Below are positions 1 to 64,000 of a stretch of 64,000 nucleotides of DNA, piece by piece. Each line of letters begins with the position of its first letter. The stretch's first letter is position 1. The DNA lies in the NCBI RefSeq assembly GCF_000165735.1, contig NZ_GL538184.1, forward strand, positions 1-64,000, given 5' to 3'. This stretch comes from Megasphaera micronuciformis F0359 (GTDB lineage Bacteria; Bacillota; Negativicutes; Veillonellales; Megasphaeraceae). The position numbers and the translations under genes are program-made. The notes beneath the pieces were generated by a model, which worked only from the letters and a program-made list of their open reading frames with translations, was not told the DNA's origin and did not search any database.

Positions 1-53
1 TTTCTTTGTCACATATGTCCTGTTCTCTTACACTGATATGAATTTGTCAAGTA

Positions 54-1310
54 TTATTTTTCAACTTTCGCAAGCGTATATTTCTTTTTACCCTTGCGAA
101 CAATAATATACGAACCTTCCGAATTTTTGTGAGGTCGAACGATTTCTTCCAAATCGGTTACCTTGATGCCGTTAATCGTAATGGCACCGTTTTGAACGTC
201 TTCTCGAGCTTGGCGCTTGGACGGGCAAATTTTCGTGTCGACCAGCCAATCGACGACGGCCTTTTCTTCAGGTCCTACCGTTACGGTAGGCATCTTGCCG
301 AAAGCTTGTTCCAATTCACGTTTCGTCAAGTCGGCAATACTGCCTCGATACAAGGCTTCCGTAATATTTTCCGCTTCCTTCAAAGCTTCTGTTCCATGTA
401 CGAATATCGTTACCTCTTCAGCCAGACGACGCTGTGCCAGTCTCTTTTCGGGTGCTTCTTGTACGGTTTTTTCCAGTTCTTCAATTTCTTCTTCTCCTAA
501 GAAGGTGAAGTATTTCAAATACCGCACGACGTCCGCATCATCCTGGTTGAGCCAGAATTGGTAGAACTCGAAGGGTGACGTTTTTTCCGGATCGAGCCAA
601 ATAGCTCCCCCTGCCGTCTTACCGAATTTCGTGCCGTCCGACTTCAACATAAGCGGAATGGTCAACCCGTATGCTTCCTGTTCCGACCCTTCCAGTTTAT
701 GAATCATGTCGATACCGGCCGTAATATTTCCCCACTGATCGGCACCGCCGATTTGTATCTGCACATCCCGTTCTTTTAAGAGATGATGGAAGTCTACAGA
801 CTGTAAAATCTGGTAAGAAAATTCCGTAAAGGAAATCCCCGCTTCCAAGCGACTGGCCACCACATCCTTAGCCAACATAACATTGACGCTGAACAATTTG
901 CCGTAATCGCGCAAGAAGCCGAGAAGATCCAGCTTAGAGAGCCAATCATAGTTGTTGACAATGGTAATATTGGAGTCTTCTCCGAAAAGATGCACGAACT
1001 GTGTTTTTAATTTCTTCGCATTTTCACCGATTTGTTCAACCGTTTGTAACTGTCTTTCCGTTTTTCGTCCGCTGGGATCACCGATAACACCCGTACCGCC
1101 GCCGATAAGGATATACGGATGATGGCCAGCCAGTTGAAATCGTTTTAACATCATAAAAGGAATCAAATGTCCGATATGCATGCTGTCACCCGTCGGGTCA
1201 ACGCCGCAATACAAGGAGACGCTCTTTTCTTGCGTCAACTTGCGTAATCCCGCTTCGTCGGTCATTTGATTAACCGCGCCGCGCCAAGATAATTCATCAA
1301 TAATATTCAT
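54..1310 (-). CDS. tyrS: Tyrosyl-tRNA synthetase
   Basis: Charges tRNA-Tyr with tyrosine in the cytoplasm. The class I catalytic domain carries the HIGH signature at residues 45-48 and a KFGKT version of the KMSKS loop after the TyrRS-type segment QIGGADQWGNI. The C-terminus holds an S4-like RNA-binding domain (SKRQAREDVQNGAITING). At 418 aa it has the usual bacterial length. I start it at the ATG at 1308-1310, which has an AAAGGAG ribosome site; an upstream extension to 1397 is open but has no such site and adds residues absent from the family. No T-box lies in the short leader. It is separated from the upstream ECF genes by a terminator. Confidence 0.97.
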   Translation of the reverse strand: MNIIDELSWRGAVNQMTDEAGLRKLTQEKSVSLYCGVDPTGDSMHIGHLIPFMMLKRFQLAGHHPYILIGGGTGVIGDPSGRKTERQLQTVEQIGENAKKLKTQFVHLFGEDSNITIVNNYDWLSKLDLLGFLRDYGKLFSVNVMLAKDVVASRLEAGISFTEFSYQILQSVDFHHLLKERDVQIQIGGADQWGNITAGIDMIHKLEGSEQEAYGLTIPLMLKSDGTKFGKTAGGAIWLDPEKTSPFEFYQFWLNQDDADVVRYLKYFTFLGEEEIEELEKTVQEAPEKRLAQRRLAEEVTIFVHGTEALKEAENITEALYRGSIADLTKRELEQAFGKMPTVTVGPEEKAVVDWLVDTKICPSKRQAREDVQNGAITINGIKVTDLEEIVRPHKNSEGSYIIVRKGKKKYTLAKVEK

Positions 1311-1393
1311 GGCTCTCGCTCCTTTATATAATATGGATTTATTATAGCAGTAACCCTTGCGATTCTCAACGTATTTTACTTGGCTTCTTCGTT

Positions 1394-1424
1394 GCAAAAA
1401 AGAAAGCGACTCCTACGAGTCGCT
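1394..1424 (-). terminator. Rho-independent terminator of the ECF operon
   Basis: On the minus strand an 8-bp perfect stem (AGCGACTC/GAGTCGCT, 4-nt loop) is followed by a T-rich run. It starts 7 bases after the stop codon of the S-A fusion gene and separates that operon from tyrS. Confidence 0.85.
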
Positions 1425-1430
1425 TCTCAT

Positions 1431-2900
1431 TTATGAAAATCGTGTTAAATCAGCAATAGCCGACTTGGCCGATAACCAGGTATGCGGCGGATTGAAGCCG
1501 GCTTTTTCAAGTTCCAATTGGCAGGCGAATACGGCAGGAACAGCACTCTTACATACATCTTGCTCATACATGTACTTTAACCCCGTTTTTAATTCCCCGT
1601 CACATAAGACCTTGCCCTTTTCCATCAAGACCAGGCGTGTCGCATAGGGAACGACAGCTTCAAGCGAATGCTCGATAACAATAATCGTATGACCGTGGGC
1701 ACGGTTCAATTCATGAACTAGTTCATAGAATTCATGGGTGCCTTCCGGGTCAAGGGCCGATGTCGGCTCATCGAAGACCAAAATTTCCGGATTGGTTGCC
1801 AAGACACCGGCAATGACCAAGCGCTGCCGCTGCCCGCCCGAAAGGTCCGACAAACGACGTTCACGAAATTCCGCGAGGCCTACTTTTTCCAATGCTTCAT
1901 CAACAGCCACGGCAATCTCTTCAGCACCCATCCCCATATTTTCCAGAGAAAAGGCGATTTCTTCTTCAACCGTCATAGCAACAAGCTGGCTGTCGTAATC
2001 ATCCAACATAGTACCCACATGCTTGGACAAGTCGGCAATAGTCGACTGCGTTACAGCTTTTCCTTTAACGTAGACCATCCCCTTCATGACACCGCCGAAG
2101 TAGTGCGGAATCGCACCGCTCATAGCCATGCACAAAGAACTTTTGCCGCTGCCGCTTTCCCCCGTAACAACCAGAAAATCACCTTTATGTACCTGTAAGT
2201 TTACATCATCCAAAACGGGATTTTTCTTTCCGTTGTACGTATAAGAAAGATGTTCCATGGAGATCAGTGCGTCCGAAGAGGGAATCAATTCATAGTCCGA
2301 ATGGTCGGAAATATGCTCTTCCTCATCTTGCGAATCAATGAAACCTCGCGACGACAACAGGCGGTGAGCCGGAAAATACATAAGCGGTGTAATCACACCG
2401 TTAAGCAAACCGATGATGGCGACTAAGGGAAGCATCCCTTTGAGATATACTTCTAAGGGCAAGTTCATGACGAACTTTAAAATCGTTACAAACGCTCCAC
2501 CGCTCATGCACGTAGCCAAAAAACCGCTGAGCAAAGGCAAGAGAGAATATCGGCCGAAACGTAAGGATGCAAAATTTTTGACCATAAAAGCACAAGTCAA
2601 GGCCCCCAACGGTTCACTGACCAGGTTCCCGTAAGGAAATCCCGATTTTGAGGTCAAAACATTGATCAGTGCCGCCACCAAGCCGATACCCAAAGCCTGT
2701 CGATATGACGGTTTGGTAAGGCAGATAGCCACACAGTAGGTAGCGATAGTCCAGTTGGGAGTAACTCCCGCCACGCTGGGAGATACGAGGTGAAGAATAG
2801 TCCCTATGGCCAATAACAAAGTAGATACGGTTATCCAGCGGAATTGTCCGCCTTGGCGATGGTGAAATTCCAATTCGCCTATATTTTCGATTGTTTTCAC
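1431..2900 (-). CDS. ECF transporter S component fused to an ATPase domain (probable tryptophan importer)
   Basis: Residues ~20-190 form a hydrophobic multi-helix domain resembling TrpP-type S components (motifs such as ILHLVSP and FPYGNLVSEP). An acidic linker (DSQDEEEH region) leads into an ABC ATPase domain at ~210-440 with Walker A GESGSGKSS, signature LSGGQRQR, Walker B ILVFDEPTSALD and a switch histidine in VIEHS. The start is a GTG with GGAGG 7 bases upstream. It is the last of three genes (ecfA, ecfT, this one) under a T-box with a UGG specifier, which supports tryptophan as substrate. Normally S and A subunits are separate proteins; here they form one 489-aa chain with no frame break. 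A homologue search of residues 1-190 would settle the substrate. Confidence 0.85.
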   Translation of the reverse strand: MKTIENIGELEFHHRQGGQFRWITVSTLLLAIGTILHLVSPSVAGVTPNWTIATYCVAICLTKPSYRQALGIGLVAALINVLTSKSGFPYGNLVSEPLGALTCAFMVKNFASLRFGRYSLLPLLSGFLATCMSGGAFVTILKFVMNLPLEVYLKGMLPLVAIIGLLNGVITPLMYFPAHRLLSSRGFIDSQDEEEHISDHSDYELIPSSDALISMEHLSYTYNGKKNPVLDDVNLQVHKGDFLVVTGESGSGKSSLCMAMSGAIPHYFGGVMKGMVYVKGKAVTQSTIADLSKHVGTMLDDYDSQLVAMTVEEEIAFSLENMGMGAEEIAVAVDEALEKVGLAEFRERRLSDLSGGQRQRLVIAGVLATNPEILVFDEPTSALDPEGTHEFYELVHELNRAHGHTIIVIEHSLEAVVPYATRLVLMEKGKVLCDGELKTGLKYMYEQDVCKSAVPAVFACQLELEKAGFNPPHTWLSAKSAIADLTRFS

Positions 2901-2913
2901 GACAATTCCTCCT

Positions 2914-3621
2914 TTATCCGACTACGTTCATCAATAAGGTGTAATCGGTCATGCGACCGTATACAACTAAAATACTTACCATAAGCATTAAAACAACTAT
3001 TATATAGTCTGCCGTTCGAAGCGTTACGTTGGCAATAAAACTGTGTTCATTACTGCCGAAAGCTCTCAATTCAAGACTCAAAGCCATTGTTTCGGAACGA
3101 CCCAAAGATTTAAGAATAAGCGGTTGAACGACGGTCATATAGTTTTTAAGCCGTTTTACAATATTCCCCGAAACGGAAAGACCGCGACAAGATTGAGCCT
3201 CGCGTACAGACTTACTTTCAGCAATGAAGTCGGGCACAAACCGCAAGGCGGCAGTGAACATAAAGGCATATTCATAAGGTATATGCACCTGTTTTACTAA
3301 GGCAGCCGTTAAGTCCTGAAGACGGGTCGTTGTTAATAAAATGATGAAAACCGTCGTCATGGACAACATGCGAAATCCCGTTACATACGCCGATTCAAGC
3401 GAACCGCCGCCAAGGAGTTGAACCAATCCTAAAAAGACGGCAAACACACACAGGCTCAGTAACCCCTTCAAATTTCTCTTAAACTCTCCGCACGTTGCCA
3501 GCAGAACGACTTCTACAATCACCAGTCCTATAAGAGGAGCCGGTGTATTAAATACGAGAGCCCAAAAGGAAAAGGCGACCGTTCCTATAAGTTTTGTCAA
3601 AGGTACTAATCGATTTAACAT
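2914..3621 (-). CDS. ecfT: ECF transporter transmembrane (T) component
   Basis: A 235-aa integral membrane protein of the CbiQ/EcfT family that couples ATP hydrolysis by the A subunits to the S component. It has N-terminal helices, then a cytoplasmic coupling region with the typical Ala-Arg-Gly motifs, seen here as EAQSCRGLSV and LELRAFGS, and a C-terminal helix. It overlaps the 3' end of the upstream ATPase gene by 7 bases and precedes the S-A fusion gene by 13 bases, so the three genes form one transcription unit. A single T component with one free and one fused ATPase gives the expected T-A-A'-S stoichiometry. Confidence 0.9.
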   Translation of the reverse strand: MLNRLVPLTKLIGTVAFSFWALVFNTPAPLIGLVIVEVVLLATCGEFKRNLKGLLSLCVFAVFLGLVQLLGGGSLESAYVTGFRMLSMTTVFIILLTTTRLQDLTAALVKQVHIPYEYAFMFTAALRFVPDFIAESKSVREAQSCRGLSVSGNIVKRLKNYMTVVQPLILKSLGRSETMALSLELRAFGSNEHSFIANVTLRTADYIIVVLMLMVSILVVYGRMTDYTLLMNVVG

Positions 3622-4433
3622 GTCCGTGCTCCTTTCACGCGTGCCAACAAGGCTTCTCTGAAAGCCTCCATGGTCGGGCAGTAAGGCAATCCCGGTACGG
3701 CCATCGCCATTTCCACCGAATCGGGACGACTAAGCCCCAACTCATACAAGTCATCTCTTCGAGTAAAGAGTTCTTCCGGCGTACCGTCAAAGGCTTTCGT
3801 ACGGTTACCGATAATAATGACACGTTTGCAATATTCAGCCAAAAGTTCCATATCATGAGTGATTAATAAAACGGTAATTCCCTGACGGTTCAAGTCCGAC
3901 AGAAGCTCCATGAGTCGGCGCTTTTCTTTGTTATCCTGACCGCTTGTAGGCTCATCCAAAATAATATACTGCGTGTTCATGGCCAAGGCTGATGCAATGG
4001 CCACTCTCTGTTTTTCACTGCGGTTCAGGTTAGGCGGATATTCCGCTGCTTTTTCCGTAAGACCCGTTTCGGCTAAAGCCTTTACGACAGCCGCTTCCAC
4101 TTCATCTTTGCTACGCCCCGCCTGTTCCGGTCCGTAAGCCACTTCTTCCGCTACGGTAGGCCGAAACATTTGTCGCTCAGGCCTTTGAAATACATACCCG
4201 ATATAGCGGCTTCTTTCTGACGGTTCCGTTGCGGTTACGTCACGGTCATCTATCAAGATCTGCCCTTTAGAAGGCTTTTCCAAGCCCATCATCAAACGCG
4301 TTACCGTCGTTTTACCGCAACCGTTCCGACCGCCTAAGCCGATGAACTCCCCTTCGCGTATTATTAAATTCATATTCTCCAACACGGGAACACCGTTTCC
4401 GTATGCAAATCCCACATCTTTCAATTCCAGCAT
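3615..4433 (-). CDS. ECF transporter ATPase (A) subunit with degenerate signature motif
   Basis: Cytoplasmic ABC ATPase of 272 aa. Walker A is GRNGCGKTT, the Q-loop lies in GYVFQRPERQMF, Walker B is YIILDEPTSGQD and the switch His is in LITHD. The signature, usually LSGGQ, reads LNRSEKQR, so one composite ATP site of the heterodimer is probably impaired while the fused partner keeps LSGGQ. The ATG at 4431-4433 has a GGAGGG site. An ATG 11 codons upstream lies inside the T-box terminator hairpin and is rejected as the start. First gene of the T-box operon. Confidence 0.9.
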   Translation of the reverse strand: MLELKDVGFAYGNGVPVLENMNLIIREGEFIGLGGRNGCGKTTVTRLMMGLEKPSKGQILIDDRDVTATEPSERSRYIGYVFQRPERQMFRPTVAEEVAYGPEQAGRSKDEVEAAVVKALAETGLTEKAAEYPPNLNRSEKQRVAIASALAMNTQYIILDEPTSGQDNKEKRRLMELLSDLNRQGITVLLITHDMELLAEYCKRVIIIGNRTKAFDGTPEELFTRRDDLYELGLSRPDSVEMAMAVPGLPYCPTMEAFREALLARVKGARTC

Positions 4434-4451
4434 CTTTTTCCCTCCAAACAA

Positions 4452-4726
4452 CAAAAAACCTTCCATCCCTTATAAAGGGACGAAAGGTTACATATTCTTC
4501 CGCGGTACCACCCAAATTGGCATTGCGCCCGACTCATCATGTACAGCTTATGCGATACACGTTTCTTTATTAACGGTGGAAATACACCGGCACTCCCTAC
4601 TGGTTTCCGTTCAGGGCGCATCTCCCGAATCCATTCCGTTTGTCGACACGTACCGGGCTCTCACCGCCGCCGGCTCTCTGAAACTGTCAGCTCAAACGTA
4701 CTCGTTTCGTTCATAGACTCTTTAAT
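4452..4726 (-). promoter_or_regulatory. T-box riboswitch, tryptophan specifier (UGG)
   Basis: The minus strand carries the conserved T-box sequence TGGGTGGTACCGCG (4501-4514), a long stem I with an AGTA loop-E side, and a specifier loop reading GGAA-TGG-A with the codon at 4631-4633. A terminator (stem about 4457-4489, then a T run) lies between the T-box and the ecfA ribosome site. Uncharged tRNA-Trp should stabilise the antiterminator and switch on the ECF importer. The T-box assignment is firm; the specifier was placed by eye. Confidence 0.92.
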
Positions 4727-4737
4727 ATATGATAAGT

Positions 4738-4766
4738 AATATACAGGCTTTTTTCTCAAAAGTCAA
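4738..4766 (-). promoter_or_regulatory. Sigma-A type promoter of the T-box/ECF operon
   Basis: TTGACT (-35, 4761-4766) and TATATT (-10, 4738-4743) are separated by 17 bp, just upstream of the T-box stem I and just downstream of the SMR gene stop codon. Confidence 0.75.
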
Positions 4767-4771
4767 CTATT

Positions 4772-5101
4772 TTAATGGCCCGTATTTCCCAATAAATTTA
4801 AAACAAGCACTCCTGCAAGGATCAATATAATACCTATAATATTATATACATTCATCGTCTCCCCGAAAACGTTGACGGCAATAATGGCCGTTGCTACCAA
4901 ACCAACACCCGACCAAGTCGCATAGGTTACATTTAACGGCAACGTATTCATAATAGTTGCCAAAACATAAAAAGCAATACCGTAGCAAATAAAGACGCCT
5001 ACTGTAGGAAAAAGTCGTGAATATCCGTCGGACATCTTCATGAAAGAGGTACCCAAAAGTTCAAAGACAATAGAAATACCGAGCAGAAGATAACTTTGCA
5101 T
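4772..5101 (-). CDS. Small multidrug resistance (SMR) family efflux protein
   Basis: A 109-aa protein with four membrane helices and close resemblance to EmrE-type proton-coupled exporters of cationic compounds. The membrane glutamate that binds substrate and protons lies in SIVFELLGTSFMK. The family motif around the third helix is present as YATWSGVGLVATA, and the C-terminus carries the GVLVLNLL helix. It follows rhaD by 5 bases on the same strand and is probably co-transcribed with it; no functional link is evident. A guanidinium or polyamine exporter of the same family is also possible. Confidence 0.9.
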   Translation of the reverse strand: MQSYLLLGISIVFELLGTSFMKMSDGYSRLFPTVGVFICYGIAFYVLATIMNTLPLNVTYATWSGVGLVATAIIAVNVFGETMNVYNIIGIILILAGVLVLNLLGNTGH

Positions 5102-5106
5102 ACCGC

Positions 5107-5934
5107 TTATCCTTTCGCATTCAATGCCGCTTCATTCAATTTCAACCCGCACGCTTTTTCCAAAGCCCGTAAATTATCCGTCGAAACGCCCTGACGTTTT
5201 CCACCCATGGCGGCAACGGTACAACAAATTTGTGCCGATTTTTCCAAAACTTCCATGAGGCCGAAGGTATCGTCGAAATCGTCACCGCACGTAAAGGTAC
5301 CGTGCTGAGCCCAGACGACGGCCCGATAGTTTTTCATCTTTTCCAAGGTCGCTTCTGCGGCTTCCCGGCTGCCGGGCAATACCCAGGGAACAATACCGAT
5401 TCCTTCCGGAAAAACGATAGGATTTTCTATATCCGCTTCCCATAAATGGCGCGTAAACACGGCATCATCCAAGGGGATCGTAAAGGTACTGGCAATTAAA
5501 TAAGGCGGATGGGCATGATAAATGACCCTATTCTTTTCTTCATCCGCCGTCTTTTTCAAGGCGCTTACAGCCAAATGAGTGGGCAACTCGCTCGTCGGTC
5601 TCCCCTGTCCTTCCAACCCCCAGACAATACGATAGGCAGCCCCGTCTGTCGATATTTCAATAATCCCTGCACAGCGACGCGGCTCTTTTACAACGTGTCG
5701 CATCCACTTGCCGCTTCCCGTGACGAGGTAATATTCGCCACCCACATGCGGTTCCGCTTTCACCAAGGCTTGCCAAGGCTCCGTTTTATGAAATAAGGCC
5801 TCACAGGCTTTCACTTCTTTCGTCGTCAACCGGTACGTAAGGTTACCGCCGTTACGCTCGTGCCAACCGCGTCGATCCGCCGCTTCGGCAAGATCTGAAA
5901 AATCTCTGAAAAAGGGCATTTCTTCTATATACAT
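5107..5934 (-). CDS. rhaD: Rhamnulose-1-phosphate aldolase
   Basis: Class II (zinc) aldolase that splits L-rhamnulose 1-phosphate into dihydroxyacetone phosphate and L-lactaldehyde. At 275 aa it matches E. coli RhaD in length and along the whole chain: GWHERNGGNL near the start, YLVTGSGKWMR, SDGAAYRIVWG-like segment, PTSELPTHL, the zinc histidine pair in IYHAHPP and a later WAQHGTF. A strong AGGAGG site precedes the ATG. No rhaA, rhaB or rhamnose transporter lies nearby, so it may serve another deoxysugar phosphate or salvage route. The class II family also includes fuculose-phosphate aldolase and MtnB, but those are shorter and match less well. Confidence 0.9.
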   Translation of the reverse strand: MYIEEMPFFRDFSDLAEAADRRGWHERNGGNLTYRLTTKEVKACEALFHKTEPWQALVKAEPHVGGEYYLVTGSGKWMRHVVKEPRRCAGIIEISTDGAAYRIVWGLEGQGRPTSELPTHLAVSALKKTADEEKNRVIYHAHPPYLIASTFTIPLDDAVFTRHLWEADIENPIVFPEGIGIVPWVLPGSREAAEATLEKMKNYRAVVWAQHGTFTCGDDFDDTFGLMEVLEKSAQICCTVAAMGGKRQGVSTDNLRALEKACGLKLNEAALNAKG

Positions 5935-5998
5935 CCGTCTGTCCTCCTGTTCTATCCGTAGGATACCATAACCCGGAAAGTTTCGTCCATAATCCCTC

Positions 5999-6028
5999 TT
6001 GACAAGAAGTATACCTTTCCGATAGACT
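5999..6028 (+). promoter_or_regulatory. Promoter of metQ
   Basis: TTGACA (5999-6004) and TAGACT (6023-6028) with an 18-bp spacer, placed about 30 bases before the SAM riboswitch P1 stem. Confidence 0.65.
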
Positions 6029-6053
6029 ATGGAACAAGATAATTTTATATGTG

Positions 6054-6184
6054 CTTATCCAGAGTGGCGGAGGGACTGGCCCGATGAAACCCGGCAACCG
6101 TTAACACGGTGCTAATTCCTGCGGATATTTTCCGAGAGATAAGGGACGACAATTTCCCCCTTTCCTCACGGAAAGGGGATTTTT
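6054..6184 (+). promoter_or_regulatory. SAM-I riboswitch (S-box) with terminator
   Basis: The aptamer (6054-6143) shows the conserved order: CTTATC opening P1, AGAGTGGCGGAGGGA, GATGAAACCCGGCAACC, and closing GATAAG. A terminator hairpin CCCCTTTCC/GGAAAGGGG with a T run ends at 6184. Binding of S-adenosylmethionine should terminate transcription before metQ. Confidence 0.96.
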
Positions 6185-6219
6185 ACAGGTAAGCACCCAT
6201 TTATGAAGGAGGATATGTT

Positions 6220-7053
6220 ATGTATTCATTAAAAAAACTTTCCGTTCTTGCCGCAGTAACCTTAGTAGCGGCGGCAGCCTTCGTGTCCGGTTGTGGCAGT
6301 AATGCACCTGCAGGCGGCACGGAGACAACTAAAAACACGGTGGTTACCGTAGCGGCTACACCCGTTCCTCACAGTGAGATTCTCAACGAAATCAAGCCCT
6401 TATTAGCCAAAGAAGGTATTGATTTAAAAATCATCGAATTTACGGACTATGTAAAGCCGAACCTGGCCTTGGCCGATAAGGAAGTAGACGCAACCTTCCA
6501 TCAGCATCTGCCCTTCTTGGAAAAATTCAATGCCGAACACAATACAAACCTCGTTTCCGCCGGCAATGTACACATTGAACCTATGGGCGTGTATTCACAT
6601 AAAATAAAAGCTTTAAGCGATCTCCCCCTTAAGGCTAAGGTGGCTATTCCCAACGATCCCTCTAACGGCGGACGCGCTCTTTTAATTTTACAGGCTGCCG
6701 GACTCATTAAATTGAAAGACGGAGGCACCGTTTCCAGTACGGTTCAGGATATTACGGACAACCCGAAACAATTACAGTTCAGTGAGCTGGATGCGGCTCA
6801 GGTACCTCGTGCCATCGACGATGTAGATATTGCTGTAATCAACACGAACTTCGCCCTCGAAGCGGGGCTCAATCCTTTGAAGGATTCTCTTTTCCTGGAA
6901 GCTAAGGATTCCCCGTATGCCAACATCCTTGCCATCCGTGCAGGCGACGAATCTCGTCCGGAAATTCAAAAGCTTTTGAAGGCCCTCCAATCACCTGAAG
7001 TAAAGAAATTCATTGAAGACAAATACAAGGGTGCTATTTTACCCAGTTTCTAA
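6220..7053 (+). CDS. metQ: Methionine-binding lipoprotein (MetQ/NlpA family)
   Basis: Substrate-binding lipoprotein for methionine ABC uptake. The N-terminus has a signal peptide ending in a lipobox (FVSGC, Cys at about residue 25). The mature part begins with VVTVAATPVPHSEIL and contains TDYVKPNLALADKEVDATFHQ and the NDPSNGGRAL segment typical of MetQ/NlpA. Length 277 aa is normal. The SAM-I riboswitch ahead of it supports methionine control. The permease and ATPase genes (metI, metN) are not adjacent: the gene is bounded by its own riboswitch and a terminator, so it works with a transporter encoded elsewhere. Confidence 0.95.
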   Translation: MYSLKKLSVLAAVTLVAAAAFVSGCGSNAPAGGTETTKNTVVTVAATPVPHSEILNEIKPLLAKEGIDLKIIEFTDYVKPNLALADKEVDATFHQHLPFLEKFNAEHNTNLVSAGNVHIEPMGVYSHKIKALSDLPLKAKVAIPNDPSNGGRALLILQAAGLIKLKDGGTVSSTVQDITDNPKQLQFSELDAAQVPRAIDDVDIAVINTNFALEAGLNPLKDSLFLEAKDSPYANILAIRAGDESRPEIQKLLKALQSPEVKKFIEDKYKGAILPSF

Positions 7054-7063
7054 CAGGCACACA

Positions 7064-7101
7064 AAAAACGGTGCAACTCGACAATGAGTTGCACCGTTTT
7101 T
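7064..7101. terminator. Bidirectional terminator between metQ and the iron operon
   Basis: A 16-bp perfect stem (AAAAACGGTGCAACTC and its complement, 6-nt loop) has T runs on both strands. It ends metQ on the plus strand and the FMN-binding lipoprotein gene on the minus strand. Confidence 0.92.
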
Positions 7102-7104
7102 ATA

Positions 7105-7581
7105 TTACTGATTGGCTTGTTCCAGGTCTTTCTTTACAGCTTCTACGAACTGATCGTAGTTAATGGTAGCTCCTGAAATGGCGTCAACCTGACCAAGTTT
7201 TTGCTTCTGCAGCAATTGATCCGCATACTTTCGTTGCGATTCATAAGCAACCTTCGCTTTCTTCGCATTTGTAGGATCCTTATCATTACCGTAGTTTTCG
7301 TCCTTCACAGTCGTACCGTCCTTATCAATACCCTTGTATTCGACGGCCGTAATCTTATGGTCCTTAATAGTAAGAGTAATGACCGCCTTACCGTGTACCT
7401 TATCGACGGAACTTTCCGCTGTATACGTACCGTCTTTGGTCTTTGACAAATCGCAGCATGATGCGTTTTGCGACTTGTTATTTTCCGCCGGCTGTTGAGC
7501 CTCTTCACTACCGCAACCTGTCAGAAGCTGCGTTGCCGCATAGGCGGCACAAAGAAAGATGGCATATTTTTTTACACTCAT
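7105..7581 (-). CDS. FMN-binding domain lipoprotein of the ferrous-iron operon
   Basis: A 158-aa exported lipoprotein: hydrophobic N-terminus ending LLTGC, then an FMN_bind domain at ~45-155. The motif DAISGATIN holds the SGAT threonine that ApbE-type transferases modify with FMN in this family, so covalent flavinylation is expected. The start is the ATG at 7579-7581 with AAGGAG. It is the last gene of the ten-gene operon, where Campylobacter has thioredoxin-like genes Cj1664/Cj1665. I infer it supplies or takes electrons at the membrane face of the iron-uptake machinery. Confidence 0.85.
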   Translation of the reverse strand: MSVKKYAIFLCAAYAATQLLTGCGSEEAQQPAENNKSQNASCCDLSKTKDGTYTAESSVDKVHGKAVITLTIKDHKITAVEYKGIDKDGTTVKDENYGNDKDPTNAKKAKVAYESQRKYADQLLQKQKLGQVDAISGATINYDQFVEAVKKDLEQANQ

Positions 7582-7591
7582 TGACTTCTCC

Positions 7592-8248
7592 TTATTCTTT
7601 CGTAACCATATGGCCGTGTTCAATAACAACACAGCGTTGAGCCTGAGCGCCTACATCTGCCGAGTGGGTTACCGTAATAATCGTATGGCCTTCGTCATGC
7701 AATTCACGGAAAATCTTCATGACCAAATTCTGATTGGCTTCATCCAAGTTCCCTGTCGGTTCATCGGCCAAAAGGATGACAGGATAATTAATCAAAGCGC
7801 GGGCAATGCATACACGTTGCTGTTCACCGCCGGATAACTGGCTGGGTAGATGGTTGGCCCGATCCTGCAGACCCACGCGTTCCATCATGGCCATAGCTTC
7901 ATCCCGGTCCGGCATGGAATGGTAATACTGTGCGACCATAACATTTTCTACAGCTGTTAAATAAGGTATTAAGTGGAATTGCTGGAATACCATACCGATT
8001 TTGCTACGTCGCATTTCCGTAAGCTGTGCATCGGAAATATTGTGCAAATCGATTCCGTCAAGGATAACGGAACCGCTTGTCGCATGGTCCATGCAACCGA
8101 TGATATTCATCAACGTTGTTTTACCGGATCCGGACGGCCCCATAATGGCGACCCATTCGCCCTTTTCAACGGACATATTAATATGTTGTAATGCCATGAC
8201 CTTACCGTTGTAGGCCATGGACACATCTTTTAATTCCAATAAACTCAT
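7592..8248 (-). CDS. ABC transporter ATPase, MacB/LolD type (Cj1663-like)
   Basis: A 218-aa ATPase with Walker [11 protein letters not shown]-loop FQQFHLIP, signature LSGGEQQR, Walker [12 protein letters not shown] and switch His in TVTHS. The LTAVENV and EPTGNLD features are typical of the MacB/LolD/FtsE branch that pairs with FtsX-like permeases. The two such permeases are encoded directly upstream (12 bp to the nearest). Gene order matches the Campylobacter P19-associated ABC system, which acts in acid-dependent iron acquisition rather than as a classical importer. Confidence 0.9.
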
Positions 8249-8260
8249 GAGGTTCCTCCC

Positions 8261-9406
8261 TTATTCGCCGCGAAGGACAATGGCCGGATCGACGCTTGTC
8301 GCAATTCGGACGGGCACCAGGCTGGCCGCACCGGTAACCAAGATAGATAAGATAATGGATATAAGTGCCACGGACGGCGAGAAGTCGATAGCCCGATTAA
8401 AGACATTCATACTGACCCCTTGGGCAAATACATACCCGAAGCCGCTTCCCAGGACACCGCCTATACCGCCGAGAAAACACCCTTCACCGAAGAACTCGAT
8501 GACTATGTTCTTATTACTTGCTCCCAACGCCTTTTTCAGGCCGATTTCTTTACGGCGTTCCGTAACAACGGCCATCATCGTTGTCGTTACACAAATCATA
8601 GTCAGCATGAGAACGACAATCGTAACGAGAAGGACGAGGACCTGAAGTTTACCCAATACATTTCCTTCAGAGCGGGTAATCTGCTGTACAGGTTGAGCCT
8701 GAATGTTGGCATCCCCCTTATCGAGATCTGCAACAATTCCGTTCAGCTTATCTCCGTCAGCTACAATACTGACCTGTGCCAAACTTACTTGATTCGGCTT
8801 TTCGGAAAGGTCTTGCATTTCTTTCAAATCAATGAAAGCAAACTGTTCTTCCTTACTGCCCGTTGCTACGATACCGGCTACCTTAAAGTTTCTCATAGCC
8901 TTGCCCTCACCGGCACTGACCGTCACATTTTGACCGATAAGCTTATCCGGGTCGCGAGAAATCTTCTTGGCCAATTCCGCGCCGAGGAGGATTTCCCGCT
9001 CTCCCTTTTGAGGCCACTGCCCACGGACCTGCCAATAGGTATTGACCTTCTTAGCCGCCTCGAAATCGGTACCGCTCGTCGTTACAGGTTGCTTATTCAC
9101 TTCAATCGTATCATACAAAAAGGGGGTTACCCCTACGACTTCATTGCCTGAAAGCAATTGATTTACTGTGGACAGTTCCCCTTCATTAAAGGTACCCTTA
9201 TCGCCGTTGGGAAGAATCAAAAGGTTGGCCCCGTATGCACGGAATTCACGCCCCATCTGCTGAGGCACTTCTTCATACACCGTAATCATGCCCGAAATAA
9301 TTGTCGCACCGACGGCAACAGCCAAGAGAGCTACGAGCATACGCGTGTGTCTGCGCAGCAGGGCATGTATAACCATTGTAAAAAACATTTTATATTTTTT
9401 TATCAT
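8261..9406 (-). CDS. FtsX/MacB-like ABC permease 2 (Cj1662-like)
   Basis: A 381-aa membrane protein: one N-terminal helix (~20-40, after HALLRRHTRM), a periplasmic MacB-type domain of ~220 residues, then three C-terminal helices with the ERRKEIGLKKALGA motif that contacts the ATPase. I prefer the ATG at 9404-9406, which has AGG 8 bases upstream; a GTG three codons earlier overlaps the stop of the preceding gene. It forms a probable heterodimer with the next permease and uses the ATPase encoded 12 bases downstream. Confidence 0.88.
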   Translation of the reverse strand: MIKKYKMFFTMVIHALLRRHTRMLVALLAVAVGATIISGMITVYEEVPQQMGREFRAYGANLLILPNGDKGTFNEGELSTVNQLLSGNEVVGVTPFLYDTIEVNKQPVTTSGTDFEAAKKVNTYWQVRGQWPQKGEREILLGAELAKKISRDPDKLIGQNVTVSAGEGKAMRNFKVAGIVATGSKEEQFAFIDLKEMQDLSEKPNQVSLAQVSIVADGDKLNGIVADLDKGDANIQAQPVQQITRSEGNVLGKLQVLVLLVTIVVLMLTMICVTTTMMAVVTERRKEIGLKKALGASNKNIVIEFFGEGCFLGGIGGVLGSGFGYVFAQGVSMNVFNRAIDFSPSVALISIILSILVTGAASLVPVRIATSVDPAIVLRGE

Positions 9407-9411
9407 ACAAA

Positions 9412-10686
9412 TCACCTGCCATGAAGTACACTTGCGGGTTGCAAGGAAAGTAAGGTACGAATCGCCGGCACGCTGCCCAATAAGATAACGGCAACCATTA
9501 GGGCTCCGACAATAGGTACTACAATAATATTATTGGCAATAGCCGAACCGAATACGGTATAACCGATTACCTGTGCAAATCCCATGCCGATAAAATACCC
9601 TACGATACCGCCCAAAATCCCGGCTATTAAAGTTTCCGTCAAAATCATAAGAATGACTTCGTAATTTTTAGCTCCCAAAGCCTTCATTAACCCGATTTCC
9701 CGGCTCCGTTCCATAACATTGGCGCTGACCAGATTGGAAACACCTAAAGCGGCGCTGATCAGGCTGAGAACCGTAATAAGGAGCATAAGAAGCTGAGTTT
9801 TATCGAGAATTTTACCTTCCGACTCGGCAATCTGCCGAACAGGTCGAGCGCTTGAATTGTTGACTACTTCCTCAATCTGAAAAGCAATGGAACTTACATA
9901 GGCCGTACAATACCAGATTTCCCGTTCTGCCTGAGACAAACGTTCCGGGTTGGCAGCCGCTTTTCGAGCCAAATCGTTTTCAGGTGTCGTAATGGCACTG
10001 ACTTCGATTTCACTGACCTTTCCTTTCAGATTCAAGGCCTGCTGCACAACGGGAAGACTTGCCAGAATAGCATTGTCTTCGTTGCCGCCGCCTGAAACGA
10101 TCCCGGCAATAACAAACTGCCCTTGTGTCCCGTCGGCACGACGATACGAAAGGGTATCCCCGGTCTTAACTTGTAGCGACTCAGCCAGCTTCTGGCCGAC
10201 GAGAACCTGGTCCGTATTATCCTTCGGCCAATCTCCGTCAATTTGCCACCACGATTTCATTTCTTCTACGCCCGTATCGAAAGCGTCGCCGGTCGGCAAA
10301 GTCATGTGATAATTAAACCACGTACCTGTCAGGTTCACATTTTGTCCGTTCACACTTACCGTACCGTTCAGCATGGGTGTGAAGGCGACAATATTATTGG
10401 TCCAGAAAATCGTTTTGATTTTCCCCAAATCTTCTTCATTCAAATACTCTTTATGCCCGCTGTCGCTGCCAACGCCGTATACATCGTTAAGAAGCGAAGC
10501 GTTTTTCGGAGCAACCGTAATGTTGGCACCGAAGGCCTTTAATTCCTGATTGACCTTGTCGCCTACGTCAAACATAACATTGAGCATAGCCGCCGCCAAA
10601 GATACACCGAGAGCGACGGTCAAAGCAATCAGGAAAAACCGTCCTCGTTGTCTTATAAGGGCTCCTTTTACCATGGTCCAGAACAT
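9412..10686 (-). CDS. FtsX/MacB-like ABC permease 1 (Cj1661-like)
   Basis: A 424-aa paralogue of the following permease with the same plan: N-terminal helix (RQRGRFFLIALTVALGVSLAAAML), a large periplasmic domain (~45-290), three C-terminal helices, and the coupling motif RSREIGLMKALGAKNYE. The ATG has a GAAGGGGGTGAAGG leader. The two permeases share the architecture but differ in sequence, so they look like an old duplication that now acts as a heterodimer. Position between the DUF2318 gene and the second permease matches the Campylobacter operon. Confidence 0.88.
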   Translation of the reverse strand: MFWTMVKGALIRQRGRFFLIALTVALGVSLAAAMLNVMFDVGDKVNQELKAFGANITVAPKNASLLNDVYGVGSDSGHKEYLNEEDLGKIKTIFWTNNIVAFTPMLNGTVSVNGQNVNLTGTWFNYHMTLPTGDAFDTGVEEMKSWWQIDGDWPKDNTDQVLVGQKLAESLQVKTGDTLSYRRADGTQGQFVIAGIVSGGGNEDNAILASLPVVQQALNLKGKVSEIEVSAITTPENDLARKAAANPERLSQAEREIWYCTAYVSSIAFQIEEVVNNSSARPVRQIAESEGKILDKTQLLMLLITVLSLISAALGVSNLVSANVMERSREIGLMKALGAKNYEVILMILTETLIAGILGGIVGYFIGMGFAQVIGYTVFGSAIANNIIVVPIVGALMVAVILLGSVPAIRTLLSLQPASVLHGR

Positions 10687-10701
10687 ACCTTCACCCCCTT
10701 C

Positions 10702-11961
10702 TTAACGGAATACCTTGCGGTTCGCTTCCAACTCGTTGGCATCGATAACAAGCTTACCGCCTTCAATCGTATATTTAACGGGTATGGGATTGCAACCGCC
10801 CTTAACTCCTATAGTCGCCTTATTCATGACAACGTCGCAGAGCTTGCACACTACTTGCCCGTCTTTTTCATAATACCCTGTAGGTCCGCAGACTTCGCAG
10901 GCATCCAAGCCTACTCCGTACGCCGATCCGCCCTTTAATATAACGATAAACCGTACGCCTTCACCACCGGACCCTCTGTAGGTATAGCGATGTAAATGGC
11001 CGTCGGCAAATTCGTTCAAATCAATGGCAATCCTACCGTTTTGTGCCTGTACCTGCACAGCCGGAACAATTTGTTCCTTATGGTTAGCATAAGACCAACC
11101 GAAAGACGACAGGCAGGTCATGATTATTAAAAGTACGACCGTCCCTACACCCCATCGGCGCTTTGATTTGGCATTGGCAACAATCCGCCTGTATTCCGCC
11201 GGATTACTCCCTTCGGGGCGTTGCGGTTTAGGTTGCGAAAACAGCGTAAGGGGCACAAAGAGAACGGCCGCATAAATAACAAATACCAACACGTCCTGAT
11301 TGTTAATAATAGGTGCCATTACCTTTATCAGCGATCCGCTGGGTAAAAATTGTCTTGCCATGGCAACGCGAATAGCATATAAAATCTGTTCAATAAATAA
11401 AGCTATAATCTGTACAAAAAAGACGAAAAGAAGTCGCTTATAATTCAAGGCCGCTGCTGCTTCATACGTAACGGCGGCGCTTAAAAGTCCAAAGAGAATA
11501 CCCGTTAAAAAGCCCAGGTTTTCAATAAGGAAATTGAGCGTCATGTATTTCCCTGTCGCACCGATAAAGATTTGATACGGCATGAGCCAAAGTTCCATTC
11601 CGTGAAAAAGAATAAACATAATGGCCAATACGAAAGCACTCATAGTCACGACTTTATTGACCTTTTTCGATAAGTCCCGTTTAAAGAACAGCATGACAAG
11701 TAAAACGACTTCGGCAACAATGGCTATTACAATAGTAAGTGCTTCAAAGCCTTCTCTCGTAATAGCATCCCGCGTACCGACTTTGACGACCACAAAGAAA
11801 AGAGACAGCCAAAACCCCCAATAGAGGGCTCTTTTCAGTGTATTCTTGTATTCCGGAAGATCCAGCCGTAAAAAAACGGCTAAAAGAATCCCTAAAGGGA
11901 TTGCCAAAGTAACGCCCTGTACCATGGCCGGAATAAATTGCAAGAGAAATGCCTGTAACAT
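10702..11961 (-). CDS. DUF2318 membrane protein with a C-terminal CxxC/CxxC domain (Cj1660-like)
   Basis: A 419-aa protein: about eight membrane helices over residues ~1-255, a further helix near 275-295, then a periplasmic DUF2318 domain. That domain carries DACEVCGPTGYY and CKLCDVV, two CxxC pairs able to hold a metal or redox cluster, and a final GGCNPIPV cysteine. The role in the P19/FTR1 system is not established; a redox or metal-relay role is an inference from the cysteines and from the flavin-binding partner downstream. AAAGGAG precedes the ATG. Confidence 0.85.
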   Translation of the reverse strand: MLQAFLLQFIPAMVQGVTLAIPLGILLAVFLRLDLPEYKNTLKRALYWGFWLSLFFVVVKVGTRDAITREGFEALTIVIAIVAEVVLLVMLFFKRDLSKKVNKVVTMSAFVLAIMFILFHGMELWLMPYQIFIGATGKYMTLNFLIENLGFLTGILFGLLSAAVTYEAAAALNYKRLLFVFFVQIIALFIEQILYAIRVAMARQFLPSGSLIKVMAPIINNQDVLVFVIYAAVLFVPLTLFSQPKPQRPEGSNPAEYRRIVANAKSKRRWGVGTVVLLIIMTCLSSFGWSYANHKEQIVPAVQVQAQNGRIAIDLNEFADGHLHRYTYRGSGGEGVRFIVILKGGSAYGVGLDACEVCGPTGYYEKDGQVVCKLCDVVMNKATIGVKGGCNPIPVKYTIEGGKLVIDANELEANRKVFR

Positions 11962-12068
11962 GTTGTACTCCTTTACATAAGAAGAACGTCCTACCGTCCG
12001 GTCGCAATAAGGCTATTACGGTCCGGCCGGCAGGACGCTGCTTCTTCAGGTTATGCGTTCAAATATAC

Positions 12069-12635
12069 TTACCAGTTACGAGGAACGTAGTTGAACGTCC
12101 AGTGGAGAACAACCGGTTCGTTCCAGAAACGACCTTCAACACCGGTTTCCTTATCTACGTGCAAACCGTAGTTCATACGATACGGGCTGTCGATTGTAAA
12201 TTCGCAATCATAGGTGCCGGCACCGAGCATCTTCAAATTAGCACCATAGTGAGGACCGTCGTCAGCATTCATAGGCATAAATACGCCTTCCATCGTTTCG
12301 CCCGTTTCCTGCTTCGTAAACTTGTAGTGAACTGTCAGGTAGGGAATCCATTCGCCTACGCCGAAGCCCGTATTATTACCTTCCGTTGCATGAATATCCG
12401 TTTCCATATGGAGATCTGCTTTATCAGGGCTGAGCATAACACCTGCCGGTTCCATCTGTACCGGTTGGAAGTATACTAACGCCACGTTAAAGTGTTGGTC
12501 TTTTACTTCTTGTTCTTCGCCGATGGGGTACTCTTCAAAAGCATACGTGGACTGACCGCCGAATGCTGCGAAAGAACCGGCCATTGCGGCAACTGCCAAT
12601 GCAACTTTCAATTTTTTGAACTTGGAATTAAACAT
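12069..12635 (-). CDS. P19/Tp34-family periplasmic iron-binding protein
   Basis: A 188-aa exported protein. A signal peptide (KKLKVALAVAAMAG, cleavage near STYAFEE) is followed by the P19 fold. Metal ligand candidates characteristic of the family are visible: FEEYPIGEE near the mature N-terminus, QMEPAG, DLHMETDIHA, and DGPHYGANLKM. P19 proteins bind copper and iron in the periplasm and are thought to hand iron to the FTR1 permease, encoded 15 bp upstream. AAAGGAG lies ahead of the ATG. The 107-bp gap after this gene holds no obvious element. Confidence 0.92.
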   Translation of the reverse strand: MFNSKFKKLKVALAVAAMAGSFAAFGGQSTYAFEEYPIGEEQEVKDQHFNVALVYFQPVQMEPAGVMLSPDKADLHMETDIHATEGNNTGFGVGEWIPYLTVHYKFTKQETGETMEGVFMPMNADDGPHYGANLKMLGAGTYDCEFTIDSPYRMNYGLHVDKETGVEGRFWNEPVVLHWTFNYVPRNW

Positions 12636-12650
12636 GAGAATACACTCCTT

Positions 12651-13874
12651 TTATGAATTTTGAGCAGCTTCATCGTGATTGCGATTTTTTCTGCTTCTAT
12701 AATAAACCATACCGATAGCCAAGAGGATCATAAAACCTTGGGCTCCCAGCGTTTCCGCAGTGGGGTAAATGCCGAGATAGTCGATGGTGGGAATCACGGA
12801 TGATTCCAAAACCGTCTGGCTGACGACACCGGCCTCCTGCAGTTCCGCAATACCGCCACCGGCAAAGCTTACTGCCAAGATATACATTAAGGCACTGGTA
12901 AAGATGAAGAAAGGGCGCAAGGGAATACGTAAAATCCCGTGCTGCATAAGGAAGAACAAAATGGCAAGGACCACACATCCTGCACCGAACCCGGCCCAAA
13001 TAAGATGCGTATCGCTGGACGAATTATTAAACAAGGCCTGATAGAACAGGATAACTTCCGCGCCTTCGCGATATACTGCCAAGAAAGCCGCCATGCCGAG
13101 AGCTCGTGCCCGCCCGGTCGTCATGGTCGTATTAATCATATTTTCAATATATTCTTTCCATGCGTTCTTATCCGATTTCGCTCCGAGCCATGCACTGGTA
13201 AAGAACAAAACGACAACGGCAACCAGGGCCGTAACGCCTTCAATCATTTCGCGGCTTGCACCGACTCCCGCTTCTTGAGAAATCAAGGTGCTGAAAAGGT
13301 AAGCCGTAATAAAGCTGGCAACGATAGCTGCCAATGAATAGTTATAAACCGTCTTCAAGTACTTGTCATTTCCCGATTTGCGTAAATAAGCAATGATAGC
13401 CAGCAGCACCAACATCGCTTCAATACCTTCACGAAGCAAAATCAGGAAAGCCGGACCGAAGGTTGCCCAACCGCCGCCGGAAGCACCCTTCCCTTCCAAT
13501 TTGGAAACGTCATCCATAACCATCTTATTCAATTTATCCGCTTCTTCTCGGACCTGAGCACTGTTGTTCGGCTGGCTCATAACCTTTTTCAGTTTGCTGA
13601 ATTGGTATTCCGTTAATGCTGCGTCTTTTGCCGCTACGCTGGCTCTGATAGCCGGTTCCAAGCCGTCTTTTTCATAAATGCCGTAATAAGCATCATTCAC
13701 AGCCGCCTTAGCGCCTTCCGCATTTCCCGAGTCATAGGTTTTTACAGCATTGTCAATAGACTGAGTTACATGTTGACCGACTTGCTCCCACTTGGGTGCC
13801 GCCTGTGAATCGGGAGAGCTTCCGAAAAACAGAAGAACCGCTGCCGCCGCAACCAGCCATTTGCGTATATTCAT
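12651..13874 (-). CDS. FTR1-family iron permease
   Basis: High-affinity iron permease of 407 aa. After a signal peptide, residues ~25-135 form an extracytoplasmic helical domain like that of bacterial FTR1/EfeU relatives. The membrane part has seven predicted helices with both family REGxE motifs: LLREGIEAML and VYREGAEVIL, whose glutamates bind iron. The ATG at 13872-13874 and a TTG one codon earlier both lie in range of an AGGAG site; the ATG is chosen. Position 5' of the P19 gene matches Cj1658-P19 in Campylobacter and FtrC-type systems. Confidence 0.94.
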   Translation of the reverse strand: MNIRKWLVAAAAVLLFFGSSPDSQAAPKWEQVGQHVTQSIDNAVKTYDSGNAEGAKAAVNDAYYGIYEKDGLEPAIRASVAAKDAALTEYQFSKLKKVMSQPNNSAQVREEADKLNKMVMDDVSKLEGKGASGGGWATFGPAFLILLREGIEAMLVLLAIIAYLRKSGNDKYLKTVYNYSLAAIVASFITAYLFSTLISQEAGVGASREMIEGVTALVAVVVLFFTSAWLGAKSDKNAWKEYIENMINTTMTTGRARALGMAAFLAVYREGAEVILFYQALFNNSSSDTHLIWAGFGAGCVVLAILFFLMQHGILRIPLRPFFIFTSALMYILAVSFAGGGIAELQEAGVVSQTVLESSVIPTIDYLGIYPTAETLGAQGFMILLAIGMVYYRSRKNRNHDEAAQNS

Positions 13875-13928
13875 CAATTTGTCACTCCTTTAGCGTATTC
13901 ATATTTTCATATTTCGTAACCAACCTGC

Positions 13929-14648
13929 TTATTCTTTTTCCAACTTGGGAGGTGAATTGAAGGGAATGGAAATGTTCTTGTATGAAGCAATGGGATTTCC
14001 GTTTTCGTCCGTTGCCGGCTTGAATAGCCATTTTTTAGCATATTCCACAGCCAGGGAGTTAATGCGATTCATTTCAGGATTATTACGATCTCTGACGGGT
14101 GTCATCAGCTTACCTCGGGGCACTTTCCCGTCCGTATTGATATAGGCTTGAACGGTAATATAGCCTTTAAACTTGACAATACCGCGAGGAGGGTATTCCG
14201 TATGTTCCGTAATAGGAGGGTTGCCTCGTTTCTGGCCGCCCCCGCCACCGTTGCCTTTTTTGCCCCCGCCGGTCGATTTCGTTACACTCGGCTGTCCGTT
14301 TTGTGCCGACTTGGTGACTAAAGCATTGTACGGATCCGTAGCCGTCACGGGACTGGTAACCGTCTCCGGAACGGGCGTCACCGGTTCTTGTGTCGGCTGC
14401 GGGGTCTCCTCTTTTTGTTCATCTTTTGGTTCGTCTTTTTGTTCATCCTGCTGTGCATCCTGATTTGAACCGTCTCCGCCGTCACCATCCGTACCGTCTC
14501 CCGCCGAATATTCGACAGTAGGCTCCGACGGCTGTGCATCGGCACTGCCTTCAATCCAAGGAACTAAAAATCCGAAAACACCGATTATAACGACATGTAT
14601 TGCAAAGGCTATTAAGACCGCCGGTTTCCATTTAGATTTAAATCTCAT
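13929..14648 (-). CDS. tonB: Energy-transducing protein TonB
   Basis: A 239-aa protein: one N-terminal membrane anchor (~10-30), a long periplasmic linker with many Glu, Lys, Gln and Pro residues (~35-145, including a Gly/Lys-rich stretch), and a TonB C-terminal domain (~150-235) with GYITVQAYINTDGKV and EYAKKWLFKPA. It carries proton-motive energy from ExbB-ExbD to TonB boxes of outer-membrane receptors; three such receptors are encoded in this window. It lies between exbD and the FTR1 gene on the same strand. Confidence 0.94.
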   Translation of the reverse strand: MRFKSKWKPAVLIAFAIHVVIIGVFGFLVPWIEGSADAQPSEPTVEYSAGDGTDGDGGDGSNQDAQQDEQKDEPKDEQKEETPQPTQEPVTPVPETVTSPVTATDPYNALVTKSAQNGQPSVTKSTGGGKKGNGGGGGQKRGNPPITEHTEYPPRGIVKFKGYITVQAYINTDGKVPRGKLMTPVRDRNNPEMNRINSLAVEYAKKWLFKPATDENGNPIASYKNISIPFNSPPKLEKE

Positions 14649-14663
14649 TGTCTCGCCTTCCCG

Positions 14664-15065
14664 TTATTTATCAACTGATATAGATATATGTTGTACACCT
14701 GCCGCTTTCAATGAATCAAGGGCATACGCAATATTTTCATACGGAGCTTTGCGGTCGCCGCGTACGACAAAAACCGCATCGGGATCCTCAACCACTTTCT
14801 TTTTAATCTTTTCGTCAAAATCCGACGACGGTTTTGTCTCCTGTTCATATAGAATATCGCCGCTTGACGTAATAGTAATCATCACAGTATGCGGTTTTAC
14901 ATCATTTTCCGCAGCCTGTCCTGCAGGCAAGTTGACGCGAATAGCATTGGCTTGAATCATAGAAATGCTGCTGATCATAAAAAACACAAGAAGAAACAGC
15001 ATAATATCAATCATAGGAATGATAATAACCGCCGGCTGAGTCAGGATTCTTCGATCACGTCTCAT
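14664..15065 (-). CDS. exbD: Biopolymer transport protein ExbD
   Basis: A 133-aa protein with a short cytoplasmic N-terminus, one membrane helix and a periplasmic ExbD/TolR domain. The helix carries the proton-conducting aspartate in PMIDIMLFLLVFF. The periplasmic part includes VFVVRGDRKAPYENI and ends near the C-terminus with QHISISVDK, all family-typical. It overlaps the end of exbB by 4 bases and precedes tonB by 15 bp. Confidence 0.95.
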   Translation of the reverse strand: MRRDRRILTQPAVIIIPMIDIMLFLLVFFMISSISMIQANAIRVNLPAGQAAENDVKPHTVMITITSSGDILYEQETKPSSDFDEKIKKKVVEDPDAVFVVRGDRKAPYENIAYALDSLKAAGVQHISISVDK

Positions 15066-15676
15066 ACCTTTTCTCCGTTCTTACCGCATTCGGCTAAAAT
15101 AACCGACGTAACTTTATCCAAGGCCGTCAGTATTTCATCGAGCTTCTGAGCCAGCACGGTATGGATAACCAAAGCCATAATGGCCACACACAAACCCGTG
15201 GCCGTAGCAATTAATGCCTCGCCGATACCGCCTGTAATAGCAGTCGGTTCACCGGCTTGCATGCTGAACACGTTAAACGATGAAATCATGCCCGAAATAG
15301 TTCCCAACAATCCGAGCAACGGTGACAGGGTAACAATCATACCCAAATAGTTTAAATGAGCCCGTAAATGGCCGGATATATCATTGTATGCCGTGTCAAG
15401 TGCCAAAGTTACGTCGCCGCCGCGCATAGCTTCTTTTATGCCCTGCGTAGCTACATAAGCTACGGCCGAGTCATCGTGTTCACAATCTTCCAATACGTAC
15501 TGCACGCCGTTATTTCGTAGGGCCAAGGGTAGCCAGGCTAAGAAATGCTCCGTTCCCTTATTTAACCGTCTGTAAAACGCTATTCGTTCCGCCGCAATCG
15601 TTACGACTCCGAGTGAACAAAGGACGAGAATATACATAACCGCGCCGCCCTTTTCAAACAGTTCCAAGCCGTTCAA
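15062..15676 (-). CDS. exbB: Biopolymer transport protein ExbB (MotA/TolQ/ExbB family)
   Basis: A 204-aa proton-channel protein with three membrane helices. The long cytoplasmic loop and the conserved run LSPLLGLLGTISGMISSF plus GIGEALIATATGL are diagnostic. The start is a TTG at 15674-15676 with GGAGGG 7 bases upstream; an ATG between that site and the TTG is out of frame and would give a 9-codon peptide. It is the first gene of an operon of ten (exbB, exbD, tonB, FTR1, P19, DUF2318, two permeases, ATPase, FMN lipoprotein) and is preceded by a Fur box. Confidence 0.94.
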   Translation of the reverse strand: MNGLELFEKGGAVMYILVLCSLGVVTIAAERIAFYRRLNKGTEHFLAWLPLALRNNGVQYVLEDCEHDDSAVAYVATQGIKEAMRGGDVTLALDTAYNDISGHLRAHLNYLGMIVTLSPLLGLLGTISGMISSFNVFSMQAGEPTAITGGIGEALIATATGLCVAIMALVIHTVLAQKLDEILTALDKVTSVILAECGKNGEKV

Positions 15677-15749
15677 CTTTCATCCCTCCGGTATATTACA
15701 AACTGGACAGCCACATATCATAACTACATAGCTAAATTTCATTCCTTAT

Positions 15750-15768
15750 GATATAGGTTATCATTATC
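15750..15768 (-). promoter_or_regulatory. Fur box upstream of exbB
   Basis: On the minus strand the 19-mer GATAATGATAACCTATATC matches the classical Fur consensus at 16 of 19 positions. It lies 15 bp downstream of the -10 hexamer and 73 bp before the exbB start, a position where bound Fur would block transcription. It links the whole TonB/FTR1/P19 operon to iron status. Confidence 0.88.
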
Positions 15769-15783
15769 CTTAAATTCGTGTTA

Positions 15784-15812
15784 AGTATATCAAAACGATA
15801 TATACCTGTCAA
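15784..15812 (-). promoter_or_regulatory. Promoter of the exbB-tonB-FTR1 operon
   Basis: TTGACA (15807-15812) and TATACT (15784-15789) with a 17-bp spacer on the minus strand, directly upstream of the Fur box. Confidence 0.8.
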
Positions 15813-15995
15813 ATTCATTAAGAATTGTGGCAGATAAATTTATGCCTTGTATTAGCCATTGTACCAAAATTTTTAAACTGAAAATATTTATTTTAATTTT
15901 TTTCAATCTCACTCCCACGAGGTTGAATGACAAAAACTCACAGTAATTTTGATATTGTTAACCAAATGTAATGTTGTTTTTTCTTATTATGCCGT
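15813..15995. other. AT-rich intergenic region without a gene
   Basis: Between the divergent iron and fumarate-reductase-like operons I see no coding sequence. A hairpin of 8 pairs (TCAATCTC at 15903-15910 with GAGGTTGA at 15919-15926) has no T run on either strand and is of unknown function. A possible half Rex site (TTGTTAA near 15956) is too incomplete to call. Confidence 0.5.
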
Positions 15996-16025
15996 TTGAC
16001 AGTCTATTCACCCTACTTTTATAAT
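15996..16025 (+). promoter_or_regulatory. Promoter of the fumarate-reductase-like operon
   Basis: TTGACA (15996-16001) and TATAAT (16020-16025), both perfect consensus hexamers, with an 18-bp spacer and about 50 bp before the first start codon. Confidence 0.85.
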
Positions 16026-16074
16026 AATATTGCATATTGCAAGGTCGACTATATCATTACTATGAGGGATGAAT

Positions 16075-16254
16075 ATGATAAAAAAAGAAAAAGTCGCCTT
16101 TAAAGACGACCATCGCAGGATTTACACCCTATTTCTCATCCTCTTAGCGGGAACACTCTGTTTCGCCTGTTCCGCTTTCTATGTAAATCTCCCCAAAATC
16201 CCCGTGCTTAAAATCATTGATGCCTTTACGGGTCCGACGGGGGTGAGACGATGA
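16075..16254 (+). CDS. Small single-span membrane protein of the fumarate-reductase-like operon
   Basis: A 59-aa protein with a charged N-terminus (KKEKVAFKDDHRR) and one hydrophobic helix (~19-40) containing two cysteines (LCFACSAFY). The ATG at 16075 has GAGGG at optimal distance; an in-frame ATG six bases earlier sits against the ribosome site. It overlaps the next gene by an ATGA junction, so translation is probably coupled. I do not recognise the family. Position suggests a small membrane subunit or assembly part of the flavoprotein complex encoded downstream. Confidence 0.65.
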   Translation: MIKKEKVAFKDDHRRIYTLFLILLAGTLCFACSAFYVNLPKIPVLKIIDAFTGPTGVRR

Positions 16255-16763
16255 GATCATGCGGGCGAGTTGTAGCTACACTCTTACTGATACTCTTCAT
16301 ATTGCATAGTATCTTGGGTGCCACTTCACTCACGGGCTTAAGTAACATCGGGTTATATCCTCTCTTGTTAACCTTTCAAATCATCCTGGCCGTACACATT
16401 GTAATCGGGGCGATTTATACTTACCGTTCTTTACACGGCGGTCAAATTAATTATTGGCATCTGAACAAAAACCTATGGATTCGCAGGTTGAGCGGCCTTC
16501 TCGTACTTATTGCCGCCTTGTGCCACGCTTATCTTTTCGATCACTTGGCCTTTTTGGGCATGCAAACACGAACGGCATTATATACTGCAACCAACTTAAT
16601 CTTGTTGGTGTCCCTCTTTGTTCACATTAAATATAATGCCGCCGCTTACATCATTGCCCACGGGGCCCGCCATTATAATAGGCGCGTCGTCGATTTTCTC
16701 GTATTCTTATGTGTCTTCTTTTTTTACTTCGCTTTTGCAAATATTTATTTTTACCTTAACTAA
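16251..16763 (+). CDS. Four-helix membrane protein, candidate anchor subunit
   Basis: A 170-aa protein with about five hydrophobic stretches. Histidines sit inside or near three of them (IILAVHIVIGA, LIAALCHAYLF, LVSLFVHIKYN), compatible with axial heme ligands. It is encoded between the small one-helix protein and the flavoprotein subunit, the usual place for a SdhC/FrdC membrane anchor. Sequence similarity to known SdhC families is not obvious to me, so the cytochrome b role is an inference. It lacks the size of the five-helix B-type SdhC (over 200 aa). Confidence 0.6.
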   Translation: MRSCGRVVATLLLILFILHSILGATSLTGLSNIGLYPLLLTFQIILAVHIVIGAIYTYRSLHGGQINYWHLNKNLWIRRLSGLLVLIAALCHAYLFDHLAFLGMQTRTALYTATNLILLVSLFVHIKYNAAAYIIAHGARHYNRRVVDFLVFLCVFFFYFAFANIYFYLN

Positions 16764-16787
16764 TTTAAGACAGGACGTTGAATACTA

Positions 16788-18413
16788 TTGCAAAACCTTA
16801 TTATCGGTGCCGGCATCGCCGGCATGAGTGCCGCCTTACACTTGGCACGTAAACAAATACCTGTAATTCTTCTTTCTCCCGTACCGTCCGTACAAAGTCA
16901 ATCGGTAATGGCTGAAGGCGGTATCAATGCAGCCTTGGGAAAAGATGACAGCAGCGAGTTGCATTTCCGCGATACTTGGGAAAGCGGCGGTCGTTTAGCA
17001 AATAAGGAAGCCGTGCGTCATATGACGCGGCGTGCCCCGGAAGTTATTGCCGACTTGCAATCACTGGCAACCGCTTTTACGCTGGACGAATCCGGCAAAC
17101 CGGCGTTGCGCCCTTTCGGAGGGCAAAGTGTAAACCGCACGGTCCACGCCGATGCAACGACGGGTAAACAAATCGTAACAGCTCTGATTTACGAACTTCG
17201 CAAATATGAAGAATCCGGTCTGGTCAAAAGACTGCCGGACCTTTATTTTTTCGACTTGGCAGTTAAAGACGGAGCTGTTTATGGAGCCTATGCCTATAGT
17301 CGGCATCGAAAAAAAGCTTTCTTTATTCCTGCCGAACGCATTGTCATAGCTGCCGGCGGGCTGAACGGTTTATTTGGCAATACAACCGGTTCCGTCGTCA
17401 ATACGGGTGACGTGACGGCACGCCTTTTTACACACGGTGTCACACTGGCCAACGGCGAGTTGGTCCAGTATCACCCCACCACCTTCCGACGGCCCGGAAA
17501 AAACATGCTTATTTCCGAGGCTTTACGCGGATCGGGTGGAAGGTTGTTCACGGAAAAAGACGGACAGAGACGCTACTTTATGGAAGAAAAATTCGGGCCT
17601 AAGGGAAACCTCATGCCCCGCGACGTTGTATCTCGCGAAGAATATCATGTCATCCGTAAATGGGGAACCCCGATTTACCTGGATACGACGGTTATCCCTA
17701 AAGAGTTGTTCCGAACTTCCTTAACCGGGTTTGTAGACGACTGCCGTGAATACTTCCACGTTGATCCCGAAACAACCCCTATTCCCGTACTTTACGGCAT
17801 CCACTACTTTATGGGCGGCGTTTATGTAGATCCCCATCACCGCACAAACCTTCGAGGCCTGTACAGCGCCGGTGAAAATGCTTGCCAATACCACGGAGCT
17901 AACCGCCTTGGCGGCAATTCTCTCTTAGGAGCCTTCTTCGGCGGTCTGGTCGTAGCCGAGTCGATTATAGCCGACAGCGGCGCAGAAACCTCAGAAAATT
18001 TTCAAGTCGAAGACATTGATATAACGCCTTTCTTAGCACCCTATGCGGAAAAAGAATCTCAACCGGGAGCTCACGCCGAAACGGTAACGGAATTTCAAAA
18101 AATTATGCAACAAACGCTGGCCATTTCCCGTGATGAAGAAACGCTGACAGCAGGTCTTGCCGAACTTGAAGCTTTGGAAAAGCGCTGGCACAAAGTCTAC
18201 GATCCCTTTGCGGCTTTTGATGAAAATATTTTATTGGAACACCGATTCGTTTTAGCCAAAGCGATGATCTTAGCTGCAAGGGAACGAAAAGAAAGCCGCG
18301 GTGCACATAATCGTAGCGACTACCCGGAACGTAACGAAGCTTACGAAAAAACACATTTATACGAATTTACGGACGGACAAATCCGTCTATCTTGGAAGAA
18401 GGAGAACGAATGA
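16788..18413 (+). CDS. Fumarate reductase/succinate dehydrogenase-like flavoprotein subunit
   Basis: A 541-aa FAD protein of the FrdA/SdhA/NadB superfamily. The N-terminal GAGIAGMSAALHLA binds FAD. Substrate-site motifs are present: QYHPTTF, SEALRGSGGR, a catalytic-arginine segment LMPRDVVSRE, HYFMGGVYVD and GANRLGGNSLL. In covalent FrdA/SdhA the FAD-linked histidine precedes VAAEGG; here the equivalent residue in SQSVMAEGG is Gln38, so FAD is probably not covalently bound. The start is TTG at 16788 with AGGA about 12 bases upstream, a weak signal. An ATGA overlap couples it to the iron-sulfur subunit. L-aspartate oxidase is less likely given that partner. Confidence 0.85.
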   Translation: MQNLIIGAGIAGMSAALHLARKQIPVILLSPVPSVQSQSVMAEGGINAALGKDDSSELHFRDTWESGGRLANKEAVRHMTRRAPEVIADLQSLATAFTLDESGKPALRPFGGQSVNRTVHADATTGKQIVTALIYELRKYEESGLVKRLPDLYFFDLAVKDGAVYGAYAYSRHRKKAFFIPAERIVIAAGGLNGLFGNTTGSVVNTGDVTARLFTHGVTLANGELVQYHPTTFRRPGKNMLISEALRGSGGRLFTEKDGQRRYFMEEKFGPKGNLMPRDVVSREEYHVIRKWGTPIYLDTTVIPKELFRTSLTGFVDDCREYFHVDPETTPIPVLYGIHYFMGGVYVDPHHRTNLRGLYSAGENACQYHGANRLGGNSLLGAFFGGLVVAESIIADSGAETSENFQVEDIDITPFLAPYAEKESQPGAHAETVTEFQKIMQQTLAISRDEETLTAGLAELEALEKRWHKVYDPFAAFDENILLEHRFVLAKAMILAARERKESRGAHNRSDYPERNEAYEKTHLYEFTDGQIRLSWKKENE

Positions 18414-19129
18414 TAACCGTACATATTACTCGTGGTGAGGCGGTGCATGGCGCTTCACACATAGATGTCTTTACCTATGACGGCGATATGACGATTACCG
18501 TTGCCGATTATTTAACGCTCCTCAACCGTGATAAAGCCTTGCGCACCGACGTAAACGGCAAGCTCCGGCCTCCCGTAATCTGGGACTGTGGTTGTCTCGA
18601 GGGTAAGTGCGGAGCTTGTGCCATGGTCATTAACGGCGTCCCCCGTTTGGCTTGCCGTTCATTCCTGGATAAGGTAGGTCGACGCGGTTCCATCACTATA
18701 AGGCCGCTCAGCAAATTCCCTTTAATCTGCGATTTGTCCGTAAGTAAAGATAAGATGTTCGAAACCTTAAAAAAGCGACAAATTTGGACAGAGAAAGCTG
18801 TTATCAGTGAAGACACGGAAACTCGCAATCTTATTTATAAATCCGGACAATGCCTGGAATGCGGTTGTTGCCTAGAAGTGTGTCCCAATTTCAAAGGCAT
18901 CTTTGACGGGCGCGGCGATAATGCTTTTCCCGGTCCGATTTACGCAGTCGAAACCTATCGTGCCGACAGAACAAGCGATGATGACTATCACCGTCATAAG
19001 TTACACATTCTCTATAACGACTTATTCTACGAAAACTGCGACAATTCCATGGGTTGTAAAGCCGTCTGCCCTGCTAAAATTCCTCACGACGAACTACAAG
19101 CTCGTCTTAACAGTAAAAAACGGGTATAA
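18410..19129 (+). CDS. Fumarate reductase/succinate dehydrogenase-like iron-sulfur subunit
   Basis: A 239-aa electron-transfer subunit. The N-terminal ferredoxin-like domain binds a 2Fe-2S cluster through CGCLEGKCGAC and a later Cys in RLACRS. The C-terminal domain has CLECGCCLEVCP and CKAVCPAKIP, the ligands for 4Fe-4S and 3Fe-4S or second 4Fe-4S clusters. It passes electrons between the membrane subunits and the flavoprotein. The ATG at 18410 has AAGGAG and overlaps the upstream stop. Together the four genes look like a compact membrane fumarate reductase for anaerobic respiration, expected in a succinate- or propionate-metabolising anaerobe. Confidence 0.88.
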   Translation: MITVHITRGEAVHGASHIDVFTYDGDMTITVADYLTLLNRDKALRTDVNGKLRPPVIWDCGCLEGKCGACAMVINGVPRLACRSFLDKVGRRGSITIRPLSKFPLICDLSVSKDKMFETLKKRQIWTEKAVISEDTETRNLIYKSGQCLECGCCLEVCPNFKGIFDGRGDNAFPGPIYAVETYRADRTSDDDYHRHKLHILYNDLFYENCDNSMGCKAVCPAKIPHDELQARLNSKKRV

Positions 19130-19131
19130 AC

Positions 19132-19171
19132 AAAAAAGCCGGAAGACTATATACAGTCTTCCGGCTTTTTT
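19132..19171. terminator. Bidirectional terminator
   Basis: A 17-bp perfect stem (AGCCGGAAGACT core, 6-nt loop) has T runs on both strands. It ends the fumarate-reductase-like operon (plus) and the pyrB-carB operon (minus). Confidence 0.93.
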
Positions 19172-19208
19172 GTTTAGGATTGTATCTTCATGCTTGTAAA
19201 GCGGTGTT

Positions 19209-22200
19209 CTAGTGATAATCTTGCAAAGCCGCTACGTGATGGTAGCCGTCACCTTTGCCTTTGTTGGCAAAGACGCGCAACACTTCGCGAGCCGTATCGA
19301 GAGACGTCAAGCAAGGCACGGCCAGTTCGACAGCCATACGCCGCAAATTAAATCCGTCTCGTTCCGGCCGTTTGCCGAAGGTCAACGTATTAACGACCAG
19401 GTCGATTTTTCCGTTGCGTATCATAGTCGCAATATTTTGCCCGTCTTCATGAATTTTTTTAACGATATCTACATTCATACCGTGGTCCGTAAAGTATTTC
19501 CCGGTACCTTCAGTCGCTATAATGTGATATCCCAAGCTACGGAAGCCTTCAGCCAAATGCATGGCTTCTTCCTTATCCCTGTCGGCTACGGTCAACAAGA
19601 TTGTACCGCCTGCGGGAATTCTCATCTTAGCACCGTTAACAGCCTTGTACAAAGCTTCCGAATAGGTCTTTCCGATACCCATAACTTCGCCTGTCGACTT
19701 CATTTCCGGCCCCAAAGCGATTTCCGCCAGCCCGATCTTACTGAACGAGAATACAGGAGCCTTTGCCGCTACATAGTCTTTAACCGGCAAGAGACCGCTA
19801 CCGTATCCCAAGTCCTTCAAAGTAGCTCCCAAGGCGACACGCGTAGCAATTTCAACCATAGGTACGCGAGTTACCTTGCTAAGGAAGGGTACCGTCCGGC
19901 TCGAACGCGGATTGACTTCAATAATATACAATTTACCGCGAGCCAACACGAACTGGATATTGACGCTTCCTTTTACTTGAAGTTCCAACGTAATCCTTGT
20001 CGTATAATCAACAATCTGATCAATCATATCCCGATCCAATTGTTGCGGCGGATAAACGGCAATGGAATCACCTGAATGAACTCCGGCCCGTTCTACCTGT
20101 TCCATAATGCCGGGAATGAATACATCCGTTCCGTCCGAAACGGCATCTACTTCCAATTCACGACCTACCATGTATTCGTCAATGAGAATCGGGTGGTCGG
20201 GTGAGGCAATAACGGCTTCACGCAAATACCGCTCCAATTCACTTTCCGTATACACAATTTCCATAGCACGACCACCTAAGACATAGGACGGGCGTACTAT
20301 TAAGGGAAATTCCAATTCGGAGGCAACCTTCATAGCTTCCGTGTCGCTCGTTGCGATACGTCCTGCCGGACGAGGTATATCCAGCTTCGTCAAAAGATCG
20401 TCGAATTTTTCACGGTCTTCGGCTCTATCCATTCCGGCCACGGATGTACCCAATACATTAACTCCGCGAGCCGCCAAGGGGGCTGCCAAGTTAATGGCCG
20501 TCTGTCCGCCGAACTGGCAAATAACACCGACAGGCTTTTCCTTATCAATGACAGCCATGACATCTTCTACCGTCAACGGTTCAAAATACAGACTGTCCGA
20601 AGTATCAAAGTCCGTACTTACCGTTTCAGGATTGTTATTAATAATAATGCTGTTCATACCGGCCTTGCGTAAAGCCCATGCCGAGTGAACGGAGCAATAG
20701 TCAAATTCCACCCCTTGCCCGATCCGAATAGGGCCGGAGCCGATGACGATAACACTCTTATCTCCTAAGGGTTTTACTTCGTCTTCTACGGCATAAGACG
20801 AATAATAGTACGGCGTTTCCGCTTCAAATTCGGCTGAGCACGTATCAACCATCTTAAAAGTCGGCAAGATGCCCGAGGCCGTACGATAAGCACGTACTTC
20901 ATCTTCCGTCTTCCCTACGAGACCGGCAATGACACCGTCGGGGATACTGTATTTCTTAGCAAGGCGGACATTTTCATCCGTCAGTCCTTCACGGCCGAGT
21001 CTATTTTCCAAGTCGACAATATTCTTCAACTTGCGTAAGAACCACAAATCGTATCCTGTAATAAAGTGAATCTTTTCTTCGCTGATACCCATGCGTAAAG
21101 CCTGGGTAACTACGAAAATACGTTCATCATCCTGTCGCTGTAACAGTTCAACAATATCGATGAGCGACTTTGTTTCCAGGGACTTCAGTCGCAGGTAATC
21201 AACACCGATTTCCAAAGACCGTACCGCCTTCAATATAGCGCCTTCAAAGGTTCGATCAATAGCCATGACTTCGCCGGTTGCCTTCATTTGTGTCCCCAGG
21301 GTACGGTCGGCAAGAGCAAATTTTTCAAAAGGCCAGCGCGGGAACTTAATAACACAATAATCCAATGTCGGTTCAAAGCAGGCCATGGTTTTACCCGTAA
21401 CGGCATTGGGAATTTCATCCAACGTAAGCCCCGTAGCCACCTTAGCCGCTACTTTCGCAATGGGATATCCGGTAGCTTTGGAAGCCAGTGCGGATGAACG
21501 GCTGACACGCGGGTTTACTTCAATTACATAATACCGATTGCTGTTCGGGTCGAGGGCATACTGTACATTACAACCGCCTTCGATTTTCAAACGGCGAATA
21601 ATATCGACCGATGCGGTACGCAAGAGTTGATACTGCAAGTCATTCAATGTCTGACTGGGCGCTACAACAATAGAATCCCCTGTATGCACGCCCACGGGGT
21701 CGATATTTTCCATGTTACAAATAATGACGCAGTTATCCGCCTTGTCGCGCATAACTTCGTACTCAACTTCTTTCCAGCCGGCTACAGAGCGCTCAACGAG
21801 AATTTGATGAATAGGGCTGAGTTTGATGCCGCGCGTAGCAATCATGAACAATTCATCTTCATCGTGAGCAATACCGCCGCCCGTACCGCCCAGGGTATAG
21901 GCCGGTCGCACGATAACGGGATACCCGATGGAGTTGGCAAAATCGACGGATTCCTGAACATTTTCAAAAATATCGCTTTCCGGAACAGGTTGATTGATAT
22001 CCTTCATTGCCTTTTTGAATAATTCGCGATCTTCCGCTTCTTCAATGGCACTAAGCTTTGTCCCCAACAGTTTGACACCGTATTTTTCAAGCACACCGTT
22101 TTCAGCCAGTTCAATAGCCATATTAAGGCCTACCTGCCCGCCTAGGGTTGCTAAAAGACCGTCGGGACGTTCTTTTTCAATAACCTCCGCCACGTAGTCA

Positions 22201-22406
22201 AGCGTAATCGGTTCAATATACACTCTGTCGGCAATATCTTCATCCGTCATAATCGTCGCCGGATTACTGTTAATCAAGACAACTTCCAAGCCTTCTTCTT
22301 TCAAAGCTCGGCAGGCCTGAGTTCCTGCATAGTCGAATTCAGCCGCCTGCCCGATGATAATCGGCCCCGAGCCGATTACGAGAACCTTCTTTAATGCTTC
22401 AGCCAT
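19209..22406 (-). CDS. carB: Carbamoyl-phosphate synthase, large subunit
   Basis: Makes carbamoyl phosphate from bicarbonate, ATP and ammonia delivered by CarA. The 1065-aa protein has two homologous ATP-grasp halves, seen as repeated [17 protein letters not shown] (start) and [17 protein letters not shown] (~residue 555), [20 protein letters not shown] and [17 protein letters not shown], then a C-terminal allosteric MGS domain (~930-1065) with [12 protein letters not shown]. It begins 1 base after carA ends. Last gene of the pyrB-pyrC-carA-carB operon and so under PyrR attenuation. Confidence 0.98.
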
Positions 22407-22407
22407 C

Positions 22408-23466
22408 TTATTTGCCCTCCATCATCTTGACGAATTGTTTAAACAAGTACAGGTTATCCGTCGGTCCCGGTGAGGCTTCGGGATGATATTGTACACAAAA
22501 CATCTGTTTTTCCGGAATCGCGAATCCTTCCAGCGTATTATCGTGCAAGTTACGGTGCGTAATAATTGCTTCAGGAGGTAATGTTTTTTCATCAATAATA
22601 TAGCCGTGGTTCTGCGATGTAATGTAGACCCTACCGCTTTGCTGGTCTTTCACCGGGTGATTGGAGCCTCTGTGACCGAAAGCCAGTTTTTTAGCCTTAC
22701 CGCCTAAAGCCAATCCCAGCAGCTGAAGTCCCATGCAAATACCGAAAATAGGCTTTTTACCGATGAGTTTCTTTACTTCCACCACCATTTCCGGCACATC
22801 TTCCGGATCTCCCGGCCCGTTGGAAAGGAAGATCCCGTCAGGATTCAGAGCCAGTATTTCTTCCGCCGACGTATGGCACGGCAACACGGTAATAGAGCAA
22901 TCATTTTTGATGAGTTCCCGTAAAATATTTTCCTTCGCGCCGTAGTCCATAACGGCCACGTGGTATTTTCCTTTACCGCGCTTCTTTACTTTACGCGTCG
23001 ACACTTGCTCAATAACATCTTTATCGAGTTCCGTCGACATCAGTTCTTTAATTTCTTCTTCGCTCATCGTTTCCGGTACGATAACGCCCTTCATAACACC
23101 ATGGTTACGAATAACACGAGTAACGGCTCGCGTATCTACATCATAAATGCAGGGGATGTGATGAGTCATAATAAAGGTAGCTAACGGGCCTTCATTCTGC
23201 CAATTACTCGGAGAGTCGCATAATTCGCTGAGTACAAAGCCCTTTGCATAAGGGCGATCGGCCTGTTCTATTTCATGGAAAAGTCCGTAATTACCGATAA
23301 GCGGATATGTCATAGTAATAATCTGTCCGGCATAAGACGGATCCGTAAATGTTTCCTGATACCCCGTCATACCCGTATTAAATACAACTTCACCTACGGC
23401 CGGTTCTGCCGTAAGCATCTTACCGTAAAACCGTTCACCGCTTTCTAATATGAGGATTCCTTTCAT
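22408..23466 (-). CDS. carA: Carbamoyl-phosphate synthase, small (glutaminase) subunit
   Basis: Glutamine amidotransferase of 352 aa. The N-terminal half has the CarA fold ([21 protein letters not shown]); the class I amidotransferase domain has the nucleophile in [16 protein letters not shown] and the His-Glu pair in YHPEASPGP. The start may be the ATG at 23464-23466 or the GTG just before it; GGAGG lies 7 bases from the GTG and 10 from the ATG. It lies between pyrC and carB with almost no spacing. Confidence 0.97.
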
Positions 23467-23471
23467 CACTC

Positions 23472-24761
23472 TTATACCTCCCCGTCTTTCATGACTATCT
23501 TGCCGTCAACAATCGTTGCAACGGCCTTTCCCTTGAGAATCATGTCTTCAAAAGGCGTAGATTTACCTTTTGAATAAAACTTATCGGAGTCGACGGTCCA
23601 TTCTTTATTTAAGTCCATAATAGTCAAGTCCGCCGTTTTTCCGACCGTCACATTACCGGCATCTACGCCGAGTAAGGCGGCAGGGCTCGAAGTCATAGTT
23701 CGGATCAGAGTCATTAAGTCGACAGTCCCCGTATGATACAAGTAGGTAAGTACTGTACCGAGTGAAGTTTCCAACCCGACAAAACCGCTCGGAGCCAAGG
23801 AAAATTCACAGTCTTTTTCTTCAATTGTGTGCGGAGCATGATCTGTCACAATGGCATCAATAGTTCCGTCCACGAGTCCTTCAACCACGGCCTTCCTATG
23901 TTCTTCCGACCGCAAGGGCGGATTCACTTTAAACCGCGGATCATAAGATCTCAAGGCTTCATCCGTCAAAATCATATGTTGAGGTGTCGCCTCGGCCGTA
24001 ACCTTCAGACCCTTTGCCTTGGCTTGTCGTACCATTTGGACAGCATTTTTCGTGCTGATATGAGCAATATGAACAGCCGTACCCGTTGCTTCCGCTAAAA
24101 GAATATCTCTGGCTACGGCAATGTCTTCAGCCACGGCCGGACGGCCCTTAAGTCCCAATTCATGAGAAACAACCCCTTCATGCATATGCCCGCCTTCGAT
24201 GAGATCCGCATCTTCGCAATGATCGATGACAATTTTACCGAACATGCCTGCGTATTCCATAGCTTTTCGCATAAAATCGCAATTTTGTACATAACGGCCG
24301 TCATCGGAAAAAGCGACAACACCCGCCTTAGCCATACCGCCCATAGATGATAATTCCTTGCCTTCCAATCCTTTGGATAAAGACCCGATAATATCGACTT
24401 TGACGACCCCTTCAGCAGCAATTTTATACTTCAAACCGTCGACGATAATAGCACTGTCAATGACGGGCTTTGTATTCGGCATAGTAGCGACACGTGTAAA
24501 ACCGCCGGCCGCAGCCGCCTTAGTGCCGCTTTCAATCGTTTCTTTCGCCGACTGTCCGGGCTGCCGCAAATGCACATGCATATCAATCAAGCCGGGTGTA
24601 ACCACCAATCCCGTCGCATCCAAAATGTCTGCATCCTGAATGTCCACATCCGGACCTATGGCCGTTATCTTCGTACCGTCTATGCGAATGTCGCAAATTT
24701 TATCTTCTCCCGTTGCCGGATTGATTAACCGACCGTTCTTAACGACTAATGCCACTTTCAT
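23472..24761 (-). CDS. pyrC: Dihydroorotase (class I)
   Basis: Cyclises N-carbamoyl-L-aspartate to dihydroorotate. The 429-aa amidohydrolase carries the metal motif DMHVHLRQPG, TMPNTKPV, a second histidine site in AVHIAHIST and TDHAPHT near residue 305. Class I rather than E. coli-type class II by length and motifs. Its start overlaps the end of pyrB by 23 bp, which implies coupled translation. Confidence 0.97.
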   Translation of the reverse strand: MKVALVVKNGRLINPATGEDKICDIRIDGTKITAIGPDVDIQDADILDATGLVVTPGLIDMHVHLRQPGQSAKETIESGTKAAAAGGFTRVATMPNTKPVIDSAIIVDGLKYKIAAEGVVKVDIIGSLSKGLEGKELSSMGGMAKAGVVAFSDDGRYVQNCDFMRKAMEYAGMFGKIVIDHCEDADLIEGGHMHEGVVSHELGLKGRPAVAEDIAVARDILLAEATGTAVHIAHISTKNAVQMVRQAKAKGLKVTAEATPQHMILTDEALRSYDPRFKVNPPLRSEEHRKAVVEGLVDGTIDAIVTDHAPHTIEEKDCEFSLAPSGFVGLETSLGTVLTYLYHTGTVDLMTLIRTMTSSPAALLGVDAGNVTVGKTADLTIMDLNKEWTVDSDKFYSKGKSTPFEDMILKGKAVATIVDGKIVMKDGEV

Positions 24762-25683
24762 CGCCTCCTATAATGGTCAGGTACAAGACCGCCATACGTA
24801 CGCACACACCGTTTTTAACCTGTTCTTGAATAGACGACTGTTCCCAGTAGCATACGTCGGGTTCGATTTCCAGCCCCCGATTCATCGGTCCGGGATGAAG
24901 AACCAACACGTCTTTTTTCGCCTGCTCCAAACGCTTCCGATTAATGCCGTAAAGGGATGTATATTCACCCGTACCGGGGAAGAAGCCCACGCCTTGGCGT
25001 TCCTTTTGAATACGCAATACGTTAACTACATCCGCCCCTTCTAAAGCCTCGTCCAAATTATAATGGATGCTTATACCCATGCTGGCCAATTCGGGTTGCA
25101 GTAAGGTGCGCGGACCGACAAGGTGAACATCAGCTCCCAAAGTTTTTAAACCGTAAATCCCCGAGCGTGCTACACGACTATGATCTATATCACCGACAAT
25201 GACTACTTTAAGGCCCTTAATACCGCCCTTTACCTCATTAATCGTGTACATATCAAGAAGGGCCTGAGTCGGGTGTTCATGGGCTCCGTCACCGGCATTG
25301 ACAATAACCGGATCAACGTAAGAGTCGGCCAATCGCGGCGACCCTTCCATCTTATGACGCATAACAATGGCATCTACGCCCATAGCCGTTACGGTCAACA
25401 AGGTATCACGGAAACTTTCACCCTTTACAATGGAGCTGCCGCTGGGTGTGAAGTTGATAACATCGGCGTCCAAATACTTCGCCGCCATTTCAAAGGATCC
25501 GCGCGTACGCGTACTCGGTTCCCAGAACATGTTCACTACCGATTTGCCGTGCAGCAGAGGCAACTTCTTATCTCCGCTGTTTACAATAGCCTTCATCTTA
25601 CGGGCAGAGCGCAAAATCAGTTCAATATTTTCCTTCGTTACTCCCTGTAATCCGAGTAAACTCTTTCCTTTCAAGTCGGCCAC
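24739..25683 (-). CDS. pyrB: Aspartate carbamoyltransferase, catalytic subunit
   Basis: Joins carbamoyl phosphate and aspartate. The 314-aa protein has the carbamoyl-phosphate motif PSTRTRGSFE, HPTQALLDMYT and the aspartate-side LHPGPMNRG. The start is GTG at 25681-25683 preceded by AAAGGAGGAG. No pyrI regulatory subunit follows, in line with the Bacillus-type enzyme. First gene of the pyrB-pyrC-carA-carB operon; its leader holds a PyrR attenuator. Confidence 0.97.
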   Translation of the reverse strand: MADLKGKSLLGLQGVTKENIELILRSARKMKAIVNSGDKKLPLLHGKSVVNMFWEPSTRTRGSFEMAAKYLDADVINFTPSGSSIVKGESFRDTLLTVTAMGVDAIVMRHKMEGSPRLADSYVDPVIVNAGDGAHEHPTQALLDMYTINEVKGGIKGLKVVIVGDIDHSRVARSGIYGLKTLGADVHLVGPRTLLQPELASMGISIHYNLDEALEGADVVNVLRIQKERQGVGFFPGTGEYTSLYGINRKRLEQAKKDVLVLHPGPMNRGLEIEPDVCYWEQSSIQEQVKNGVCVRMAVLYLTIIGGDESGISR

Positions 25684-25700
25684 GAGCTCCTCCTTTGTGT

Positions 25701-25800
25701 AAAAAAAAGACCCTTGCCGGAGGCAAAGGTCATATTATGCGCACAACAAAAACACATCCCTTTTTAGCCTCTCCGGACTATATTAAAGGTGCTAATCTAT
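25701..25800 (-). promoter_or_regulatory. PyrR-binding attenuator leader of the pyr operon
   Basis: On the minus strand the leader RNA carries AGTCCGGAGAGGCT (25766-25779), an exact match to the PyrR binding-loop consensus, followed by a terminator hairpin (GACC-TTGCC with GGCAA-GGTC, 25709-25731) and a run of eight T just before the pyrB ribosome site. Binding of PyrR with UMP would favour termination. pyrR itself is not in the window. Confidence 0.92.
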
Positions 25801-25847
25801 TTTCAGCGAATACGTCGGCCTCACGGGACCGCCTCATATCCTCTATT

Positions 25848-25876
25848 ATTTTATATATGTAAGCGATCAAAGTCAA
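25848..25876 (-). promoter_or_regulatory. Promoter of the pyrB operon
   Basis: TTGACT (25871-25876) and TAAAAT (25848-25853) separated by 17 bp, about 70 bp upstream of the PyrR loop. Confidence 0.8.
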
Positions 25877-25978
25877 GAAAAACATATGACACAAAAGAGT
25901 GGAAAGTGCCGTTCTCCGACTGTGCCGAACAGCCTAACACTCTCTTATACACTTCTTTGTCCTATTCAACAGATATGG

Positions 25979-26881
25979 TCATCCCGTTACCTTCTTTTGC
26001 GCAACAATTAAAAACACAGTTGCAATAATTAATACCAGACCTACGATTTCGGCAAAGGTAAAGACCGTTCCCAAAAGAAGGGCCGAACAAAGAGCCGAGG
26101 ACACGGGTTCAACCGTAGCGATTAACGTCGTATTGAGCGGCCCGATATCCCGCACACCTTGTAAGAACAGCACGTACGTTAAGACAGTGCCGAACAAAAC
26201 GATTCCGAAAAAAGCCAGCCAGCCGGCAAGATCCAAATGAGGCATAGCTTCCCAAGGACGGTAAAGTAAAGACAAGAAAATTCCGCCTGTCAACATACCT
26301 ATGGCATTAACGACTACACTCCCCCACTTGCGCACGGGTTTAATAGATAAAAGGGTGTAGACGACGCAACTGACCGCATCGAGAAGACCCCAAATTAAGG
26401 CTCGCGGAGACAAAACAAGTTCCGTTATACGTCCGTGTGTAGCTATAAGAACCACACCGATAAAAGCTAAGATGACGGAGAGAACCTCCCGACTGTACGG
26501 CAAGCGGCGCCTTTGCAGGCAGACCAATACGGCCATCATGACGACACATAAGGTCTGCAATACCGTAGCTGTTCCCGCATTGGAATAGGAGATACTGAAA
26601 AAATACGATAACTGATTCAGCATGAGTCCGAAAATTCCGTATACGAAAATAGTTATTAACTCTTTAGGGTGTCGAACAACTATACCCAAAGAACGAGTTT
26701 GCCTTAAAGAAAGTATGAGAAATACAATTCCCGCACAAGTCATGCGCACACCGGTCAGCCAAAAAGGCGAGGCATCATATACAGACAGCAGAAACTGCCC
26801 CGCTACGCCTGAAAGTCCCCAAATGACTCCTCCCAGAGCTGCACACCAATAACCGCGAGTAGTATTAGTCAAGGTCTTCAC
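25979..26881 (-). CDS. EamA/DMT-family transporter
   Basis: A 300-aa integral membrane protein with ten helices arranged as two EamA repeats (first ending near residue 140, second near 290), as in drug/metabolite exporters. Features include GVIWGLSGVAGQFLL at the start and SALLLGTVFTFAEIVGLVLI near the end. I use the GTG at 26879-26881, which has a run of seven G as ribosome site; the longer frame reaches back through a terminator hairpin. The substrate cannot be told; many members export amino acids or nucleosides. Confidence 0.85.
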   Translation of the reverse strand: MKTLTNTTRGYWCAALGGVIWGLSGVAGQFLLSVYDASPFWLTGVRMTCAGIVFLILSLRQTRSLGIVVRHPKELITIFVYGIFGLMLNQLSYFFSISYSNAGTATVLQTLCVVMMAVLVCLQRRRLPYSREVLSVILAFIGVVLIATHGRITELVLSPRALIWGLLDAVSCVVYTLLSIKPVRKWGSVVVNAIGMLTGGIFLSLLYRPWEAMPHLDLAGWLAFFGIVLFGTVLTYVLFLQGVRDIGPLNTTLIATVEPVSSALCSALLLGTVFTFAEIVGLVLIIATVFLIVAQKKVTG

Positions 26882-26899
26882 TGTATCCCCCCCCTTCTT

Positions 26900-26935
26900 A
26901 AAAAAATGCAGTAACCGCATTGCGATTACTGCATT
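26900..26935 (-). terminator. Terminator between the membrane-protein gene and the DMT gene
   Basis: On the minus strand AATGCAGTAATCGC pairs with GCGGTTACTGCATT across a short loop and is followed by seven T. It lies between the stop of the 309-aa membrane protein and the ribosome site of the DMT gene, so the latter is expressed by readthrough or its own promoter. Confidence 0.8.
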
Positions 26936-26961
26936 GCTATAATAAAGCCTCGGCTCTCCGA

Positions 26962-27891
26962 TCAAAACAAAGATGTCGCCTTATCGGCTATTTCAGGTAG
27001 CCCTGTCGGCACCGGCTGAATGAGCCAGAAAATCAAGATAACCAAGACCGTCATACCCAAGGCCAAGTAAGAAAACTTACCGCTCTTACCGTAGTCATAA
27101 ACACCCAAGAAACGAATGGTCAGTGCCGCTCCGATAGTAAGAAACAAAGACCCGGCCGAAAAATACGAGTATACACCGTAGCCCGCAAGCAGTGTTATGA
27201 CGGCGGCACTGTACATGACAATAGGATAAACCTGCGATAATGCCGATTCTTTTTGCCGCTTCATGGCTCCGAACCAATCATCGGCAATAATACCTGTCAA
27301 CCCGGAAATAAACGCGGAACCGTACATGAGATAATCCCATATTCCCGTATAGGCTCTGCGATTGGATGATGCGGCCATAATAATGACAAAAACCAAGGAC
27401 ACCGCTCCTGCCAGGATATAGTAATATTTTTCCGGAAACCATTGTACAAGCAAGAGACCTATAATCATGAGTGCCGACGCCCCGAATGTCATAAACACGA
27501 TATGTCGTGCAGACGGGCGTTTCTTAACATCCATCGCTTTATAAACCTTTGCAAACGATTCGGCCAAAAACAAAGCGATAAAAATAATGATACCTACAAA
27601 GGGATTGAAGGTCGCTAACGCCAGCGTAACAATAACGGGAATGAGCATCTTGGCACCCGGAAAAAAGGTCAGGTCTTTAATCCCCAAAATATGCTGCTGC
27701 GTATACACCGTAAAGTACGTGAACGGGTTGAATACGAGCATGGACATGACCGCTTCCACCGGCGTAGCTCCGATATAAAGCAAGGCAAAAAGGACGGTCA
27801 TGCTAAGGTTCATACCTGTAAACCGTGCCACGACAGCGGCCACAATGCCGGCATCAAAATACGGTAATAAGGTCCAAATATTATCCAACAT
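26962..27891 (-). CDS. Polytopic membrane protein of unknown function in the pyrF-pyrE unit
   Basis: A 309-aa protein with about ten hydrophobic helices and few charged residues outside one cytoplasmic loop (KVYKAMDVKKRPSARH, ~125-140) and another near AMKRQKESALSQ. I do not recognise the family. The ATG at 27889-27891 has GGAAG 10 bases upstream; a TTG one codon earlier is possible. It starts 17 bp after pyrE ends on the same strand, so it is probably co-transcribed with pyrF-pyrE. A transport role, for example for a pyrimidine or orotate, would fit the position but is unsupported by motifs. Confidence 0.7.
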   Translation of the reverse strand: MLDNIWTLLPYFDAGIVAAVVARFTGMNLSMTVLFALLYIGATPVEAVMSMLVFNPFTYFTVYTQQHILGIKDLTFFPGAKMLIPVIVTLALATFNPFVGIIIFIALFLAESFAKVYKAMDVKKRPSARHIVFMTFGASALMIIGLLLVQWFPEKYYYILAGAVSLVFVIIMAASSNRRAYTGIWDYLMYGSAFISGLTGIIADDWFGAMKRQKESALSQVYPIVMYSAAVITLLAGYGVYSYFSAGSLFLTIGAALTIRFLGVYDYGKSGKFSYLALGMTVLVILIFWLIQPVPTGLPEIADKATSLF

Positions 27892-27907
27892 CAACTGGTC
27901 TTCCCTT

Positions 27908-28495
27908 CTATTTTAAGTGATGGCTGCCCCGTTCCGTCATCGGAACTCCTTCTTTACATAAAGGACACGTTTCCGGTTCATACGTAGGAACTTCCAAGTT
28001 TAACAAAGCCTGCACATCTTCTTTGGGCACACCGAATTCGGCCTTACCGCCGCTACGATCCACCAAAAGACCCACACCGACAATCTCTCCTCCTGCCGCC
28101 TTGACTACATCGACAACTTCCTGAACAGAGCCGCCGGTAGTCACAATATCCTCGACAATCAGGACGCGTTCGCCCGGTTTGATGCAAAAACCGCGACGTA
28201 GGGTCATCTTTCCCTTTTCCCGCTCCGTAAAAATAGCTCGAGTCCCCAGAGCTTTCCCCACTTCATGTGCTAACAAAATACCGCCCGTCATAGGCCCCAT
28301 AACAGTCTGAACACCTTTGTTTTTAAAACGTTCAGCCAATTCTTTACACAGTTTTTCCGTATATTCGGGATGCTGCAAAACGTTAAACTTTTCTACATAT
28401 AAAGGGCTGTGTAATCCCGAAGTAAGTAAAAAATGCCCTTCCAACACGGCCTTGGTTTCCACTAAAAGTTGTCTTACCTGTTCTTGAGTTAACAT
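27908..28495 (-). CDS. pyrE: Orotate phosphoribosyltransferase
   Basis: Transfers phosphoribose from PRPP to orotate to give OMP. The 195-aa protein has the PRPP-binding motif VLIVEDIVTTGGS (~115-127), an N-terminal GHFLLTSGLHSPLYV and GPMTGGILLAHEVG. The C-terminal tail adds a CPLCKEG motif seen in the clostridial/Negativicutes type of OPRTase. It begins 1 base after pyrF ends, so the two steps from orotate to UMP are encoded together. Confidence 0.97.
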   Translation of the reverse strand: MLTQEQVRQLLVETKAVLEGHFLLTSGLHSPLYVEKFNVLQHPEYTEKLCKELAERFKNKGVQTVMGPMTGGILLAHEVGKALGTRAIFTEREKGKMTLRRGFCIKPGERVLIVEDIVTTGGSVQEVVDVVKAAGGEIVGVGLLVDRSGGKAEFGVPKEDVQALLNLEVPTYEPETCPLCKEGVPMTERGSHHLK

Positions 28496-28496
28496 C

Positions 28497-29210
28497 TTAT
28501 ACCTCCCTGATTTCTTCCGCTATGGCACGAGCCGCTTCTTGCGGATCGGCAGCCTTGGTAATAGGACGTCCTACGACTAGATGAGTAGCCCCGTTTTGGA
28601 CGGCTTCTTTCGGAGTCGTTATACGCTTTTGATCATCCGATTGTGCAAACGAAGGCCGAATGCCCGGTGTTACAATCAAAAAATCCGATCCGTTAAGACG
28701 GCGAATCTCAGCCGCTTCATGCGGTGAGGAAACGGTACCGTCCATACCGGCTGCCTTTGCCGCCCCCGCCATGGTCAATACCGATTGACTAATACTGTTA
28801 GTATGTCCCAACTTCTTCCATTCATCGGCGTCAATGCTCGTAAGTACCGTAACTGCCAACAGCTTCGGACGTATTACGGACAACCGCCGGGCTTCATCCG
28901 CCGCCGCTACCGCCGCCGCCTTCAACATGGCACTGCCACCGCTGCCGTGCAGAGTCATCAAATCGGCTCCCAACCCGGTCAAAGCCCGAACGGCTTGTGC
29001 CGCCGTATTGGGAATATCATGAATTTTTAAATCCAAAAAGACTTGCTTTCCTTCAGCTTTAAGCCAACGCACCGTATCGGGCCCGGCACTGTAAAAAAGC
29101 TCCATTCCCACCTTATAAAATGAAACGCTGTCTCCCAATTTGTACACCAGTCGTTTCATATCATCGAGCGTATGAACATCCAGGGCTGCAATAATGCGAT
29201 TATCCGCCAT
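28497..29210 (-). CDS. pyrF: Orotidine 5'-phosphate decarboxylase
   Basis: Converts OMP to UMP. The 237-aa barrel begins IIAALDVHT and carries the catalytic Lys-Asp tetrad in FLDLKIHDIPNT, and the phosphate site in IVTPGIRP and LVVGRPITKA. The ATG at 29208-29210 (MADNRI) has AAGGG 9 bases upstream; an earlier ATG four codons upstream lies against that site. First gene of the pyrF-pyrE-membrane protein unit. Confidence 0.96.
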   Translation of the reverse strand: MADNRIIAALDVHTLDDMKRLVYKLGDSVSFYKVGMELFYSAGPDTVRWLKAEGKQVFLDLKIHDIPNTAAQAVRALTGLGADLMTLHGSGGSAMLKAAAVAAADEARRLSVIRPKLLAVTVLTSIDADEWKKLGHTNSISQSVLTMAGAAKAAGMDGTVSSPHEAAEIRRLNGSDFLIVTPGIRPSFAQSDDQKRITTPKEAVQNGATHLVVGRPITKAADPQEAARAIAEEIREV

Positions 29211-29258
29211 CCGAACCATCCCTTCACACAAAAAGACATATCATACATAATCTTATAA

Positions 29259-29287
29259 ATTATGGCACGGTGTCAAACGTCTGTCAA
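29259..29287 (-). promoter_or_regulatory. Promoter of pyrF-pyrE
   Basis: TTGACA (29282-29287) and CATAAT (29259-29264) with a 17-bp spacer. A second TTGACA lies between them, so the exact -35 is uncertain. No PyrR loop is seen here. Confidence 0.6.
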
Positions 29288-29298
29288 ACATATACCGC

Positions 29299-29772
29299 TT
29301 AAACATGCACCTTGCAGGACCACTCTGTCACTTGCAATTTAATAACCCCGACACTCTTTAAGGCCTCTTCGGGTATTGACCAGCCTGCTTTTCCCGTCAC
29401 TTGTTGCATGAGAAGTCCCAAGGCATCGTACTTCTCTCGAGTGTCCCCTACGACAGACACATTTCCCTTCCCCATAAGTGAGGCAAAGGCATATGAGTGT
29501 CCGCATGCTTTTTCGGCAGGCAACAGTTTATGTCGTGTGTCCATTTCAAAGGATGCTCGTAAAGAACGATTCACAAGGTCTATTTTCTTCCCCTGTGCCG
29601 CACCGTGAAAATAAAAGACACCGAAATCGCCTTCTTCTACGAAAGCAAAATTAAGCGGTACCGAATAAGCCAATCCGTCATCATCTATAAGTCCCAAACG
29701 ACAACAATCGGCTGCGGCAATAATATTTATAATTTCTTCTCTTCTCGTTTCTTCCCTGTCCCTGCGCCTCAT
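29299..29772 (-). CDS. Pyridoxamine-phosphate-oxidase-like flavoprotein (NimA type)
   Basis: A 157-aa split-barrel flavoprotein. The N-terminal MRRRDREE resembles the MRRKDREI signature of the NimABCD/5-nitroimidazole reductase branch, followed by YSVPLNFAF, VFYFHGAAQGKK and SFEMDTRH. Nim proteins bind FMN and some reduce nitroimidazoles; chromosomal homologues without that activity are common in anaerobes, so drug resistance cannot be concluded. A GGGGGA ribosome site precedes the ATG. It appears monocistronic. Confidence 0.85.
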   Translation of the reverse strand: MRRRDREETRREEIINIIAAADCCRLGLIDDDGLAYSVPLNFAFVEEGDFGVFYFHGAAQGKKIDLVNRSLRASFEMDTRHKLLPAEKACGHSYAFASLMGKGNVSVVGDTREKYDALGLLMQQVTGKAGWSIPEEALKSVGVIKLQVTEWSCKVHV

Positions 29773-29836
29773 AAAATCCCCCTGAAGTATTGCCCATTCC
29801 TATATTTTTACTATAGCACAGGTTATGTGAAATATA

Positions 29837-29870
29837 AAACGCCCTGTCTGCATACATTTGCAAACAGGGC
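29837..29870 (-). terminator. Terminator of the hsp20 gene
   Basis: GCCCTGT/ACAGGGC stem with an inner TGCA/TGCA pairing, followed on the minus strand by GTTTTAT, 13 bases after the hsp20 stop. Confidence 0.6.
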
Positions 29871-29882
29871 CTTATTGCCGAC

Positions 29883-30314
29883 TTACTTAATGTGAATTAT
29901 GTTTTTCTTTTCTTCCGGTTCATCTTTTTCTTTAGGCAAAGATACTTTCAGGACACCGTCTTCAAAAGATGCTTCCGTAGACTTTCTATCAATATGCGGG
30001 ATCAACAACCGCCGCGAGAAGGTCTGTGCGGTCCGTTCTCTATATACATATTTTTTAGCTTCATCCGACTGTTGTTCATCTTTATGAGATGCCGTGACTA
30101 CAAGAATCGGGTCATCATAGGTCAATTCAATGTCATCTTTAGTCATACCCGGCAAATCAACCGTCAATTCATATCTGTCACCCTTATCTTCCAAGTCTAT
30201 CTTCGGCATACTGAGCGGTGATGCTGTACGTGTTACATCTGTAAAGAAAGTATTCCATACATCTTCAGGAAATAAAAAATTATCATTATTTACAATAGGA
30301 AATAAACTTCTCAT
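29883..30314 (-). CDS. Small heat-shock protein, Hsp20/alpha-crystallin family
   Basis: ATP-independent holdase of 143 aa. The alpha-crystallin domain (~35-130) begins MPKIDLEDKGDRYELTVDLPGM and includes FSRRLLIP and SFEDGVLKVSLPK; the C-terminal IHIK tail stands where the I-x-I anchoring motif occurs. GAAGGGA precedes the ATG. A perfect CIRCE operator overlaps its promoter, so HrcA control is expected, less common for hsp20 than for groE or dnaK. Confidence 0.94.
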   Translation of the reverse strand: MRSLFPIVNNDNFLFPEDVWNTFFTDVTRTASPLSMPKIDLEDKGDRYELTVDLPGMTKDDIELTYDDPILVVTASHKDEQQSDEAKKYVYRERTAQTFSRRLLIPHIDRKSTEASFEDGVLKVSLPKEKDEPEEKKNIIHIK

Positions 30315-30379
30315 AGCAATCCCTTCTTTGTTCTTTTGACTTTTTATTGTGTAGTAAATCTTTTTCTTCCTACAATCAC

Positions 30380-30419
30380 ACTATACCCTTTATTAGCACT
30401 CATGTCAATAGAGTGCTAA
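30380..30419 (-). promoter_or_regulatory. hsp20 promoter with perfect CIRCE operator
   Basis: CIRCE at 30393-30419: TTAGCACTC, nine bases, GAGTGCTAA, a perfect 9-9-9 match. The -35 hexamer TTGACA (30403-30408) lies inside the 9-base spacer and TATAGT (30380-30385) is 17 bp further on, so HrcA binding would directly block the polymerase. Confidence 0.96.
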
Positions 30420-30498
30420 TAGTTTTTTTCATTTATTCCTATTATATTTTTTATGCTATAATAAAAAACATTATGAAACGGCAAGAAAGGACCTGTAC

Positions 30499-32391
30499 AT
30501 GGCGGCAATTAAAATACAAAACTTAGAAAAAACTTTCGGCATACGCACTATCTTCAAAAACGTATCCTTCGAGTTAAAGCGCGGTGAACGACTGGCTCTT
30601 ATCGGGGCAAACGGAGCTGGGAAAACGACGCTCATAAAATGTCTCATTGGCGAAGAAGATTACACGGACGGAGCCGTTATCGTTCCCTACGGTGAAACTA
30701 TCGGTTATTTAAAACAAGATGTGACCTCTACAGATGAGGCAACCTTAGGAGAAACGATAGACATGGCTTGGTCCGACTTACATGATACGGAAACGAGCCT
30801 GCGAGAAACGGAAAAAGCTATGCAGATGAGTCCGAATGATGAAGAGCTGCAAATGCGTTATGCCCGTTTGCAAGAACGTTTCGAAATGCTCGGCGGTTTT
30901 TCATACGAAGCGACAACCAGAAAAATCATAGCCGGGCTGGGCTTTGGGCAAGATGACTTGAATCGCCCTTTTCAAAGTTTTTCAGGGGGACAAAAAACGC
31001 GTATCAACTTAGCCAAAGCCTTGGTACGTCATCCTTCGTATCTCATTTTGGACGAACCGACCAATCACTTGGACACTGACATGTTGGAATGGCTCGAGAC
31101 TTATCTACTTTCTTATGACGGTGCTATTCTCATCGTTTCTCATGATCGATATTTCCTGGATAGAGTGGCAACAAGCGTATTAGAACTTGAAAACGGAACG
31201 ACCACGCTATACAAAGGAAATTATTCCCGTTACATGTCTCAACGCAATGAAAGACGCAAATCTTTACAACGTGCCTATGACAGACAACAGGAGAAAATCA
31301 AAGAAACGGAAGCCTACATCCGTAAGTACAAAGCAGGCATTAAATCGAAGCAGGCACGCGGTCGGCAATCACAACTCAACCGTTTAGAACGAATCGACAA
31401 GCTATACGAAGGCGATACGTTGCACTTTGATTTTGCCCCTGCTGAAGAGTGCGGCCAAAAAGTTCTCGTCGTCGATGATATATGCGGCGGCTTTACGGAC
31501 AAGGAATTATTCAGTCATCTTTCCTTTCTAATACGTCGCGGTGAATCGGCAGCTCTTATCGGCCCCAACGGGACAGGTAAAACCACCCTGTTAAAAATGA
31601 TCATAGGAGAAAAGGAGCCGGCCCAAGGTCATATTACCTTAGGAAGTCGTGTGCATATCGGTTATTTCGCTCAAGAACATACGGAGCTCCACAGTCACTT
31701 GACAGTATTGGAAGAGCTGATGGCGGACTATACGATGAACGAAGAACAGGCACGCTCTCTTTTGGGACGTTTTCTCTTCCGCGGCGATGATGTTTTTACA
31801 TCCGTAGACTCTCTGAGTGGCGGGGAACAGGCTCGTCTGGCTTTGTTAAAACTCTTACTCTCGGGACCGAACTTTCTCATTCTCGATGAACCGACCAATC
31901 ACCTCGATATTCCGACTCGCGAGATTTTGGAAGATGCCTTACTCGACTTCGGCGGCACGTATCTCATCGTTTCTCACGATCGATACTTCTTAGATAAAAT
32001 TACAACTCGAACGCTGTCACTGGAAAACAAACAAGTTAAGGATTTTGCAGGAAATTACTCATACTACAAGGAGAAAGAAGCCGAGCTGCTGGCACTTCAG
32101 GCAGAAAAACAATATTTCAAAAACTCCGTTCGGGAAGATAAAAAAGCATCTACGACCGTTACGGTTACCGTTCCCGCTACTGACCGGGCACGCAAAACAC
32201 AACCGATCAATCTTAAGCAGTTGGAAGAAATTGAAATGAAAATCGCCGAATTGGAAGCGACACTGAAAATGTATGAAGTGCAAATGAATACGGCTTCCCC
32301 CGAGGCACTGACGGACTTAAACAAGGCTTATTCCGAAACAGAAAAAGCCTTGCAAACGGCCTACGAAAAGTGGGAAAAGTTAGTTCAATAG
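30499..32391 (+). CDS. ABC-F family ribosome-associated ATPase
   Basis: A 630-aa soluble protein with two ABC domains and no membrane segment. Domain 1: Walker A GANGAGKTT, signature FSGGQKTR, Walker B LILDEPTNHLD. Domain 2: GPNGTGKTT, LSGGEQAR, LILDEPTNHLD. The interdomain linker (~240-310) is rich in Lys and Arg, and a C-terminal coiled coil (~560-630) is present. ABC-F proteins act at the ribosomal E site; this subgroup (YdiF/Uup-like) is not one I can tie to antibiotic resistance. An extended -10 TGCTATAAT (30455-30462 area) lies 37 bp upstream. Confidence 0.92.
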   Translation: MAAIKIQNLEKTFGIRTIFKNVSFELKRGERLALIGANGAGKTTLIKCLIGEEDYTDGAVIVPYGETIGYLKQDVTSTDEATLGETIDMAWSDLHDTETSLRETEKAMQMSPNDEELQMRYARLQERFEMLGGFSYEATTRKIIAGLGFGQDDLNRPFQSFSGGQKTRINLAKALVRHPSYLILDEPTNHLDTDMLEWLETYLLSYDGAILIVSHDRYFLDRVATSVLELENGTTTLYKGNYSRYMSQRNERRKSLQRAYDRQQEKIKETEAYIRKYKAGIKSKQARGRQSQLNRLERIDKLYEGDTLHFDFAPAEECGQKVLVVDDICGGFTDKELFSHLSFLIRRGESAALIGPNGTGKTTLLKMIIGEKEPAQGHITLGSRVHIGYFAQEHTELHSHLTVLEELMADYTMNEEQARSLLGRFLFRGDDVFTSVDSLSGGEQARLALLKLLLSGPNFLILDEPTNHLDIPTREILEDALLDFGGTYLIVSHDRYFLDKITTRTLSLENKQVKDFAGNYSYYKEKEAELLALQAEKQYFKNSVREDKKASTTVTVTVPATDRARKTQPINLKQLEEIEMKIAELEATLKMYEVQMNTASPEALTDLNKAYSETEKALQTAYEKWEKLVQ

Positions 32392-32394
32392 CCC

Positions 32395-32423
32395 TTGCCA
32401 TATCATACGTTTCATGATATAGT
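32395..32423 (+). promoter_or_regulatory. Promoter of tRNA-Ala
   Basis: TTGCCA (32395-32400) and TATAGT (32418-32423) with a 17-bp spacer, 20 bases before the mature tRNA 5' end and just after the stop codon of the ABC-F gene. Confidence 0.75.
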
Positions 32424-32443
32424 GTACATGTTGTGAAACACAT

Positions 32444-32519
32444 GGGGGTGTAGCTCAGCTGGGAGAGCACCTGCCTTGCAAGCAGGGGGTCAGGAGTTCG
32501 ATTCTCCTCATCTCCACCA
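32444..32519 (+). tRNA. tRNA-Ala (anticodon TGC)
   Basis: 76 nt including an encoded CCA. Acceptor GGGGGTG pairs with CATCTCC and contains the G3-U70 wobble that identifies tRNA-Ala; D-arm TAGCTCAGCTGGGAGAGCA; anticodon stem-loop CCTGC-CTTGCAA-GCAGG; T-arm with GTTCGATTC. Confidence 0.98.
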
Positions 32520-32522
32520 TAT

Positions 32523-32559
32523 AAAAAAAGAGTTCGACAATCAGTCGAACTCTTTTTTT
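32523..32559. terminator. Bidirectional terminator after tRNA-Ala
   Basis: Stem AAAAAAAGAGTTCGAC with its complement, 5-nt loop, T runs on both strands. The stop codon of the DUF1275 gene (minus strand) lies in the loop region. Confidence 0.92.
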
Positions 32560-33281
32560 ATTATCTGCTCTTGTTTACAACTTCTATGACCTTGTTTCGC
32601 CTTCTTTTTAGCTTGTTCCAAGGCCCGCACGTCGCCGGCATACTTAGACAGAACAACAAACGTACAAATTGCAATAAACCATACTGCATAGGTATCAAAA
32701 AAATGAACAAAAGCTGCGGCGATCAAGGCTCCGGCAACAAAGCTGCTGACCATGATGCTGTAGTTTACGGCTTGCCGCTTCATCTTGTCATGCTTATAAT
32801 CATGTCGCCAATGATGATACCAGGATATCAGCATGCGTTGATAGTTCCCTGATGTCATAAATAAAGAATACGGTTCCGACTCAATCTGAATGCCTCTGAA
32901 GGATATCATAACAATACCTGCCGTATACGCCAACAAGGCTACCCAAACAATGGCATGACATGATATGACGGGAAGAATTAAAGTGACAACCAAAAAAGGA
33001 CAAATATTCCAAGCTCGCCAGTAAGGTGTCTTTTCCCAGCGTTCCACAATCATACCGGTCCAAAAGCCGAGGGTAAAAAAGAGAACCGACAGACAACGAA
33101 TGGCCACTCCTTCCATATTTCCATATTGAATATCCGAAATAAGAAAGATTATATTACCCGTTTGTAAAGCCACAAGAGTCCCGAACTTAAGCTGGCAATA
33201 TACGTCAAGAGCCCCGCCGATAATTCCGAATAAGACGGCTATAATCCTCCTGTGATGAGGCAAAAAAATAACGTTATTCAT
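32541..33281 (-). CDS. DUF1275 (YoaK-family) membrane protein
   Basis: A 246-aa protein with about six hydrophobic helices. The N-terminal signature of the family is visible: FGIIGGALDVYCQL and LVALQTGNIIFLI. The C-terminus is basic (EQAKKKAKQGHRSC). No function is established for the family. A GGAAGGGA site precedes the ATG. The gene shares a terminator with tRNA-Ala on the other strand. Confidence 0.85.
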   Translation of the reverse strand: MNNVIFLPHHRRIIAVLFGIIGGALDVYCQLKFGTLVALQTGNIIFLISDIQYGNMEGVAIRCLSVLFFTLGFWTGMIVERWEKTPYWRAWNICPFLVVTLILPVISCHAIVWVALLAYTAGIVMISFRGIQIESEPYSLFMTSGNYQRMLISWYHHWRHDYKHDKMKRQAVNYSIMVSSFVAGALIAAAFVHFFDTYAVWFIAICTFVVLSKYAGDVRALEQAKKKAKQGHRSCKQEQIIKKEFD

Positions 33282-33330
33282 AGAAAGTCCCTTCCGAGTT
33301 TATTGGGTGCAGTCCGTACTTTCGGACAGT

Positions 33331-33768
33331 CTATAAATCCCATACTTCAATGCCTGTTTGCGGATCCTGCTTTCTTCCAATAACAAAGCCTTCCGTCACG
33401 TCCATGACGATTTCGCCGGTGTAACAAATACGGGCCCATTCCAAATGACCGCCGAAATTCTTTACTTCACCGTCATCGTCCAGATAGGCAAACATGGCAT
33501 GTGCATGCGTATGTAGGCTACCGTCCTTCATGGTTGTTACATTCCCGATAAGAGAGGTCATTTCAAACATGCTCTCTTTTTTATGGTCAAGAAAATCATG
33601 TTTTTCTTCAATATACGTGCCTACCGTAATCTTATCACAGGCACCGATCCCGTTAAACACGGCTGATTGGATGCCTTCTTTCATGCAAACGGACGTAAGC
33701 GAAGCAATTACTTCGTCATCCTTATCCAGCCTTATATAAATACGCTGTCCCGCTTTTTTGTAATCCAT
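33331..33768 (-). CDS. PPC/DUF296 domain protein
   Basis: A 145-aa single-domain protein of the PPC (plants and prokaryotes conserved, DUF296) family. Diagnostic parts are ASLTSVCMKEGIQSAVFNGIGACD at the N-terminal half and GSLHTHAHAMFAYLD, whose histidines resemble the family metal site. In plants the domain follows AT-hooks; bacterial members stand alone and have no settled role. It begins 11 bp after the FMN reductase gene on the same strand, so the two are probably co-transcribed. Confidence 0.9.
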   Translation of the reverse strand: MDYKKAGQRIYIRLDKDDEVIASLTSVCMKEGIQSAVFNGIGACDKITVGTYIEEKHDFLDHKKESMFEMTSLIGNVTTMKDGSLHTHAHAMFAYLDDDGEVKNFGGHLEWARICYTGEIVMDVTEGFVIGRKQDPQTGIEVWDL

Positions 33769-33779
33769 GGTTCTACTTC

Positions 33780-34343
33780 CTATCTGATAAAATTCGTATA
33801 TATTTTCTGCGGCGTTTGCGGCACTTCAACACCGGCTTTCTTACCTGCTTCCACACAGCGGAGCGCCCACACCATATTGGTTCCCAGGACCTGCATGATT
33901 TGAAGACCTTCCGCATCCTGTCTTACTTCATCAGGCGTATTTCCGTGCACCATATTCCAATAGTTGGAGGAAACGATAAGACTTTCATGATAAGCTAAAT
34001 ACTTGTACAAAACATCGAGAGTAGCACTGGTGCCGGCTCTACGTGCCGACGCTATGGCTGATGCCGGCTTGTGACGCAAATAGTTACCGCCTACAGCCGA
34101 CAACATGTCCATGAAAGTCACCATTTCTCCCGAAGGCGATGCCCAGTAAACCGGTGACCCTATAATAACTCCGTCCGCTTCTTTCAGTTTTTCCGCCGCT
34201 TCCGCTACGACAGCCTTATCCGGCACGGCATGCACAATTTCCGTTTCAATTCCTTCTTTATTCAACACGCCCGCCACTTCTTGCAAAGCCGTATAGGTAC
34301 ATCCGTTTTTACGACGACTGCCGTTTAATAATAACACTCTCAT
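33780..34343 (-). CDS. NADPH-dependent FMN reductase/flavodoxin-fold oxidoreductase
   Basis: A 187-aa protein with a flavodoxin-like fold. The N-terminal LLLNGSRRKNGCTYTAL binds the FMN phosphate, and GVIIGSPVYWASPSGEMVTFMD is the second FMN loop. The start is the ATG at 34341-34343 (MRVLLLNGS) with GGGGAGG upstream. It reduces a flavin or a quinone-like acceptor with NAD(P)H; the substrate cannot be assigned. Followed by the PPC-domain gene. Confidence 0.9.
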   Translation of the reverse strand: MRVLLLNGSRRKNGCTYTALQEVAGVLNKEGIETEIVHAVPDKAVVAEAAEKLKEADGVIIGSPVYWASPSGEMVTFMDMLSAVGGNYLRHKPASAIASARRAGTSATLDVLYKYLAYHESLIVSSNYWNMVHGNTPDEVRQDAEGLQIMQVLGTNMVWALRCVEAGKKAGVEVPQTPQKIYTNFIR

Positions 34344-34417
34344 ATATATATCCTCCCCTGCATATAATTTATACAATTATGTTTGATTATAGCCCTGCCA
34401 AGCCTTATTGGCAATGA

Positions 34418-34448
34418 AAAAGCGGAAGAGTTCAACTCTTCCGCTTTT
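34418..34448 (-). terminator. Terminator after the short interrupted ORF
   Basis: On the minus strand AAAAGCGGAAGAGTT pairs with AACTCTTCCGCTTTT and is followed by TTTT. It lies 5 bases after the final stop of the small reading frame at 34453-34557. Confidence 0.85.
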
Positions 34449-34452
34449 ATGT

Positions 34453-34557
34453 CTATTGCTCCAAGGCCTTTACAAAATCCCGGCCAAATTGTACACACAG
34501 CTTTCGTGATTCTTAGTCAGGGATCCACATGACCTTATTCATAATCCTTTGGGCCAT
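34453..34557 (-). pseudogene. Candidate small-protein gene interrupted by an in-frame TAA
   Basis: A very strong ribosome site (AAGGAGGG, 6-base spacing) precedes ATG at 34555-34557. The frame reads MAQRIMNKVMWIPD, then TAA (34513-34515), then continues in the same frame with ESRKLCVQFGRDFVKALEQ to TAG (34453-34455). A TATAAT hexamer lies upstream (34594-34599 area) and a clear terminator follows directly. The unit looks like a 34-codon gene spoiled by one nonsense mutation, or a 14-residue peptide gene with a 3' leader. Comparison with related genomes would decide. Confidence 0.4.
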
Positions 34558-34635
34558 AGAGTTCCCTCCTTACAAAAACATACCGCCTTGTTACACCGTC
34601 ATTATATTCTTTTCTACAGATCTTGCTTTTATACC

Positions 34636-34675
34636 AAGAGCCTTGTCGACGTATCGCTTATCGACAAGGCTCTTT
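34636..34675. terminator. Hairpin after fbp
   Basis: AAGAGCCTTGTCGA pairs perfectly with its complement across an 11-base loop, directly after the fbp stop codon. The minus strand lacks a clean T run, so termination strength for fbp is uncertain; the plus strand has CTCTTTCTT. Confidence 0.55.
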
Positions 34676-34676
34676 C

Positions 34677-36593
34677 TTACCACTCTTTATATGTATGTTC
34701 AAAAATATATCCTTGACGATAGGCTGCCAAGAGGCATTTCAAATCTTCTATCATTTGCAGGATTTTCTTACCCGTATCCGTGTCCCCGATCATAACTCGT
34801 TTCGGTTCCAATTCTACTTGAACCGATTCGGATAAAATATCCGAATTGGACGACAGTACCGATTCTACATCTCGGAAAGGATAGTGGGCCTTTAGTCGCA
34901 ACCCGTGGGAATTAAAAATCAGTGTATAGCCGGCAATACCTGTAGACCCCTGATACGCCTTACAAAAACCGCCGTCTATACAAATCCCCTTACCGCCGGC
35001 GCGTACAGGGTTTTCCCCTTTTTTCACCTTAACCGGCGTATGACCGTTGATAATATGTCCTTGCGGCGAGTCGATGCCGAACTCATGTAAAATACGAACA
35101 CAATCCGTTTCAATACGATTTAACGTATAGTAAGGGTTTTGCGGTTCCTTCCACGTCGACTCATCGGAAATGTAACTTCGTTCCAACGTCTTTACAATAC
35201 GTCCCGACATAGGAGAATCGTAACCGCACCATAAATACCACATAAAGTCCAAACTATCCCGGTCGCGCTTTTCAAAAGCTCTCCGCGCCATTAAGTCGGC
35301 TTTATCCATAAATTCTCGACCCTTATACCCCTTGCCGTCTACAAATACTTCCGTAAAACTGCCGTCTTCATTCATCGGAATGCCTCCATGAAAGAGGAGG
35401 TTCCCGTTATATGTACGGTAAACAGACCCGTGGCTGTAGAAAAAACGCATGTGTCGCTGCAATCGCTCACTGTTCAGAAATTCTCGCTTAATTTCATTCA
35501 AAAGACGCTCTTCACCTTCACTGAGCCGATACGGGTCCTTGCGATCGACAGTGGGAAAATCCGTCGTCGTTAATTCATATGTGCCTGAGGGTAAGGTTAC
35601 CTTACCGCCGTCAAAGTCGAAATCTTTAAAAATGAGGCGGTCGTTCATACCATACTCGGGATGGCGCATAATCGTCTGCCCTTCCAACTTGCACAGCATG
35701 ACATTAATAGCTTTTACCATCGGGTCCAATCCGTCTTCGGCCGTATAGTTTTCCAAGGCAAAAAGAGCCAAAGAACGCAAACTGATTCCGTAACCGTTTT
35801 CCAAAATTTCCAAGTTATGATAGCGTACGTTATTTCTTAATACGTTGATAATGCACGCTTCATCACCGGCAGCGGCCCCCATCCACAAGATATCGTGATT
35901 CCCCCATTGAATATCGAGAGAATGGTGCCCCATCAGCTCATCCATAATTCTGTCGGCATGAGGCCCGCGGTCATAAATATCCCCTATAATATGCAGGTGA
36001 TCCACAGCCAGACGTTTTATTAAATCCGTTAAAGCATAGACAAAATCTCGTGAGCTTCCGGTCTCTAATATGGAATCAATAATTTTAGAATGATAGACGT
36101 GACGATTCTTATCTTCATCCGGTTGAGCATGCAAGAGCTCGTCAATAACAAAGCGGAAACTTTCGGGCATGGCCTTACGCACCTTGGAACGCGTGTATTT
36201 AGATGACAATAACTTCGCCAACCGCAACAAATGATGCAAGGTCGTACGCGCCCATTTGTCATTCACAAGGCCGGCTTCCGTCATGGCATCCAACTTTTCT
36301 TTCGGATAGTAAATAAGGGTCAATAAATCGTCCTGCTCTTCTTTGGGCAAAGAATTCTTAAAAATCATCTCTACCTTTTCTCGAATAACGCCGGAACAAT
36401 TGTTAAGAATATGCAAAAACGCTTCATACTCACCGTGCAGATCACTCATGAAGTGCTCCGTCCCCTTAGGCAGGTTGACGATGGCCTGCAGGTTAATAAT
36501 TTCCGTAAACGTAGCCGCCTGGTTCGGATAGTCTTTCGATAAAAGTTCCAAATACCGTAAATATTCAGGTGAATAACTGCCCTCTCGCTTCAT
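34677..36593 (-). CDS. fbp: Fructose-1,6-bisphosphatase, class III
   Basis: Gluconeogenic enzyme of 638 aa, of the Firmicutes class III (calcineurin-like phosphatase) type, unrelated to E. coli Fbp. Metal-binding motifs are MSDLHGEYEAF near residue 50, HIIGDIYDRGPHAD (~215), IQWGNHDILWMGAAAG (~230-245) and IINGHTPVKVKKGE toward the C-terminus. The ATG at 36591-36593 has GGGAAGG about 10 bases upstream; a TTG three codons earlier is too close to it. It stands alone between hutW and a small unit. Confidence 0.97.
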   Translation of the reverse strand: MKREGSYSPEYLRYLELLSKDYPNQAATFTEIINLQAIVNLPKGTEHFMSDLHGEYEAFLHILNNCSGVIREKVEMIFKNSLPKEEQDDLLTLIYYPKEKLDAMTEAGLVNDKWARTTLHHLLRLAKLLSSKYTRSKVRKAMPESFRFVIDELLHAQPDEDKNRHVYHSKIIDSILETGSSRDFVYALTDLIKRLAVDHLHIIGDIYDRGPHADRIMDELMGHHSLDIQWGNHDILWMGAAAGDEACIINVLRNNVRYHNLEILENGYGISLRSLALFALENYTAEDGLDPMVKAINVMLCKLEGQTIMRHPEYGMNDRLIFKDFDFDGGKVTLPSGTYELTTTDFPTVDRKDPYRLSEGEERLLNEIKREFLNSERLQRHMRFFYSHGSVYRTYNGNLLFHGGIPMNEDGSFTEVFVDGKGYKGREFMDKADLMARRAFEKRDRDSLDFMWYLWCGYDSPMSGRIVKTLERSYISDESTWKEPQNPYYTLNRIETDCVRILHEFGIDSPQGHIINGHTPVKVKKGENPVRAGGKGICIDGGFCKAYQGSTGIAGYTLIFNSHGLRLKAHYPFRDVESVLSSNSDILSESVQVELEPKRVMIGDTDTGKKILQMIEDLKCLLAAYRQGYIFEHTYKEW

Positions 36594-36696
36594 AGACAAC
36601 ACACCTTCCCTGTATTTCGCACATTAACATTTATAATGCCTGACAATATGAATTATACCTTGTTATTATACCATAGATTACCTGTTTTCCCCCATG

Positions 36697-36740
36697 AAAA
36701 AGGAGCCTTCCGCCCATATCGTGCAGGAGACTCCTAAAGG
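36697..36740 (-). terminator. Probable terminator of the flavodoxin-hutW operon
   Basis: On the minus strand AGGAG pairs with CTCCT across a long loop and is followed by TTTTTC, shortly after the hutW stop codon. The stem is short. Confidence 0.4.
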
Positions 36741-36752
36741 AATAACCCTATT

Positions 36753-38321
36753 TTATTTTCCCATATGCTTCATGACTTCCTGCATTTCTTCAGGACTCAT
36801 AGATTGCATGGCTTCCGTCATCATCTTCATGGCTTCAGGTGTCGGCCCGGCTCCCGATGACTTGGCTTTTTTCATGGCGGCAATAATCTTTTCTACCTTT
36901 TCACTGACAGCTTTCGTTTCCGCACCGTCTTGTGCCGCCACTCCTTGAAGTGACATGCTTTCAACTCCTTTAACCAAATACTGAATGCATTCGACTGTTG
37001 TCTGGGCCAAATTCACTTGCCAAAACTCTCCGGCTGTCGTCAGCTTATAAATCACTCCGTTATTTTCTACAAGTCCCTGCTTTTCCCATAAATCATAGAG
37101 CCACTTTAAGTCGGATAAGCGAGGATCTTCTCCGACCAGCAGGTCTACATTAAAGTAGCCTTGTTCAATTTGTGCTAATGTTTTATTTACCAAAGGCTGA
37201 ATATCCGATTCTTTTACTAAAGCCATAAAGGGTTTCTTTTTTTCCTCTACAGCCGTTGCATACGTGTCGAGAGTTCTATAGAGCATGGTCGAATAACCGT
37301 CCACACGACCGCCGGCCCCGCTACCGAAAGGAAACATGGTAACTCCCGTCTTAGCCAATGTATTATACAAACTCCGTTCCCTGTTGGTCTTAGCCCAATG
37401 GGCGGCACTGAGCCGACGACAATTGTGTTTCATCAAATATTCTCGCCCAAACTCGAACATGCGAGCCTGTTCTTTCGTCGTAGCCGCCGGGTCCAAAGCG
37501 CCTGCCTGAATACGCTTAGCCAAATCGCTGTTATCGTATACATTGAGCTGATATAAGTCAGCCCCGTCAGCAGCTGACGTCATAAGACATTCCAAGTCAT
37601 CACGCCATACGTCCATGGACTGAGACGGCAACCCGTAAATCAAGTCGATAATGACAACGCACTGATTGTAAGCCTGAAGTTCTTCCAGTCGTCGCAAAAC
37701 AGTGTCTTTATCATCCAGACGTCCCACTTGACGTCGAACTTTCGTATTAAAAGACTGGACGCCTAAGGACATGCGATTCACACCTTCAGCCATCCACACA
37801 TCCATCTTTTCAGGAACCAAATCATGAATTCGACCTTCTAACGTTAATTCATAATCATTGGCTAAAGGCAAGCAGGTACGAATAGCCCGTAAAAGACGTT
37901 CTGCATTTTGTGTCGACAGTGAAGTCGGTGTCCCGCCGCCGATAAAAACGGAATGAATTAACCCGTTTTTTAATCGCGGCTCATGGCATTCTCTTTCCAA
38001 ATCCTTTATCAAAGAGTCCACGTATGCATCTTCAACAGCCTGATCCGTTCCATTTTGGAAAAAAGCACAATACAGGCACTTGGTCTTGCAAAAAGGTATA
38101 TGAATATATGCCGTCTGTGTCGGTTTACCCGTAGGCTTTTTACTCATTAATCCCTGCCAAATTTTCTGAGCCTCGCGAGGATTTACGGGCGTTCCGTCAA
38201 TACCGGCATGGACAACCCGCTTGCGCGGAAATCCCTCTGTTAAAGGATCCGCTCCGATTCTTCCGAATTGAAATTCCCGCTGTTCTGAAGGCAGACTCTC
38301 ATACAGTTCTTTCAGCCCCAT
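36753..38321 (-). CDS. hutW: HutW/ChuW-family radical SAM enzyme for anaerobic heme degradation
   Basis: A 522-aa radical SAM protein. The 4Fe-4S/SAM motif CKTKCLYC is at residues 78-85, preceded by YIHIPF and followed by FIGGGTPTSL, LGVQSFN and DLIYGLPSQ, as in the HemN/HutW family. The N-terminal extension (QFGRIGADPLTEGFPRKR) and the HRxH-free body match ChuW/HutW, which opens the heme ring anaerobically to a linear tetrapyrrole and frees iron. The C-terminal ~50 residues form a Met-rich helical tail. ATG at 38319-38321 follows the flavodoxin stop by one base. HemW or HemN are alternatives, but the flavodoxin partner and the heme/iron neighbourhood favour HutW. Confidence 0.85.
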   Translation of the reverse strand: MGLKELYESLPSEQREFQFGRIGADPLTEGFPRKRVVHAGIDGTPVNPREAQKIWQGLMSKKPTGKPTQTAYIHIPFCKTKCLYCAFFQNGTDQAVEDAYVDSLIKDLERECHEPRLKNGLIHSVFIGGGTPTSLSTQNAERLLRAIRTCLPLANDYELTLEGRIHDLVPEKMDVWMAEGVNRMSLGVQSFNTKVRRQVGRLDDKDTVLRRLEELQAYNQCVVIIDLIYGLPSQSMDVWRDDLECLMTSAADGADLYQLNVYDNSDLAKRIQAGALDPAATTKEQARMFEFGREYLMKHNCRRLSAAHWAKTNRERSLYNTLAKTGVTMFPFGSGAGGRVDGYSTMLYRTLDTYATAVEEKKKPFMALVKESDIQPLVNKTLAQIEQGYFNVDLLVGEDPRLSDLKWLYDLWEKQGLVENNGVIYKLTTAGEFWQVNLAQTTVECIQYLVKGVESMSLQGVAAQDGAETKAVSEKVEKIIAAMKKAKSSGAGPTPEAMKMMTEAMQSMSPEEMQEVMKHMGK

Positions 38322-38322
38322 A

Positions 38323-38844
38323 CTATGCCTCACTCACTTTTTTCGTTACGCGTACTGCAAAAGCACGTGCCGCCGCCAAGTCCGCTTCATCCGGATGCTT
38401 AGCCGCTTCAGCATGGCGAGCTTCGCTTTCAGGATTTTTTCCGTGCGGCGAGTCTGCCGGAAACCGCTTGTACATCATTTCAATTAACTTCGGATCCACG
38501 GCTCCTTGACAAATAAAGGAGTCGACTACTTCCGTATGTGCCGGCACAAGTTCCGTAGCGGAAACCAAGCACTTATGGGCATGTTCCGATGCCGGATTGG
38601 CTCCGAGAGTTGCAAAAACAGCCACCTTCTTTGCCGTTAAAGTTTCCAAAACCTTCTTTGCTTCTTCGTCAGCCGTTCCCTTATCAACCCAAAAGCCTGC
38701 AAAAACACAGTCATAGGAACTTAAGTCTGTAGGTGCTTCAGCCGCTGCAACGCACGGCGTGCCTTCCGGCAAGGCGGAAACAATCGCTTCGGCAACCTTT
38801 TTTGTATTACCTGTCCGAGACGAGTATACTACCATGTATTTCAT
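38323..38844 (-). CDS. Flavodoxin-family protein, probable electron donor to HutW
   Basis: A 173-aa flavodoxin-like protein. The FMN phosphate loop is VVYSSRTGNTKKVAEAI at the N-terminus; CVFAGFWVDKGTAD and FATLGANP supply the ring-binding loops. A C-terminal helical tail (ESEARHAEAAKHPDE) resembles that of flavodoxins in tetrapyrrole-reduction loci such as BilS, noted from memory. The ATG at 38842-38844 has AGGAGGA. It is the first gene of the flavodoxin-hutW operon; radical SAM heme-opening enzymes need a low-potential reductant, which this protein could supply. Confidence 0.88.
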   Translation of the reverse strand: MKYMVVYSSRTGNTKKVAEAIVSALPEGTPCVAAAEAPTDLSSYDCVFAGFWVDKGTADEEAKKVLETLTAKKVAVFATLGANPASEHAHKCLVSATELVPAHTEVVDSFICQGAVDPKLIEMMYKRFPADSPHGKNPESEARHAEAAKHPDEADLAAARAFAVRVTKKVSEA

Positions 38845-38905
38845 ACATTCATCCTCCTGAAAAATCACCTTGTAAAAACGTCAAAACAACATAAAACCCG
38901 GATTC

Positions 38906-38967
38906 ATCATACCAAAAGCACTCCGACTCTTCTACTCCGTTCAGTCCGTCAATAATCCGTTCGGACA
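38906..38967 (-). promoter_or_regulatory. Promoter and 39-bp direct-repeat operator of flavodoxin-hutW (copy A)
   Basis: The element at 38929-38967 reads on the minus strand TGTC, then half-site AACGGATTATT, then half-site AACGGAGTAGAA, with starts 20 bp apart. Its last six bases (TAGAAG) take the -35 position: a 17-bp spacer leads to TATGAT at 38906-38911. The same element with the same geometry occurs at 58456-58494 and 63456-63494. A poor -35 under a direct-repeat site is typical of activation by AraC-family proteins. Confidence 0.8.
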
Positions 38968-39006
38968 TTAACTTTTATCTACTCGGAAAACTACATTTTC
39001 CTATGG

Positions 39007-39038
39007 TGAAAACGGCAAGGATGGAAGTCCTTGCCGTT
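39007..39038 (-). terminator. Terminator of the AraC-family gene
   Basis: AACGGCAAGGA pairs with TCCTTGCCGTT across a 6-base loop and is followed on the minus strand by TTTTC, 8 bases after the stop codon. Confidence 0.85.
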
Positions 39039-39045
39039 AAAAATT

Positions 39046-39984
39046 CTAATAACTTCTGCGAAATTCGCCGGGAAGCTGTCCCGTTATTTTATGAAAGGCT
39101 ACGGCAAACTTACTGCTGTTTTCGTAGCCCACACAGTTGGCAATTTCCATAATACTGTCATCCGTTTGCAGTAACATCTGCTTGGCCTTTACCATACGGT
39201 ACTCTTTAATATATTGCGACACGGTACAACCGTATACGCCTTTAAAACATTTTTTCAGCGTTGTCGGTGCAATTCCGTGTTCCTTAGCCAGTTGCTCTAT
39301 GGTAAACTTTTTCATCATATTTTCCGTAATTTTCTTACGAATAGCTTTCACAAGGTTTACCTGTTGCAACGTAAAGGATTCTCTTTTTTCTGCAGGCACC
39401 TTTTTTATAGTGCTTAAAAGAAGCAATATTTCCAAAACTTTAATGCGAAAATACTGGTCTTTAATAGACTCGGGAACATGATAAAGTTCATAAAATAAAT
39501 GCTTCAGGCTCGCATCTTCTCTCATAATCATGCCGAAATCGCGCCGGTCACAAAGACGCTGGCTCATGGCTTCCAAGTCGATAACCCCTACACCCAACTG
39601 GCGATCCATCGTTTCCTGAGCCTTAGGTAAATTAAGCAACAACGTGACTCCGTGATAATGAGCCAAAGGAAACACCGACGTATGACAATAAGCACTGCAG
39701 CGCCTCCAACCGACGGACATATCCCCTTCTCCCATGTACAAGTATTCTCCGTTTTTGAAGTTACATTCAATACGTCCCGTCTCGCAATGATTAATAGCAA
39801 ATACATCGGGCATAGGCTTGGCTTCACACGAAAGTTCCGGCCGGTGAATATCCATGTACATAATCATAATGCCGGGATATACACTGTACCCGGTCATCAT
39901 GGCCTGCCCTTTACTATCTTTAATTTCGTACACACTCCCGTTCTGTACCGTTCCCGAGGCGTACATTTCATGAGCGTTTTTCAT
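39046..39984 (-). CDS. AraC-family transcriptional regulator (PchR/YbtA-like)
   Basis: A 312-aa regulator. The N-terminal domain (~1-200) is the ligand-sensing part and contains a His/Cys-rich stretch (RRCSAYCHTS, then HYHGV) that could sense heme or metal. The C-terminal ~100 residues are an AraC-type DNA-binding domain with two helix-turn-helix units: IEQLAKEHGIAPTTLKKCFKG and IMEIANCVGYENSSKFAVAFHK. The ATG at 39982-39984 has AAAGGA at good distance; an upstream ATG at 40039-40041 has a poorer site. Position between the hutW operon and the ABC importer, plus a promoter element typical of AraC sites beside it, suggests it controls heme/iron uptake. Confidence 0.92.
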   Translation of the reverse strand: MKNAHEMYASGTVQNGSVYEIKDSKGQAMMTGYSVYPGIMIMYMDIHRPELSCEAKPMPDVFAINHCETGRIECNFKNGEYLYMGEGDMSVGWRRCSAYCHTSVFPLAHYHGVTLLLNLPKAQETMDRQLGVGVIDLEAMSQRLCDRRDFGMIMREDASLKHLFYELYHVPESIKDQYFRIKVLEILLLLSTIKKVPAEKRESFTLQQVNLVKAIRKKITENMMKKFTIEQLAKEHGIAPTTLKKCFKGVYGCTVSQYIKEYRMVKAKQMLLQTDDSIMEIANCVGYENSSKFAVAFHKITGQLPGEFRRSY

Positions 39985-40047
39985 ATGTATGTCCTTTCCG
40001 CATACAGCTAACTTATTTCTGTTAAATTGCGTTTCTTTCATATCTCA

Positions 40048-40077
40048 ATGTTACGATATTTTGATAATACATGTCAA
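40048..40077 (-). promoter_or_regulatory. Promoter of the araC-type gene with a TTGATA-N5-TGTCAA element
   Basis: TTGACA (40072-40077) and TAACAT (40048-40053), 18-bp spacer. The -35 forms part of an inverted repeat, TTGATA-N5-TGTCAA on the plus strand (40061-40077), also found at the FecBCD operon promoter (46817-46833). Confidence 0.6.
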
Positions 40078-40083
40078 TATCGC

Positions 40084-41796
40084 CTATGTCTTGTTAAATT
40101 GCGACATGTATAAGTCATAATACTCGCCACGGACTTTCATCAATTCTTCGTGCGAGCCGCTCTCACAAATACGACCGCCGGACAAGACAATAATTCGATC
40201 CGCATGACGAACTGTCGCCAACCTGTGAGCAATGGTTAACGTCGTCCGCTTTCGAGACAGCTCAGCCAGAGACTGCAAGACTTGTTTTTCCGTTTCATTG
40301 TCCATGGCTGCCGTCGCTTCATCTAAAATAAGGACAGGGGGATTTTTCAAAAATACGCGAGATAAGGATAAGCGTTGTTTTTGACCTCCTGAAAGCATGA
40401 CTCCCCGTTCACCGATATAGCTGTCATAGCCGCGAGGCAACCTACTGATAAACTCATGGGCTCTGGCATCCTTCGCAGCCGCCTCAATATCGGCTTGCGT
40501 ACTGTCCGTACGACCGAGACGAATATTTTCACTTACAGAGTCGGAAAAAAGATACATATCCTGTTGCACAATACCTATGCATTCATGCAAAGACTCCAAT
40601 GTATATTCGCGAATATCTCGCCCGTCTAAGGTAATCTTGCCGCCCGTTACATCGTAAAACCGTAAAAGCAGGGATGCTACGCTGCTTTTTCCCGCTCCTG
40701 TAGGTCCTACGAGAGCCACTTGTTCGCCGGCTTTAACGGTCAGATTGAAATCTTTCAATACATGAGTCCCGTCAGGGTACGCAAAATCAACATGTTCAAA
40801 GACTACGTCCCCTTTAATGCGTCTTGAATCGGCTACAACGGATCCGCCCCGAACCTTAGGCTCAACCCGTATCAATTCCTGATAACGGCGAAATCCCGCC
40901 ATACTGCGCTGATACTGTTCGGTCAAGGATGTAAGCTGCATAATGGGACGAAGAAACAGCATGAGATACATCAAAAAGGCGACCAAATCACTCATAGTCA
41001 TGAGATCATTCATCATAAGGACGGCACCGACGACAATAATAGTCAAATTTATGGCATTGGAAAAAAAGGTGACGGTTCCCGCCATATACGCTTGATAGCG
41101 AAAAGTCCGCATTTGCGAATTCGCCAAGTCGGCCGTTACATCCGAAAACCGTTGATACGCACGATTTTCCCCGTTAAAAGCTTTGACAGCCCGTACTGCG
41201 GCAAGTATTTCCGTGGCCACACTGCCGACGACGCCCATGTGTTGACGCGTCTCGGCAAAAGCGGACTTCATTTTCCTGTTAAGGAAAATGGTATCTCCCG
41301 TTTTTAAAGCTACAAGCAGTAACACGAAAACGGCCAGTAAAGGATTAATATAAAAGAGGAAAAAGGCACTGCCCCCCATAGTGATTAAGCAGACTACTGC
41401 AAGATGCGGCATTTCGAAAATAATATTCCCTACTTCACCGATATCTCCCGTCACTCGGGATACAAGATGACCCGTTTTCTCCTTATCGAAAAAGGCAAAG
41501 TCCAAGTTTTCCAAATGTCGGAACAAGGAGTTGCGCAAATCCCGTTCCACACGTACCCCCATTGTACGGCCCACGCAATATACGCAATACGTAATCCCCA
41601 AACACAAAAGGTAGAGGCCCAAGAGCCCGGCACCCTCGTATAGGAGACTCTGCATATCACGGGCCGGCAAGACAACACCCAATATATGTCGAACAATCAT
41701 GGGAAAGGTTACTTCCATTCCGGCCGTCAACAAAGCCCCTGCAATGACAAAGGCCAACGATTTTTTATAGGGCTTATAAAATTGAAATAAATCCAT
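40084..41796 (-). CDS. ABC half-transporter (MsbA/YbtP-like) in the heme/siderophore operon
   Basis: A 570-aa fused transporter: six-helix type I exporter membrane domain (~1-315) and ATPase domain (~335-570) with Walker A GPTGAGKSS, Q-loop GIVQQDMYLF, signature LSGGQKQR, Walker B VLILDEATAAMD and switch His in TIAHRL. It would act as a homodimer. Exporter-fold proteins in siderophore loci can import (YbtPQ of Yersinia) or export; direction here is unknown. The ATG at 41794-41796 with GGAG 9 bases upstream is chosen over an earlier ATG inside a hairpin region. Last gene of the FecBCD-receptor operon. Confidence 0.88.
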   Translation of the reverse strand: MDLFQFYKPYKKSLAFVIAGALLTAGMEVTFPMIVRHILGVVLPARDMQSLLYEGAGLLGLYLLCLGITYCVYCVGRTMGVRVERDLRNSLFRHLENLDFAFFDKEKTGHLVSRVTGDIGEVGNIIFEMPHLAVVCLITMGGSAFFLFYINPLLAVFVLLLVALKTGDTIFLNRKMKSAFAETRQHMGVVGSVATEILAAVRAVKAFNGENRAYQRFSDVTADLANSQMRTFRYQAYMAGTVTFFSNAINLTIIVVGAVLMMNDLMTMSDLVAFLMYLMLFLRPIMQLTSLTEQYQRSMAGFRRYQELIRVEPKVRGGSVVADSRRIKGDVVFEHVDFAYPDGTHVLKDFNLTVKAGEQVALVGPTGAGKSSVASLLLRFYDVTGGKITLDGRDIREYTLESLHECIGIVQQDMYLFSDSVSENIRLGRTDSTQADIEAAAKDARAHEFISRLPRGYDSYIGERGVMLSGGQKQRLSLSRVFLKNPPVLILDEATAAMDNETEKQVLQSLAELSRKRTTLTIAHRLATVRHADRIIVLSGGRICESGSHEELMKVRGEYYDLYMSQFNKT

Positions 41797-41815
41797 TTCA
41801 TAGTCTCCGTAAAGA

Positions 41816-41851
41816 AGCGGCAAACATTCCCGCAAGAGAAGGTTTGCCGCT
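41816..41851 (-). other. Intercistronic hairpin between receptor and ABC half-transporter genes
   Basis: AGCGGCAAAC pairs perfectly with GTTTGCCGCT across a 16-base loop, followed by TTCTTTA on the minus strand. It may be a partial terminator that lowers expression of the downstream transporter or an mRNA stability element. Confidence 0.55.
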
Positions 41852-41862
41852 CAGACTGTGTC

Positions 41863-43968
41863 TTACCACTTCCATTCGGCACCGACACGCCACATACGTC
41901 CGTCAATATAAATAGCATCGATTTTCTTATTGAAAATATTGTCGACGCCGCCATATACGGAAAAGGCTTCGTTCAACTTTTTATTGAACGAGAAGTTCAC
42001 CGTATTATAGGTGTACATCTTGCCGTCGTAGTGATAGTCGGATGCGAATTGATCCCATAAAACGGCACTGAATCCGTGAATCTTATCCTTATCGTCATAA
42101 ATGAGTTGGAAAGTCGTCGTATTCTTAGCCCGATTATCTAACTGCGTGTGTTTCTTCTTATCAATGGCATCTAACCAGTTATGCGTAATCTTAGTAATCC
42201 AACGCTTGCCGATACGACGGCCCACTTCAGCTTCTATACCGTTAATCTGCGCATCATCGACGTTCACATAACGATAGTCTCTCGGTCCTGTAGGGCCTGT
42301 AAATCGTTCCGTCGTAATCAAATTGGTTACTTTATTGTTAAAGTAAGTCACCTTGCCGAACCAAGCACCCTTGTCCGCTTCTACGGAGAAGTCGAAGCTC
42401 TTCGACTTTTCCGGATCCAATTCGGGATTGCCGTAAATATTAACCGTCATAGGTCCCATGGCACGGTGCATGCGCATGTATAACTCCGTAATAGTCGGAG
42501 CCTTATAGCCTAAGCCGTAATTAGCTTTAAAGCGCCAGAAGTTATTAAAGTTATAGGTAAGGCCCACCTTCGGTGTCACTTCCGAACCGAATTGACTGCT
42601 GTGTTCAAAACGTAAGGACGGAATAATATAGAGCTTATCGTTAACCTGCCACTGGTCTTGTACATAGGCAGCATAAGAATCGACCTTATGTGACTTCATA
42701 ATCTTGTTCATACCCGACAGCGAGTCACCTAACCGGGTGCCGGCATACTTCACTCGACGGAATTCACCGCCATAAGTCAGATTATGCGAGTCGCCGATAT
42801 AGGTCGTATTCTGTGCCTCTGTTACCCACGTGCTGTATTTAGCTCTATCCATATCTTCTTTCGGATATTGTAAGTCGTAGTTAGCCGGTGTGCCGGCAGG
42901 GGTCATAATCGGGCCGCTGGGTAAAATGCGTTCATTCAATAAATGGGAATACTTTTCCAAATCATTATAATAAGTTCTAAACTTATAGTCGTTTTTCTTC
43001 GTCTTTCCCGAATATTCTACGCTAAAACCTCGCGATTCATTGTCATACCATTCTTTTTTGTTTTTATTCGTCAAGCGCCAAGCAACGGGAGGCATAGAAC
43101 CCGTAAAAATCCGCGATTTCGTATCGGGAAAATCGGAACGGAAGTTTTCCTTACCGTAATCTATATCAAAACGAAGCTTGTTTTTATTAGCATTTTCAAA
43201 ATCATATTGAGATGCCAAGTGAATAAGCTTTCTCATGCCGTACATAGACCGCGTGTATCCGTCCGTAATGGAGCTGACAGCATGCGTCATCGGGTTGATC
43301 GCTTCCGAGTGTCCGAAGCGGTTGAAGGGGCGGCGACGTTCCAAGCGGGCATCAATACTCGTTGACCACCGGCCGTGTTTACCGAAGTCGAAATTACCGT
43401 ATTCCGACGTGCTGAGAGTTCCCGTCGATACGCCGAAGGTACCTCCCGCCTTTTTAGGCACGCGCGTAATAACATTAATAACGCCGCCCATGGCATCAGA
43501 CCCGTACAGAGAGCTGGACGGCCCGCGAACAATTTCAATACGGTCAATATCACTGACATTGAGTCTTTGCAATGCATAGACGTTCGTCGTATTGGATGCG
43601 TCTTCACCGGCAATACGCTTGCCGTCAACAAGAATCAGGGTGTGATTTGTACTCATACCGCGGAGCTGCACAGAGTTTCCCGTCATACCCGCTTTCGATA
43701 AATTCAAGTTATCGGCCAAAGCCAGTGCGGACAATACATCATCAGCACCCATGCGCTGAATATCTTTAGCCGTAATGACTTCCGCCGACTGAGGTTCCGT
43801 TTTTAAAAGTTCTTGCGTTCGCGATGCCGTAACGAGGATTTCCCCGCTATATACTCCGTGTCCCTTTGTATCTTCCGTTGTCGCACCGGTCGTGTCGGCG
43901 GCAATTGCCGTACCGGCAACCGTAGCTGCCAAAGCTGCTAAAACAAGTAATCGAATCGGTTGTTTCAT
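41863..43968 (-). CDS. TonB-dependent outer-membrane receptor (heme/siderophore type)
   Basis: A 701-aa receptor: signal peptide (~1-23, ending AIAADT), TonB-box-like GEILVTASR near residue 42, plug domain (~50-165) with LRGMSTNHTLILVDG, RIEIVRGPSSSLYGSDAMGGVINVI, and a 22-strand-type barrel to the C-terminal Trp (VGAEWKW). Length is usual for the family. AGGAGG precedes the ATG 13 bp after the ATPase gene. The FecBCD importer encoded upstream in the same operon should carry the substrate onward; heme or an iron-siderophore complex is expected. Confidence 0.94.
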   Translation of the reverse strand: MKQPIRLLVLAALAATVAGTAIAADTTGATTEDTKGHGVYSGEILVTASRTQELLKTEPQSAEVITAKDIQRMGADDVLSALALADNLNLSKAGMTGNSVQLRGMSTNHTLILVDGKRIAGEDASNTTNVYALQRLNVSDIDRIEIVRGPSSSLYGSDAMGGVINVITRVPKKAGGTFGVSTGTLSTSEYGNFDFGKHGRWSTSIDARLERRRPFNRFGHSEAINPMTHAVSSITDGYTRSMYGMRKLIHLASQYDFENANKNKLRFDIDYGKENFRSDFPDTKSRIFTGSMPPVAWRLTNKNKKEWYDNESRGFSVEYSGKTKKNDYKFRTYYNDLEKYSHLLNERILPSGPIMTPAGTPANYDLQYPKEDMDRAKYSTWVTEAQNTTYIGDSHNLTYGGEFRRVKYAGTRLGDSLSGMNKIMKSHKVDSYAAYVQDQWQVNDKLYIIPSLRFEHSSQFGSEVTPKVGLTYNFNNFWRFKANYGLGYKAPTITELYMRMHRAMGPMTVNIYGNPELDPEKSKSFDFSVEADKGAWFGKVTYFNNKVTNLITTERFTGPTGPRDYRYVNVDDAQINGIEAEVGRRIGKRWITKITHNWLDAIDKKKHTQLDNRAKNTTTFQLIYDDKDKIHGFSAVLWDQFASDYHYDGKMYTYNTVNFSFNKKLNEAFSVYGGVDNIFNKKIDAIYIDGRMWRVGAEWKW

Positions 43969-43981
43969 CGTAATCCTCCTG

Positions 43982-44788
43982 TTATGATTTAGTTTTATCT
44001 TTACGCAAATAGGGGAAACACATGGGATAATACCGCCCGTTTTCTTCTACTTCCGTAATGGTCACGTTTACATCGTATAGGGTTTCTAAAATCTCCTTAC
44101 AAAATACATCTCTCACCGGTCCGTCAGCTACAATCTCTCCATCTTTCACGGCAATGAGACGATGACTGAAGCGGGCCGCATGATTTAAATCATGCATAAC
44201 CATAATAACCGTAATATCCGTCTTCTCATGAAGTTGTACGACAAGATCCATTAACTCAAGCTGATAATGGACATCCAAAAAAGTTGTCGGTTCATCAAGG
44301 AGCAGAATTTTCGGTTCCTGAGCCAAGGCCATGGCCAACCAGGCTCTCTGCCTCTCACCGCCCGACAAGGCACCGGTTCTCTTATATTGCATGCTCGTAA
44401 GGCCCGTAACCTTTAATGCATGCTCAACGGCCGCCTCGTCATCCTGTGATAATTGGGAAAAAGCCGATTGGTAAGGGATACGACCGCATGCCGCTAATTC
44501 CCGCACGGTCATATCTCCCGGGGCTTGTGCCGACTGCGGCAGGACGGAAATATGTTTTGCCACGGCTTCCGACTTTAACTCTTTCAAGTCTTTACCGTTT
44601 AAATACACAGCCCCACCCGTCGGCTTCAGCAACCGACCCAAGGCTTTCAACAAGGTCGACTTACCGGAACCGTTCGGTCCGATAATAGAAACGATTTCGG
44701 GTTTTAAAAAGGCGGCACTCATATTCGAAGCAATGACGGTTTTGCCGTATTGTAAATGTCCGTTGCGAATTTCCAATGTATCACTCAC
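43982..44788 (-). CDS. FecE/HmuV-type ABC importer ATPase
   Basis: A 268-aa ATPase for iron-siderophore, heme or cobalamin import. Walker A GPNGSGKST, Q-loop VLPQSAQAP, signature LSGGERQR, Walker B ILLLDEPTTFLD followed by VHYQLELMDLV, and switch His in VMHDLNHAARFS, all typical of the FecE/BtuD branch. It overlaps the permease gene by 4 bases (ATGA). Partner of the FecCD-type permease and periplasmic binding protein encoded upstream. Confidence 0.93.
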   Translation of the reverse strand: MSDTLEIRNGHLQYGKTVIASNMSAAFLKPEIVSIIGPNGSGKSTLLKALGRLLKPTGGAVYLNGKDLKELKSEAVAKHISVLPQSAQAPGDMTVRELAACGRIPYQSAFSQLSQDDEAAVEHALKVTGLTSMQYKRTGALSGGERQRAWLAMALAQEPKILLLDEPTTFLDVHYQLELMDLVVQLHEKTDITVIMVMHDLNHAARFSHRLIAVKDGEIVADGPVRDVFCKEILETLYDVNVTITEVEENGRYYPMCFPYLRKDKTKS

Positions 44789-45798
44789 GAGCGCATCCTC
44801 CTTTTCAATAAATATAAGAAGAAGGGTGCTCCCAAAAAGGACAAGAAAATACCCACAGGCACTTCAACAGGACTGAATACAGTTCTCGCCGCCATATCGG
44901 CCAAAACCACCAGCACGGCACCGAAAACAGCCGACGCCGGCAAGAGGTATTCAAAGTCCGAGCCGACAATAAGACGCATAATATGAGGAATAATAAGGCC
45001 CACAAAGCCCAACAGTCCGGCTACGCTGACCGCCGAAGCGGCCAACAAGGCCGACAGTGCCAAGAGGAAAAAACGCACGCGTTCTACATTGAGTCCCAAT
45101 GAAGCAGCCACATCGTCACCTAACTGCAAGGCATTTAATTTCCGATAACTGCACATGGTCGCTACAATACCGACAGCACTGTACGGCAAAATCATGACAA
45201 CATGTCGCCAACTGTTGCCGGCAAAGCCGCCTGCCATCCAGTTGACAGTTCCCTGAATGCGATCAGAGAAAAACACGGACAGAGCTGCCGAACCGCCGCC
45301 GAAAAAGGCGGCAATTGCCACACCCGCCAAAATAAGTCTTAAAGGATGAATGCCGTGTTCCCAGGCCAGCAAAAAGACTACTATAGAGGCCACAACGGCA
45401 CCGCCGAAGGCGGCAAAAGGAACGAAGTACGTAAGTTCCGGTGAAATAAGCATGAGTGCCATGGCAGCCAGCCCGGCCCCGGCCGTAACTCCGATAATTC
45501 CCGGGTCGGCCAAAGGGTTGCGTAAAATGCCTTGTAATATACACCCTGCCAAGGCCAGATTCGTTCCCGTAAGAGCCGCACAAATAACACGAGGCATACG
45601 AATGTAATAAATAATCCGATAGTTTTCCGATTGTGTTACTCCCTGTATAACCTCAAATACTTCCCGTAGCGTAATAGGAACGGCACCGGCAGCTATACCG
45701 ATAAACAAAGATCCAATCAAAGCTACCGTGCCGGCAAGCAGAGTTAAATAACGCCGCTTTTCTTTACTGCCGTCTATGGTTGCGGTATTTCGGCTCAT
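44785..45798 (-). CDS. FecCD-family ABC importer permease
   Basis: A 337-aa permease with about ten helices. Family motifs include RMPRVICAALTGTNLALAGCILQGILRNPLADPGIIGV, read in parts as RMPRVICAALTG and GILRNPLADPG, and near the end GLLGFVGLIIPHIMRLIVG, where the FVGLIIPH segment is the coupling loop. It forms a homodimer with the ATPase encoded next. It overlaps both neighbours by 4 bases, indicating tight translational coupling. Confidence 0.94.
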   Translation of the reverse strand: MSRNTATIDGSKEKRRYLTLLAGTVALIGSLFIGIAAGAVPITLREVFEVIQGVTQSENYRIIYYIRMPRVICAALTGTNLALAGCILQGILRNPLADPGIIGVTAGAGLAAMALMLISPELTYFVPFAAFGGAVVASIVVFLLAWEHGIHPLRLILAGVAIAAFFGGGSAALSVFFSDRIQGTVNWMAGGFAGNSWRHVVMILPYSAVGIVATMCSYRKLNALQLGDDVAASLGLNVERVRFFLLALSALLAASAVSVAGLLGFVGLIIPHIMRLIVGSDFEYLLPASAVFGAVLVVLADMAARTVFSPVEVPVGIFLSFLGAPFFLYLLKRRMRS

Positions 45799-46754
45799 TG
45801 CGTGCCTCCGTTTTCATACAGGTCCGTATACAAAACGGAAAGCGCCTTGGCAATACGGGTCCCCGGGTTAACGGAGAACAAGTCTCCCGACAAATAATAT
45901 ACGTGCCCCGTCTTAACAGCCGTCACGCCTTGCCAGAGAGAGTTTTCCGCTAAATCTTTTTTAAAGCTTTCAACCAGAGTCGGGTCGGGCATCATGCTTA
46001 TAAAAAGAATATCCTGAGGATCTTGTTTCACAATGTATTCCATACTTAAAGGCACAAAACTGTCTTCTACCGGAGAGGTTCCGTCGGCAATATTCACGGC
46101 ACCCAGCTGAGTCAACAAATCACCGCTGAAAGATTTGCTCGTAGCCATGCTGAAACTTCCGGGAGTGCCGAATACAATAAGTGTCCGAGGCGGCGTCTTT
46201 CCCTTAGTTTTGTCCACCACAGCCTTGTATTCTCCTTCTATTTTTTCTTTTTCAGCTGCCGCCGTATCTTCATGCCCGGTCAATTCGCCGAAAAAGGTCA
46301 ACGTGTTCAATACATCTTCGTATGAATTTAAGTTATTAATGTATAAAGGTATTCCCGCTTTTTGCAATGTATCTCGAATACCTGTTTGAAAAGGAACGTT
46401 GACTCCAATTACTAAATCGGGCTTTAAGGAGAGAATCTTTTCTATATTCGGGTTGTGAATCATTCCCACTTCAGGAATGTCGGCAATCTTCTCCTTTAAA
46501 TCGGGGGCAAAGGACGACGACGACGGTTTCCCCACAGCCGTACCGCCGGCTGCATAATACATATCTAAATTAGATGCATTTAAAAAGACTACCCGTTTCG
46601 GATGAACGGGAATGGATACTTCAGTACCCGTGCCGTCCGTGACAGTCCGCACTGTCTGGGTTTCCGTTCCGCTTTGCCGCATTCCCATCCATCCGACAAG
46701 GCCGACAAGACAAATAGCCAATATAGCCAGTATGATCTTAACCGTTCTGCCCAT
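45795..46754 (-). CDS. Periplasmic binding protein of a FecBCD-type importer
   Basis: A 319-aa binding protein of the BtuF/FecB/HmuT fold. The N-terminus is an uncleaved-looking membrane anchor or signal peptide (IILAILAICLVGLVGWMG) without a standard lipobox. Then come a DGTGTEVSIPVHPKRVVFLN strand-turn, GVNVPFQTGIRDTLQKAGIP, a long central helix and the C-terminal lobe with TAVKTGHVYYL. It hands the ligand to the permease. First gene of an operon of five (binding protein, permease, ATPase, TonB receptor, ABC half-transporter). Confidence 0.92.
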   Translation of the reverse strand: MGRTVKIILAILAICLVGLVGWMGMRQSGTETQTVRTVTDGTGTEVSIPVHPKRVVFLNASNLDMYYAAGGTAVGKPSSSSFAPDLKEKIADIPEVGMIHNPNIEKILSLKPDLVIGVNVPFQTGIRDTLQKAGIPLYINNLNSYEDVLNTLTFFGELTGHEDTAAAEKEKIEGEYKAVVDKTKGKTPPRTLIVFGTPGSFSMATSKSFSGDLLTQLGAVNIADGTSPVEDSFVPLSMEYIVKQDPQDILFISMMPDPTLVESFKKDLAENSLWQGVTAVKTGHVYYLSGDLFSVNPGTRIAKALSVLYTDLYENGGTQ

Positions 46755-46804
46755 AAAACCACCTCTTATATTTTCTTTTAATTTACGTATAACTTTCCTA
46801 CATA

Positions 46805-46833
46805 ATCTTACAAAAATTGATACCGTATGTCAA
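46805..46833 (-). promoter_or_regulatory. Promoter of the FecBCD-receptor operon
   Basis: TTGACA (46828-46833) and TAAGAT (46805-46810) with a 17-bp spacer. The -35 is one arm of TTGATA-N5-TGTCAA (46817-46833), the arrangement also seen at the araC-type promoter. No convincing Fur box is visible here. Confidence 0.7.
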
Positions 46834-46870
46834 TTAGTTATACAAAAACTATTGAGTTGTCATGCCAATA

Positions 46871-46909
46871 AAAAATACCGATTATCTTAGAAAGACAATC
46901 GGTATTTTT
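46871..46909. terminator. Bidirectional terminator
   Basis: AAAAATACCGATTATC pairs with GACAATCGGTATTTTT (one wobble) across a 7-base loop; T runs on both strands. It lies downstream of the DUF438 gene (minus). Confidence 0.85.
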
Positions 46910-46968
46910 ACCGGATCCGGAAGGTTCTGCCTTTTCGGGCCCATTTCTTTATTCATCTTTTTCTATTA

Positions 46969-48504
46969 TTATTCTTCTCTTTCGTGACGATCAATTTCCG
47001 TCTTTACTTTTTCAAGCAACGCTTCAGGTTCGAAGCCGCCTCTTTGAGCCACCATATCCAGGGTAGCAATCCGCCCCATGGCGGCAAAGACAACAGGATT
47101 TTTCAGTTTAGAGTAAGTGGGAGACAAGGCGATGAACCATTCTTTTAAATACGGATACTTATCAAAGAGACCCGCCATAGTTATAGACGTCGTCAATTCG
47201 GCACCCTTGTCGGGAGCACTTGCAGCAACTTCTTTCCCGGCCTGAGAGTTTTGTATAATCTCATTTCTCCGTTCTTCCGCCGCTACGCTTTCTCCGTCTT
47301 TCGTGAAAGGAGTCACATCTTGCATAGTTTCCAAAACACCCCGGAACTTTCCTTTTTCGTCATGAACGCCGATATACTCAATGTGAACGATTCGGTCCTT
47401 CTTTTTTAAGGTAAATTGTACCTTATCTTTTTCACCGCTTCGTAAGGATTCGACGACACGATTAACAATAGGTCGCACTTCACGCGGATGGCAGTTCTGT
47501 AGCACTCGTCCAATAATCCCTGCAGACCGATCGAAAATGCGTTCTTTCGTATCCGTATAGAATTTAACAATATCATTTTCATCTGTAAAGGTTAAATCCA
47601 TAGGCATATGCCGGTAAATTAAATTAATTTGTTCCAATGTCAATTTGCCGTTAGCTACCTCTAAAATATCTTCCGCCGACGATTTAACGCCGTATTTTTG
47701 TAAGAGATCATTAAGTTCACCCACAAAACCCGCATTAGTCGGTAACGCTGCTTCTTTTTCAGGCAGAAATCCGGACGGAGCTTCAATATTGGCAAAGCCG
47801 ACTTCTTCCTCACCCAATCGCATTTGCCTGAATTCATCTTCCGTCAAAAGCTTTAAGGCCGTAGGGTAAAGGATGGACTTTTCTTTTAACATAATATCTT
47901 CAATTTTATCAATTACTTCAGGCTGAAGTTCCAAGAACAGTTTATCCTGATCCGTATCGAGGAGTCGTTTTCCTCTCGTCACGGCATTACGAACCGCATC
48001 GTCAAAACTCCACATAATAGCTGTCGGTCTGTCAAACCCCTTGGCTTCCAATGCGGGAAAGAGCTGATTGTGTTTACGGGCAAAATGGCGTTGATACAAT
48101 AATAATCCGTCATAGACTTCCAACCACTCATTTTTAATAAACTTATCTTTTTTCAATAAGGCCTTCATACGCGAAACCAGCCCTTCCATAGCCTTATTTT
48201 CCTCTAGAAAAGTTCTGATAGGATGGCCTTCGGGCAACTCTTCGCATTCTCTGCCTTTTAAAATTCCGTCAAAGAGTTTCAGCAGTTCATCCATGCGATC
48301 CTGCATTTCCCCGTCTTCAATTCCGTCTTCCTTTAATTGCTGCTCACCGTAAGCAAATTCTTCGGGCGTTACGGAATCAAACCTGGAAGTCAATTCCTTG
48401 CGGGCCTCGTCAAACGACATGTGCCCCGTTATATAGGCCCGTTTAATACGCACCAGTTCTTTACATTTTTCAATATCTACTTTAAATACATCTGCCTGTA
48501 CCAT
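46969..48504 (-). CDS. DUF438/hemerythrin/PAS multidomain protein
   Basis: A 511-aa cytoplasmic protein. Order: DUF438 (~1-80), hemerythrin-like HHE helices (~95-235; LLLYQRHFARKHNQLFPALE, and a later EKSILYPTAL), a PAS-type sensory domain (~290-410; GRVLQNCHPREVRP and HIEYIGVHDEKGKFRGVLE), and a C-terminal DUF1858-like helical domain (~435-505; FDKYPYLKEWFIALSPTYSKL, read in parts). The family is thought to sense oxygen, NO or redox state through iron or heme. The ATG at 48502-48504 has AAGGAG 8 bases away. A Fur-like sequence lies just upstream. Confidence 0.85.
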   Translation of the reverse strand: MVQADVFKVDIEKCKELVRIKRAYITGHMSFDEARKELTSRFDSVTPEEFAYGEQQLKEDGIEDGEMQDRMDELLKLFDGILKGRECEELPEGHPIRTFLEENKAMEGLVSRMKALLKKDKFIKNEWLEVYDGLLLYQRHFARKHNQLFPALEAKGFDRPTAIMWSFDDAVRNAVTRGKRLLDTDQDKLFLELQPEVIDKIEDIMLKEKSILYPTALKLLTEDEFRQMRLGEEEVGFANIEAPSGFLPEKEAALPTNAGFVGELNDLLQKYGVKSSAEDILEVANGKLTLEQINLIYRHMPMDLTFTDENDIVKFYTDTKERIFDRSAGIIGRVLQNCHPREVRPIVNRVVESLRSGEKDKVQFTLKKKDRIVHIEYIGVHDEKGKFRGVLETMQDVTPFTKDGESVAAEERRNEIIQNSQAGKEVAASAPDKGAELTTSITMAGLFDKYPYLKEWFIALSPTYSKLKNPVVFAAMGRIATLDMVAQRGGFEPEALLEKVKTEIDRHEREE

Positions 48505-48538
48505 ATTCAATTCTCCTTGTATATAAATATTTTATACT

Positions 48539-48557
48539 GAAACAATTTATCATTCTC
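48539..48557 (-). promoter_or_regulatory. Candidate Fur box upstream of the DUF438 gene
   Basis: The minus strand reads GAGAATGATAAATTGTTTC, 13 of 19 matches to the Fur consensus with an intact GAATGATAA half. It lies 35 bp before the start codon beside a TATAAA-like -10. The second half is poor, so binding is uncertain. Confidence 0.4.
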
Positions 48558-48608
48558 ACAGTCCAAGTATATGAATATTCACAAGGTCCGTCCATTGTAA
48601 TTACAACA

Positions 48609-49787
48609 TTATATTCGGGACTCTTGTATACGGGCAAACTCGTCAGCTACAGCACGGCGACTCTTTTCATCAGTTGCCAGCTTCAAAATAATACGGCCCA
48701 TAATTTCGGCACCGCAAGAAAGAACCGGTTCTATTTTTTTATCCTGAACCATGGCTGCAATTTCCCGGGAGTGACCCGGATAATAAGTATCGCCCGCCGC
48801 TAAATATAATTGCAGAGCGGGACATTGATGACTCACATTGCCTACATCGGAGCTGCCGTTAGATCCGTCAGGCATCATATACTCAATTCCCATATCTGTT
48901 AAAACAGATGCCGAGACCTCCGTTGCCGCCTTATTCCATACCATATCATCAAAATCCAAGCCCACGGGAGTCACTTCATATGTCGTTTCCGTTGCCAGGG
49001 CCGCCCCTTTAATACAATTCATAAATTTTTCCACGACTTCATTTAGATAAGGGCGTGACGTATAGCGTAGAGTGCATTCCAACTCCGCTCGGTCCGGGAC
49101 AACGTTTGAAGCCGTCCCGCCGTCCACAATGTACGTGCCTATACGCGTCTCAGGCCGTACATGCTGGCGCAACATATCTACGGCATGAAGAGCCAACATA
49201 GCCCCGTTCAGTGCATTCCTTCCCTTCCAAGGGTCGTGTGCTCCGTGCGCCGTTTGGCCGTGAAAAACGACACGATAGCAACTTAAGGCCAATACTTCCG
49301 AATTCGGTTCCGTCCGGTCGGACGATATATGAATCATAAGGGCTAAATCATAATCCTTAAATACGCCTTCTTTAACCATAACAGCCTTGCCGCCGCGCAA
49401 CTCTTCGTCCGGCGTCCCGATTAAATCGATTTGTACGGGCAGGTCTTTGACTTTGGACAAGGCTGCCGCTGCTAAGAAACTCATTGCCCCGTTAGCCGAA
49501 TGCCCGCAGCCGTGACCTATATCCGGCAAGGCATCATATTCTGCCAGAAGAGCCACTTTCAACACCGCTTTTTCAGGTCTTGTTACAACAGCTCGAAAAG
49601 CCGTCTTCTGTTTTGTGAAGTTCTCTTCTACAGGCCAACCCATTTGCCGGCACAGTTCTACATAACGGGCACAAGCCCTGTATTCACAGCCGGAGAGTTC
49701 CGGGTCGGCTGCTACGGCGTAGTTAAGGTCATAGGCAAGTTTCGCATTTTCTTCAATATATTTTTTTAACTCATCGTACCGATTCAT
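48609..49787 (-). CDS. M20-family metallopeptidase/amidohydrolase (AbgB/HipO type)
   Basis: A 392-aa zinc amidohydrolase that removes an acyl or p-aminobenzoyl group from amino acids in this branch. Zinc ligands and catalytic residues appear in YDALPDIGHGCGHSANG, GTPDEELRGGKAVMV and later GDTYYPGHSREI; the dimerisation lid lies between (VVFHGQTAHGAHDPWKGRNAL region). It starts on the last base of the nitrilase gene (TAATG), so the two are translated together. Substrate not identifiable; an amide-salvage pair with the nitrilase-family amidase is plausible. Confidence 0.9.
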   Translation of the reverse strand: MNRYDELKKYIEENAKLAYDLNYAVAADPELSGCEYRACARYVELCRQMGWPVEENFTKQKTAFRAVVTRPEKAVLKVALLAEYDALPDIGHGCGHSANGAMSFLAAAALSKVKDLPVQIDLIGTPDEELRGGKAVMVKEGVFKDYDLALMIHISSDRTEPNSEVLALSCYRVVFHGQTAHGAHDPWKGRNALNGAMLALHAVDMLRQHVRPETRIGTYIVDGGTASNVVPDRAELECTLRYTSRPYLNEVVEKFMNCIKGAALATETTYEVTPVGLDFDDMVWNKAATEVSASVLTDMGIEYMMPDGSNGSSDVGNVSHQCPALQLYLAAGDTYYPGHSREIAAMVQDKKIEPVLSCGAEIMGRIILKLATDEKSRRAVADEFARIQESRI

Positions 49788-50587
49788 TATTTCATCCCTC
49801 GCCTTATTTTTTCATATATATCATCCCTGCGATCCGTCTGTACGGGTATGCGTTTACGCACGTCCCCGGATAAATTCGTATCTACGCAAGCCGATAAGAT
49901 TTGTCGCTTTGAGCCGGCTTCCGTCTCTATATATCCCAAAGGGTTAACAACTAAGGAATGTCCGCCGCCGATTTTACCCTGTACGTCATCGGTCGCATTT
50001 ACACCGACTACCCAGCATTGGCACTGAACGGCTGCAGCACAACATAAAAGCCGCCATTGATCTACTCGAGGTAAAGGCCAGGAAGCAGGTACAAAAAGGA
50101 TATCTGCCCCTTGAGCTGTCAACGTTACCCAGTCAATAAAGCGCAAGTCATAGCAAATAACCGCCCCGGCCTGTATACCGTCCAGCGCAAACTTACAAAG
50201 TTCTGATCCGGCCTCAAACCGTTCATCTTCTTTAGCCGGAGAAAACAGATGCACCTTATCGTAGGCAACCAACTCCTCGCCCTTACGATTAAATGCATAT
50301 AGGCGATTATACAGGCCTGCGCCTTCTCGTACGGCTACGGAGCCTCCTACTATATTTACCTCGTATTGAGAAGAAAGTTTTGCCAGTAATGCTTTCGTTT
50401 GCTTACCGTCCTCATCAGCACCGGTTTCCAATGATTCCGGATAAAATCCGGTATTCCACATTTCGGGAAAAACAAGGACATCCGTATGACCGCTACTTAC
50501 AGCCTCACTTGTCGCCTCTTCAATTCTTTTATAATTTGTTTCACAGTCACATTTGGCAGCCGTACACTGCACAATTTTGATGTTCAT
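49787..50587 (-). CDS. Carbon-nitrogen hydrolase (nitrilase superfamily, omega-amidase-like)
   Basis: A 266-aa amidase with the Glu-Lys-Cys triad: Glu in LVFPEMWNTGFYPE, Lys in VAYDKVHLFSP, Cys in GAVICYDLRF. These motifs are closest to omega-amidase/YafV-type enzymes, which hydrolyse alpha-keto acid amides such as ketoglutaramate. The ATG at 50585-50587 has AAGGAG; a long upstream open frame overlaps the divergent ybaK promoter and is rejected. First gene of a two-gene unit with the M20 amidohydrolase. Confidence 0.9.
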   Translation of the reverse strand: MNIKIVQCTAAKCDCETNYKRIEEATSEAVSSGHTDVLVFPEMWNTGFYPESLETGADEDGKQTKALLAKLSSQYEVNIVGGSVAVREGAGLYNRLYAFNRKGEELVAYDKVHLFSPAKEDERFEAGSELCKFALDGIQAGAVICYDLRFIDWVTLTAQGADILFVPASWPLPRVDQWRLLCCAAAVQCQCWVVGVNATDDVQGKIGGGHSLVVNPLGYIETEAGSKRQILSACVDTNLSGDVRKRIPVQTDRRDDIYEKIRRGMK

Positions 50588-50710
50588 AAATACTCCTTCT
50601 TTTTCGAGTGAATATACTCGTATTATAAGATAGGATTTTTGGGCATGCAACGGTAGCAAGGATAAGTAGGCTGTGCTATAGTAAAATTGAATATTAAAGG
50701 AGAAAAATCC

Positions 50711-51226
50711 ATGAGTAAAACTAAAAAGACCAATGCCATGCGCATATTGGATAAGAATCACATTCTTTACGACATAAAAACTTACGAATACACGGAAGAA
50801 GACTTATCGGGAATCCATGCAGCCGCCGAGGTAGGGATGCCGCCGGATAAAGTTTTTAAAACTCTCGTCGGCCGGGGAAATGTAACGGGCCCCGTCGTCT
50901 TTTGTATTCCTGTCCACAAGGAACTTGACTTAAAAAAAGCCGCTCATGTAAGCGGCAATAAAAACGTTCATCTCATTCACGTGAAGGAGCTTTCGGATCT
51001 TACAGGCTATATTCGCGGCGGCTGTTCACCTATAGGTATGAAAAAACTTTTCCCTACGTATATTGATGAAACCGCTCTTTCTATTGATATTTTCAGTATC
51101 AGTGCCGGCCAAAGAGGACTTCAGATTCTTGCGACTCCTAAAGATATTATAAAGCTCATCGACGCACGTACAGCCGATTTAACGATGTCCGATATCATTC
51201 TAACTGACGGGAGAGTGCGGTCATGA
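50711..51226 (+). CDS. ybaK: Cys-tRNA(Pro)/Cys-tRNA(Cys) deacylase YbaK
   Basis: A 171-aa editing enzyme that removes cysteine from mischarged tRNA-Pro. The YbaK/INS fold shows HILYDIKTYEY at the start, the conserved lysine in DKVFKTLVGRG, KELDLKKAAH and GGCSPIGMKK. The ATG at 50711 has AAAGGAG. It overlaps the uracil-DNA glycosylase gene by ATGA, so both are translated together, a pairing of two quality-control enzymes. Divergent from the nitrilase gene. Confidence 0.95.
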   Translation: MSKTKKTNAMRILDKNHILYDIKTYEYTEEDLSGIHAAAEVGMPPDKVFKTLVGRGNVTGPVVFCIPVHKELDLKKAAHVSGNKNVHLIHVKELSDLTGYIRGGCSPIGMKKLFPTYIDETALSIDIFSISAGQRGLQILATPKDIIKLIDARTADLTMSDIILTDGRVRS

Positions 51227-51873
51227 CGAGTAAAGAACGCCTGGCGGCTCTTACGGACTGTACGGCCTGCCACCTCTGCCGTGAAGGCAATCGCGGCCCC
51301 ACGCAATGGTCCGGCCCTGAAGATTCTCCACTCATGTTTGTCGGCGAAGGCCCCGGCGGTGTGGAAGACGAGTACGGCGTGCCGCTCGTAGGCCCGTCGG
51401 GAAAGTTATTGGATAAAGCACTCTGGAGTGTCGGCCTTACAAGAGACCGTATTTACGTAACCAACATCGTAAAATGTCGTCCTCACAACAACCGTACCCC
51501 GACCCTAGATGAAGGTCGTTTTTGCGCGGATCTTCATTTACGTGCGGAAATTGAAGCCGTCAAGCCGGCCGTCATCGTCTGCCTCGGCAAGGTTGCCTTT
51601 CAGTACTTTTACGGTAGTGCAGGCAGTATTATGAGGAATCGCGGCAAATGGCTTGATTATGAGAAAATTCCCGTCATGCCCACCTATCATCCTGCTTTTT
51701 TACTGCGCCAAACAGGTAAAGAGCTGGTCGAATCGAAGTGGCAGGTTTATTACGACTTAAAATCCGCTGTCGAAAAGGCACAGAAAGTACGACCGGGATA
51801 TGTATTGAAAAGTGAGTTCATCCCCGATTTATTACAAACTTATAATTATTTGAAAAAAGAACGACATATGTAA
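51223..51873 (+). CDS. udg: Uracil-DNA glycosylase, family 4 (4Fe-4S)
   Basis: A 216-aa base-excision enzyme of the iron-sulfur UDG family. The N-terminus has CTACHLC (two or three cluster cysteines), the catalytic motif is FVGEGPGGVEDEYGVPLVG, the remaining cysteines are in VKCRPHNNRTP and RFCADLH, and the DNA-binding motif is TYHPAFLLR. Typical of thermophiles and anaerobic Firmicutes. Last gene of a two-gene operon with ybaK, followed by a strong terminator. Confidence 0.93.
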   Translation: MTSKERLAALTDCTACHLCREGNRGPTQWSGPEDSPLMFVGEGPGGVEDEYGVPLVGPSGKLLDKALWSVGLTRDRIYVTNIVKCRPHNNRTPTLDEGRFCADLHLRAEIEAVKPAVIVCLGKVAFQYFYGSAGSIMRNRGKWLDYEKIPVMPTYHPAFLLRQTGKELVESKWQVYYDLKSAVEKAQKVRPGYVLKSEFIPDLLQTYNYLKKERHM

Positions 51874-51875
51874 TA

Positions 51876-51912
51876 GAGGCTCGACACGATATCGTGTCGA
51901 GCCTCTTTGTTT
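51876..51912 (+). terminator. Terminator of ybaK-udg
   Basis: GAGGCTCGACACGAT pairs with its perfect complement (self-complementary turn) and is followed by TTTGTTTT on the plus strand, 2 bases after the udg stop. Confidence 0.88.
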
Positions 51913-51986
51913 TGGAGCGGATGAAGGGGATCGAACCCTCGTACCGAGCTTGGGAAGCTCGTATTCTACCACTGAATTACATCCGC
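51913..51986 (-). tRNA. tRNA-Gly (anticodon CCC)
   Basis: 74 nt including an encoded CCA. Acceptor GCGGATG pairs with CATCCGC; D-arm AATTCAGTGGTAGAAT; anticodon stem-loop CGAGC-TTCCCAA-GCTCG; T-arm with GGTTCGATCCC; discriminator T. Confidence 0.97.
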
Positions 51987-52062
51987 ACGAAACATGTTCA
52001 GTATAGCAATAAACCGGTCATTTGTAAAGAACGAAGGATTTTCATCACTGTTACAAAAGAAA

Positions 52063-52099
52063 AATTCGGTCGGAGCCGCTAAAAAACTCCGACCGAATT
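52063..52099 (-). terminator. Terminator of the secreted-protein gene
   Basis: AATTCGGTCGGAG pairs with CTCCGACCGAATT across an 11-base loop; a T-rich run follows on the minus strand. Confidence 0.85.
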
Positions 52100-52124
52100 C
52101 CAAACCTAAAGCATACCGTACTTT

Positions 52125-53105
52125 TTATCCCTTATAATCGGCAGCGTATCTTGCCATAGCACCGCCCAGGTCACCGATGAAGTAACCGAAATGCTGCTGG
52201 CACGCCCAGTTAACAGCAACACTGTCGGCCATTTGTTCCGTCGACGGCGTAGAATGCATAGTGAGTTCATTCCACTGTTTCGTCGATTTATCGTAAATAT
52301 ACGCTTTGCTCTTATTCGTATCGACGCGGTACTTCACTTTTTGGCCTTCGCCCGTTAAGATATCCGATTCCATGATGGTTTCGTGTTTCCGTGCCGTAAA
52401 AGTCCAAACGCCGTCTTTATCCGTATCTGTGGATATAGACTTCATATCCAAATAAGTTTCATAATCGCCTTGTGCGTAAATCGGTCTATATTGTTCGTTG
52501 TAGACCAAAGAGCTGTTGAAATACGTCGTACGACGATTTTCCGCCCCTTCTTTATAGCCGAACCACTGAGCTTTATTATCCCAGAAAAGCTTATACCAGT
52601 GGTACTGATCACTCAGATTATTAAAATGATATACGCCCAAGTCACCGTAATGCAAGGTAATCCCTTCATGTACGGCTTCACCGGCTACGGGCGAATAATA
52701 GTTCCGAGCATCCGTATATGTCTGCCAAGATTTTGTGCGTTCGTCATAGCCCATAAGGTAGGCAAATTCCGAATCCTTCGACTGAACGATATAGAAGTTA
52801 CGACCGTCATCGTTATTTACAATTTGATGTATTTCCATTGTATAGTAACGACCGAGAGACGGTACTTCTTTCGTATAAATAACCTTACTATGTTGTTTAA
52901 CAATAATCTGAGCTACGCCGTTTTCGCGAGCGTAAGAAATATGAAATTTGTTGCCGTGATCTTTAAACGAATCATCATAGTTGTTTCGTTCCGGCCCGAA
53001 GACAACGGAATGAACCGGCGAAAACGAAGCTAACGCCGAAAAAGATGTACACAAGGTGACGGCGAGAGCACTGACAAGTAAGCGAACAGATTTTTTTGCA
53101 TTCAT
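52125..53105 (-). CDS. Secreted protein of unknown function
   Basis: A 326-aa protein with a clear signal peptide (KKSVRLLVSALAVTLCTS, cleavage near SALASF). The mature part is polar and rich in Tyr, Asp, Asn and Trp, with beta-strand-like segments and no membrane helix or recognised domain. The ATG at 53103-53105 has AAAGGAG; the longer open frame crosses the promoter region. Possible promoter TTGACC...TAATTT at 53164-53192. It lies downstream of the giant receptor genes but behind their terminator. A periplasmic or surface role is all that can be said. Confidence 0.75.
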   Translation of the reverse strand: MNAKKSVRLLVSALAVTLCTSFSALASFSPVHSVVFGPERNNYDDSFKDHGNKFHISYARENGVAQIIVKQHSKVIYTKEVPSLGRYYTMEIHQIVNNDDGRNFYIVQSKDSEFAYLMGYDERTKSWQTYTDARNYYSPVAGEAVHEGITLHYGDLGVYHFNNLSDQYHWYKLFWDNKAQWFGYKEGAENRRTTYFNSSLVYNEQYRPIYAQGDYETYLDMKSISTDTDKDGVWTFTARKHETIMESDILTGEGQKVKYRVDTNKSKAYIYDKSTKQWNELTMHSTPSTEQMADSVAVNWACQQHFGYFIGDLGGAMARYAADYKG

Positions 53106-53288
53106 AAACGACACTCCTTTATTCTGGTTGAGTTCTCGAAAAATTGATAACTCTTTTACATAAAAATTATCACATTTTGTTAAACCGGTCAATTGAAGAT
53201 GATTTTTGTGTTTTCTTTGTTAATAAAGTGTTACTTTTCCTTAAAGTAATTCGCAGTATTCACTGCAATCCACGCTCTCATCATCCCT

Positions 53289-53334
53289 AAAAAGACGGTC
53301 GTCTCCGCAATACTGCGAAGACGACCGTCTTTTT
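53289..53334 (-). terminator. Terminator of the first giant receptor gene
   Basis: AAAAAGACGGTCGTCT pairs with its complement across a 14-base loop that itself can pair (CGCA/TGCG). T runs on both strands, 13 bases after the stop codon. Confidence 0.9.
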
Positions 53335-53347
53335 ACATCAATCGGAA

Positions 53348-56300
53348 CTAGAATTTATACGTAGCCTGTACACGAGTATAGTTTCCCAACGTAAAGGTTT
53401 CCGACCCGTACAAAGTATCTCTTCGATTTATCCCCTTAGCATCAAAAGTGTAAAAAGCTTCCAACAGGAAGTTCTTAGTCGGTACGTAAGCCGTCCCGAG
53501 CGTAAAGCTGCGAATGCCGTCCAAGTATCTGTCCGGCACACCGGTTGCTCCCGTTCCTCCGAAGAAGGAACCGTGTTCAAAATACTTATAATCCGCAAAG
53601 GCGCTCCAACTTCCGGGTACCTTCATATCCGCTTTGCCCACGTCAAACCGAAGTGTCCAGAAATGAGGTGTACCGCCGTCGTGACGACCCGTAATTTCAA
53701 AGTCGGACGTTCCCGCCGTATGCTCATAAGCCGTATGCCCGTTCAAGTATCTCCCCAAGTCGGACCGGTTCTGACCGTAGTCAACAGATACGGCAGCCTT
53801 CTTACCCAGACGATAAGTGGCACCTAAGCCTATAATATTAGCCGGATTAGTAAAAGTCCGTTCCTTAGTCGCACGCCCTTCGGCATAATGAGCCTTATAC
53901 GAATTTCCGCCGACAGACCGCAAGTACCAAGCCGTCAGTCCAAGTTTGTCGCCTACTACCTGCTTAGCCTGTACAAATACGGCTCGATCAATAGGCGGTA
54001 CATAATCTCGCTGTAACACAATGCCTTGAGAAGGAATAATGGTTCCCGTGTACTTGCCCAGTTCTTCACGCGGCAAAGTGCTGTAACCGTCCGTCTGTCT
54101 CAGTACATTCGCAATTTCATTAAAACAATCGGCTAACAAGCTGGGGTAGTAATCACTACCTTTAACCGAAACGGTGCCTCTTGTACCCGATTCAGGCAAT
54201 TCCACGCTGTTCAGCTTATAGATTTTTTCTTTTAGTCCGTCCAACTGAGTCGTATCGACAGTTACTGTATACGGCTGATTTGTAAAAGTAAGATCTCCCA
54301 AGTCTTTGGCACGTTTTTCATAGGCTTCCTTGATTTGATCCGCATGTGCATCATACCACTTATCAATATAAACCTTGCCGTTTTCATCAAAGAGCGACGG
54401 ATCGGCCAAAGAAATTTCAAAAAGCGGGTCCTTTGTATTCAGTCCTGTTACACCGGGTGCAATATTTTGGTTAAATGAGTTATCTTCGTCATACCACTGA
54501 CCGTCATCTTCATCATACGTTCTTGTATGATATGAATAAGTCGCCTGTATTTCAGGCATACGCAAGGAGACAGTCTTTTTTGCTATGGCGGATCCGTACG
54601 CTTTTATAGCAATATCCCGCATTCTGCGTACAACTTCAAACTGCCGTTCTCTAAGCGGCGCCGTCTGCACCTCATACTGAGCCTGAGCAGCTGTAACTGC
54701 CGCTTGCAACTGTGCCAACTGTTGCCGTAAGGGGGCAAGAACACTTTCCGGTTCACCGTCCAGGTACTGCTTCGACCAAATATCGCTTTCCAAATTCTCC
54801 GCCGCCGTTTTTGCGTCATCTACAGCCCGTGCCAGGGCAGCTTCCTGATCTCTTAGTGCTTTTAATTGCTGATAGAAGTTGACCGTATTCGGAGCATTAT
54901 CTACTACCAATTCCTTGCGCCCGCCATCCGAGTCAAGCGTCGTTCCTACAAATTCATCTACCGTAGGAGGTCTTAAGAAACCCGTATAAACAGCATGGGT
55001 ATAAGCTGAATCACTAACACCCGTAGAATGACTGAAATCACCGAAGCCGACTTTAACTTGAGACTTCGCTCCCGTCCATACAGCCCGGCCTCCGTCAAAC
55101 TCTTTGCCGAACCAATAAGAGGTGACCCCGAAACTTTCATGTAATCGACCTAAGCTGAAGTCCCATTTGCCGCGACGGTTTGTCAAATCGGCTTCTTCAA
55201 GACGCTGATGAGAAAACCCTTGTGAGCCTTCCGTAACATGCCCCGTATCTACTCCGACTTGTCCCGAAGCACTGCCCACGAGGCGTATATTCGTGTTCTT
55301 GTCTACACGAACATTAACACCCAAACGTACTCTGTTTTCAAATCCATGCTCCTTTTCATCTCTTAAATTGCGCGCCGCATCGATATCAATGGAGCTGGTC
55401 GCCGTCACACGAGCTGTCGGTCTCTGAGAGCCCAAATGACTGTCCCAACGGGCTCTGTAATCACCGAAAACTTCCACTCCTTTTTCAGCCGCGTCATCAA
55501 AAGGCCGTGACAGGAAATCTTCCCAACTCAAAGGTTCTACGATTGTATCATTCGGTATAGCTCCGTTCTTGGATTCCGCATCCGATCCGATTTTGAAGTT
55601 CGCTCCGAAGCGATAGACACGTGCCGAAAAAGCTCGATCATCGTCACGATGATTGAAAAGGTTGTTAATCCCGAAGTACACAACTGAATCTTTGTTGATT
55701 TTCTTCTGAATCATTAAGTTCCACATGCCGAAAGTTTTACGCTGATACATATCGGCCGTGCGTGTAGTGTTAAAGTTATAATGAATGACGGACTTGTCCG
55801 GATTCGTCGGATCGATATAGGATACCATGTAGTTACCGCCACCCTTAAGGGAGTTACTGTCCAACATGTTAATATAATAATCTCCCCATAGGCTGCCGCT
55901 CCAACCGCTCTTTTCATCATTGTAATCTATACCTATATCGATCTTATGTTGCGGTTTATCCAAAAGCTGACGCGGCATATCCTTATCGCTCTTATTTACG
56001 GCATGCAGGTACGTATAGCCGAAACGAGCCTTCCAATGTTTGGACAAGGTTTGTTTTAATTCCCATTCAAGGCCTGTAATTTCCGCTTTCCCGATATTTC
56101 GGAAGCTGTAAATCAGGTCGGGAGCATGCGAAAACTTTGAAGCTCCATAAGGGGTACTTTCATCATATTGAGGGTAAAAATCCATTAAATACCCCGTATT
56201 GTAAATGGACATATAGTCTTTTATACGGTTGTGGAATAAGGTCACCTTCGAATAGGTGTTCTTACTTTCCCCTTCCAACGAAAGATCGAAGTTTACCGCT

Positions 56301-58366
56301 TTTTCAGGCTGTAAACGCGGATTTCCCACCCAATACCATCCGAGACGAGCTTCACCGCCTCCAATGGTGGCATTGACAATATTAGGTCCGTACATTTCCC
56401 AGTTATAATACAGCTCTCCCATGCCCGGTTCGGTATAGCTCGTCCCTATATTGGCCTTAAACCGACGATGCGTATTACCCTTTACGTTATGGGTCATACC
56501 CAGATTAAAGGTCATATTGGACCCGAACAGTTCACTGTGATCCAATCTCAAGGCCGGCATAAGGATTGTATCTTTATTAAGTTGCCACATATCCTGCAAA
56601 TAAAAATGTTGCTTTTTAATTTTTGCCTGACCCATGGTCACCTGATTGATACGTTTATTATATTCTTCCTTAAAATAAGCTCCGTTAAGTTTTAACTTTG
56701 TCGAGTCAAAGGACGGAACGGCCCCGTAATAAAAACTGGGCAAGTAAGCATCATACAGCGCCGGATAATAGTTGCCGTGCTCATCTCGTCGACCTTCTTT
56801 ATTGTTGTGATAGTCTTCAATAAACTCCCTATTATTTTCTAATAAGGTTCTGGCAAATTGCTTATACCGTTCGTAGGCCTCCGGATTTCGTTTTTGTAAA
56901 GTTTTTTCCGTCACCGGGCCGTCGACGAGCCCCATGACCGCCGCCGGATCCTGTCCCGAATCGGGATCTAAATACTGCAGATATTCTTCATACGTAAACT
57001 GCGGCAAGGTAGCCGGATCGTTTTTATCTCCGTTATACCATTCCTTTTCCTTATCCCACTGCTCAACTCCGGCACTGTTTTTAGCAAAGGAGTGCCGATA
57101 CACGGTAGATGACGGGATACCTCGTTTAACAGCCAAGCTCTTATCGTAGTCCCATGGATCTATGTTACGCACATACGTATGCGGAGCATTTTTCAGTCGA
57201 CTGCCTTCCCCTTCTTCATTGGCATAACCGGCGCCGTACGACAAAAGATGCTTATCATTTATCTGTGTATCTGCCGACACGTCGAAACTCCATTGCCGAT
57301 GATCCACATTGTCCACATAGTTCAGAGTATTTTTGCCTTCATACGTACTGTTGCCGTAGTCACTCGTCAGGGTAATGTCATTTTCTTTGACGCGGGCATA
57401 TGTAAGTTCCGCCTGCCAATTGCTCTTACCCGACTTAGCTTTGTACGTCAGGTTCATATTGTTTCGATCCAAGTCGCGTTTGTAATGAACTTGCGGCTCT
57501 ACGTAAGAGTTGCTTCTCTTAACATACCGCTCCAGATTTTCCTTATACCGGTCTGCGCGAACGGATACGGATCGATTCTTATCAATGTCATAGATGCCGA
57601 AAACACCGACATTGGAATTAGTCCCGTAAAAGCGCAACGAATTTTTCAAAAAACCGTGGTCTTCATCAGATGCCAAAAAGCTGTTCTTTCTGGCACGGCT
57701 GGCATAGACGGGCATAATGTCCTGTTTACTGCCGTATACGTCAAATCGGAACTTACCCACCTGTCCCGAATCGGCCCGTAAAAAATAGTTGGAATACGGT
57801 GAAATATCACCGTCTCCTTTTTCTCGCCTTCCTTCCAAATTAAAACGAAGCCCCGACTTTTTACTCGGTTTATTCGTAATGACATTAATGACACCGCCGA
57901 TAGCATCAGCCCCATACTTGGCACTGGCTGCACCTTGAACGATTTCGATATGGTCCACGTTTTCCGTTCCCAGTCGTTGTAATTCGTCCCCGGCACCGGA
58001 GTACTTGGCCAAGTCCCCCATAACGGGTTTCCCGTCTACAAGAATCAGTGTATGTCGAGGCTCGGCCCCGCGAATAGAGACGCCCACACGCCCCATAGAG
58101 TCGACCGTACGGGTGACCCCCGTCTCATTAAAGACAATATCTTCAACGGATTTTGCCTGTTTCTTCTCAATTTCCGCCTTTGTAATTATAGTCTTTTGTT
58201 GAGACTCAAACTTAGCTTCTTCTTCAGCTCGCGTAGCTTGAACAATAATATCTCTCGTAGTAACTCGTTCTGCGGCACTCACCTCATACCCGGGCACCGC
58301 CAGCCATGAAACCAAGGCACACAGCAGTAACGTATACCGTCTCGTGTACCTTAAAGGATACCTCAT
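53348..58366 (-). CDS. Giant TonB-dependent receptor fused to a second porin-like beta-barrel (copy 1)
   Basis: A 1672-aa outer-membrane protein. Signal peptide (~1-31); TonB-box-like TRDIIVQATR (~37-46); plug (~50-170) with IRGAEPRHTLILVDG and VQGAASAKYGADAIGGVINVI; receptor barrel (~180-925) ending VYRFGANFKIG, a normal TBDR terminus. After a ~35-residue linker, residues ~960-1672 form a second strand-rich domain beginning GVEVFGDYRARW, with alternating aromatic/polar segments, and ending RVQATYKF, a terminal-Phe signature of outer-membrane barrels. A helical heptad-rich insert lies at ~1166-1245. GGGGAGG precedes the ATG. Ordinary TBDRs have 600-1000 aa. Regulation by the shared 39-bp element suggests a role in heme acquisition; the ligand is not known. 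Confidence 0.88.
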   Translation of the reverse strand: MRYPLRYTRRYTLLLCALVSWLAVPGYEVSAAERVTTRDIIVQATRAEEEAKFESQQKTIITKAEIEKKQAKSVEDIVFNETGVTRTVDSMGRVGVSIRGAEPRHTLILVDGKPVMGDLAKYSGAGDELQRLGTENVDHIEIVQGAASAKYGADAIGGVINVITNKPSKKSGLRFNLEGRREKGDGDISPYSNYFLRADSGQVGKFRFDVYGSKQDIMPVYASRARKNSFLASDEDHGFLKNSLRFYGTNSNVGVFGIYDIDKNRSVSVRADRYKENLERYVKRSNSYVEPQVHYKRDLDRNNMNLTYKAKSGKSNWQAELTYARVKENDITLTSDYGNSTYEGKNTLNYVDNVDHRQWSFDVSADTQINDKHLLSYGAGYANEEGEGSRLKNAPHTYVRNIDPWDYDKSLAVKRGIPSSTVYRHSFAKNSAGVEQWDKEKEWYNGDKNDPATLPQFTYEEYLQYLDPDSGQDPAAVMGLVDGPVTEKTLQKRNPEAYERYKQFARTLLENNREFIEDYHNNKEGRRDEHGNYYPALYDAYLPSFYYGAVPSFDSTKLKLNGAYFKEEYNKRINQVTMGQAKIKKQHFYLQDMWQLNKDTILMPALRLDHSELFGSNMTFNLGMTHNVKGNTHRRFKANIGTSYTEPGMGELYYNWEMYGPNIVNATIGGGEARLGWYWVGNPRLQPEKAVNFDLSLEGESKNTYSKVTLFHNRIKDYMSIYNTGYLMDFYPQYDESTPYGASKFSHAPDLIYSFRNIGKAEITGLEWELKQTLSKHWKARFGYTYLHAVNKSDKDMPRQLLDKPQHKIDIGIDYNDEKSGWSGSLWGDYYINMLDSNSLKGGGNYMVSYIDPTNPDKSVIHYNFNTTRTADMYQRKTFGMWNLMIQKKINKDSVVYFGINNLFNHRDDDRAFSARVYRFGANFKIGSDAESKNGAIPNDTIVEPLSWEDFLSRPFDDAAEKGVEVFGDYRARWDSHLGSQRPTARVTATSSIDIDAARNLRDEKEHGFENRVRLGVNVRVDKNTNIRLVGSASGQVGVDTGHVTEGSQGFSHQRLEEADLTNRRGKWDFSLGRLHESFGVTSYWFGKEFDGGRAVWTGAKSQVKVGFGDFSHSTGVSDSAYTHAVYTGFLRPPTVDEFVGTTLDSDGGRKELVVDNAPNTVNFYQQLKALRDQEAALARAVDDAKTAAENLESDIWSKQYLDGEPESVLAPLRQQLAQLQAAVTAAQAQYEVQTAPLRERQFEVVRRMRDIAIKAYGSAIAKKTVSLRMPEIQATYSYHTRTYDEDDGQWYDEDNSFNQNIAPGVTGLNTKDPLFEISLADPSLFDENGKVYIDKWYDAHADQIKEAYEKRAKDLGDLTFTNQPYTVTVDTTQLDGLKEKIYKLNSVELPESGTRGTVSVKGSDYYPSLLADCFNEIANVLRQTDGYSTLPREELGKYTGTIIPSQGIVLQRDYVPPIDRAVFVQAKQVVGDKLGLTAWYLRSVGGNSYKAHYAEGRATKERTFTNPANIIGLGATYRLGKKAAVSVDYGQNRSDLGRYLNGHTAYEHTAGTSDFEITGRHDGGTPHFWTLRFDVGKADMKVPGSWSAFADYKYFEHGSFFGGTGATGVPDRYLDGIRSFTLGTAYVPTKNFLLEAFYTFDAKGINRRDTLYGSETFTLGNYTRVQATYKF

Positions 58367-58410
58367 AATTACCTCCCCGGTCGGACATGATGTCCTTCCA
58401 TGCTCTTTGG

Positions 58411-58429
58411 TATTTTGAATATCGTTATC
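58411..58429 (-). promoter_or_regulatory. Candidate Fur box at the copy 1 receptor promoter
   Basis: The minus strand reads GATAACGATATTCAAAATA, 14 of 19 matches to the Fur consensus, starting 3 bp downstream of the -10 hexamer. A similar downstream position is used by the strong Fur box at exbB. Copies A and C of the 39-bp promoter have no clear equivalent. Confidence 0.45.
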
Positions 58430-58432
58430 TTT

Positions 58433-58494
58433 ATGATACTAGGGTATGGATACGCCTTCTACTCCGTTCAGTTCATAAATAATCCGTTTCGACA
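58433..58494 (-). promoter_or_regulatory. Promoter and 39-bp direct-repeat operator of giant receptor 1 (copy B)
   Basis: Element at 58456-58494, 34 of 39 bases identical to copy A: half-sites AACGGATTATT and AACGGAGTAGAA 20 bp apart. Its end TAGAAG serves as -35, with a 17-bp spacer to TATCAT at 58433-58438. It lies 89 bp before the start codon. Confidence 0.8.
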
Positions 58495-58562
58495 AAAATT
58501 TTTACATCGTACCGTTCATTCCGGCCAAGCTCTCTTTCTAAGATTCCCATAATATTCTCACA

Positions 58563-58590
58563 AAAAAAGCCGGCACCGAAGTGCCGACTT
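58563..58590 (-). terminator. Terminator of the second giant receptor gene
   Basis: On the minus strand AGTCGGCAC, a TTCG tetraloop, GTGCCGGCT and seven T, 11 bases after the stop codon of copy 2. Confidence 0.93.
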
Positions 58591-58600
58591 TTCAAAAACA

Positions 58601-61600
58601 CTAGAATTTATACGTTGCCTGTATACGAGTGTAATTGCCGAGTCGGAAGTTTTCCGGCCCGTACAATGTATCTCGTTTGCCCGTTCCTTTGGCATCAAAG
58701 GTGTAGAAAGCTTCAATAAGTAAATCTTTACGAGGCACATATCCGGCACCGAAAGTAAAGCTGCGAATACCGTCCATGTAACGATCCGGTACTCCTTCCG
58801 TTCCGTTACCGCCGAAGAAGGAGCCGTGTTCAAAATACTTGTAATCCGCGAAGGCATTCCAACTTCCGGGCACCTTGGTATCGGCCTTGCCCATATCGAA
58901 ACGAACAGTCCAGAAATGAGGGGTTCCGCCTGCCTGATATCCGGTGATATTGAATACCGGCGAAGCATAAGCATGTTCGTATGTCGTATGACCGTTCAGG
59001 AATCGCCCGAACTTGGTTCGATTCTGCCCGTAATCGAAGGAAAGAGATACGTCTTTGCCGATTTGCCAAGCTGCGCCTATGCCGAAAACATTGGCCAATG
59101 TCGAAAATTCATGCTTTTCATTGACCGTTCCCGTCGCCCTGTCAGTCTTATACGAATCGCCGAAGGAGCGTAAGTACCAAGCTGATACACCGACAGTCGG
59201 CGTAATTTCATGTTTATACTGTATGAAAGCCGCTCGCTTCAACGCCGGGACATCATCTTTTACGAGTACGCCCGTAAAGGCGGGGATGATTTCGCCGATT
59301 GTATTCTTAAAGGCTTCACGCGGCAACTGACTGCCGCCGTCCGTTTCTTGAATTCGTTTCGCTACGGCGCTGAAATATTCATTAATGACATAGGGCATGC
59401 CCTGACTTGCAAAGAGGCTATCCGTCGACGACGGTGATACGAAATCGTTTCTGTAAATTTGTTCCTTCAATGCATCCATATCGACGGTTACATCTTCCGC
59501 CTCAATACCGTCTTCAAACGAAAGAGCCGCAAACCCTTCTTCTACGTAGTTACTTTCAATTTCACTCTTATGAGCATCCCACCAGCTGTCGAAGAAGGAT
59601 CGTCCTTGTAAGGGACTGCCGTCATTATAAGGAATGTAAAATTTCTTAGCACCCGAATAATACATAGACGGCGCATAAGTTAAGGTCTTCGTATGTTCGT
59701 CACCGTTATCGTCCGTATACGTAACCGTCACGCCGTCGGGCTGACGAATTTCAAACTTTGCTTCCGACAATACGGCTTCATCTAAATAATTACCGTACGT
59801 CGCCTTAGCAATATCGTACATATGGCGCATAATGCCCAACAATTCTTCCGTCGACGCTCCGGACGCCTTGGCACGTTCCAATTGTTGATAGAAATTAATC
59901 GTATCGGGAGCATTTGCAACCTGTTTTTCACCGTTAAAACTGATACCCACGTCATTAGAAATAAGGCCGATGAATTCATCAATCGTCGGTACCCGCATAT
60001 AGTTTTCTCTTACGACATGAGTATACGGGGAATCACTGATGCCCGTACTGTTCTTAAAACTGCCGAAGCCTAATCGCAACTGAGATTTTCCATCCGTTCT
60101 GACAGCGCGAGCTCCGTCGTATTCCTTGCCGAACCAGTACCCGGTTACACCCATCCGTTCATTCAGACGACCCAGTGAATAGTCCCATTTTGCGGCATGT
60201 CGGGTGACATCAAAGGTATCGAGGCGAGCATGATTGAAGCCTTTGCTTTCAGACATATCGTACGACGTATCCACACCCGTCATACCGGATGCGCTGGCAA
60301 CGGCTTTGACGTTGGTCTTATCATCGATTCTCGCATCCACTCCGACACGAATACGTTGTTCAAAACCGTGTTCATCGTTATCACGCAAATTCTTTTCGGC
60401 ACTGCCGACACGAGAGTCAAAAGTTGTTCTGGCTGCCGGCCGTTCCGATCCGTCATGGGCATTCCACCGAGCTCTGTAATCACCTATGAAATCGACACCC
60501 TTTTCACGCGTCGTATCAAAGGGAGCCTGTATAAAGTTCGATAACTTCACAGATTCACTTGTGACCGCTTTCTTTCCGTCAGTTTCTACAGCTGTTGCAC
60601 TGTTTCCAGCCGCATGATCCGCCTTGCCCGTATCCGTCCCGGCCCGGTCTTCACCGTCGGCCTTGTAGTGCTGACCGAATTTCAAATTTACTCCGAAACG
60701 ATACACACGGTCCTGTAAAGCTCTGTCATCATCGCGATGAGCAAAAATATTATCAATGCCGAAGTACATCATGGCATCATTTCTGAACTTCTTTTGAACC
60801 ATTAAATTCCAAATGCCGTAAGTCTTCTTTTGATACGTCTGTTTTCCCCGTTCGGCAAAGTGGTAGTTAATAACCGAGTGCTGACTGTCGGGAGCAATAT
60901 AAGACTCCATGTAGTTGCCGTTATTGGCAATAGAGTTGCTGTCCAGCATATTGATATAGTAGTCGGCCCAAAGACTTCCGCTCCAACCGCTTTTTTCATT
61001 TTCATAATTGATGCCGACATCGATTTTGTGAACAGGTTTATCCAAGAGCTGCCGCGGCATGTTGGGGTCTGTCTTATTGATTGCATGGAGCCACGTATAT
61101 CCCAATTTAGCATTCCAGTGCTTATTAAATCGCTGCTTTACTTCAAATTCCAACCCCGTTATTTCAGCCTTGCCGATATTCTTAAAGCTGTAAATCATAT
61201 CGGGAGCATAGAGGAATTTGGAAGCCCCCCATAAGGATTCAGTTGTAAGTTCCGGGTGGAAATCCATTAAGGCGCCTGTAAAGTAAATGGACATATAGTC
61301 CTTTATACGGTTATGAAAGAGATTGAAACGCGTATTCGTCTTGGCATTTTCCGTTTCATATCCGATGTCGAAGTTAAGAGACTTTTCCGGCTTTAAATCA
61401 GGGTTGCCGATAAAGTACCAACCCAACCGAGCCGTATCGGAGCCCACCGGACTGCTGCTGTACATTTCCCAATTATAGTACAGTTCACCCATGCCCGGTT
61501 CCGTGTAACCCGTACCGATATTGGCCTTAAAACGACGGTGTACATTGCCGCCTACATTTTTTGTAAGCCCCAGGTTAGCCGTTAAGTGGGCCCCGAAGAG

Positions 61601-63382
61601 GTCGCTCTTATCAAGACGCAAAGACGGAGTAACAATGGTATCTTTGTCCACCTGCCACATATCCTGTAAGACCAGGTACTGTTTATTAATGGATGCCTTA
61701 CCTACATAGACCATGTTGTTGCGATCCTTAAAGGCTTCTTTAAACCGCTTGCCGTTAAATGTAACGCCCTGGATATTGGCTTGAGAATTGTAATAGCTTT
61801 CAATAGCCAACATATTATGGTAAAAGGGAGGATAAGGGGCAAACTTAGATGCATTTTCCGCCAGAATTTTGGCGGCAAAAGCATCGGCCTTTGCCTTGAC
61901 GGCCGCCGGTAAGTTATCATAAGAAACCAGTGAAGCACCGTTAGGGAAGTATTGTTTATAGTCCGTATACGTAAAATCGGCTTTTTGACTTGTCGGGTCA
62001 TTGCGATCATAGTTATACCATTCTGCCGCATTGTTCCAGTAGGGAATACCGTTTTCGTCACGCAATATTTCATAAGCATGGACGTTAGAAGCTACTTCCC
62101 CGCTTTGCCCCGAAACGAGAGGACTTTCTTTGGAGATGACGAAGAGGCTCTTATCATAATCCCACGGATCAATCCGCTTCAAGGTTACATGTGGAGCGCT
62201 CTTCAAGCGACTTCCCGATCCGTCTTCTTTCGAAAAGCCGAAGCCGTAGGAAAGAAGATGCTTATCGTTGACCTGTGTCGACGCATTGGCCGATATGCTC
62301 AATTGTCGATGATCCACGTCATCTACATACTCAAGCTGGTTCTTCCCTTCATAGGACGACTTGCCGTAATAGCTGCTGACCGTAACGTCATCTTCTCTCG
62401 TGCGCGAGTAATTGGCGTCAACGGACCAATTGGTTTTGCCACCGTTATTTCCCGTCCATGTAAAACCGTACGTATCTCTATCCATATTCCGCTTAAAATG
62501 TTGCTGCGGTTCCATCATGCTGTCACTGTGTTTCATATAACGGTCGAGGTTTTCATTGTATCTGTCGGCACGAAAATCGAGAGAGTTTTTGTCATCGAAT
62601 TTATACGTCCCCGTAAAACCTGTATCGGAAGCCGTTCCGTAAAAGCGGAGGGAATTCTTCTCGAAGTTGGTAACCTTGGTCTGCATAGCCGAGCTGGATC
62701 GTCCTCGTGCAGCATAAACCGGCATAATATCTCGTTTACTTCCGTAAAGGCCGAGTCGTAATTTACCCATTTCTCCCGAGTCGGCACGGAAGAAGACATT
62801 TTGGTACGGGAATATGTCACCCTCTCCGCGAACTCGCCGACCTTCGGCATTAATCTGAATCGTCGGCTTCTTTTTCGCCTTTTTGGTCACTACATTGATG
62901 ACCCCGCCGATGGCATCGGCACCGTATTTAGCACTGGCAGCCCCTTGAATGACTTCAATGTGGTCTACATTTTCAGTCCCCAGCCGTGTCACTTCATCAC
63001 TGGCCCCGTAATACTTGGCCAAGTCACCCATAACCCGTTGCCCGTCTACCAGGATGAGCGTATGTCGAGGTTCGGCACCGCGAATGGAAACACCCACACG
63101 CCCCATAGCGTCAACCGTTCGCGAAACTCCCGTTTCTTGGAAGATGACATCTTCAACAGACTTTGCCTGCTTTTTTTCAATTTCTTTGCTTGTTATAATC
63201 GACGTCTGCTGGCTTTCATACTTAGCTTCTTCTTCCGCTCTTGTAGCCTGTACGATAATATCTCGAGTAACAACACGACCGTTTCCGTCTGCATATACGG
63301 GCATAGCCAACCATGCTGCAATCGCCAAAGATAACATCATATATGATTGTATGCGGCGGGTGCGCCCGGTTACCTTTTTCAT
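58601..63382 (-). CDS. Giant TonB-dependent receptor fused to a second porin-like beta-barrel (copy 2)
   Basis: A 1593-aa paralogue of the preceding giant protein along its whole length. Signal peptide (~1-31), TonB-box-like TRDIIVQATR, plug with IRGAEPRHTLILVDG and IQGAASAKYGADAIGGVINV, receptor barrel ending VYRFGVNLKFG (~890-900), a longer polar linker (~900-960, rich in Asp, Ala and Lys), then a porin-like domain (~960-1593) from FIGDYRARW to RIQATYKF. It lacks the coiled-coil insert of copy 1. The ATG at 63380-63382 has GAGG 10 bases upstream; a TTG three codons earlier is too close to that site. It has its own promoter and terminator. Confidence 0.88.
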   Translation of the reverse strand: MKKVTGRTRRIQSYMMLSLAIAAWLAMPVYADGNGRVVTRDIIVQATRAEEEAKYESQQTSIITSKEIEKKQAKSVEDVIFQETGVSRTVDAMGRVGVSIRGAEPRHTLILVDGQRVMGDLAKYYGASDEVTRLGTENVDHIEVIQGAASAKYGADAIGGVINVVTKKAKKKPTIQINAEGRRVRGEGDIFPYQNVFFRADSGEMGKLRLGLYGSKRDIMPVYAARGRSSSAMQTKVTNFEKNSLRFYGTASDTGFTGTYKFDDKNSLDFRADRYNENLDRYMKHSDSMMEPQQHFKRNMDRDTYGFTWTGNNGGKTNWSVDANYSRTREDDVTVSSYYGKSSYEGKNQLEYVDDVDHRQLSISANASTQVNDKHLLSYGFGFSKEDGSGSRLKSAPHVTLKRIDPWDYDKSLFVISKESPLVSGQSGEVASNVHAYEILRDENGIPYWNNAAEWYNYDRNDPTSQKADFTYTDYKQYFPNGASLVSYDNLPAAVKAKADAFAAKILAENASKFAPYPPFYHNMLAIESYYNSQANIQGVTFNGKRFKEAFKDRNNMVYVGKASINKQYLVLQDMWQVDKDTIVTPSLRLDKSDLFGAHLTANLGLTKNVGGNVHRRFKANIGTGYTEPGMGELYYNWEMYSSSPVGSDTARLGWYFIGNPDLKPEKSLNFDIGYETENAKTNTRFNLFHNRIKDYMSIYFTGALMDFHPELTTESLWGASKFLYAPDMIYSFKNIGKAEITGLEFEVKQRFNKHWNAKLGYTWLHAINKTDPNMPRQLLDKPVHKIDVGINYENEKSGWSGSLWADYYINMLDSNSIANNGNYMESYIAPDSQHSVINYHFAERGKQTYQKKTYGIWNLMVQKKFRNDAMMYFGIDNIFAHRDDDRALQDRVYRFGVNLKFGQHYKADGEDRAGTDTGKADHAAGNSATAVETDGKKAVTSESVKLSNFIQAPFDTTREKGVDFIGDYRARWNAHDGSERPAARTTFDSRVGSAEKNLRDNDEHGFEQRIRVGVDARIDDKTNVKAVASASGMTGVDTSYDMSESKGFNHARLDTFDVTRHAAKWDYSLGRLNERMGVTGYWFGKEYDGARAVRTDGKSQLRLGFGSFKNSTGISDSPYTHVVRENYMRVPTIDEFIGLISNDVGISFNGEKQVANAPDTINFYQQLERAKASGASTEELLGIMRHMYDIAKATYGNYLDEAVLSEAKFEIRQPDGVTVTYTDDNGDEHTKTLTYAPSMYYSGAKKFYIPYNDGSPLQGRSFFDSWWDAHKSEIESNYVEEGFAALSFEDGIEAEDVTVDMDALKEQIYRNDFVSPSSTDSLFASQGMPYVINEYFSAVAKRIQETDGGSQLPREAFKNTIGEIIPAFTGVLVKDDVPALKRAAFIQYKHEITPTVGVSAWYLRSFGDSYKTDRATGTVNEKHEFSTLANVFGIGAAWQIGKDVSLSFDYGQNRTKFGRFLNGHTTYEHAYASPVFNITGYQAGGTPHFWTVRFDMGKADTKVPGSWNAFADYKYFEHGSFFGGNGTEGVPDRYMDGIRSFTFGAGYVPRKDLLIEAFYTFDAKGTGKRDTLYGPENFRLGNYTRIQATYKF

Positions 63383-63431
63383 ATACTGCAATCCTCTTTT
63401 CTTTATATTTATGTCATGATAATTTTTCTTA

Positions 63432-63494
63432 ATTTTATCATCTAAACTCTTGACGATTCTACTCCGTTCGTACCAAAAATAATCCGAACAGACA
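63432..63494 (-). promoter_or_regulatory. Promoter and 39-bp direct-repeat operator of giant receptor 2 (copy C)
   Basis: Element at 63456-63494, 29 of 39 bases identical to copy A. Invariant parts are TGTC, CGGATTATT and GAACGGAGTAGAA; the 20-bp spacing is kept. TAGAAT serves as -35, with an 18-bp spacer to TAAAAT at 63432-63437. It lies 73 bp before the start codon. Confidence 0.78.
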
Positions 63495-63762
63495 TCGATT
63501 ATATTAATATTTCTGTAACATTATCGTATTATCTATGCTAGACCCTAATGATACAGTACGTTTACGGCCTTCAAACAAAAAGTCCTTGCCGATTTATTGT
63601 CGGCAAGGGCTTTTTGTCCTTGTGGACAGGCTGCGGAAGGTGTAGTATCACGCAGTCGTCTATAAGTATATGCCGATTGGGGACTCGGCTTGCACCTTTA
63701 GATTACAGAATAATGATTTTCATTTCAACTCCATTTGGACAAATTAAGCTCCGTTAAGGTAT
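63495..63762. other. Intergenic region without a recognised gene
   Basis: Holds upstream DNA of the copy C promoter, with two GATAAT repeats near 63525-63540 read on the minus strand, and the hairpin at 63577-63615. No coding sequence is supported on either strand. Confidence 0.5.
63577..63615. terminator. Hairpin with T runs on both strands
   Basis: AAAAGTCCTTGCCGA pairs with TCGGCAAGGGCTTTT (one wobble) across an 8-base loop. It probably ends the minus-strand gene whose stop lies at 63763, although the distance is 148 bp. Confidence 0.7.
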
Positions 63763-64000
63763 TTATTTCAATATTTTTTTCATATCGCCGACATATATTT
63801 GTTTTACGGGAAGACCTTCCTTTATGAAAGGTCCCCACAGGAAGGTCAATTGTTCGGGGCGGAGTTCTATGAGATGTAAGACAACGGGCATCTTTTCAAT
63901 TGTCTGTGCCGAAATGCCCTTAAGGTCACATACTTTCTCGTAAACTTCCTGTCCCGGCAACAAAATCCCGACTCGTCCGGTGGCCTGTACACCGGCTAAG
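63763..64000 (-). CDS. 3' end of an unidentified gene (partial at window edge)
   Basis: The last 78 codons of a gene that continues past base 64000. The visible C-terminus runs from LAGVQATGRVGILLPG through MPVVLHLIELRPEQL to VGDMKKILK. No motif is diagnostic and no membrane segment is seen. It is separated from the giant receptor by about 270 bp and a hairpin, so it is not in that transcription unit. Confidence 0.6.
   Translation of the reverse strand, partial: LAGVQATGRVGILLPGQEVYEKVCDLKGISAQTIEKMPVVLHLIELRPEQLTFLWGPFIKEGLPVKQIYVGDMKKILK

Follow-up and report, generated by a model that had tools for sequence, protein, structure and literature searches.

A single predicted polypeptide of Megasphaera micronuciformis F0359 is likely to hold two outer-membrane barrels, a gated TonB-dependent receptor followed by a porin. 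The same receptor–porin fusion is found as a family in Veillonella, Megasphaera and their relatives, apparently serving haem or iron uptake, a role that is inferred from the regulon to which the genes seem to belong. The anatomy of the chain, its conservation and the presence of a shared upstream element are shown by the computation; the fuller interpretation, i.e., that a receptor of a haem/iron regulon is joined covalently to an OmpM-type porin bearing a domain on the cell surface, is likely, with its ligand, trimer formation, conduction and cleavage remaining untested. The support differs between the two halves, the first barrel resting on its sequence family and the second on a structural model and homology.

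The gene, here called fusion A, lies in the window (the whole stretch of 64,000 nucleotides that was analysed) as a 1672-residue frame at 53348-58366 that starts with ATG and has 0 internal stops on the minus strand, the plus strand across the same interval having many (Table 1). The original prediction had described, in this interval, a complete receptor continued by a strand-rich segment that ends in Phe, and had concluded that the chain forms two barrels, one gated and one porin-like. The position of the frame held, its strand being minus; the complete receptor and the extra segment held on the strength of the Pfam Plug match and the barrel profile end; and the two barrels held, based on a 16-stranded model, similarity to OmpM1 and a polar linker.

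Table 1. Coordinates of the features discussed, in positions of the window unless a contig is named
Feature	Positions	Strand	Basis
Fusion A: TonB-dependent receptor, linker and OmpM-type porin barrel	53348..58366	-	frame, Pfam, AF2, structure comparison
Signal peptide, residues 1-32	58271..58366	-	cut site by eye; hydrophobic N-terminus
Plug domain, residues 56-159	57890..58201	-	Pfam PF07715, E 1.3e-20
Receptor beta-barrel, ~residues 160-926, end VYRFGANFKIG	55589..57889	-	PF00593; CirA top PDB match
Polar linker, ~residues 927-962	55481..55588	-	length and sequence variable across family
Porin strands 1-7, residues 963-1111	55034..55480	-	AF2 model; hhalign to OmpM, E 1.3e-8
Loop-4 region, largely helical insert (predicted), residues 1112-1458	53993..55033	-	AF2; extracellular by topology
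Porin strands 8-16, residues 1459-1672, end TRVQATYKF	53351..53992	-	AF2; hhalign to OmpM, E 2e-11; Porin_5
Fusion B, tandem paralogue with the same plan	58601..63382	-	listed frame to 63391; ATG at 63382 chosen
Operator-like repeat upstream of fusion A	58457..58486	-	
Operator-like repeat upstream of fusion B	63457..63486	-	
Operator-like repeat, 1 mismatch, upstream of flavodoxin/HutW operon	38930..38959	-	
Operator-like repeat, fourth genome site, ahead of ExbB-ExbD-TonB operon	contig C10 66561-66589		
ChuW/HutW anaerobic haem-degradation radical SAM methyltransferase	36753..38333	-	TIGR04107, 484.4 bits, cut-off 400
Flavodoxin (Flavodoxin_3), BilS-related	38323..38844	-	BilS score 125.2, below cut-off 155
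AraC-family regulator beside flavodoxin/HutW repeat site	39046..40041	-	PF12833, 80.5 bits
Ordinary single-barrel TonB-dependent receptor, 701 aa (comparison case)	41863..43968	-	

The receptor half was recognised by sequence profiles. Behind a hydrophobic N-terminus (10-residue hydropathy 2.58) comes the Plug domain, immediately preceded by RDIIVQA, which we take to be a TonB-box-like stretch, and then a match to TonB_dep_Rec_b-barrel at residues 507-903 (E 1.2e-30) that covers profile positions 117-436 of 436. Because this match reaches the last position of the profile, the receptor is complete ahead of the extra segment, and beyond its end (~926) the frame runs for ~745 residues more, the terminal one being Phe. 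Among solved structures CirA is nearest in sequence, followed by PfeA/FepA and BtuB. AlphaFold2 (AF2) gave no usable model of residues 32-960 (pLDDT 48.2), so that the strand number of the receptor rests on family membership. None of the ligand-specific NCBIfam cut-offs was passed by the fusion receptors, and the score for a TIGR01785-type haem receptor, 98.5 bits for A and 108.3 for B, was below the cut-off of 316.85. The energising system is present: a single operon of the same contig (L108) encodes members of the ExbB, ExbD and TonB_C families, and a further ExbB gene lies inside the window.

The second barrel was modelled with AF2 using residues 945-1672 and 8 sequences as input. The five models disagree (mean pLDDT 79.5, 73.4, 71.5, 70.6 and 51.1), and in the best of them, with a pTM of 0.64, 16 membrane strands were counted, with long loops alternating with short turns in a porin-like manner. 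In segment numbering, strands 1-7 are predicted at residues 19-33, 63-76, 81-90, 109-121, 124-132, 145-154 and 158-167, strands 8-12 at 515-527, 531-540, 566-576, 580-589 and 624-633, and strands 13-16 at 643-652, 674-686, 689-700 and 719-727; shorter or extra strands, e.g., 179-188 and 500-509, were counted as loop hairpins and not as barrel strands. A second barrel of ~710 residues, as first proposed, is upheld only in part, the barrel proper taking up ~365 residues in this reading and the other 347 being found in loop 4, between strands 7 and 8. The loop-4 insert, with predicted helices at segment residues 220-258, 263-318, 379-416 and 465-482, is likely to be extracellular by topology, largely helical and probably soluble, and it is the least conserved part across the fusion family. 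Loop 3, the usual constriction, has only ~12 residues in the model. An outcome that would have refuted the two barrels, namely that the segment forms soluble domains or part of the first barrel, is contradicted by the AF2 model and by the OmpM homology at both ends; soluble domains are, to be sure, what the helical loop-4 part probably provides.

Comparison of the model with solved structures by Foldseek placed OmpM1 of Veillonella parvula at all of ranks 1-4 (E 6e-14 to 9.5e-14). The superposition as a whole was poor (rmsd 14-18, TM 0.33-0.35 by model length and 0.72-0.78 by target length) because of the loop-4 insert. In the VIA comparison with 8bym (OmpM1), 287 of 321 residues were aligned with a Z of 26.8, an rmsd of 2.6 A and 19% identity; the next matches were OmpU (Z 22.0) and OmpF-type porins (~21). 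With hhalign, against a reference profile of 11 SLH-OmpM sequences, the C-terminal porin part matched at 97.3% (E 2e-11) and the N-terminal porin part at 95.6% (E 1.3e-8), the latter being seen only when this part was compared alone; the N-terminal part also matches an OmpM-sized frame of its own genome (E 3.6e-8). The Porin_5 profile passed its cut-off (22) in four of five isolated segments, the isolated segment of B (21.3) and full-length A (21.5) being below it. A profile search of PDB sequences with the porin segment gave nothing significant (best E 0.043), and for this reason the link to OmpM rests on the profile–profile and structure comparisons. No SLH match was found in fusion A or in its isolated segment; the OmpM of the same genome has one. 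Putative lumen-facing positions are less variable than outward ones in 14 of the 16 strands, and many lumen-facing residues are charged; the assignment was made by alternation and hydropathy without a control family, and hydrophobic outward positions are naturally more variable. The predicted model, together with profile homology, shows residues 963-1672 to be an OmpM-type, 16-stranded porin fold without the SLH stalk.

The end of the receptor and the start of the porin both face the periplasm, as inferred from their folds, which makes the linker between them periplasmic by topology. It measures 39-74 residues in all 38 selected family members and is polar and poorly conserved. The highest 10-residue hydropathy of the linkers is 1.97, that of the N-termini lies at 1.53-3.10 in 36 of the 38 members, and Met is absent from 22 linkers, those of A and B included, and present in 16. 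Internal starts in the linker are not strictly excluded, given that the hydropathy ranges overlap and that these 16 linkers hold a Met.

Fusion B adjoins fusion A directly upstream with an identical receptor–porin plan, and in their own genome the porin segment of A matches itself, B and, weakly (E 1.8e-4 and 7.8e-4), two SLH-OmpM genes. At the family level all 17 genomes match the segment at E <= 0.001, many through a weak OmpM match alone; for the order and the class, homologues were counted with the C-terminal 745 residues at E <= 1e-15. By this measure the segment occurs in 27 of 61 genomes (3 of 13 genera) of the order and in 42 of 380 genomes (7 of 102 genera) of the class, mostly within frames of 1448-1847 residues, of which each of the 7 genera has at least one; outside the order the receptor halves were inferred from frame length and not read. 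Shorter frames with the segment also occur (e.g., of 1104, 1266, 1293 and 1347 residues, and many more in G001). When 398 genomes were drawn from the whole phylum, only 4 matched the N-terminal porin part; these belong without exception to the same class, and the match in G009 is weak and in an OmpM-sized frame. A search of the order with the Plug family gave matches in 60 of 61 genomes, the frames inspected being mainly of ~620-830 and ~1490-1730 residues, with some of 232-577 and also 899 and 914.

The 38 family sequences were chosen by length, plug motif and terminal residue, some being fetched twice and some lacking the N-terminus, and 30 were kept under 93% identity (1533-1847 residues, stop to stop or contig end). 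These 30 members align over their full length; compared with A, their receptors are 0.47-0.86 identical and their porin parts 0.33-0.66. The pairwise identities found for one half correlate with those for the other (Spearman 0.76-0.79 across three porin parts, uncorrected for shared descent), and a clade of A with orthologues from three genera is found in the trees of both halves (support 0.93 and 0.98). The two trees have 15 of 27 splits in common and show 4 pairs of conflicting splits with support above 0.9; the fusion therefore seems to have been mostly inherited as a unit, with some exchange.

Around the shorter frames, 18 regions were inspected, and in 14 of them fragments of a receptor precede the porin part, the gene being interrupted by frameshifts, deletions or contig ends. 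No intact stand-alone porin with the insert was found among these 18, other short-frame matches (e.g., in G191 and G001) lying outside the sample. Four regions of G001 (L086, L087, L088 and L090) hold a C-terminal half-barrel alone, which starts at about the end of the loop-4 insert and in L086 and L090 is near a contig end; these may be remnants or recombination cassettes. Frameshifted fusion copies were observed in G001, G003 and G008 (L007, L010, L091, L093-L098, L100), which may reflect gene decay, phase variation or sequencing errors, the genes being long and repeated. The final 330 nt of tandem Colibacter fusions (L006 4652-4981 and 9909-10238) are 96% identical, compared with 75% for the pair in the window, so that the barrel end may have undergone gene conversion recently. 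Downstream of A, a secreted protein of 326 residues without a Pfam match is encoded at 52128-53105. Of 380 genomes, 25 have a match to it, but a close one (79-81%) is limited to G003 and G008, where it again lies beside a fusion gene, and as a general fusion partner it was dropped, most genomes with the porin segment being without it.

The proposed role in haem or iron uptake comes from a 29-nt element shared by the upstream regions of A and B, CGGATTATTTN7GAACGGAGTAGAA, which, inferred from sequence alone, reads as an operator-like direct repeat whose halves are spaced by some two turns of the helix (20-21 nt). At <=3 mismatches there are 3 sites in the window, with 0.00 expected, and 4 in the genome, with 0 for a reversed control. 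The four sites precede fusion A, fusion B, the flavodoxin-HutW operon and an operon of ExbB, ExbD, TonB and a PNPOx-like protein, the last scoring just below its Pfam cut-off (27.9 vs 28.1). AraC-family regulators often bind direct repeats, and the AraC-family protein that adjoins one of the repeats is inferred to be the candidate regulator. Among 10 chosen genomes of relatives, a relaxed pattern of the repeat has 41 sites in 8 (control 0) and none in G052 (g12) or G191. A nine-base core is present upstream of 20 of 30 fusion genes, with 0.09 expected from composition-preserving shuffles, and was not found upstream of the other 10; some of the 30 are nearly identical genes from Veillonella, and among the 20 hits that of L079_+6290 is only 13 nt from the start codon, with its first half missing. 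Examination of 14 regions around repeat sites, mostly sites not ahead of fusions, revealed in 11 of them HutW-type, ExbB-ExbD-TonB, Fec-type importer, receptor, OmpM-like or fusion genes behind the site, and AraC genes beside it in four (L135, L137, L139, L143); 3 of the 14 were cut by a contig end and had no match to the reference genes. In a congener (G005; L140 1017-4999) the repeat site is followed by an OmpM-like gene, with an SLH domain by eye and 34.6% identity over 497 aligned positions to the OmpM of the present genome, that touches an unfused receptor gene (frame 805 aa). The order of these two genes is the reverse of that in the fusion, and their adjoining behind one repeat site supports the pairing of receptor and porin. 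It is possible, again inferred from sequence alone, that the repeat marks an AraC-type haem/iron regulon of Megasphaera and relatives.

A Fur box was tried as another regulatory signal and rejected, the window having ten hits with 3 mismatches and none better, vs 4.69 expected, and 3 of 100 shuffles reaching ten; two of the Fur-box-like hits are upstream of fusion B (63417, 63708) and one is at 53158. No riboswitch reached the gathering score near the fusions, and no cobalamin riboswitch did so in the window.

In the working that we propose, the receptor would take up a chelate in short supply, haem or iron derived from haem being the most likely, as inferred from the regulon only, and would be powered by the ExbB-ExbD-TonB operon that bears the same operator-like repeat. 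The porin barrel would anchor the chain in the membrane and probably hold it in trimers, an inference from OmpM1, which is a trimer (PMC10628300); it would display the loop-4 domain beside the mouth of the receptor as a putative capture or lid domain, and small solutes may also diffuse through it. According to PMC10628300, only Gracilicutes have the Lol route for outer-membrane lipoproteins, and a surface domain anchored by a barrel could for that reason replace a surface lipoprotein. If the chain has a ligand-capturing part, which the original prediction had considered for the second barrel, the loop-4 insert is a better place to look for it than the barrel. A bolder reading, offered only as a possibility, is an undescribed haem machine of the Negativicutes in which three receptor–porin chains are joined via an OmpM-like porin trimer, haem or haemoproteins are captured by the loop-4 domains and passed on to the TonB-gated receptor of each chain, so that bacteria lacking surface lipoproteins would have capture, active import and diffusion together in a single complex.

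Two alternatives survive best, each of them less likely than not. In the first, the second barrel is a closed anchor, plugged by the loop-4 insert, that holds the surface domain and oligomerises without forming a channel. The 347 residues in loop 4 and the short loop 3 speak for it; the lower variability and the charge of the lumen-facing positions, known without a control family, speak against it, and it is compatible with most of the main explanation. In the second, which we also consider less likely than not, the receptor imports a ligand other than haem, e.g., a catecholate siderophore or cobalamin. This would agree with CirA, PfeA/FepA and then BtuB being the closest solved receptors, and with one repeat site in a relative (L143) being ahead of a Fec-type importer operon. 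Against it, the repeat here marks the ChuW/HutW haem-degradation operon, and for cobalamin the absence of a riboswitch at gathering score in the window also counts; the two-barrel anatomy is compatible with either ligand. Unlikely, in our opinion, is a precursor that is cut in the periplasmic linker to give an ordinary receptor and a separate porin in equal amounts. The nature of the linker and the terminal strand that each barrel has of its own would allow it, and the unfused pair of the congener shows that separate chains exist, but no conserved cleavage motif was seen by eye among the aligned family linkers, and every one of the 7 genera has the segment within frames longer than 1400 aa. 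An artefact of annotation or assembly, i.e., two genes joined via a missed stop or sequencing error, might be suspected from the frameshifted and truncated copies of some relatives, but is all but excluded by the two intact tandem copies, the 30 distinct aligned members and the occurrence of the segment, mostly in frames of >1400 aa, across 42 of 380 genomes, which therefore indicates a conserved fusion.

The preferred reading, a receptor and a porin in one chain, raises the questions of how BAM folds two barrels with two terminal signals in one polypeptide, and why a gated importer needs an adjacent porin. The repeat defines a testable haem/iron regulon, and the bacteria that carry it live in and on people. 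For V. parvula, nine TonB systems, six of them in membrane fractions, and four OmpM have been described (PMC5491611); the words "fusion" and "hybrid" are absent from the main text of that paper, and its passages on the TonB systems and OmpM mention none. Genus g12 is taken here to be Veillonella, although none of its 14 genomes was recognised as V. parvula itself; all 14 have the porin-type barrel at least in part, G040 as a 103-aa frame match only. If this barrel conducts, outer-membrane permeability and tethering would be less tightly linked in g12 than has been proposed.

The claim that no described class has this plan was too strong, because outer-membrane chains with several barrels are a described class (Solan et al. 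2021, as cited in PMC8592465 and PMC11494523); Solan et al. reportedly found many such chains computationally, with eight-stranded barrels prevailing. The pairing of receptor and porin was not reported in the open-licence literature searched. GfcD/YjbH and the multi-barrel class likewise have more than one membrane barrel per chain, and in GfcD barrels of 12 and 13 strands are separated by a periplasmic domain, with a proposed role in polysaccharide export (PMC11494523), whereas in fusion A a TonB receptor precedes a 16-stranded porin. With the TonB-dependent receptors CirA, PfeA/FepA and BtuB the fusions have in common the signal peptide, plug and barrel, and ExbB-ExbD-TonB is found in the same genome, but those receptors stop after one barrel, where fusion A has ~745 residues beyond. 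OmpM1 of V. parvula (PDB 8bym, 8bys, 8byt; PMC10628300), from the same bacterial class, has the same 16-stranded fold, and its profiles match the fusion barrel at both barrel ends; in contrast to OmpM, the fusions lack the N-terminal SLH domain and stalk, the peptidoglycan tether, have a receptor instead, and add the large loop-4 insert. Pairs of the SusC-SusD type consist of a receptor and a partner that possibly captures or covers the ligand outside, SusD being a separate lipoprotein. In the fusions the proposed capture part would instead be a porin loop within the same chain, and the analogy is functional only.
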